DNA of 21,795 bases, taken from positions 1 through 21,795 of IMG/VR virus record IMGVR_UViG_3300048549_001648; one strand, written 5' to 3'. The translations under genes were made by a program, and so were the position numbers. A model generated the notes under the pieces. That model was not told where the DNA came from. It did no database searches and saw only the letters and a list, made by a program, of their open reading frames with translations. This DNA comes from a virus. Shown piece after piece: positions 1 to 21,795 of this stretch; the first letter of the stretch is position 1, and each line of letters opens with the position of its first letter.

Positions 1-527
1 AAGGATCCCTCTAATTTATAAATAAACACATTGCCAGATCTATAGTATTCTCTAAAATACTGATCTTTCATTTTCCAACATTGAATTTTATCTAGCCATT
101 TATATATAAAATTTTGAGCTTTTTCCGATCCACCTTCTAAATATATATCAGAGTTTGCAAACTCAGCCATAACATCGACAGCATTACGAAAAATTGGAAC
201 ATTCGCATATGCCTTTTGACACATCAATATAGACTCTCTGGGAGATATATGATTACTCTTATAGGAATATGGTAGGCTTAACGCCTTAATGTGAGAGTAT
301 TTATCACACACTGGCTTCCTTGAATTTGAAGAGCACCTATCCCTGGTTGTCTCACTATTTTGCGGCTGACTTACATTTCTAACATAAGAGGCATCTGCTA
401 CATAAAAATTTTCTCCAGCAAATGCTGGGCCAGTCGAGCCCGCAGCTTCAGCTAAGTCTTCAAGACTTTTCTCATGACTATTAAACTTATTCCAGTAATC
501 CGATCTCTTTGTATATTTTCTAGGCAT
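1..527 (-). CDS. Portal protein, N-terminal part (runs off left edge)
   Basis: The reading frame opens at the ATG at 527 and stays open to base 1, so about 175 N-terminal residues are visible and the rest lies outside the window. The part around residues 105-175 (PRESILMCQKAYANVPIFRN, then VDVMAEFANSDIYLEGG, then a YYRSGNVFIYKLEG stretch) resembles the start of the core of T4-like and marine-phage portal proteins. The portal forms the dodecameric ring through which DNA is packaged. It lies directly after the terminase large subunit on the same strand, which is the usual order. A late-type -10 box sits just before the ATG. The assignment rests on family resemblance plus position; the first 100 residues are polar and uninformative. 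Confidence 0.75.
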   Translation of the reverse strand, partial: MPRKYTKRSDYWNKFNSHEKSLEDLAEAAGSTGPAFAGENFYVADASYVRNVSQPQNSETTRDRCSSNSRKPVCDKYSHIKALSLPYSYKSNHISPRESILMCQKAYANVPIFRNAVDVMAEFANSDIYLEGGSEKAQNFIYKWLDKIQCWKMKDQYFREYYRSGNVFIYKLEGS

Positions 528-538
528 AATATATTATA
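528..538 (-). promoter_or_regulatory. Candidate late promoter before portal gene
   Basis: Read on the minus strand, TATAAT is followed by ATATT and then the ATG at 527. The same 14 bases (TATAATATATTATG) precede the gene starting at 15608. No -35 box can be seen at 17 bases in either copy, which is what T4-type late promoters look like. Confidence 0.45.
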
Positions 539-573
539 CACCGAAAAGTCGAAAGTTAAATTAAAAGTTACTT

Positions 574-2451
574 TTAACTTATAAATATTGGAGTAAAAGT
601 AGATGTAACAGGATTTTCCTCTACATTCATCATGTCATAATATGTCTTGATCATCCAGTTGCCAAGTATAAGGGCCGAATACGAGTCCTTTCTTGCTTTT
701 CCTGGACCTGTCTGCCTTCTTAAGTTTAAGGGCAATCCAAAAGTCTGAGTACCTTGAGGAGTCGATGTAACCTGTATTAAGGCACATTGATTTTTTGTAT
801 AATTAATCATGTCATACTGATGCTCTAAAAAATCTATTACATTTAACTTTCCAGTAGACTTTTGCATCTCTTTTTGGTTTGGCATGAAAATTAAATCATC
901 TATTGGGAGTTTTTTCTTAATTTGTATGTTGTAAGATTTATCGAGAGGCCTAGATGCAAACCATATTCTCTTATGGTCGAAGTTCGCTTGTAAAAGTTCA
1001 TTCGCTTTTCTTATCCAGTCTGCAGTGGGTTTCCTTAGAATACATATCCTATTGTCTTTCAGGTTGTATTGAGTCTTAGCTTCTCTTAAGCATTCTTGAT
1101 AGTTTTCTGAATCATCTAGGTTTGCTGTTATTTCTTTTATTTCTATTTTCTTTTGGCTGGATAGTTCACTAGCATTTAATGCTTGGATAAACTGCACTCC
1201 ACCTCCGTAGTCACCAACTATCGCAACAATATTAAATTGTTCTAATATATAGTGGAAGTACTTTATATGCTCTTTCATTTTTAGGCCAGGGACAGCGTAA
1301 CTATGAACTACGGTACCAGTCCTTGTGTTGTCATTCAACTTTAAAACATGCATTGCAAAGTCGTCTGAGCTTTCACTTTCTGCCCAGCTTGGGTCAAACG
1401 CTAGAAGGTATTTAGAGTCTCTGTCTCCAGCTATCTCAGTGGAAGGGTCTTCTCCGTCTTTGATCGTGCAAGCTTTCATGGTTGATGTTTTAAAGAATCC
1501 AGAACTATCGTCCGTAAAGATAGCTCCAAACTCCCTGTCAAACTGAGACTGACTCATGGTTTGCTTTGATTGGTTAATCAAATTTTGATCGTATAGAGCT
1601 TTAGGTGCTACATCATAACTAAAGTGCATTATGCACCTATTGGATAGGTCTTTATTCATTTCGTCTCTACCATTAATTATGAGGTCCTCAAAAGTTTCAT
1701 AAACTTTGTACAAATATTCAAACTTGTAACTGGCAGAGGAAAGTGCTATCAATTTATTGTTTGGCCATTTTTTTCTATCCTCTTCCCTCATTTCTCCTCT
1801 TGCAATAAGCTGGTCTTCGATTTTTGTGTAGTTTTCTCTTTCTGTTGGGTTTTGAACTACACTAAGGAAAGGCAGTATAACTTCGTTGTAGACATGTTCT
1901 GGCATTAATAAGAACTCATCAATGATAATCCTATGGAACCTAAATCCCCGAAGCTTTGAGCCATCGCCCAACGGCAAGGCTATGATCTTTGAATCTCCTA
2001 TCTCCAGGGTCCATTGATCATTCTTTTTTGATTTTTTTGTTATACATTGAGAAAGAAATTCTGCCTGAGGTTTTTTAGCTATGTCTTCTATTTTTTCAAA
2101 TATCATTTTCGACTGCCTGAATGTTGCAGCCAAAATACCTATCTGGATGCCCTGATTGAACATTGCGTCGAGGTATGCGTATATAGCTGTACTAAAGGAC
2201 TTTGACATACCACGGCTCCATATGCCTAAAAAGTAATCTGCTTCAAGCATTGCCTTAATAGCCAAATGCTGAAAAGGAAATAGTTGAACTCCAGAGATTA
2301 AATCAGTAGCAAAAGTTACATTAGACCTAAGGAATTTATACAAATGATACTTAGCCTCGTCTTCGTCTAAGTATCCTTTGATTCTTTTAATTTCTTCGTT
2401 TGTGCTTTCGAAGTCGCTATGATATTTTTGCTTTCCTGTTTCCCAAGTCAT
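574..2451 (-). CDS. Terminase large subunit (packaging ATPase/nuclease)
   Basis: Motor and nuclease of DNA packaging, 625 residues, about the usual length for T4-like TerL. ATPase domain: a Walker A-like SRGMSKSF at residues 79-86, a Walker B strand with IIIDE at 175-179, and a coupling motif SSAS at 238-241. Nuclease domain (RNase H-like): FDPSW with Asp353, and VGDYGGG with Asp414; a C-terminal acidic residue lies near KLNVIDFLEH. The start ATG overlaps the stop of the upstream nuclease gene by 4 bases (ATGA), implying translational coupling. The Walker A is the variant SRG.SKS form seen in marine T4-like terminases rather than a textbook GxxxxGK. No intein or break is visible. About 45 bases separate it from the portal gene. 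Confidence 0.93.
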   Translation of the reverse strand: MTWETGKQKYHSDFESTNEEIKRIKGYLDEDEAKYHLYKFLRSNVTFATDLISGVQLFPFQHLAIKAMLEADYFLGIWSRGMSKSFSTAIYAYLDAMFNQGIQIGILAATFRQSKMIFEKIEDIAKKPQAEFLSQCITKKSKKNDQWTLEIGDSKIIALPLGDGSKLRGFRFHRIIIDEFLLMPEHVYNEVILPFLSVVQNPTERENYTKIEDQLIARGEMREEDRKKWPNNKLIALSSASYKFEYLYKVYETFEDLIINGRDEMNKDLSNRCIMHFSYDVAPKALYDQNLINQSKQTMSQSQFDREFGAIFTDDSSGFFKTSTMKACTIKDGEDPSTEIAGDRDSKYLLAFDPSWAESESSDDFAMHVLKLNDNTRTGTVVHSYAVPGLKMKEHIKYFHYILEQFNIVAIVGDYGGGVQFIQALNASELSSQKKIEIKEITANLDDSENYQECLREAKTQYNLKDNRICILRKPTADWIRKANELLQANFDHKRIWFASRPLDKSYNIQIKKKLPIDDLIFMPNQKEMQKSTGKLNVIDFLEHQYDMINYTKNQCALIQVTSTPQGTQTFGLPLNLRRQTGPGKARKDSYSALILGNWMIKTYYDMMNVEENPVTSTFTPIFIS

Positions 2452-3368
2452 TTTTTATCTATAAAGTATTGCAAGTCTACATCCCAAAGGTTTTTGCCAT
2501 AAAACAATATTTTAGGGATGATCTGTACGGATTCTTTTCTTCCACCAGAAAAGACGAATTGGCACGAACCTTTGTATTCGTGAGATATCTCTCTCATGTT
2601 GTGCCAGACATAAGATAGATTGGATTTATACTTTGTCCTCATGTTGTTTTTAATTATTTCATCTATTGTAGATTCTATTACTACAAAGATATATGATGAA
2701 AAACCTTTTGCCCTATCTAGTTCTCTTTTAAATCTTTCTATACCTGATGAAAATGTGGTTTTAAAATCCGTCTCACTTTTTCTGTCAACATATGTATAAT
2801 CGTAGTGAGGTGCTCCTATGGCATAGTCCCCGAAGTCAAGCTTCATGTCCATTGAGCTTGAAAATTTCAAGGGTTGCTGTTCACGGGTGTCTATAAGTAT
2901 TTTTAAATTATTAAAGAAATCATCTTCCTTGAAAAAGTCTTTCATTATATTTCTGCCAAATAATGGCATTATTTTTAGTTCCTCGCAAGCCTTAGAATAA
3001 GATCCGAAGAATTTTTTATATAAATCAATGCTCGGAAGTTCGTTGAGAACGATCTCTGTGTGACAGGGCGCATGCTTAAGCTTTTTGTCTTCAATCCTAT
3101 TAGAAAGTCTTTTGATCAAATAACTCTTGGCTTGACTTTCGTCGGCATATTCGAGCCAAGAAATTAAATTATCATTATTTATAAAATCTATTTCAAAATA
3201 ATCTTTTTTATTGCTAAATGGCAAAAGGGCACCAGTATGCAAATCTTTACGCTGATAAAAATTAACATAATATTCAGCCAATGTAATTTTATGAATTTTT
3301 GATATATGCATATGAAGGCCCTTGTCGTTCTTAAACGACTGCCCGCATACTTTGCATTCGACACTCAT
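2448..3368 (-). CDS. Zinc-finger plus ERCC4-type nuclease
   Basis: 306 residues with two recognisable parts. At the N-terminus is a C2H2-type zinc finger (C5, C8, H21, H26; CKVCGQSFKNDKGLHMHISK). The C-terminal half is an ERCC4/XPF-family nuclease: ILIDTREQQ around residues 158-164, LDFGDYAIG at 177-185 and DRKSETD at 195-201, matching the family's GDx(n)ERKx3D catalytic pattern with Asp for the first Glu. The middle (about 60-150) has no motif I recognise. It should cut structured DNA; placement between SNase and terminase suggests work on replicating or packaging DNA. It shares a 4-base overlap with terL, and 17 bases separate it from the SNase gene upstream. Confidence 0.85.
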   Translation of the reverse strand: MSVECKVCGQSFKNDKGLHMHISKIHKITLAEYYVNFYQRKDLHTGALLPFSNKKDYFEIDFINNDNLISWLEYADESQAKSYLIKRLSNRIEDKKLKHAPCHTEIVLNELPSIDLYKKFFGSYSKACEELKIMPLFGRNIMKDFFKEDDFFNNLKILIDTREQQPLKFSSSMDMKLDFGDYAIGAPHYDYTYVDRKSETDFKTTFSSGIERFKRELDRAKGFSSYIFVVIESTIDEIIKNNMRTKYKSNLSYVWHNMREISHEYKGSCQFVFSGGRKESVQIIPKILFYGKNLWDVDLQYFIDKK

Positions 3369-3385
3369 AAAAATAAAACAAAAAA

Positions 3386-3778
3386 TTATTTCTTATAAAC
3401 ACTAGCATAACCTTCGGTTACAAGTAAATCATTAATAGAAACAAAATCTTCTTGAACCCCTATATCATCCTCTAGATAATATATGGTGCCTACCACCCGC
3501 CCATACTTGCCTATACTCACGCTTTCTAGGTACACACTGTTTGTACTGCAGATCTCGCTAACGCGAGCCTTAGCAGATAGCCCCAAACTTTTCTCATTTT
3601 TACGATCTTCTAGATTTTTAATTTTACTTTGTAATCTAGTCTCTGGAGCGTCTATACCATATAATCTTATTCTCTTTCTTACTGTTATACGGAAACCCAA
3701 GTCTATATCTGCATCTATTGTATCGCCGTCTATTACTCTTATGTTTGACAGCTGATAGACATATAGGCCTGATGTCAT
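3386..3778 (-). CDS. SNase-like (thermonuclease-fold) nuclease
   Basis: 130-residue staphylococcal-nuclease-fold protein. Visible motifs are RVIDGDTIDADIDLG (metal-binding Asp at about 17 and 19), KRIRLYGIDAPETR (Arg38, Asp43 and Glu46 in the catalytic loop) and KYGRVVGTIY (second catalytic Arg at about 94), ending with LLVTEGYASVYKK, typical of the family's last helix. All expected catalytic positions are present, so it is probably active as a Ca2+-dependent nuclease. No signal peptide is seen; it should act in the cytoplasm. Its ATG overlaps the TGA of the preceding small gene (ATGA). Its place one gene before another nuclease and the terminase suggests a late role in DNA processing or host DNA breakdown. 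Confidence 0.88.
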   Translation of the reverse strand: MTSGLYVYQLSNIRVIDGDTIDADIDLGFRITVRKRIRLYGIDAPETRLQSKIKNLEDRKNEKSLGLSAKARVSEICSTNSVYLESVSIGKYGRVVGTIYYLEDDIGVQEDFVSINDLLVTEGYASVYKK

Positions 3779-4029
3779 AGGTTTTCGACAGTAGTTTTGT
3801 CATCAATTACCTTGTCTTCTGGTTCTACGATTTTCTTTACTGATGTACTCGAGGTTTCTTTGCCGCCTACATCCTCTTCAGCCAGGTTCTTTGGGCTAAT
3901 GATAGCACTAAGAGCTTTAATGATAACTTGATCCGTTTCGGTAATGGGTTCGAAGTCTTTTTCTTTTTCGAAAATTCGTTCGATCATTTCGTACTCATGG
4001 TCGCCAATTAATAATTCAATTTTCTTCAT
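3775..4029 (-). CDS. Small acidic protein, unknown
   Basis: 84 residues that I do not recognise. The first half (MKKIELLIGDHEYEMIERIF) looks like a short strand followed by helix; the second half is Ser/Thr/Glu/Val-rich and probably disordered (EEDVGGKETSSTSVKK). The gene is well supported as coding: its start overlaps the upstream stop (ATGA) with AAGGA about 9 bases before the ATG, and its own stop overlaps the start of the SNase gene in the same way. Confidence 0.7.
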   Translation of the reverse strand: MKKIELLIGDHEYEMIERIFEKEKDFEPITETDQVIIKALSAIISPKNLAEEDVGGKETSSTSVKKIVEPEDKVIDDKTTVENL

Positions 4030-5075
4030 ATTGCATCCTTTTTTGATATTCCTAAAATTCTAGCTTTCCAGCTTTCCATATTATCTAATCTGTCAGCCTC
4101 TTCTTCAACTAATTTTTTCTGCATCTCCGCTATTTCAATCATTTGGTTTCTTTGCTCTTCTATCTGAAAGTTTCTCACCAAAGTTAATATGCTGGCATTT
4201 TCTTTTTGTCTATTCCTGAGTCTTTCAGCTCTGTCTCCATTTAATTTTTTAATTAGCGACTCCATCCGCTTTTCGCACTTATCATATTCATCTGTCTTTG
4301 ATTTGAGTACTTCTGCCAGTCTAACCGTCATATCTTGCTGGTCTTCGACTTCATTAAACATGATGTTTAGTTTTTCTATGTGCGACGATATATTTTTTAA
4401 ATTAATATAATCAACACAAACATTGATATATAAGTTCACTTCATCACTGGTAAGGTCTGGTTTATCCCATATGGCTCTTACAAACTCGGCCTCGAATAAT
4501 TCTCTATCTTTTTTACTACTATAATTATTTATTACCTGTATTAATCTTGGAGCCGACAAGTTTTTGATTAATTGCTTTGCACATTCTAAGTCTTCATGGT
4601 TCATTGAGCCTTCTTGATGATCTAAGTGGCAATATGTGTTTATTTTATCTATAGATACCTTTATTGTTTTAGGAGGCTTATATTCTTGATTGATCGCCGA
4701 TTCACTTTCGTGAACAAAGTTTGGCTCATATTCCTTCAAGAACTCCAGTACGGCAAGATGGTGCTTAGATAATCTCTTTACATTAATGTCTGGGTATAAT
4801 ATTTCGGAGATCTGGAATGCACTAAGTCCATTTTCAGCTTGAACTTTAATGAAATCCACTTCTCTTTCAGATAGCTCTACTTCTTTAACTTTTTCCCATG
4901 CAGTCGTTTGGTAGTCAAGGCTTCTGTTAGCTAAAAAATCTCTTACAGCCCTACCTTCTTTAGTTCTTCCGTCCAAAGAGTCATCTTCAAAAACTAACCT
5001 AGTGAGATCTGTTAGGTTCGGAGTGCTATTAAAGTTTTCTAATAGTTTATTCTTTTGTTGGTTTGTCAGTTTCAT
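4026..5075 (-). CDS. Conserved phage protein with coiled coil; possible small terminase role
   Basis: 349 residues from the ATG at 5075, chosen because GGAG stands 6 bases before it; an in-frame upstream start at 5111 would overlap the sigma-like gene by 65 bases and lacks such a site. Residues about 15-110 (LTDLTRLVFEDDSLDGRTKEG, then LSEREVDFIKVQAENGLSAFQI) are helical and HTH-like; I have the impression of similar proteins in T4-like marine phages. Residues about 230-335 form a long charged coiled coil. DNA-binding-like N-terminus plus oligomerising coil, upstream of terL, would suit a small terminase subunit, but this is inference only. It overlaps the next gene by 4 bases. Confidence 0.7.
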   Translation of the reverse strand: MKLTNQQKNKLLENFNSTPNLTDLTRLVFEDDSLDGRTKEGRAVRDFLANRSLDYQTTAWEKVKEVELSEREVDFIKVQAENGLSAFQISEILYPDINVKRLSKHHLAVLEFLKEYEPNFVHESESAINQEYKPPKTIKVSIDKINTYCHLDHQEGSMNHEDLECAKQLIKNLSAPRLIQVINNYSSKKDRELFEAEFVRAIWDKPDLTSDEVNLYINVCVDYINLKNISSHIEKLNIMFNEVEDQQDMTVRLAEVLKSKTDEYDKCEKRMESLIKKLNGDRAERLRNRQKENASILTLVRNFQIEEQRNQMIEIAEMQKKLVEEEADRLDNMESWKARILGISKKDAI

Positions 5076-5793
5076 TAGTATCTCCGTTAAGAAAAACAAT
5101 ACCTTTGTCATCTAGTATTTTTTCAGCTTTTTCTTTTAAGGTGTTTTTTAAATTCTTAATTTGCTTATAACCAGCTTTCCTGCCAGACTCACTGCTCTTG
5201 AACCCCATTTCTTTTGCCGCATCTTCATCGGAAAGATTTTGTATAAATAACAGGTCAAATGCTTGCCACTGTCTTTTATTTAAAACCTTCTTTAGTTCTG
5301 ACACTAATTTTTTGATAGACTGGTCTATGTCTTGATCTGATTCTGTATATGTTTTTTCTACTTCGTGTAGATGGTTTTCTATTGATAGTGTGATTTTTAC
5401 GTTGTATGCTTGCTTTTTTGTTTTTTCCCACTTCTTGTACAGAGGGCAGGTGCTATCTTGAGCGCCGCTAGACGTAAACATACATTGATTTTCTGAAGCC
5501 TCCATGGCGAAAGGGCAATTTAGGCATGGACGAGCATAATTGCTATAATTATTCCTTAAGATATTCTTAAATTGATTGGATATAATTTTGTTCAACCAAG
5601 GTTTTATGGGTCTTTCCTGATCCCATTGATCCCACTTCTTATGAATATGGGCTCGTATAATCTGACTTACATCATCAAAATCAATCCACGAAACAGAGTT
5701 AAGGAACCAATTGTTCCTCCTCTTGGCTAGTTCGCAATCGATTATATCAGAATAGTCTTCATATTTACTCTTTATTTTCTTTTTGTCCCTCAT
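5047..5793 (-). CDS. Sigma-factor-like protein with four-cysteine insert
   Basis: 248 residues. Residues about 36-85 (WIDFDDVSQIIRAHIHKKWD, then IKPWLNKIISNQFKNILRNN) resemble sigma region 2 (-10 recognition and polymerase binding). Residues about 170-225 (VLNKRQWQAFDLLFIQNLSD, EDAAKEMGFKS, then a basic GRKAGYKQIKNLKN helix) resemble region 4, a helix-turn-helix. Between them Cys90, Cys93, Cys104 and Cys116 form a probable zinc-binding insert. It likely redirects host RNA polymerase to late promoters such as the TATAAT boxes at 533 and 15614, comparable in role to T4 gp55; this is inference. It overlaps both neighbours. No region 3 or classical region 1 is present. Confidence 0.7.
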   Translation of the reverse strand: MRDKKKIKSKYEDYSDIIDCELAKRRNNWFLNSVSWIDFDDVSQIIRAHIHKKWDQWDQERPIKPWLNKIISNQFKNILRNNYSNYARPCLNCPFAMEASENQCMFTSSGAQDSTCPLYKKWEKTKKQAYNVKITLSIENHLHEVEKTYTESDQDIDQSIKKLVSELKKVLNKRQWQAFDLLFIQNLSDEDAAKEMGFKSSESGRKAGYKQIKNLKNTLKEKAEKILDDKGIVFLNGDTNETDKPTKE

Positions 5794-6055
5794 TCAATAT
5801 ACTGCCAAGATTAAATATATTGTCTTGAGGTACCTCGATATCATATTCTAAATTTGCTAGAGATGGAACTTGATCTGCATCAGTTTCGTCCTCGCCTATT
5901 TCTTTTATCTTTTGTCGCTCCGTATTTCTTTGCATGACTTTATTAGTTGATGAAATACTGCTGTCCATGGGTTCCCCACATGAACTGCAGAATTTAGGCT
6001 TAGCGGAAGAGTACTCTATCTTCGCTCCACAGGTAGTACAAAATATTGACCTCAT
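5765..6055 (-). CDS. Zinc-ribbon protein
   Basis: 96 residues. The N-terminal 27 residues are a zinc ribbon with two CxxC pairs (C6/C9 and C23/C26: CTTCGAK...FCSSCGEPM). The rest is low-complexity and acidic (IGEDETDADQV, then DNIFNLGSILNEGQ), probably flexible. Such short ribbons mediate nucleic-acid or protein contacts; with the sigma-like gene next to it (29-base overlap) a transcription-accessory role is attractive but unproven. Several TATAAT-like boxes lie in the AT-rich gap before the start. Confidence 0.75.
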   Translation of the reverse strand: MRSIFCTTCGAKIEYSSAKPKFCSSCGEPMDSSISSTNKVMQRNTERQKIKEIGEDETDADQVPSLANLEYDIEVPQDNIFNLGSILNEGQKENKE

Positions 6056-6090
6056 TAGTTATAATATAATAATATTATAAAAAAATCAAT

Positions 6091-6717
6091 TTAAATTAAA
6101 TATGCTGACAATATCCTTGCTTGCCGCCTCATAAATTTGTTCATATCTTTATGGGAAACGCAGTCTTCTCCGCTTTTGGAGAATTTATAAATAGGGGATG
6201 CTTGATTTTTTACAAAATCTATCCCTAATATTCCTATGATTTTTCCTTCTAAAGTTTTTAATGGTATGTTATATATGGATAAAACACCTTTTGACATTAT
6301 TACATTTTTAAAAGAATGATCATCTATAGTTAAAGTGTCTTCGTAGCAATATTCCTGATTCTTCATAATATCACTTATGTACTTATGATAGTTCGACACT
6401 AAATGGTTTTGGGAGTCGTGACATTCCCTGCTGGTTCCTGCTGAACTAACCTCATGTGTGCAGCTAAATTTCTGTTGACTTTTCCCTGATATATAATATC
6501 CGCCATTATGAAACTGCATTATATATGCCCTGTCAGAACCTGTTGTATCAAGAATGTACTGTAAGCATATTTCTATGTTTTCATTGTTTTCCACATCCTG
6601 CATGATGGGGTCTTTTTTAGCAGCCTTCCTTTTGTCTATAGCAAGTTTACCAAGCAATGTGCATGTTATGGTTGCTGTAGCACTTATCACAGCTACGATT
6701 ATTTCTGTCCACTCCAT
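6091..6717 (-). CDS. Membrane-anchored GAF-like domain protein
   Basis: 208 residues. Residues about 5-27 form one hydrophobic segment (EIIVAVISATATITCTLLGK) followed by a basic KRKAAKK stretch, so the protein is likely anchored in the inner membrane with its C-terminal part in the cytoplasm. The remainder looks like a GAF fold: DTTGSDRAYIMQFHNGGYYI at about 57-76, then IPLKTLEGKIIGILGIDFVK near 151-170. GAF domains bind small ligands or cyclic nucleotides; the ligand here is unknown. No output domain is attached. It lies 19 bases after phoH and 35 bases before the zinc-ribbon gene. Confidence 0.65.
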   Translation of the reverse strand: MEWTEIIVAVISATATITCTLLGKLAIDKRKAAKKDPIMQDVENNENIEICLQYILDTTGSDRAYIMQFHNGGYYISGKSQQKFSCTHEVSSAGTSRECHDSQNHLVSNYHKYISDIMKNQEYCYEDTLTIDDHSFKNVIMSKGVLSIYNIPLKTLEGKIIGILGIDFVKNQASPIYKFSKSGEDCVSHKDMNKFMRRQARILSAYLI

Positions 6718-6736
6718 ACTTATGTATACACTTAGA

Positions 6737-7453
6737 TTAAAGTGTTTTTAATTTTTTAACTATAAACTTCAATATTTTACTTCTTAATATGTCTCTTTCA
6801 GTGAATACGAAAGTATGTATGCCGTTTTCCCTGCTTTCTTCATCATTAAAAAGGTCAAACATTGGCTTAAAGCCGCTCTTGCCATTAATATCGCTCTGCA
6901 TGGGATCTCCGCATATAAAAAGTTTTGAGTTGTCACCTATCCTAGTTATTAGCGTTACCAGTTCCTTGAAGGAGAAATTCTGAGATTCATCAGCTATTAC
7001 AACCTTATTGTTCCAGCTTGCACCTCTTAAGAAGTTTATCGGCATTGCCTGGACCCTGCCAGACTCAACCAGGTCATCCTTCAGGCTATTGGTAGGGGGT
7101 AGCAGCTCTATAAGCTTATCCTCTAACGGAGCCATGTATGGATTGAATTTATCCTCAAGTGTTCCTGGTAGCGCACCAAGCCCTTTATCTGCGCTCTCAA
7201 TGGCAGTCCTTACATAAAGAAGATCTAGCTCCTCATCTTTTTGTAATATTCTTAAGGCCGACATAACGGCCATGTAGGTTTTTGTTGAGCCAGCTGGTCC
7301 AGACACGAAAACAACCTTAGTATCTAAGTCGGTGCAAAGATCAAGAAATCTCCTTTGCTTGTCGGTAATTTTTTTACCCCTTACTACGAATTTTGCTTTC
7401 AAAGAATCTGCCAGGTCTATATTTTCTGTTATTTGAGGTTTTTTCCTAGACAT
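6737..7453 (-). CDS. phoH: PhoH-like ATPase
   Basis: 238-residue PhoH-family P-loop ATPase, common in phages of marine bacteria. Walker A is GPAGSTKT at residues 52-59; the conserved YVRTAIESADKGLGALPGTL follows at about 80-99 and Walker B is VVIADESQN at 151-159, then FICGDPMQ at 179-186. All family motifs are intact. Proposed roles are RNA/DNA helicase-like or phosphate-stress related; the true phage role is not known. It is the first gene of the minus-strand cluster and is divergent from the gene at 7533, with a palindrome between them. Confidence 0.93.
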   Translation of the reverse strand: MSRKKPQITENIDLADSLKAKFVVRGKKITDKQRRFLDLCTDLDTKVVFVSGPAGSTKTYMAVMSALRILQKDEELDLLYVRTAIESADKGLGALPGTLEDKFNPYMAPLEDKLIELLPPTNSLKDDLVESGRVQAMPINFLRGASWNNKVVIADESQNFSFKELVTLITRIGDNSKLFICGDPMQSDINGKSGFKPMFDLFNDEESRENGIHTFVFTERDILRSKILKFIVKKLKTL

Positions 7454-7481
7454 AAATTTTTTAAAATTTAATATATAATAT

Positions 7482-7504
7482 ATTACACTAAGAATAAGTG
7501 TAAT
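7482..7504. promoter_or_regulatory. Perfect palindrome in divergent spacer (operator candidate)
   Basis: ATTACACT, 7 bases (AAGAATA), AGTGTAAT: a perfect 8-bp inverted repeat midway between the divergent phoH and 7533 starts. A related ACACTT/AAGTGT hairpin with a 6-base loop lies at 6724-6741 just after phoH. It could be a repressor site or a short RNA hairpin. Confidence 0.45.
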
Positions 7505-7532
7505 TATATATTTATATTTATAGTAAAACTAA

Positions 7533-7724
7533 ATGTCAAAAATTTCAAAAATTTCAATAATGGAGCTCCTGTCAAAAAACTTCACTTCATATGTCTCTAC
7601 TCAGTGGCTTAAGACGCCAATAGACAAAGACGGCAGGTGCCCTTCTGAGATGATGAAGGATGGAGATTTAGATAAAGTTTACAAATTACTCAAGAAAGAA
7701 GTAGCCAGCAAAAGATGCAAATAG
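7533..7724 (+). CDS. Small unknown protein
   Basis: 63 residues (MSKISKISIMELLSKNFTSY...), no family recognised. It is basic at its end and mixed helical. It is the first gene of the plus-strand set and overlaps the next gene by 10 bases, which supports coding. No clear Shine-Dalgarno site precedes the ATG; a second in-frame ATG lies at 7560, so the exact start is uncertain. The upstream spacer is very AT-rich with several TATA-like boxes. Confidence 0.6.
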   Translation: MSKISKISIMELLSKNFTSYVSTQWLKTPIDKDGRCPSEMMKDGDLDKVYKLLKKEVASKRCK

Positions 7725-8905
7725 AATATTTAACAGACGAGCAAAAAATTTCCTGGGGGACTGTTTTTCAATATGACACTAGAGACAACTTAGTCTCTAA
7801 CAGTAATATCGACTCATGGACAACATACCCATATCCAAACGTGGATTATGGCCAAGGAAGTAATGACCTAGGTTTTATATCTCCCTTAGAGGGGGCATCC
7901 GCAGTTATATTAGATGTAGATGTTTCTGATGAATCAGAGTATACAAGCTCTAATGTGAGAGTCAAGGTTAGACCTCAAGCGAGCGCAGGCGGGACTATTG
8001 ACCCGCTTACTGGCACTAATATAATGAGTCATGAAATTGAAGCTGTAAATCTAAAAGGGTTCCAGAGGTCTCCTAGTCATAAGCAGGTTCAGGTTATAGT
8101 TCCTTTAAACAGGAATGGAACATTTGATTATTCGTACGAAGTGACTGGGGAGTTACCCCTACTAAGACACATTAAAATTGTTGGAAAAATTTCTGAGTTT
8201 GATGTTGAATCCTTAAGTCAAGGAACTAAAATTAGCCAACTTCCTTTTACGGAGGCAGAGGTTGACGATCTCTTTGTAGTCTCTAGATGCGAAGATGATA
8301 CGACTACTAGGAAATTTTTAACAGCAAGTGAAGGTAGTAATAAAATACCTGACTTTTCAGAAGGAACAAGGAACTACAATGCAAGTTATGGAGTATCTCT
8401 TTACCATTTGAAACAGGGTCTGGGAATGGGAGCCTACTGTACAATAGTAAAAGGTGATAAAGGAATCATAGACCTATCTAAAAGCTGTTTTGTCAATTGC
8501 CACCTAGCGATTCACCCAGGGAAACAAGGGGCAGGAACCTATCAAATAATCACTACAAATGGACTTTACAAAGAAGAGAATAAGGTTACTGTTATCGCTT
8601 CAAGCTCTTCTGGGTCAGACAATGTTTTAAAGGAAGGGGGCTTCCTCTCTGTTGGTGCAATTGAAATGGAAAAGAATAACGAGCCAGATACTTTGCCAAA
8701 AATCCAAGGCGCAAAGGTCACTGATTCCTGGAATGCTGTAGTTGAGATAACACAATACAAGCCTTCGTTTAAGTTGGTTACGCTTCAGATTCCACATGAC
8801 GATAAAAAAGATAAATCTCCCCACACAGTTTATGGGCCTCCAAGTGATCCAACCCCACTACAGTATTGCCCAACAGTATTGTATGTAAGTTTCTTCGGAC
8901 AATAA
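7715..8905 (+). CDS. Probable virion/tail-associated protein, beta-rich
   Basis: 396 residues, rich in Ser, Thr, Gly and Val and apparently all-beta. Around residue 170 it carries TKISQLPFTEAEVDDLFVVS, a motif that introduces many tail-fibre and appendage domains (KISxLP...DDLFVV). The N-terminal 160 residues may be an attachment domain, the rest (GTRNYNASYGVSLYHLKQGL, then PSFKLVTLQIPHDDKK) a collar- or fibre-like domain. No enzymatic motif is visible. Only 2 bases separate it from the next gene. The role is inferred from composition and the short motif. Confidence 0.6.
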   Translation: MQIEYLTDEQKISWGTVFQYDTRDNLVSNSNIDSWTTYPYPNVDYGQGSNDLGFISPLEGASAVILDVDVSDESEYTSSNVRVKVRPQASAGGTIDPLTGTNIMSHEIEAVNLKGFQRSPSHKQVQVIVPLNRNGTFDYSYEVTGELPLLRHIKIVGKISEFDVESLSQGTKISQLPFTEAEVDDLFVVSRCEDDTTTRKFLTASEGSNKIPDFSEGTRNYNASYGVSLYHLKQGLGMGAYCTIVKGDKGIIDLSKSCFVNCHLAIHPGKQGAGTYQIITTNGLYKEENKVTVIASSSSGSDNVLKEGGFLSVGAIEMEKNNEPDTLPKIQGAKVTDSWNAVVEITQYKPSFKLVTLQIPHDDKKDKSPHTVYGPPSDPTPLQYCPTVLYVSFFGQ

Positions 8906-8907
8906 TC

Positions 8908-9342
8908 ATGAATTTAAAACAATATATAGTAGACAAAGGCGATGAAAGTTTTTCAATGACCGTCGGAGATATTGACGATCCTGGATTCGTTGCATCCCTT
9001 AAAGATAAAGATTATTGGGAGTATTCGGGCGAGGACCTGTTATGCGAAGACGACCCTTCAAATAATTTTGGATTTGCATATAAATTAGAAAATCGCAAGG
9101 TAGTTATTGATATTGAAAAAGCCAAAAAAGGTTACCTTGAATGGCTTAAAGAGCTAAGAGAAATTAAGCTTAAGGAGCTTGACATAGATCAAATGAAGGC
9201 CATGGGCGAAATGAACTTTGACAAGATGAAAGAAATAGAGGATATCAAAAAAGGTCTAAGAGATATGCCCGAACTCATTAATTGGGATTCTATAGAGACT
9301 ATCTACGACTTAACCCATGTCTTCCCTCCTATTTTGCTATGA
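8908..9342 (+). CDS. Unknown protein, possibly tail-assembly related
   Basis: 144 residues from the ATG at 8908, two bases after the stop of the previous gene; an in-frame start at 8866 would overlap that gene by 40 bases and is less likely. The first half is acidic and mixed; residues about 75-120 (KKGYLEWLKELREIKLKELD, then QMKAMGEMNFDKMKEIEDI) form a long charged helix resembling tail-fibre assembly chaperones, only loosely. Its TGA overlaps the ATG of the next gene. Confidence 0.6.
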   Translation: MNLKQYIVDKGDESFSMTVGDIDDPGFVASLKDKDYWEYSGEDLLCEDDPSNNFGFAYKLENRKVVIDIEKAKKGYLEWLKELREIKLKELDIDQMKAMGEMNFDKMKEIEDIKKGLRDMPELINWDSIETIYDLTHVFPPILL

Positions 9343-9872
9343 TAAGAAAGTTCCGCCCCAGCTCTCGTCTAATTGAAAGCGTGGGATTTTTGGAGGAAAT
9401 ATATAAAAAACCCCCTGCACCCATTAAAACGGAAGAAGGGGTTCAGTACACTTCAGAAAACCACCTTTATAATGTTATTAGAACACCTTTAGATGTTTGT
9501 GAGGTTAGCATGCTAGATAACATAACTTTTCCCAGAAAAAATAAATCTCAACTTTATAGATCAGTTTCTCTTGATTACCCGAAGTGCTCAATAATTTTGA
9601 GCGGCAGCTTTTTTTACCCCAAAAATGGCTACATGTCTTGGCATACAAATAAAGACGCTCCAGGCCTAAGGCTTTATCTATCTTATACTGAACATGAAAA
9701 TAGTTCTTTTTTTATATATAAAGATGGGAATGATATCATAAAAGACCCCGACTATGTAGGATGGACAGCTAGAGAATTTTTAATAGATAAAGATAATCTA
9801 TTATGGCATTCAGTTTTTGCCTATAAGCCAAGAATATCTACAGGAGTAAGAATAATAAATAATCTTCTTTAG
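9339..9872 (+). CDS. 2OG-Fe(II) oxygenase-like phage protein
   Basis: 177 residues from the ATG at 9339 (ATGA overlap with the preceding stop). Residues about 100-165 carry a signature seen in a family of phage proteins with a double-stranded beta-helix look: GYMSWHTNKDAPGLRLYLSY, ENSSFF, then LLWHSVFAYKPRISTGVRI. The first His plus the later WHS His and the Arg in RISTGVR would correspond to Fe- and 2-oxoglutarate-binding positions, but the usual HxD is HxN here. It may be a hydroxylase or a non-catalytic relative. The stop overlaps that of the opposite-strand small ORF. Confidence 0.6.
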   Translation: MIRKFRPSSRLIESVGFLEEIYKKPPAPIKTEEGVQYTSENHLYNVIRTPLDVCEVSMLDNITFPRKNKSQLYRSVSLDYPKCSIILSGSFFYPKNGYMSWHTNKDAPGLRLYLSYTEHENSSFFIYKDGNDIIKDPDYVGWTAREFLIDKDNLLWHSVFAYKPRISTGVRIINNLL

Positions 9873-9988
9873 AAAATATTATCTAAAAACGATATCAAGT
9901 AAGCAACTCCGACGCAGCAGGATACATAGGCCATTCCTAGGCCAAGAAAACAAGCAGCAGCGAAAGCTATCTCTAGCACCCTTTTCAC
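9869..9988 (-). CDS. Small membrane protein (39 residues), tentative
   Basis: A GTG-started frame of 39 codons: MKRVLEIAFAAACFLGLG, then MAYVSCCVGVAYLISFLD, NIF. After a Lys/Arg pair it is hydrophobic almost throughout, a one- or two-pass membrane peptide. No Shine-Dalgarno site is seen before the GTG. It follows the gene at 10012-10275 on the same strand with 23 bases between them, and its stop overlaps the stop of the convergent plus-strand gene. It fills an otherwise empty 140-base gap. The hydrophobic pattern is convincing, the start is not. Confidence 0.35.
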   Translation of the reverse strand: MKRVLEIAFAAACFLGLGMAYVSCCVGVAYLISFLDNIF

Positions 9989-9995
9989 GAACTAT

Positions 9996-10013
9996 AAAAG
10001 CTTTGAAGCTTTT
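9996..10013. repeat. Hairpin AAAAGCTT/AAGCTTTT
   Basis: A perfect 8-bp inverted repeat with a 2-base centre just after the stop of the minus-strand gene at 10012. It is symmetric and lacks a following T-run in either direction, so it is a weak terminator candidate at best. Confidence 0.35.
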
Positions 10014-10275
10014 ACTTCTTATTGTATACTGATACAAATTTTTTATACCAGTATGTTCCGTTTCTCCTTAAGCTGTCATTTGATTCCCTGATGTACTCTA
10101 GTATACTCTCAGAAAGCTCAACTTTTTTTTCAATAAATTCGTCCACTGATTCCTCCTTAATCTCGCGCAATATGTCTTGGAGAAAGTCTATATAGGGACA
10201 AGTGTTTCCAGGTATATCTGGAGACTCGCTTCTAATTTTATCTAAACTTTTTCTCATACATAATATGGTACACAT
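10012..10275 (-). CDS. Small unknown protein
   Basis: 87 residues, no family recognised. The sequence is charged and helical (EIKEESVDEFIEKKVELSES) and ends with basic residues. The first in-frame ATG at 10275 lies right at the T-run of a terminator; a second at 10257 (MRKSLDKIRSESPD) is an equally good start. No ribosome site stands out for either. It lies downstream of the Hsp20 gene but behind a strong terminator, so it either depends on read-through or has a promoter I cannot see. Confidence 0.5.
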   Translation of the reverse strand: MCTILCMRKSLDKIRSESPDIPGNTCPYIDFLQDILREIKEESVDEFIEKKVELSESILEYIRESNDSLRRNGTYWYKKFVSVYNKK

Positions 10276-10301
10276 AAAAAAACCCCCATTTCTGAGGGTT
10301 T
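10276..10301 (-). terminator. Intrinsic terminator after Hsp20 gene
   Basis: Read on the minus strand: AAACCCTCA, loop GAAA, TGGGGGTTT and a continuing run of T. It is a 9-bp stem with one G-T pair, a GNRA-type loop and a T-tract, 22 bases after the Hsp20 stop. Confidence 0.85.
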
Positions 10302-10322
10302 ACCAGAATCAAAGCATTCGGG

Positions 10323-10790
10323 TTAGAGTATTTTTACCTTTTTAGACTTTTCTGGCTTTTTCTTCGGTACGGTTATTAATAATAATCCGTTTTCGAACTT
10401 TGCTTTTATTTTATTAAAGTCAAAACTATCTTCTAGCTTAAAAGATCTAGTAAAACTTGACCTTTTTAACTCTTTTCTTACATATTTATGGTCTTCAGGT
10501 CTTGCATCCTCTCTCTTGGATCCTTTAATAGTAAGGACTCCCTCCTCAAAGTCTACACTTACTTCCTCTTTTGATAGTCCTGGAATTTCTGCCTCAAAAA
10601 TTAAATTCTTTTCAGAATCTATGATATCTACTTTTGGATAACTATTGTTTCCAAAAAAATTAACGCCAAACTCTTGGGAGAAATCTGGGAATGCTTTTCC
10701 CATCATTTCATCAAACATCGAGTCAAATGGAGTTAAAAATTCATTTCTCCTTGCAGGGAGTAACGATTTGCTACTGAGCGAATTTGTCAT
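10323..10790 (-). CDS. Small heat-shock protein (Hsp20 / alpha-crystallin)
   Basis: 155 residues, normal length for a bacterial or phage Hsp20. The alpha-crystallin domain spans about residues 50-145: YPKVDIIDSEKNLIFEAEIP, GLSKEEVSVDFEEGVLTIKG and FENGLLLITVPKKKP, the last being the conserved GxLxITxPK strand. The N-terminal arm (about 1-48) is Phe/Ser-rich as usual. It is an ATP-independent chaperone that holds unfolding proteins. Phage copies are common in marine myoviruses, where a role in capsid or tail assembly is presumed. AAGGAA lies 8 bases before the ATG and TATAAA further upstream, so this gene has an ordinary leader. A strong terminator follows. Confidence 0.93.
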   Translation of the reverse strand: MTNSLSSKSLLPARRNEFLTPFDSMFDEMMGKAFPDFSQEFGVNFFGNNSYPKVDIIDSEKNLIFEAEIPGLSKEEVSVDFEEGVLTIKGSKREDARPEDHKYVRKELKRSSFTRSFKLEDSFDFNKIKAKFENGLLLITVPKKKPEKSKKVKIL

Positions 10791-10828
10791 ATCTATTCCT
10801 TTACTTTATAATGTTATGAGCCCTTTTG

Positions 10829-10855
10829 GCACTCAAGAAGCCCCGATTTGAGTGC
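10829..10855. repeat. 8-bp hairpin between tail-fibre gene and Hsp20
   Basis: GCACTCAA, 11 bases, TTGAGTGC. A perfect inverted repeat located after the tail-fibre-like gene (stop at 10889) and before the Hsp20 start. There is no T-run on the minus-strand side, so it may slow decay or weakly attenuate rather than terminate. Confidence 0.45.
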
Positions 10856-10888
10856 TTCCAATATATAAGTAGAAAGAATTATGCCAAT

Positions 10889-12811
10889 TTATACTGGTGT
10901 ACCGTAACGGCCATCTTGGTGATTTGCGTGAAGATTCGCGCCGCCGTTATGTCCATTTCCCCTGACAATGCAGCCGTCCCCATCAGAAATAGTAATAGTT
11001 GTGTTTGGTTGAACCGAAGTCCTGTCCCCAAACTTTGTATCGCCATCAGATGTGAGACTTAAATTACCCCCGCTCTTGTTGAGTATCGTGCAGTGCCATC
11101 CGATGCCGTAATTGCCATCAAAGGTCAATGTACTGCACCCAGGACAAGCCACAATCAGTTTTCCTATATCGTTTACGGTTACGCCAGAATTAGCGGTTAA
11201 CTCAACACCTTGCATTCTTGTTGATTGCAAGAGTTGAAGCTCTCCGTTGTCTTTTACATAAAGACTTCCGCTTGCGGTGTCGAGAAGCATCTGCCCGCTA
11301 TCTACATAATCGTGAATGGTTCTGCCTTGGGGATCTGGAGTCCATGCTCCATTGTTCCATACCCATGTCGTTCCTGACTCTACGTCAAATACCATATTAT
11401 TGATCGTTGGGTCAGGTTTAGGGTTAAGGGATAATCCTCCCTGAGTCACTCCGTTGAACATTAAATCGCCCCAAGAGCATGCACCTTGTGACGCTGCAAC
11501 AAGACCCCAGTTACCTGGGGTTTGAAACTCATTTAACCTGGCATCAACGTTTAAGTCTATATCAAAAACAGGATTTCCCCAGTCTGCTGAATCCCAACTT
11601 GGAGCAGTAGATACATCGTCAATAGCCCAAATTCTAACTCTGTTTGGCCTTCTTTCTATTTTTACAGGACATCCGTTATAAGCGCTCCAACCTGCTCCTC
11701 CTGTAGAATTAGCGAAAGCTTCACTAAATGTACCCGCAGGTGCCGATGCTATAGTAACTCCAGTAGGGAGCGCCTGATTGTAAACAAATCTAAAACCACC
11801 TCCTACATTCAAATTTCTGTAAACTATAAGGGTTGAATCTAGGGGGCTCTGTGAATCAATATCCGCAGGGTTGCCACGATTTAATGCTATGACAAACCCG
11901 ATCATGTCATCATCGCGTCCAGTAGATTTTAAAACAATCGTTGCGTCGTAAGTATCATAAACTTCATCAGGAGGACTGGCAAACCCAATCCAAAAATTAC
12001 TATTTATCCCCTGGGTAATTTCATTGCTTGCATTTAAGGTCCAACCACTTTCTTCGGCTCGCGTAGTGGTTGTCAAGCTGCCAACGTTGCCAGTAGTCCA
12101 TCCAAATGAACGTCCAATATGATTTCCGCATGAGCTTGTGCCGTCATCGATAAGAGGGTTGGTAGTGTAAAAAGGGTCATTAAATAGATAATTGTACTGG
12201 TCTGTACCCATGTTGTTATTCGCAACTGTTCCGTGTGAAAATCTATAAAAATCAGTAAGTATACGTTGAAAGCTAGCAGCCGTTCTTTGTTCAGAACTAG
12301 CCTGACCAAAATTCACAAGCTGGGTTCTCTCTGCGGCAGAAGCTTTAATGAGTAATTTCTTTGCAGAAACGTCTGTTGTTCCCAGACCGTCATACATTAA
12401 ATGCTCTCCGTCATTTGTGGAAGTCGGAAGGGCTAATAATGGTTGGCCGTTAACTGTTGGCGGGCTTTGGTAAGTTACGGTTGTTCCAGGGGTGTTGTTT
12501 ATATTATTTATTGATGTGGTTAATGCACTCTGAACCGCTGGAATAGTTGTTATAGCTGTTGACACTTGAGTATTAAATGAATCCTGCACACCTGTATCGC
12601 TTGATATGGCTGTTGATAGCTGTGTATTAAAAACATCTTTGACATCATTACTGTTCGATATCGCTATTCTAACAAGATCCTCTGAGGTTACAGCGACAAG
12701 CGTGTCAACAGAATTGACTCCTATAATTTTTGTAGAATTATTAGCTACACCTACTGGGATATCAAGAGATCCATCTCCATCGCTATCAGTCGAAAGTCTT
12801 TTCCACATCAC
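10889..12811 (-). CDS. Tail-fibre-like protein, paralogue B
   Basis: About 640 residues. It begins GTG ATG TGG AAA AGA; the GTG at 12811 aligns with the GTG start of the paralogue upstream, the ATG at 12808 is the alternative. Residues about 45-105 hold degenerate repeats (NTQLSTAISSDTGVQDSF-type), likely a trimeric fibrous stalk. Residues about 110-200 are nearly identical to the paralogue (VNGQPLLALPTS, then AAERTQLVNFGQASS). The middle (about 210-445) is diverged and includes VYDTYDATIVLKSTGRDDDM, a ConA-lectin-like strand pattern. The last 190 residues are again near-identical (SLNPKPDPTINNMVFDVESG). A receptor-binding role is the natural inference. Confidence 0.8.
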   Translation of the reverse strand: MMWKRLSTDSDGDGSLDIPVGVANNSTKIIGVNSVDTLVAVTSEDLVRIAISNSNDVKDVFNTQLSTAISSDTGVQDSFNTQVSTAITTIPAVQSALTTSINNINNTPGTTVTYQSPPTVNGQPLLALPTSTNDGEHLMYDGLGTTDVSAKKLLIKASAAERTQLVNFGQASSEQRTAASFQRILTDFYRFSHGTVANNNMGTDQYNYLFNDPFYTTNPLIDDGTSSCGNHIGRSFGWTTGNVGSLTTTTRAEESGWTLNASNEITQGINSNFWIGFASPPDEVYDTYDATIVLKSTGRDDDMIGFVIALNRGNPADIDSQSPLDSTLIVYRNLNVGGGFRFVYNQALPTGVTIASAPAGTFSEAFANSTGGAGWSAYNGCPVKIERRPNRVRIWAIDDVSTAPSWDSADWGNPVFDIDLNVDARLNEFQTPGNWGLVAASQGACSWGDLMFNGVTQGGLSLNPKPDPTINNMVFDVESGTTWVWNNGAWTPDPQGRTIHDYVDSGQMLLDTASGSLYVKDNGELQLLQSTRMQGVELTANSGVTVNDIGKLIVACPGCSTLTFDGNYGIGWHCTILNKSGGNLSLTSDGDTKFGDRTSVQPNTTITISDGDGCIVRGNGHNGGANLHANHQDGRYGTPV

Positions 12812-12813
12812 TG

Positions 12814-14817
12814 TTAGGTCCCATAGTCGCCTTGAGAGGTAGTCACATGGATATTTGCACCGCCGTTATGCCCATTTCCGTAACATTTCGCCTCCCTTGA
12901 ATTGCCAAGGTTAATTTCTGTACGACCTGGGCCGAGGAGGTCTCCGAATCTTGTTACACCAGAGGTATCAAGGGTTATGGTGCCTCCACTCTTGTTCAGC
13001 ACCGTACAATGCCATCCGATGCCGTAATTGCCATCAAAAGTCAACGTGCTGCACCCAGGGCCAGCTATAATCAGTTTTCCTATGTCATTTACCGTTATGC
13101 CAGAATCAGCGGTTAGCTCAACACCTTGCATTCTTGTTGATTGCAAGAGCTGAAGCTCCCCGTTATCCTTTACATAAAGACTTCCGCTTGCGGTGTCGAG
13201 AAGCATCTGCCCGCTATCTACATAATCGTGAATGGTTCTGTTTTGGGGATCTGGAATCCATGCTCCATTGCTCCATACCCATGTCGTTCCTGACTCTACG
13301 TCAAATACCATATTATTGATCGTTGGGTCAGGTTTAGGGTTAAGAGATAGCCCACCTTCGTTTACACCGTTAAAAAGTAAATTAGCCCAGCTGCAGTCTC
13401 CCTGGGACGATGCAACAAGACCCCACCTGGCAGGCTCTCTAAATTTAGCTAAAGTTGCAGCGCTTACTCCGTTATTTGCCACAGTTAGATCCACACTAAT
13501 ATAATTACCAGCATCCCAACTTGGGTCATCAAGTGGAGGAGGCTGTGCTACGTTTTGAATAAGCCAAACCTCGATAAGGTCTCGGCTTCTTTTAAATTTT
13601 ATAGCATCTCCGTTTGGATTTAGGGTACTCCAGCCAGTTCCATTAGGATATGTTCCAGTACTGTCCCAAGCTAATATTACTTGATCATCTTGTTGTAAAT
13701 TATAAACTATTGAAAATTTTTGAACACTAGGAGCTTGCGCACCTATAGTATGATTACCAATTTCATTTGTTCTAATAACACTAATCGTCTCGTCGCCTAT
13801 TGCGTTTCCGTTTTCATCAGTTTGGCATAAGCATAAAACAAATCCCAAAAGATCATTGTCGGGATCACTACTCCTAAGCAATATACTTCCTTCATATGTA
13901 TCATAAAGGATTTGGCTAGCAAAGCCTAGCGCCCCAGTCCAATTAATTGGCTGAGTCAAATTGTTGTTGTTATCAATTACCCACGCTTGCTCGAGATTTC
14001 TAGTCCTGGCCATGAAAAAGCTGTCACCAGGGGTTAGGTTATATGCTGCAATCCCGTTAACCGAGAATCGATCTCCATCTATTCTGGTGACTGTAAACGA
14101 TTGTCCTGTAAGTAATGGAGCTGGAATATCCGATCCGCTAAACGTGACTGTTTGTCCAGTTAGCAAACCATGGTTTGTTAAAAAAAGGGTTGCTCCACCT
14201 ATATTATTGTGGGCTATTCTATCACTAACATTAACAGCTGTCCCTGCATGATCGTTACCACCATTATGACTAAACCTATAGAAATTATCAAGTATTTCCT
14301 GAAAACTAGCAGCCGTTCTTTGCAGAGAACTAGCCTGACCAAAATTCACAAGCTGGGTTCTCTCTGCGGCAGAAGCTTTAATGAGTATTTTTTTTGCAGA
14401 AACGTCTGTTGTTCCCAGACCGTCATACATTATATGCTCTCCGTCATTTCTGGAAGTCGGAAGGGCTAATAATGGTTGACCGTTAACTGTCGGTGGGTTT
14501 ACATAAGTTACAGTTGTGCCCGCTTGGTTGTTTACATTATTTATTGATGTCGTTAGCGAAGTTTGAACTCCCGCATCATTCGTGATTGCGTTTGAAACTT
14601 GAGTATTAAAAGAATTTTGAACAGTAGCATCATTCGTAATCGCAGTTGAAACTTGTGTGTTAAAAGCATTTTTTACGGTATTACTATTAGATATTGCTTC
14701 CTGTACTACATCTTCTCCTACTACAGTAGTAACTACGTCAGCAGCAGTTATCGCCAACATTTTGTTGGAGTTTATAGCGGTAGACGCGACAATATCCTTT
14801 AGTCTTTTCCAGCTCAC
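12814..14817 (-). CDS. Tail-fibre-like protein, paralogue A
   Basis: 667 residues, starting with GTG at 14817 whose GTGA overlaps the stop of the gene before. It has the same plan as its neighbour: repeat-rich stalk (NSFNTQVSNAITNDAGVQ repeats, about 40-95), a conserved block (about 105-190), a variable middle and a conserved C-terminal block. The variable middle carries an extra domain (LFLTNHGLLTGQTVTFSG, then FTVTRIDGDRFSVNG) of the kind inserted in many phage fibres, followed by the lectin-like ILYDTYEGSILLRSSDPDND. Two bases separate its stop from the GTG of paralogue B. It is likely a component of the host-recognition apparatus; which copy is used is not visible. Confidence 0.8.
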   Translation of the reverse strand: MSWKRLKDIVASTAINSNKMLAITAADVVTTVVGEDVVQEAISNSNTVKNAFNTQVSTAITNDATVQNSFNTQVSNAITNDAGVQTSLTTSINNVNNQAGTTVTYVNPPTVNGQPLLALPTSRNDGEHIMYDGLGTTDVSAKKILIKASAAERTQLVNFGQASSLQRTAASFQEILDNFYRFSHNGGNDHAGTAVNVSDRIAHNNIGGATLFLTNHGLLTGQTVTFSGSDIPAPLLTGQSFTVTRIDGDRFSVNGIAAYNLTPGDSFFMARTRNLEQAWVIDNNNNLTQPINWTGALGFASQILYDTYEGSILLRSSDPDNDLLGFVLCLCQTDENGNAIGDETISVIRTNEIGNHTIGAQAPSVQKFSIVYNLQQDDQVILAWDSTGTYPNGTGWSTLNPNGDAIKFKRSRDLIEVWLIQNVAQPPPLDDPSWDAGNYISVDLTVANNGVSAATLAKFREPARWGLVASSQGDCSWANLLFNGVNEGGLSLNPKPDPTINNMVFDVESGTTWVWSNGAWIPDPQNRTIHDYVDSGQMLLDTASGSLYVKDNGELQLLQSTRMQGVELTADSGITVNDIGKLIIAGPGCSTLTFDGNYGIGWHCTVLNKSGGTITLDTSGVTRFGDLLGPGRTEINLGNSREAKCYGNGHNGGANIHVTTSQGDYGT

Positions 14818-15608
14818 TTTTTATATTTTTTCTTATTCTTATATCCAGAATCAGAAACTGGAACGCATTTGCCGTCTTTCTCTGCATATCCAGGTTTGCA
14901 TTTTGGCGGGTAGCCAGCTTTATCATCGGCTTTAGATTTTTTCTTTTTTTCTAAAATTGTTTTTTTAATTGCGTCTGGTAGTTTTTTTTGCTGATCGGTC
15001 AATCCAGATTCTTTTTTACCCTTATCTTTATCATCTTCTGCTTTAGCTTTTTTCTTCTTTGGGCCTTGGGCTTTTTTGAGAGACTTTTCATCTGGGTAAT
15101 CTTTATCACCTGGTTTTGCAGGCTTGTAATTCTTGCCCTCTCTTTTTTTCTTTTCTCTGATATTATGCCAAAGGCCTTTGCCTTTTGCATCAGATTCGTC
15201 AAGAAACTCTACCATTTCGTCCTCGAGTTCTTCAAAGTTTTGTTCTTCACCTTTGGTCATCTTAGTGACGCTCTTCTTGCTCCACATCTTGCAGCTCCAG
15301 TATTTTGCCTTTGTCTTTGGTCCTGGATTGTCGCAACCATGTCTGGCTCTGAAGCTTTTTCGGCGAGCAGGGTCATCACGTTTGATAGACATGTTCGGAT
15401 CTCCGAAATTTACTTTTACAACATTGCCTTTTTCGTTCTTAACATATACGGAGAACTTTTTTGGTCCGCCAGAAGTGCGAAAAGGTTTGTTAAGCTTTTT
15501 GCCAGTTTTTTCTTCTGCAGCCCAAGCTTCTTGCGTTAACTCTTCTTCAAACCCCTCTTGCTCGAGAAGTTTTGCTTTAATCTGATCGGTGAAATCTATT
15601 TCGCTCAT
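14814..15608 (-). CDS. Lysine-rich phage virion-type protein
   Basis: 264 residues. Residues about 45-120 carry a block I associate with structural or scaffold-type proteins of large marine phages: KKFSVYVKNEKGNVVKVNFG, DPNMSIKRDDPARRKSFRAR, HGCDNPGPKTKAKYWSCKMW. The two Cys and the basic cluster suggest a compact, perhaps metal- or DNA-binding fold. From about residue 150 the protein is dominated by Lys-rich low complexity (GPKKKKAKAEDDKDKGKK), then a short tail with two Cys (PPKCKPGYAEKDGKCVPVSD). A late-type promoter precedes its ATG, making it the first gene of the fibre operon. Function is not known. Confidence 0.7.
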   Translation of the reverse strand: MSEIDFTDQIKAKLLEQEGFEEELTQEAWAAEEKTGKKLNKPFRTSGGPKKFSVYVKNEKGNVVKVNFGDPNMSIKRDDPARRKSFRARHGCDNPGPKTKAKYWSCKMWSKKSVTKMTKGEEQNFEELEDEMVEFLDESDAKGKGLWHNIREKKKREGKNYKPAKPGDKDYPDEKSLKKAQGPKKKKAKAEDDKDKGKKESGLTDQQKKLPDAIKKTILEKKKKSKADDKAGYPPKCKPGYAEKDGKCVPVSDSGYKNKKKYKK

Positions 15609-15619
15609 AATATATTATA
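15609..15619 (-). promoter_or_regulatory. Candidate late promoter before fibre operon
   Basis: Minus-strand TATAAT, ATATT, then the ATG at 15608: the same 14 bases as before the portal gene at 527. No -35 match is seen. The ATG would be at or near the transcript start. Confidence 0.45.
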
Positions 15620-15820
15620 ACTGGATTACTACTAGTATTACACCTTTTTAATAAAAAATCGGCGGCATAATGTTATTTATTAATTAACCTTGTGTTTATA
15701 TTATTATAACTTGCACACAGAGCTGGGTATTTTGGCAGATTTTGTTTGTTTGTTTTTCTTAGAAGATTAAGATTTATTATATTTATATTACTGTTTATTA
15801 TGAAAATGAGTTTTTATTAT

Positions 15821-15857
15821 TCCCTTTTGGGAAAATCCCCCTCGGGATTTTTTTTAC
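15821..15857. terminator. Tandem hairpins with T-run, probably bidirectional terminator
   Basis: TCCC-TTTT-GGGA (15821-15832) is directly followed by AATCCC-CCTC-GGGATT (15834-15849) and then T6 on the plus strand; on the minus strand the second stem is followed by TTTT. It would insulate the two divergent halves. Confidence 0.6.
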
Positions 15858-15906
15858 ATTAGCAATTTATTGAAACATTAATTTATTATTTTGAGAATGA
15901 GAAAAG

Positions 15907-15969
15907 TGCCCCCCCGCCGCCCGCTGGCTTTGCCTGATTTGGTAATATTCAAAAAATTGGGGGGTAGCA
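15907..15969 (+). repeat. C7 run facing G6 run (possible long stem)
   Basis: TGCCCCCC at 15907-15914 could pair with GGGGGGTAGCA at 15959-15969 across about 44 bases, with a TA bulge. In between lies CCGCCCGCTGGC. It stands just upstream of the first small-gene promoter. Confidence 0.35.
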
Positions 15970-15997
15970 TTTTGTGAATAACTTTACAAAATAAATG

Positions 15998-16026
15998 TTG
16001 CAATTACTAGGTTTTACCTTTAGATT
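15998..16026 (+). promoter_or_regulatory. Leaderless-type promoter P1
   Basis: TTGCAA, 17 bases, TAGATT, then 6 bases to the ATG at 16033. It shares 18 bases (TTGCAATTACTAGGTTTT) with the promoter of the tRNA-like RNA at the other end of the region. Confidence 0.7.
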
Positions 16027-16032
16027 GTATAT

Positions 16033-16221
16033 ATGGATAAAGGAATTGAACTAATCAAAAAAGTTAAAGCCGACATCGCCCGATGCACCGAAATCGTGCG
16101 CGAGTCAAATGACATCTACATGGTGCAAAATGCCGCGCTGATGATCAAGGAAAATCAACGTTGGCTTGCAGAATGGGATTTGCAAAACAAGATCGCAATG
16201 AGCAACAACGTAAAGAAATAA
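16033..16221 (+). CDS. Small helical protein, unknown
   Basis: 62 residues, mainly helical and charged (IELIKKVKADIARCTEIVRE, then MIKENQRWLAEWDLQNKI). No family recognised. It is the first gene of the rightward array, with a promoter positioned so that transcription would begin at the A of its ATG and with no Shine-Dalgarno site. A T-tract follows about 10 bases after the stop and runs into the next promoter. Codon use is clearly less AT-biased than in the left half. Confidence 0.65.
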   Translation: MDKGIELIKKVKADIARCTEIVRESNDIYMVQNAALMIKENQRWLAEWDLQNKIAMSNNVKK

Positions 16222-16231
16222 TCTTTTTTTC

Positions 16232-16260
16232 TTGCGCTTAACCATTTTATCGCTTACATT
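16232..16260 (+). promoter_or_regulatory. Leaderless-type promoter P2
   Basis: TTGCGC, 17 bases, TACATT, then 8 bases to the ATG at 16269; T8 plus C directly precedes the -35 box. Confidence 0.6.
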
Positions 16261-16268
16261 ATACTTAT

Positions 16269-16457
16269 ATGAAAAATACTAACACATTCAAGAAGGGCGA
16301 CGTTGTTTTGACACGTTGCAAAAAAATATATCAATTAGTAGATGATCCCATTGATCATCCATCGTTTGGTGCTTGCGCTAACGTGCGCAAGTACAACACC
16401 AACATAACCCACGGCATCCGACTAAGGGACGTGCGCCATCACCCATTCTTTAAATAA
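16269..16457 (+). CDS. Small basic protein, unknown
   Basis: 62 residues (MKNTNTFKKGDVVLTRCKKI...), with an SH3-like opening (KKGDVVLTRCKKIYQLVDD) and a His/Arg-rich end (RLRDVRHHPFFK). No family recognised. The DNA carries two perfect hairpins inside the frame (16341-16359 and 16369-16394). Its TAA overlaps the ATG of a micro-ORF (TAATG), and that in turn overlaps the next gene, so the three look like one transcript. Confidence 0.65.
   Translation: MKNTNTFKKGDVVLTRCKKIYQLVDDPIDHPSFGACANVRKYNTNITHGIRLRDVRHHPFFK
16341..16394 (+). repeat. Two perfect hairpins inside a coding frame
   Basis: GATGATC-CCATT-GATCATC at 16341-16359 and GTGCTTGCGC-TAACGT-GCGCAAGTAC at 16369-16394 (10 bp, one G-T pair). 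The second resembles the central stem of the 64-base element. Confidence 0.5.
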
Positions 16458-16522
16458 TGGTCTTTGAACTATTCGCTTTCGCCATCATATCAATCATAAT
16501 AGTAGGAAATCACAACAAATGA
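16457..16522 (+). CDS. Hydrophobic micro-ORF (21 residues)
   Basis: MVFELFAFAIISIII then VGNHNK: one predicted membrane helix with a short polar tail. Its ATG overlaps the preceding TAA (TAATG) and its TGA overlaps the ATG of the next gene (ATGA). No Shine-Dalgarno site is present; translation would rely on re-initiation. An equivalent 25-residue ORF with the same double overlap sits at 19551-19628, which makes chance less likely. Confidence 0.45.
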   Translation: MVFELFAFAIISIIIVGNHNK

Positions 16523-16827
16523 GAAAAGTAACCCAACGAATCAAGGACGCCTTCGAGCAAGGCAAATCTTTAAAAGTCGGCAATACCGAGACAGACGGGC
16601 AAACCGTTTGGCTACATGGTAATGCCATCGTCAAGCGTGACGGGTGGGGCGTGATTGAGTGGTCGCTTGCAGGTTGGAACACACCCACCACACGCGAACG
16701 CATCAACGGCATCACGGGCGCAGGCGTCCATCAAGTCAAATTCGAGCCTGTCCTAAATGGTGAAGTCATTGACTCATCCGATTGGCACTTTTGCAATCAA
16801 AAGTTGCCCGATCCTCTCGTGATCTAA
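16519..16827 (+). CDS. Conserved small phage protein (TDGxxxWLHGN family)
   Basis: 102 residues. NTETDGQTVWLHGNAIVKRD, then GWNTPTTRERINGITGAGVH and a following F...LNGE segment match a pattern I recall in many small proteins of marine and other phages (NTxTDGxxLxLHGNxI...GWxxxTTxERLNGLPGV). Its function is not known. The fold is probably a small beta-rich domain. It is the last gene before repeat element R1, which begins 1 base after the stop. Its ATG overlaps the stop of the micro-ORF. Confidence 0.85.
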   Translation: MRKVTQRIKDAFEQGKSLKVGNTETDGQTVWLHGNAIVKRDGWGVIEWSLAGWNTPTTRERINGITGAGVHQVKFEPVLNGEVIDSSDWHFCNQKLPDPLVI

Positions 16828-16828
16828 G

Positions 16829-16921
16829 TTGGCGCGGTACTTGAACGCCGCTTTCACAAGCCGTTGAGTATCAGGTACTTGCGGCGCGGGGGCGCTGTAA
16901 GTCGTTGATATGCAACAACTT
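16829..16921 (+). repeat. 64-base dyad element R1 (with 29-base extension)
   Basis: Core 16858-16921: AAGCCGTTGA/TCAGGTACTT inverted repeat, GC-rich centre GCGGCGCGGGGGCGCTGT, then AAGTCGTTGA/GCAACAACTT. The extension 16829-16857 carries GGCGCGGTACTTGAACGCCG, almost identical to that of R4. It starts 1 base after the stop of the preceding gene. No T-run follows. Confidence 0.9.
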
Positions 16922-16952
16922 ATGACAAAATGAAAAAAAGTGAAAAAAAAGT

Positions 16953-16981
16953 TTGCAATTAGCTCTGCAACGTGGTACCTT
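16953..16981 (+). promoter_or_regulatory. Leaderless-type promoter P3
   Basis: TTGCAA, 17 bases, TACCTT, 5 bases, ATG at 16987. Poly-A stretches precede it instead of poly-T. Confidence 0.6.
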
Positions 16982-16986
16982 TAGGT

Positions 16987-17133
16987 ATGTTAAATAAGAA
17001 AATACAACAATTCATTCAAGACAATGGTCTTGAGCGTATCCAAGCAAGCCCAATGTCCGAGGCTTTTGACCTTTGGGAATGCCCAGGGGGTCACGTTTGG
17101 ACTTTCGAGATGATCAAGCAAGCAGTAAAATAA
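16987..17133 (+). CDS. Small unknown protein (48 residues)
   Basis: MLNKKIQQFIQDNGLERI, then SEAFDLWECPGGHVWTFEMI: a short helix followed by a compact part with one Cys. No family recognised. Chosen over an opposite-strand frame because the promoter, spacing to the ATG and gene orientation all match the neighbours. No Shine-Dalgarno site is seen. The next promoter starts 12 bases after the stop. Confidence 0.6.
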   Translation: MLNKKIQQFIQDNGLERIQASPMSEAFDLWECPGGHVWTFEMIKQAVK

Positions 17134-17145
17134 TTTACTTTTTTC

Positions 17146-17174
17146 TTGCAATTCAACAGAAAATCCTTTAAGTT
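17146..17174 (+). promoter_or_regulatory. Leaderless-type promoter P4
   Basis: TTGCAA, 17 bases, TAAGTT, 6 bases (TATAAT), ATG at 17181; CTTTTTTC directly precedes the -35 box. Confidence 0.65.
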
Positions 17175-17180
17175 TATAAT

Positions 17181-17438
17181 ATGTTAAATACTTCAAATAG
17201 AAATGTCCCCACTCGGAAAGTCGAGTTCCTTAATGTGACTATGCAAGTCACTAAGAGATTCCAAGATGACCCTAGTATTGTCAAGACTCAGCGCTTGCGC
17301 TTCTCTGCTGACCTAGATCAGGAACTAGATCATGCTTTTCTCAAGTCCCATGCTGATATGGTTTTTAAGTTTTGGGACATCTTAGATGTCGAGCTTGTTC
17401 ACTCTTTCGTAGACTCAACCGATCAATACCTATACTAA
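17181..17438 (+). CDS. Small unknown protein (85 residues)
   Basis: 85 residues with a strand-like first half (RKVEFLNVTMQVTKRFQDD) and a helical second half (ELDHAFLKSHADMVFKFWDI). No family recognised. One base separates its stop from the next ATG, so the two form an operon ending at element R2. No Shine-Dalgarno site; promoter P4 would start transcription at its ATG. Confidence 0.65.
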   Translation: MLNTSNRNVPTRKVEFLNVTMQVTKRFQDDPSIVKTQRLRFSADLDQELDHAFLKSHADMVFKFWDILDVELVHSFVDSTDQYLY

Positions 17439-17439
17439 T

Positions 17440-17616
17440 ATGATAACAATAAAACAAAACCCTAACTTTACCAAGTTCTTCCAAGTGTTCGCCTTTGGGC
17501 AGTACATCGACGAAGTAGAGCGTCGTGGCAAAGCTATACGAATAGCTACCAAACTAGCCAAGCAACATAAGCAAGACTTTATCAATGTTGACGGCTCGAT
17601 GCAAAACATCTCGTAA
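17440..17616 (+). CDS. Small conserved-type phage protein (58 residues)
   Basis: MITIKQNPNFTKFFQVFAFG, then QYIDEVERRGKAIRIATKLA and DFINVDGSM. The pattern F-x-V-Y/F-x-x-G-x-x-x-D-E-V...R-A-x-x-x-A...INVDG resembles small proteins I have seen in marine phages (fold like a single strand plus helix domain). Its TAA is bases 17614-17616, and element R2 starts at 17615 inside that stop codon. Confidence 0.65.
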   Translation: MITIKQNPNFTKFFQVFAFGQYIDEVERRGKAIRIATKLAKQHKQDFINVDGSMQNIS

Positions 17617-17678
17617 GTCGTTGATAATCAGGCACTTACGGCGCCCCTGTTGCGAAAGTCGTTGATATACAGCAGCTT
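17615..17678 (+). repeat. 64-base dyad element R2
   Basis: AAGTCGTTGA/TCAGGCACTT, centre ACGGCGCCCCTGTTGCGA, AAGTCGTTGA/CAGCAGCTT. The centre is the most diverged of the plus-strand copies. It shares GTGCAATAAAATA downstream (17696-17708) with R3. Confidence 0.88.
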
Positions 17679-17721
17679 ACGCAAAAACAGGATCGTGCAA
17701 TAAAATAATCGAAAGTTTTTC

Positions 17722-17750
17722 TTGCTTTTTTAGTTTTTATATGATACCTT
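17722..17750 (+). promoter_or_regulatory. Leaderless-type promoter P5
   Basis: TTGCTT, 17 bases, TACCTT, 5 bases, ATG at 17756. The stretch ACCTTTAGGTATG is shared with P3. Confidence 0.55.
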
Positions 17751-17755
17751 TAGGT

Positions 17756-17824
17756 ATGATTAACTTAACACAAAGAGAAAAAATCCTTCTAAAATTCGTC
17801 ATTGCTAAGCAAAAAAAAGCTTGA
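17756..17824 (+). CDS. Micro-ORF (22 residues), tentative
   Basis: MINLTQREKILLKF then VIAKQKKA: basic, amphipathic, possibly one helix. It is supported mainly by having a promoter of the shared family at the right distance. Its TGA lies inside the TTGACT -35 box of the next promoter. It could be a leader peptide or no protein at all. Confidence 0.4.
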   Translation: MINLTQREKILLKFVIAKQKKA

Positions 17825-17849
17825 CTTTTGGCTAAAACTCTACTAGATT
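17821..17849 (+). promoter_or_regulatory. Leaderless-type promoter P6
   Basis: TTGACT, 17 bases, TAGATT, 6 bases, ATG at 17856. The -35 box contains the stop codon of the micro-ORF before it. Confidence 0.7.
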
Positions 17850-17855
17850 GTACTT

Positions 17856-18044
17856 ATGAATAAAACAGAAATGCTTAAAGAAATATCCATCCTCCATGAA
17901 ACCCTAAAGGACTGCGTCCTTAGTCCTGCCGACAAGGTTGCGATACGCAACGAGATCGGTGACCTGCAGGACAGGGTTGCCCTCTTGGACTTCCAAGAGC
18001 CCGAGGACATAGACTACGGATACCACGCCCAACACGACATGTGA
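17856..18044 (+). CDS. Small acidic helical protein, unknown
   Basis: 62 residues: two predicted helices (MLKEISILHETLKDCVLS and DKVAIRNEIGDLQDRVALLD) and an acidic tail (EPEDIDYGYHAQHDM). No family recognised; the helical-hairpin look is shared with the genes at 16033, 18235 and 18492, though sequence identity is too low to call them paralogues. Element R3 begins 3 bases after the stop. Confidence 0.65.
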   Translation: MNKTEMLKEISILHETLKDCVLSPADKVAIRNEIGDLQDRVALLDFQEPEDIDYGYHAQHDM

Positions 18045-18047
18045 TAT

Positions 18048-18111
18048 AAGCCGTTGAGTATCAGGTACTTGCGGCGCGGGGGCGCGGTAAGTCGTTGATA
18101 TAGAGCAACTT
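18048..18111 (+). repeat. 64-base dyad element R3
   Basis: AAGCCGTTGA/TCAGGTACTT, centre GCGGCGCGGGGGCGCGGT, AAGTCGTTGA/AGCAACTT. The first 36 bases are identical to the R1 core. It lies directly after the preceding gene. Confidence 0.9.
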
Positions 18112-18173
18112 ACGAAAGCCCTGTACAGATACCATGCCAACCCATGCGGTAGTATTGTGCAATAAAATAGTTG

Positions 18174-18195
18174 AAGAAAAAGTTCGCTTTTTCTT
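18174..18195 (+). terminator. UUCG-loop hairpin, terminator-like
   Basis: AAGAAAAAG-TTCG-CTTTTTCTT: a perfect 9-bp stem with a UUCG tetraloop and a U-rich 3' arm, ending at the -35 region of the next promoter. It would end transcripts coming through R3. Confidence 0.55.
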
Positions 18196-18223
18196 GGTTT
18201 GCGTGCTATATTGTATTTATAAA
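18194..18223 (+). promoter_or_regulatory. Promoter before 18235 (not clearly leaderless)
   Basis: TTGGTT, 18 bases, TATAAA, 11 bases to the ATG at 18235. TTGCGT at 18199 with AAAGTT (16-base spacing) is an alternative closer to the family pattern. The least clear member. Confidence 0.4.
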
Positions 18224-18234
18224 GTTAAGATAAT

Positions 18235-18438
18235 ATGAGTTCATTCAAAATCAAATCCCGTATCAAAGAAGTAAACGCCAAGCTTGCCCAAGCTACCGAC
18301 TCGCAAGAGATCGCCCAACTGAAGAACGATCTTCAGGAGTGGAAGAACATTCTGCATGATGTCCAAATGCAAGAGTTTGAGGATCAAGTCGGCTTCAAGT
18401 CAATGGAGCAAAACGCAGGCGTTTGGGACGAACGCTAA
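18235..18438 (+). CDS. Small coiled-coil protein, unknown
   Basis: 67 residues, almost entirely heptad-like helix (KSRIKEVNAKLAQATDSQEI, AQLKNDLQEWKNILHDVQ) with an acidic end. No family recognised. The next promoter starts 16 bases after its stop, without a 64-base element between. Confidence 0.65.
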   Translation: MSSFKIKSRIKEVNAKLAQATDSQEIAQLKNDLQEWKNILHDVQMQEFEDQVGFKSMEQNAGVWDER

Positions 18439-18454
18439 AAAAGCAAAAAAAAGT

Positions 18455-18483
18455 TTGCAATTACCCAAAAACTAGTTTAAATT
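18455..18483 (+). promoter_or_regulatory. Leaderless-type promoter P8
   Basis: TTGCAA, 17 bases, TAAATT, 8 bases, ATG at 18492, preceded by poly-A. Confidence 0.65.
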
Positions 18484-18491
18484 AAATACAT

Positions 18492-18668
18492 ATGATAAAA
18501 GAAATCCAAGAAAAAATAAAAAGAACTCACGAGCGAATCGCTGATTGGAACGCCTTACGCGACCATTCTAAAATGGGAGTCCATTATGTAGATATGCAAT
18601 TGCAATGGGAGCATGACCGACTTACCCGATTAGAGCACAAGCTCGATTCCCTAATCTCTTCACTATAA
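18492..18668 (+). CDS. Small coiled-coil protein (58 residues), unknown
   Basis: MIKEIQEKIKRTHERIADWN, then a helix VDMQLQWEHDRLTRLEHKLD: an antiparallel helical pair by appearance. No family recognised. Seven bases separate its stop from the next ATG, so the two should share a transcript. No Shine-Dalgarno site. Confidence 0.6.
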   Translation: MIKEIQEKIKRTHERIADWNALRDHSKMGVHYVDMQLQWEHDRLTRLEHKLDSLISSL

Positions 18669-18675
18669 ACGACTT

Positions 18676-18825
18676 ATGTATATACTAAAATCCATTCTCA
18701 ACCAAGCGGGCGCCGTTTGGACAGTTGAAAGCATCGCCATGCGCAAGCGTGACGCAGAGCGCCTTTACCGAAGGCGTCAAGCCGAAAGTGACGGCTCACG
18801 CCGTTACGGGCTTTTCTCGGTCTAA
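18676..18825 (+). CDS. Small very basic protein (49 residues), unknown
   Basis: MYILKSILNQAGAVWTVESI, then AMRKRDAERLYRRRQAES: a hydrophobic start followed by an Arg-rich helix, which could bind nucleic acid. No family recognised. The last gene before R4, whose extension starts 1 base after the stop. Confidence 0.6.
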   Translation: MYILKSILNQAGAVWTVESIAMRKRDAERLYRRRQAESDGSRRYGLFSV

Positions 18826-18826
18826 A

Positions 18827-18919
18827 TTGGCGCGGTACCTGAACGCCGCTTTCATAAGTCGTTGAGTATCAGGCACTTGCGGCGCGGGGGTTGCGTAAGT
18901 CGTTGATAGTCAATAACTT
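18827..18919 (+). repeat. 64-base dyad element R4 (with 29-base extension)
   Basis: Core 18856-18919: AAGTCGTTGA/TCAGGCACTT, centre GCGGCGCGGGGGTTGCGT, AAGTCGTTGA/TCAATAACTT. The extension 18827-18855 repeats that of R1 with only a few changes, and both start 1 base after a stop codon. Confidence 0.9.
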
Positions 18920-18935
18920 AGATCAAAAGCAGACC

Positions 18936-18956
18936 AAGGCCCGCCCGCCTTTTATT
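18936..18956 (+). terminator. Possible intrinsic terminator after R4
   Basis: AAGGC-CCGCCC-GCCTT followed by TTATTT: a short 5-bp stem with a modest T-run. Confidence 0.4.
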
Positions 18957-18986
18957 TGGCTTACTTGTATTTATCGTTGAATTAAT

Positions 18987-19015
18987 TTGACATAAGCCCG
19001 CAATAACGTTACTTT
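18987..19015 (+). promoter_or_regulatory. Leaderless-type promoter P9
   Basis: TTGACA (consensus -35), 17 bases, TACTTT, 6 bases, ATG at 19022. Confidence 0.75.
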
Positions 19016-19021
19016 ATATAT

Positions 19022-19216
19022 ATGGAAAACGAAAATGATTCACTCGCCCGCCTCGCCCACGCCAACGGCATCACTGATGTCGAGTTTGAAGCTCGGGAGA
19101 AAGAGCTTGCCCGTCTTGCTCGCCTTGAGAAAATACTCGCTGATGTCCGTAACAGCGACGAGCCCGCCGAGATGCCCGAGGTTCACCGCAACCATGAAGA
19201 GCCTAGCTTGGACTAA
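19022..19216 (+). CDS. Small acidic helical protein, unknown
   Basis: 64 residues: SLARLAHANGITDVEFEARE, then KELARLARLEKILADVRN, a charged helix, and an acidic tail. No family recognised. GC-rich codons. Alone in its module: promoter P9, this gene, element R5. The last rightward gene; the next genes are convergent. Confidence 0.65.
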   Translation: MENENDSLARLAHANGITDVEFEAREKELARLARLEKILADVRNSDEPAEMPEVHRNHEEPSLD

Positions 19217-19231
19217 TACGACTTCTGATGT

Positions 19232-19295
19232 AAGTCGTTAATAGTCAAGCGCTTGCGGCGCGGGGGCGTCGCAAGTCGTTGATTAGCAACAACTT
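19232..19295 (+). repeat. 64-base dyad element R5
   Basis: AAGTCGTTAA/TCAAGCGCTT, centre GCGGCGCGGGGGCGTCGC, AAGTCGTTGA/GCAACAACTT. It is the only copy between convergent transcripts, so it could serve both the plus-strand gene before it and the minus-strand operon ending at 19336. Confidence 0.9.
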
Positions 19296-19335
19296 ACGAG
19301 CTTTATCTACATAATAAAGAATTAGCCCAACTTAT

Positions 19336-19554
19336 TTAAGCTATTTGCATCTCTTCCTCTTCTCCTTGCATCATAAAGAGTCTACCCTCGGGATTCCATC
19401 CCCTGTCTGAAACATCGTAAAACTCTCCACTTTTAAGATTAACCTTTAGGCAATCTTCGCTAATATATCTTTCCCCCTTCTTTTCGTTGGCAGGTTGACT
19501 ACTCTCTACGATTGCAACTTTTGCATTTGCTATTGTTGTTAATATTAGTTTCAT
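19336..19554 (-). CDS. Small unknown protein (72 residues)
   Basis: Start taken at the ATG at 19554 (MKLILTTIANAKVAIVESSQ); it overlaps the stop of the hydrophobic micro-ORF (ATGA) and has TATAAT ending 6 bases before it. A longer frame opening at a TTG at 19623 would add a hydrophobic helix in this frame, but the ATG-started micro-ORF in the other frame explains the same DNA better. The protein has a basic middle and an acidic end (MMQGEEEEMQIA). No family recognised. Confidence 0.55.
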   Translation of the reverse strand: MKLILTTIANAKVAIVESSQPANEKKGERYISEDCLKVNLKSGEFYDVSDRGWNPEGRLFMMQGEEEEMQIA

Positions 19555-19628
19555 TGTGCGATTATATCTTTCCACATAATATAAAAAACTGCCAACCAAG
19601 GCAAGAATAAAAGCATATCCCAACTCAT
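19551..19628 (-). CDS. Hydrophobic micro-ORF (25 residues)
   Basis: MSWDMLLFLPWLAVF then YIMWKDIIAQ: one membrane helix rich in Trp and Leu. Its ATG overlaps the TGA of the preceding gene and its TGA overlaps the ATG of the next gene, the same arrangement as the micro-ORF at 16457-16522. No Shine-Dalgarno site. The competing frame over the same bases (TTG start at 19623) is also hydrophobic, so the assignment is uncertain. Confidence 0.45.
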   Translation of the reverse strand: MSWDMLLFLPWLAVFYIMWKDIIAQ

Positions 19629-19891
19629 TTGTAGACCCCTTTCATTTCATCAGACAAGCCCATCTCTTGATCCTCTTCGTCAATCGACTCGGCAGAAGGA
19701 TCGTACTCGATAAGGCTAGACTCATCCTCAATATCAGACTTTTGATTCTCAAGTAATCCATGTTCGGCAAATACTTCTTCGGTTTTTACCTCAGCGATGA
19801 AGTCCTCAACTGACTGAGATGGCGCGATTGTTTGTGAGTTCTCGACTGCTTTAGCGATAACTGCGATTCTTTGTTCTTGTGTTAATTCCAT
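19625..19891 (-). CDS. Small acidic protein, unknown
   Basis: 88 residues from the ATG at 19891; the TTG nine bases upstream is not needed. A short helix (LTQEQRIAVIAKAVENSQ) leads into a very acidic region (DEESSLIE-type: QKSDIEDESSLIEYDPSAES, IDEEDQEMG). No family recognised; the charge could mean DNA mimicry or simply disorder. It has its own promoter overlapping the end of the upstream gene and is followed by the micro-ORF with an ATGA overlap. Confidence 0.65.
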   Translation of the reverse strand: MELTQEQRIAVIAKAVENSQTIAPSQSVEDFIAEVKTEEVFAEHGLLENQKSDIEDESSLIEYDPSAESIDEEDQEMGLSDEMKGVYK

Positions 19892-19898
19892 AATATAC

Positions 19899-19927
19899 AA
19901 TGTAGTTTAGTTTTGTTGATTAGTCAA
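19899..19927 (-). promoter_or_regulatory. Leaderless-type promoter Pm4
   Basis: Minus strand: TTGACT, 17 bases, TACATT, 7 bases, ATG at 19891. The TTGACTAA overlaps the last codons and stop of the gene at 19920. Confidence 0.7.
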
Positions 19928-20312
19928 GGTCTAATTCTTTTCTGAAGTCATCTCTTAATGAGTGAAGCAAGGTAACCCAAGCAAAGTCATTGAGTTGAGC
20001 TTGATGCATAAGTTGAGTAACTTGCAAAGGAGTTTGCCAACCGAGTACATCGTCAGAGACAGACAAAGGAAGCATGGTGTCTCGATCTTGAAACCACATT
20101 GCGACTTCGTAAGTGTTATCATCAATGTGACCATACAAGCCCGTTCCGTCGTTAAGGTTTTGAACAACTGAAATCGTGAATTGATCTTGATTGTCTTTGT
20201 CTCGTTGACCGAAAGTCAAGCGAGCTTGACGAGCTTTGCCTTGTGCGAATCCTCCATGTTGACCGAAAGTCAAATCATCGAAGCCTTTTAGTTTAGTATC
20301 GTTCTTAATCAT
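19920..20312 (-). CDS. Unknown phage protein (130 residues)
   Basis: The largest complete gene of the right region. It contains a duplicated LTFGQ motif (DLTFGQHGGFAQ at about 13-24 and RLTFGQRDKDNQ at about 31-42) encoded by an exact 15-base DNA repeat that is itself a hairpin. The middle is strand-like (FTISVVQNLNDGTGLYGHID, then YEVAMWFQDRDTMLPLSV) and the end helical and acidic. No family recognised. It has its own promoter with a 6-base gap to the ATG and no Shine-Dalgarno site. Confidence 0.7.
   Translation of the reverse strand: MIKNDTKLKGFDDLTFGQHGGFAQGKARQARLTFGQRDKDNQDQFTISVVQNLNDGTGLYGHIDDNTYEVAMWFQDRDTMLPLSVSDDVLGWQTPLQVTQLMHQAQLNDFAWVTLLHSLRDDFRKELDLD
20205..20273 (-). repeat. 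Two identical 15-base hairpins inside the 19920 gene
   Basis: TTGAC-CGAAA-GTCAA (plus strand) at 20205-20219 and 20259-20273. In the mRNA each forms a 5-bp stem with loop UUUCG. Confidence 0.7.
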
Positions 20313-20318
20313 ATATAT

Positions 20319-20347
20319 ACATTAGCACCATAAACCTAATAACGCAA
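20319..20347 (-). promoter_or_regulatory. Leaderless-type promoter Pm3
   Basis: Minus strand: TTGCGT, 17 bases, TAATGT, 6 bases, ATG at 20312; CTTTTTTC directly precedes the -35 box. Flanks resemble those of Pm1. Confidence 0.65.
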
Positions 20348-20379
20348 GAAAAAAGTTTAACTAAATTGCGTTTTGTTGT

Positions 20380-20443
20380 AAGTTGTTGACAGTCAAGCAC
20401 TTACGCGGCCCCCGCGCCGTAAGGCGCTGAGCATCAATGACTT
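20380..20443 (-). repeat. 64-base dyad element R6
   Basis: Read on the minus strand: AAGTCATTGA/TCAGCGCCTT, centre ACGGCGCGGGGGCCGCGT, AAGTGCTTGA/TCAACAACTT. It starts 6 bases after the stop of the minus-strand gene at 20450, with the G-rich centre on the gene's strand as in the plus-strand copies. Confidence 0.9.
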
Positions 20444-20449
20444 AGAGGA

Positions 20450-20755
20450 TTAGTAGGCTTGAATCACAAGCCCGCCATTCGCCAACTCAAGGACGAGAGT
20501 CTGATCTCTGTAGTAGTCGAGGATCTCGTCGTCCTCTTCGAGGTCTTCGTCATAAGCATAGTCTTGCTTGAGTTCTTCGAGGTCTTCATACTCTGAGAAG
20601 TCACAACAAACCGCAATCGGATCAAGCTCCATGTCAGGACTTAACTCCTCTAACATTTCAAACAAAGCCCTTCGACCTGCTACTGAGAAATTTTCCGACC
20701 TGTTGCAGTCGTCAAAAGATTTAATAAAATCAAATTCTGTAATTGTTTTAATCAT
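20450..20755 (-). CDS. Conserved acidic phage protein
   Basis: 101 residues, strongly acidic. MIKTITEFDFIKSFDDCN, then LFEMLEELSPDMELDPIAVC, CDFSEYEDLEELKQDY, and GGLVIQAY at the end match a small protein family I recall in many podo- and myoviruses of aquatic bacteria (pattern F..F......LRALFEYLEE...ELDxIAxCCxxSEYxxLEExxxDY...IIQxF). Function unknown; the charge distribution would suit a DNA mimic or inhibitor. It lies 4 bases after the 42-residue gene and is followed by element R6. Confidence 0.85.
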   Translation of the reverse strand: MIKTITEFDFIKSFDDCNRSENFSVAGRRALFEMLEELSPDMELDPIAVCCDFSEYEDLEELKQDYAYDEDLEEDDEILDYYRDQTLVLELANGGLVIQAY

Positions 20756-20759
20756 ATTC

Positions 20760-20888
20760 TTATAGGTTGCTAGTATCGTGTCCTGCTCTCCTCATTGAGT
20801 GCAAGGCTTCTTGCTTGGTCATATTGAATCGGCTCATAAGATACATAAGTAAAGTATTGCCTGTTAGTTGTTGGTTTCTATCTGTCAT
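20760..20888 (-). CDS. Small unknown protein (42 residues)
   Basis: MTDRNQQLTGNTLLMYLMSR, then FNMTKQEALHSMRRAGHD: helical, with a possible short helix-turn-helix look around KQEALHSMRRAG. Too short to classify. The promoter is the best of the family and predicts a transcript beginning exactly at this ATG. Four bases separate it from the acidic gene downstream, so both are one operon ending at R6. Confidence 0.65.
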   Translation of the reverse strand: MTDRNQQLTGNTLLMYLMSRFNMTKQEALHSMRRAGHDTSNL

Positions 20889-20894
20889 AAGTAT

Positions 20895-20923
20895 AAAATA
20901 GTTTAGTTTGGTTTAATTGTCAA
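20895..20923 (-). promoter_or_regulatory. Leaderless-type promoter Pm2
   Basis: Minus strand: TTGACA (consensus), 17 bases, TATTTT, 6 bases, ATG at 20888. The T6-C tract of the preceding terminator touches the -35 box. Confidence 0.8.
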
Positions 20924-20924
20924 G

Positions 20925-20956
20925 AAAAAAGATGAGAGCCACGGAGCCGCCCGTGG
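20925..20956 (-). terminator. Intrinsic terminator of the tRNA-like RNA
   Basis: Minus strand: CCACGG-GCGGCT-CCGTGG, then CTCTCATC and T6. The T-run ends right at the next promoter's -35 box. Confidence 0.7.
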
Positions 20957-21110
20957 TAAATGCTACCCCGTCTTACCGAGGATGTGACACTATGTGCCTA
21001 TAAGGCTTGGTACTGCACTCTCAAAATGTGAACCTCTTTCTCTCTCCCGAAGGTTGTAGGCGTGTACTGACGCCTCGTTGTTCAATGCGTTTGCATCTAC
21101 AGAAAGAGCA

Positions 21111-21227
21111 GGGGCGTGGGAGACTCGAACTCCCTTATTCAATCGCTATCCAATGATCAGTTGGTTGCGGGCTTAACATGTATACCGCACGAGGATTGAC
21201 GCATTAACCAACATATGCTAATGCCCC
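21111..21227 (-). tRNA. tRNA-like cloverleaf with interrupted anticodon loop
   Basis: Minus strand, 5' to 3': acceptor GGGGCAT / ACGCCCC (6 of 7 pairs), TA at 8-9, D arm GCAT-ATGTTGGTTA-ATGC with the GG of the D loop, anticodon stem TCAAT/ATTGA, 4-base variable loop ATAA, T arm GGGAG-TTCGAGT-CTCCC (perfect). The anticodon loop should be 7 bases but is 51 (21144-21194), holding GCGG...CCGC and CCAA-CTGATCA-TTGG hairpins. No CCA is encoded; the base after the acceptor is T. The amino acid cannot be assigned because the anticodon is split or lost. Confidence 0.6.
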
Positions 21228-21263
21228 ACAAATGAAATTGATTGTCAAAAGAACTATATAAAT

Positions 21264-21292
21264 ACAATAAACCCAAAACCTAGTAATTGCAA
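21264..21292 (-). promoter_or_regulatory. Promoter Pm1 of the tRNA-like RNA
   Basis: Minus strand: TTGCAA, 17 bases, TATTGT; predicted start about 30 bases before the tRNA-like 5' end. It shares TTGCAATTACTAGGTTTT with P1. GTTTTTTC precedes it. Confidence 0.65.
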
Positions 21293-21324
21293 GAAAAAAC
21301 TTCACTTTCTTTGCGTTTTGCGGT

Positions 21325-21388
21325 AAGTTGTTAGTAATCAAGCACTTGCGGCGCCTGGGCGCCCTAAGTCGTTGATAGTCAATGACTT
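21325..21388 (-). repeat. 64-base dyad element R7
   Basis: Read on the minus strand: AAGTCATTGA/TCAACGACTT, centre AGGGCGCCCAGGCGCCGC, AAGTGCTTGA/CTAACAACTT. The first inverted repeat is nearly perfect. It lies 66 bases after the stop of the gene at 21455, the longest gap in the family. Confidence 0.9.
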
Positions 21389-21454
21389 AGGAGATTAACT
21401 GATAAGCAAAAGTTTTACCAGGAAGCTCTTATTTGGCAAATGTTCATTTAGCCC

Positions 21455-21795
21455 CTAGACGGGTTGGAGCACTTCTTTGTAAAATAGCTCATTAACTTTG
21501 CCCTCATCGTCACGAACTTGAAATTCAAGACATTCGGCAGGGAATACATGGCAAGGGTCGTCACCATTTTGCTTGAGATACCAAGTGGGTGGATTTTGTG
21601 GCTGAACCACCAACCCGATAAACCCATGCTCGACATAATACTTGAGTACAGTTGAGCGACCAATACCATTAATCTTTACTTCGACTTCTGAGCCAACCGC
21701 AGGAAGTGGTTTGTTTGCCACCCATTGGAGTTGCTCGAACTCGGTGTAAGTCCCCTTGGGGCGTGAGATGCTTTTAGTTTCTACTAGTTCCGTTT
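21455..21795 (-). CDS. Conserved small phage protein, start outside the window
   Basis: The frame is open from the right edge to the stop at 21455, giving at least 113 residues; a GTG at 21721 is only an internal possibility and has no ribosome site. AVGSEVEVKINGIGRSTVLK, then YYVEHGFIGLVVQPQNPPTW and YLKQNG resemble a small beta-barrel (SH3/KOW-like) protein I recall in many phages (VGxxVxVxINGxGxGxVxxYxVEHGWLGV...PPxWxxKQN). Function unknown. Followed by R7. Confidence 0.75.
   Translation of the reverse strand, partial: TELVETKSISRPKGTYTEFEQLQWVANKPLPAVGSEVEVKINGIGRSTVLKYYVEHGFIGLVVQPQNPPTWYLKQNGDDPCHVFPAECLEFQVRDDEGKVNELFYKEVLQPV

Follow-up and report, generated by a model that had tools for sequence, protein, structure and literature searches.

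The window, i.e. the whole stretch of 21,795 nucleotides from the virus record IMGVR_UViG_3300048549_001648 that was analysed, encodes a terminase, PhoH, a sigma factor, Hsp20 and tail proteins, which agrees with the earlier statement that the repeated element studied here is carried by a phage. The terminase showed only remote likeness to those of named phages, with an identity of 28% or less among the matches listed. In a preliminary description of this DNA, seven copies of a double inverted repeat (R1 to R7) had been reported among its small genes, and all seven were recovered at the same positions in a gap-free alignment. When the flanking T/A was included, each copy was 66 bp long, with one imperfect 25-bp dyad on each side of a GC core of 16 nt. 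The dyad pattern, with up to three mismatches allowed, gave 28 matches in the window against a shuffled mean of 0.08, and the seven-copy set is confirmed as real and well above chance. Each dyad is built from a pair of arms in inverted orientation, with the form YAANNNNYTGA / TCARNNNNTTR. The half-site that had been said to occur four times per copy was found in exact form mainly in the two left arms, whereas the right arms vary at their central positions.

R1 (16857-16922, plus strand) lies 3' of the gene 16519-16827, with its dyads at 16857-16881 and 16898-16922 around the GC core at 16882-16897; the element is also present at the homologous gene in three other contigs (L092, L096 and L101). 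It is followed by a predicted promoter at 16953-16989 (plus strand; TTGCAA, 17 nt, TACCTT) with a leaderless-type start at the ATG at 16987, and the spacing seen family-wide agrees with this prediction. At R2 (17614-17679, plus strand), the gene 17440-17616 ends on the first TAA of the element, which is its stop codon, and a similar putative promoter follows at 17722-17758 (plus strand; TTGCTT, 17 nt, TACCTT, ATG at 17756). R3 (18047-18112, plus strand) begins 3 nt past the gene 17856-18044, and homologues of this gene in L092, L104 and L102 carry the element at +2 to +5. R4 (18855-18920, plus strand) has a 29-nt upstream flank in common with R1 (a 108-nt repeat of 86% identity). A weak terminator-like hairpin was also seen 3' of R4, at 18936-18951. 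R5 (19231-19296, plus strand) occupies the convergent gap between the genes 19022-19216 (plus) and 19336-19623 (minus). R6 (20379-20444, minus strand) comes after the gene 20450-20755 (minus) and precedes the spacer and candidate promoter at 20313-20378 (minus strand; TTTTTTCTTGCG ... ATGTATATATATG) that would serve the gene 19920-20312 (minus).

R7 (21324-21389) aligned best on the plus strand, yet it follows the minus-strand gene 21455-21793 and its neighbours are on the minus strand, so the proposal that orientation follows the strand of the gene did not hold; the element is nearly palindromic, and among relatives the orientation agreed with that of the upstream gene in 51 of 86 cases. Each transcription unit, rather than each small gene, has the element at its end, and several small genes lack it (for example 16033-16221 and 18235-18438). 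The strict length reported earlier was true within one phage but not across phages, where the core ranged from 13 to 33 nt.

A set of relatives was assembled from terminase relatives and from pattern scans of viral contigs; the 343 matches reduced to 306 unique elements, which came from uncultured phage contigs of 53 groups, while the first form of the element scorer found 0 matches in shuffled sequence. The profile search that the preliminary description had suggested thus reached 53 uncultured phage groups but not a single full copy in named phages, and a single-query DNA search of the named phages gave nothing above chance. An Rfam covariance-model search with the element returned no match at E values up to 1. 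When 84,980 species genomes were put through one strict scan, the only contig obtained was L104, a MAG contig that encodes relatives of the small genes of the window and is itself phage-like. In the contigs examined, which were 113-200 kb long, exact-pattern matches clustered in a single small-gene region spanning about 4-10 kb. The phages carrying the element come from marine and other environmental sources, and the boundary element is real, widespread and apparently without earlier report.

The distance from stop codon to element had a median of 34 nt with peaks from -3 to 10, the distance from element to next start was 75 nt, and the TAA of the element served as the stop codon in about ten cases. 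The element was found in 14 of 16 convergent gaps as compared with 3 of 18 divergent gaps (Fisher p 9e-5), indicating that it is a feature of 3' ends and that one copy can be shared by two genes facing each other. Downstream, a TTG[AC]-N16-18-T[AT]nnnT sequence ending 2-14 nt before the ATG was present at 52% of the genes after an element and at 20% of the genes elsewhere. The -10 of the post-element promoters ended exactly 6 nt before the ATG in 28 of 35 cases, and none of these 28 had a Shine-Dalgarno-like site; leaderless mRNAs are therefore predicted. The next gene after an element would thus usually be read from a sigma70-type promoter and have a start of the leaderless type.

An intrinsic terminator combines a GC hairpin with a U-tract, and the element was without the latter. 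The earlier remark that no T-run follows was borne out in the relatives, where the first 12 flanking bases held at least four T at 11% of ends and at least four A at 32%; nor was any element of the window called as a terminator, in line with the view that these are not ordinary terminators. A strict intrinsic terminator preceded the element at 15 of 76 element junctions (about 20%) and was missing at the other 61, and 15 of the 17 strict terminators in the same regions were located at element junctions. Since a terminator already exists at these 15 junctions, ending transcripts cannot be the sole role of the element. Judged from sequence, it is neither a classical terminator nor fully redundant with one, and insulation or a roadblock would be the transcriptional role that remains.

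It had also been suggested that the strict length reflects selection either on shape or on a protein bound at fixed phase. The two imperfect palindromes can indeed adopt mutually exclusive folds, one long hairpin or two separate ones, and the long hairpin is predicted to be stable, at -20 to -38 kcal/mol (z as low as -9), and came out as the minimum-energy structure in 172 of 222 folds. Once transcribed, the element could accordingly form a long hairpin with bulges, at which transcripts would end or be processed and which would shield the 3' end from exonucleases. Such an RNA role agrees with the placement at 3' ends, convergent gaps included, and with covariation of the pairs 6-12 and 7-11 in 17-nt cores (z 4.4 and 5.6), the only core pairs to covary being these innermost ones. 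Furthermore, at one gene (gene A) the window, L092, L096 and L101 have the element only, where L094, L100, L102 and L103 have an intrinsic terminator; these four, however, carry the element as well, and the missing U-tract also speaks against this role. If a fold were under selection, its paired positions should covary, but the covariation test named in the preliminary description gave none in the arms. Pair-preserving double changes were fewer in the long fold than in shuffles (15 against 33) and stood at shuffle level in the dyad fold, with no gain in the dyads. In comparisons made within phages, pairing between the central two bases of facing arms was below that of shuffles (z -8.2 for the inner and -4.2 for the outer arms). 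RNA stems are thus unsupported, selection on fold shape was not borne out by either fold, and we regard the RNA hairpin as a rather unlikely explanation. It seems that a perfect long palindrome is avoided while the arms are kept. An asymmetry between G-T and A-C at facing positions was considered as a sign of the RNA strand and set aside, as a strong left arm with a weak right arm explains it equally.

As to the other half of that suggestion, a fixed phase was not upheld: the dyad spacing was 38-58 bp between phages, without a 10.5-bp pattern, and core lengths were spread over 13-33. A bound protein was nevertheless the better supported of the two by the pattern of conservation. Over 111 copies the near-invariant arm positions were Y-AA-N4-YTG and CAR-N4-TTR, and the degenerate places were purine-only or pyrimidine-only. 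The elements are best read as putative protein-bound DNA sites rather than as RNA folds.

The conservation of gene order was then compared between phages. In 154 of 213 comparisons, a homologue of a small gene in another phage also had an element within 120 nt. Adjacency was kept across an element in 10 of 256 comparisons (4%) as against 24 of 108 at element-free gaps of at least 60 nt in the same region (22-26% at element-free junctions), a difference that is large even though the comparisons are not independent and the small-gene calls are rough; outside the small-gene region it was kept in 223 of 419. The core had a mean identity of 0.78 within a phage and 0.56 between phages, and 87% of the copies had the modal core length of their phage. 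Core sequence and length are thus phage-specific, homologous genes carrying an element of the local type; the window gene 19022-19216 and its homologue in L096, for instance, are 94% identical but are followed by unrelated cores. In L103, one block, the element with about 85 nt reaching to the -35, occurs four times with different genes on either side, the pattern given for the PeSL modules of T4-type phages in PMC4503421. Taken together, the element appears to mark junctions at which gene order changes and to stay with the upstream gene across phages.

We propose, with a probability close to even, that the element is a protein-bound, bidirectional boundary of transcription units and also a recombination seam, resembling PeSL modules in the way it works. 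A DNA-binding protein, possibly a host bending protein of the IHF/HU type, would occupy the dyads and block read-through from both sides, and the leaderless unit downstream would thereby keep its own start. The near-identical copies may serve as seams for homologous recombination by which modules are swapped, duplicated and inverted, and the same recombination between copies would keep the copies alike.

Three further explanations bear on the same observations. A selfish element of the REPIN/MITE type, spreading in phage genomes and surviving at gene ends where its insertion is harmless, would account for the two imperfect palindromes with their long-hairpin or clover folds, for the intergenic, multicopy occurrence in phage-specific types and for presence or absence differing at homologous genes. 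We consider it improbable, given that the Y1 transposase (PF01797) was absent from 13 records (contigs that are incomplete; control genomes were positive), that neither a clean empty site nor a target duplication was seen, that the element is depleted in divergent gaps and limited to one small-gene region in the 113-200 kb contigs examined, and that it is retained at homologous genes across phages. One palindromic element per module 3' end, together with the shuffling of gene order at the elements, could by analogy with the attC sites of integrons suggest cassettes of gene plus element moved by a site-specific recombinase; the tyrosine integrase (PF00589), however, was absent from 19 contigs, which are incomplete, the orientation of the element relative to the gene is not fixed, and a conserved asymmetric crossover motif was not seen, making this the remotest of the explanations. 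IHF-type sites activate some phage promoters, and the element lies about 50-115 nt upstream of starts, as would suit a site that activates the following promoter from upstream. Its presence in convergent gaps without a promoter, its absence from most divergent gaps, which have two promoters, and its position abutting stop codons leave the activator site very improbable.

The boundary reading was set against known systems. According to PMC4503421, which cites Arbiol 2010 and Comeau 2014, the PeSL (promoter early stem-loop) modules found in T4-type phages are intergenic among small genes, combine a 3'-end element with the promoter of the next gene, and are dense where genes shuffle, the repeated copies acting as recombination seams. 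Both the promoter for the next gene (52% against 20%, as above) and gene shuffling (the adjacency counts and the L103 repeats) were found here. The stem-loop terminator was not, as the element has no T-run and the strict terminators are separate from it; moreover, it has two dyads and a length of 63-78 bp or more, which differs from PeSL as described there. A T4-type setting was not found either: gp23 (PF07068) was absent from all 15 contigs searched, which bear the element or are related, reach up to 200 kb and may be incomplete. With REP/BIME/REPIN elements, the layout of two inverted imperfect palindromes, the alternative folds, and the extragenic, multicopy placement at gene ends agree, so the likeness drawn in the preliminary description stands. 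The element, however, starts with [TC]AAG and not with GTAG/GGAG-type sequence as in published REPs, is accompanied by no RAYT gene in the 13 records mentioned, and is found in phage rather than chromosome; BIME-1 binds IHF, but here the IHF-like pattern is in the palindromes and not between them. In the haloarchaeal virus HGTV-1, a repeated promoter plus inverted repeat precedes most genes of one genome half, with a proposed role in shuffling (PMC3950731); these inverted-repeat/TATA modules, likened by description only, differ in belonging to an archaeal virus with an archaeal promoter. Our verdict is that the element works like PeSL, looks like REPIN and fails the defining features of both, and we hold the mechanism of the boundary element with moderate confidence. 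It is puzzling how phages exchange their small and largely uncharacterised genes while leaving regulation intact, and a likely seam is visible here; the element also offers a sequence handle for finding such regions, splitting phage genomes into modules and seeking the protein that reads it.

As for that protein, the conserved arm columns of the 111 copies fit the IHF consensus WATCAANNNNTTR, in the form used in published papers. The full WATCARNNNNTTR was matched by 19-77 of 111 single arms and its short form by 71-95 of 111; among the 28 arms of the window, only 11 had the full WATCARNNNNTTR. The arm demands more than the IHF consensus does (NNAC, plus G at +2), and another protein may therefore be meant. 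An HU/IHF gene was not found above the cut-off in the phage contigs searched; weak HU-like matches below the cut-off were discarded, the one in L106 not looking like HU. The IHF/HU-type resemblance of the conserved positions is thus a lead and not a test.

A literature search for the motif text gave one relevant find, the table of terminators published for the T4-like Stenotrophomonas phage DLP6 (PMC5349666), which pointed to the arm pairs of that phage; the relevant passages of that paper do not describe the motif. The DLP6 genome (KU682439) contained 31 arms, 28 of them forward, against 0 in the reversed control. The arm AATCA[AG]NNACTTA is common to DLP6 and the element, and in the annotated stretch that was checked the DLP6 pairs likewise stand at operon ends and are followed by a promoter-like -10. 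Unlike in the element, the arms, 25 or 26 nt apart, form direct tandem pairs in the sense direction rather than being inverted round a core, often with a GC hairpin after them. As gp23 is found in the T4-like DLP6 and not in the 15 contigs mentioned above, two distant phage types would share a 25-nt unit in different arrangements, which by inference favours a host factor. A more general version, in which a 25-bp protein-binding dyad, paired in unrelated phages (inverted round a GC core here, in tandem in DLP6), forms a boundary code that insulates both ways, acts as a seam for module exchange and is read by a conserved host architectural protein, appears doubtful. A match of the DLP6 pair to a Hymenobacter plasmid was put aside as probably due to chance. 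DLP6, as a cultured phage with the same arm, is suitable for testing, and tandem arms were also found in 17 further contigs.

The arm of the element (half of one of its dyads) was also found in DLP6, a cultured T4-like Stenotrophomonas phage (KU682439.2), where AATCA[AG]NNACTTA occurred in tandem pairs with a spacing of 25-26 nt, of which 15 or more were observed (for example at 45310-45347, 142308-142346 and 144740-144778); the pairs were positioned at operon ends, with -10-like sequences next downstream. Viral contigs including L068, L092, L096 and L098 had near-perfect C6/G6 intrinsic terminators with T7, located directly past the stop codons and upstream of the element.

At the window starts 16987, 17756 and 17856, the -10 sequence ended about 5-6 nt before the ATG without a Shine-Dalgarno site, and the same arrangement was seen at many genes of the contigs L092-L104; judged from sequence, small genes of this kind are predicted to be leaderless-type.

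Near R7, the last element copy, a minus-strand sequence at 21110-21230 (RNA region 20925-21240) resembled a tRNA in the sequences of its acceptor, D-arm and T-arm, while its anticodon region, at about 48 nt, was oversized. Between R7 and this tRNA-like sequence lay a promoter-like one. For this sequence ARAGORN reported no tRNA and Rfam no match, and the region folded no better than shuffled sequence.

Triple tandem ATAAATCAACGACTTA-type repeats were present in viral contigs L174, L176, L178-L183 and L185-L189, being near-identical across many of them. Elsewhere in the window, two neighbouring paralogous tail-fibre-like genes (10889-14817, minus strand) carried repeated 54-nt segments and 300-nt blocks of 87-91% identity.
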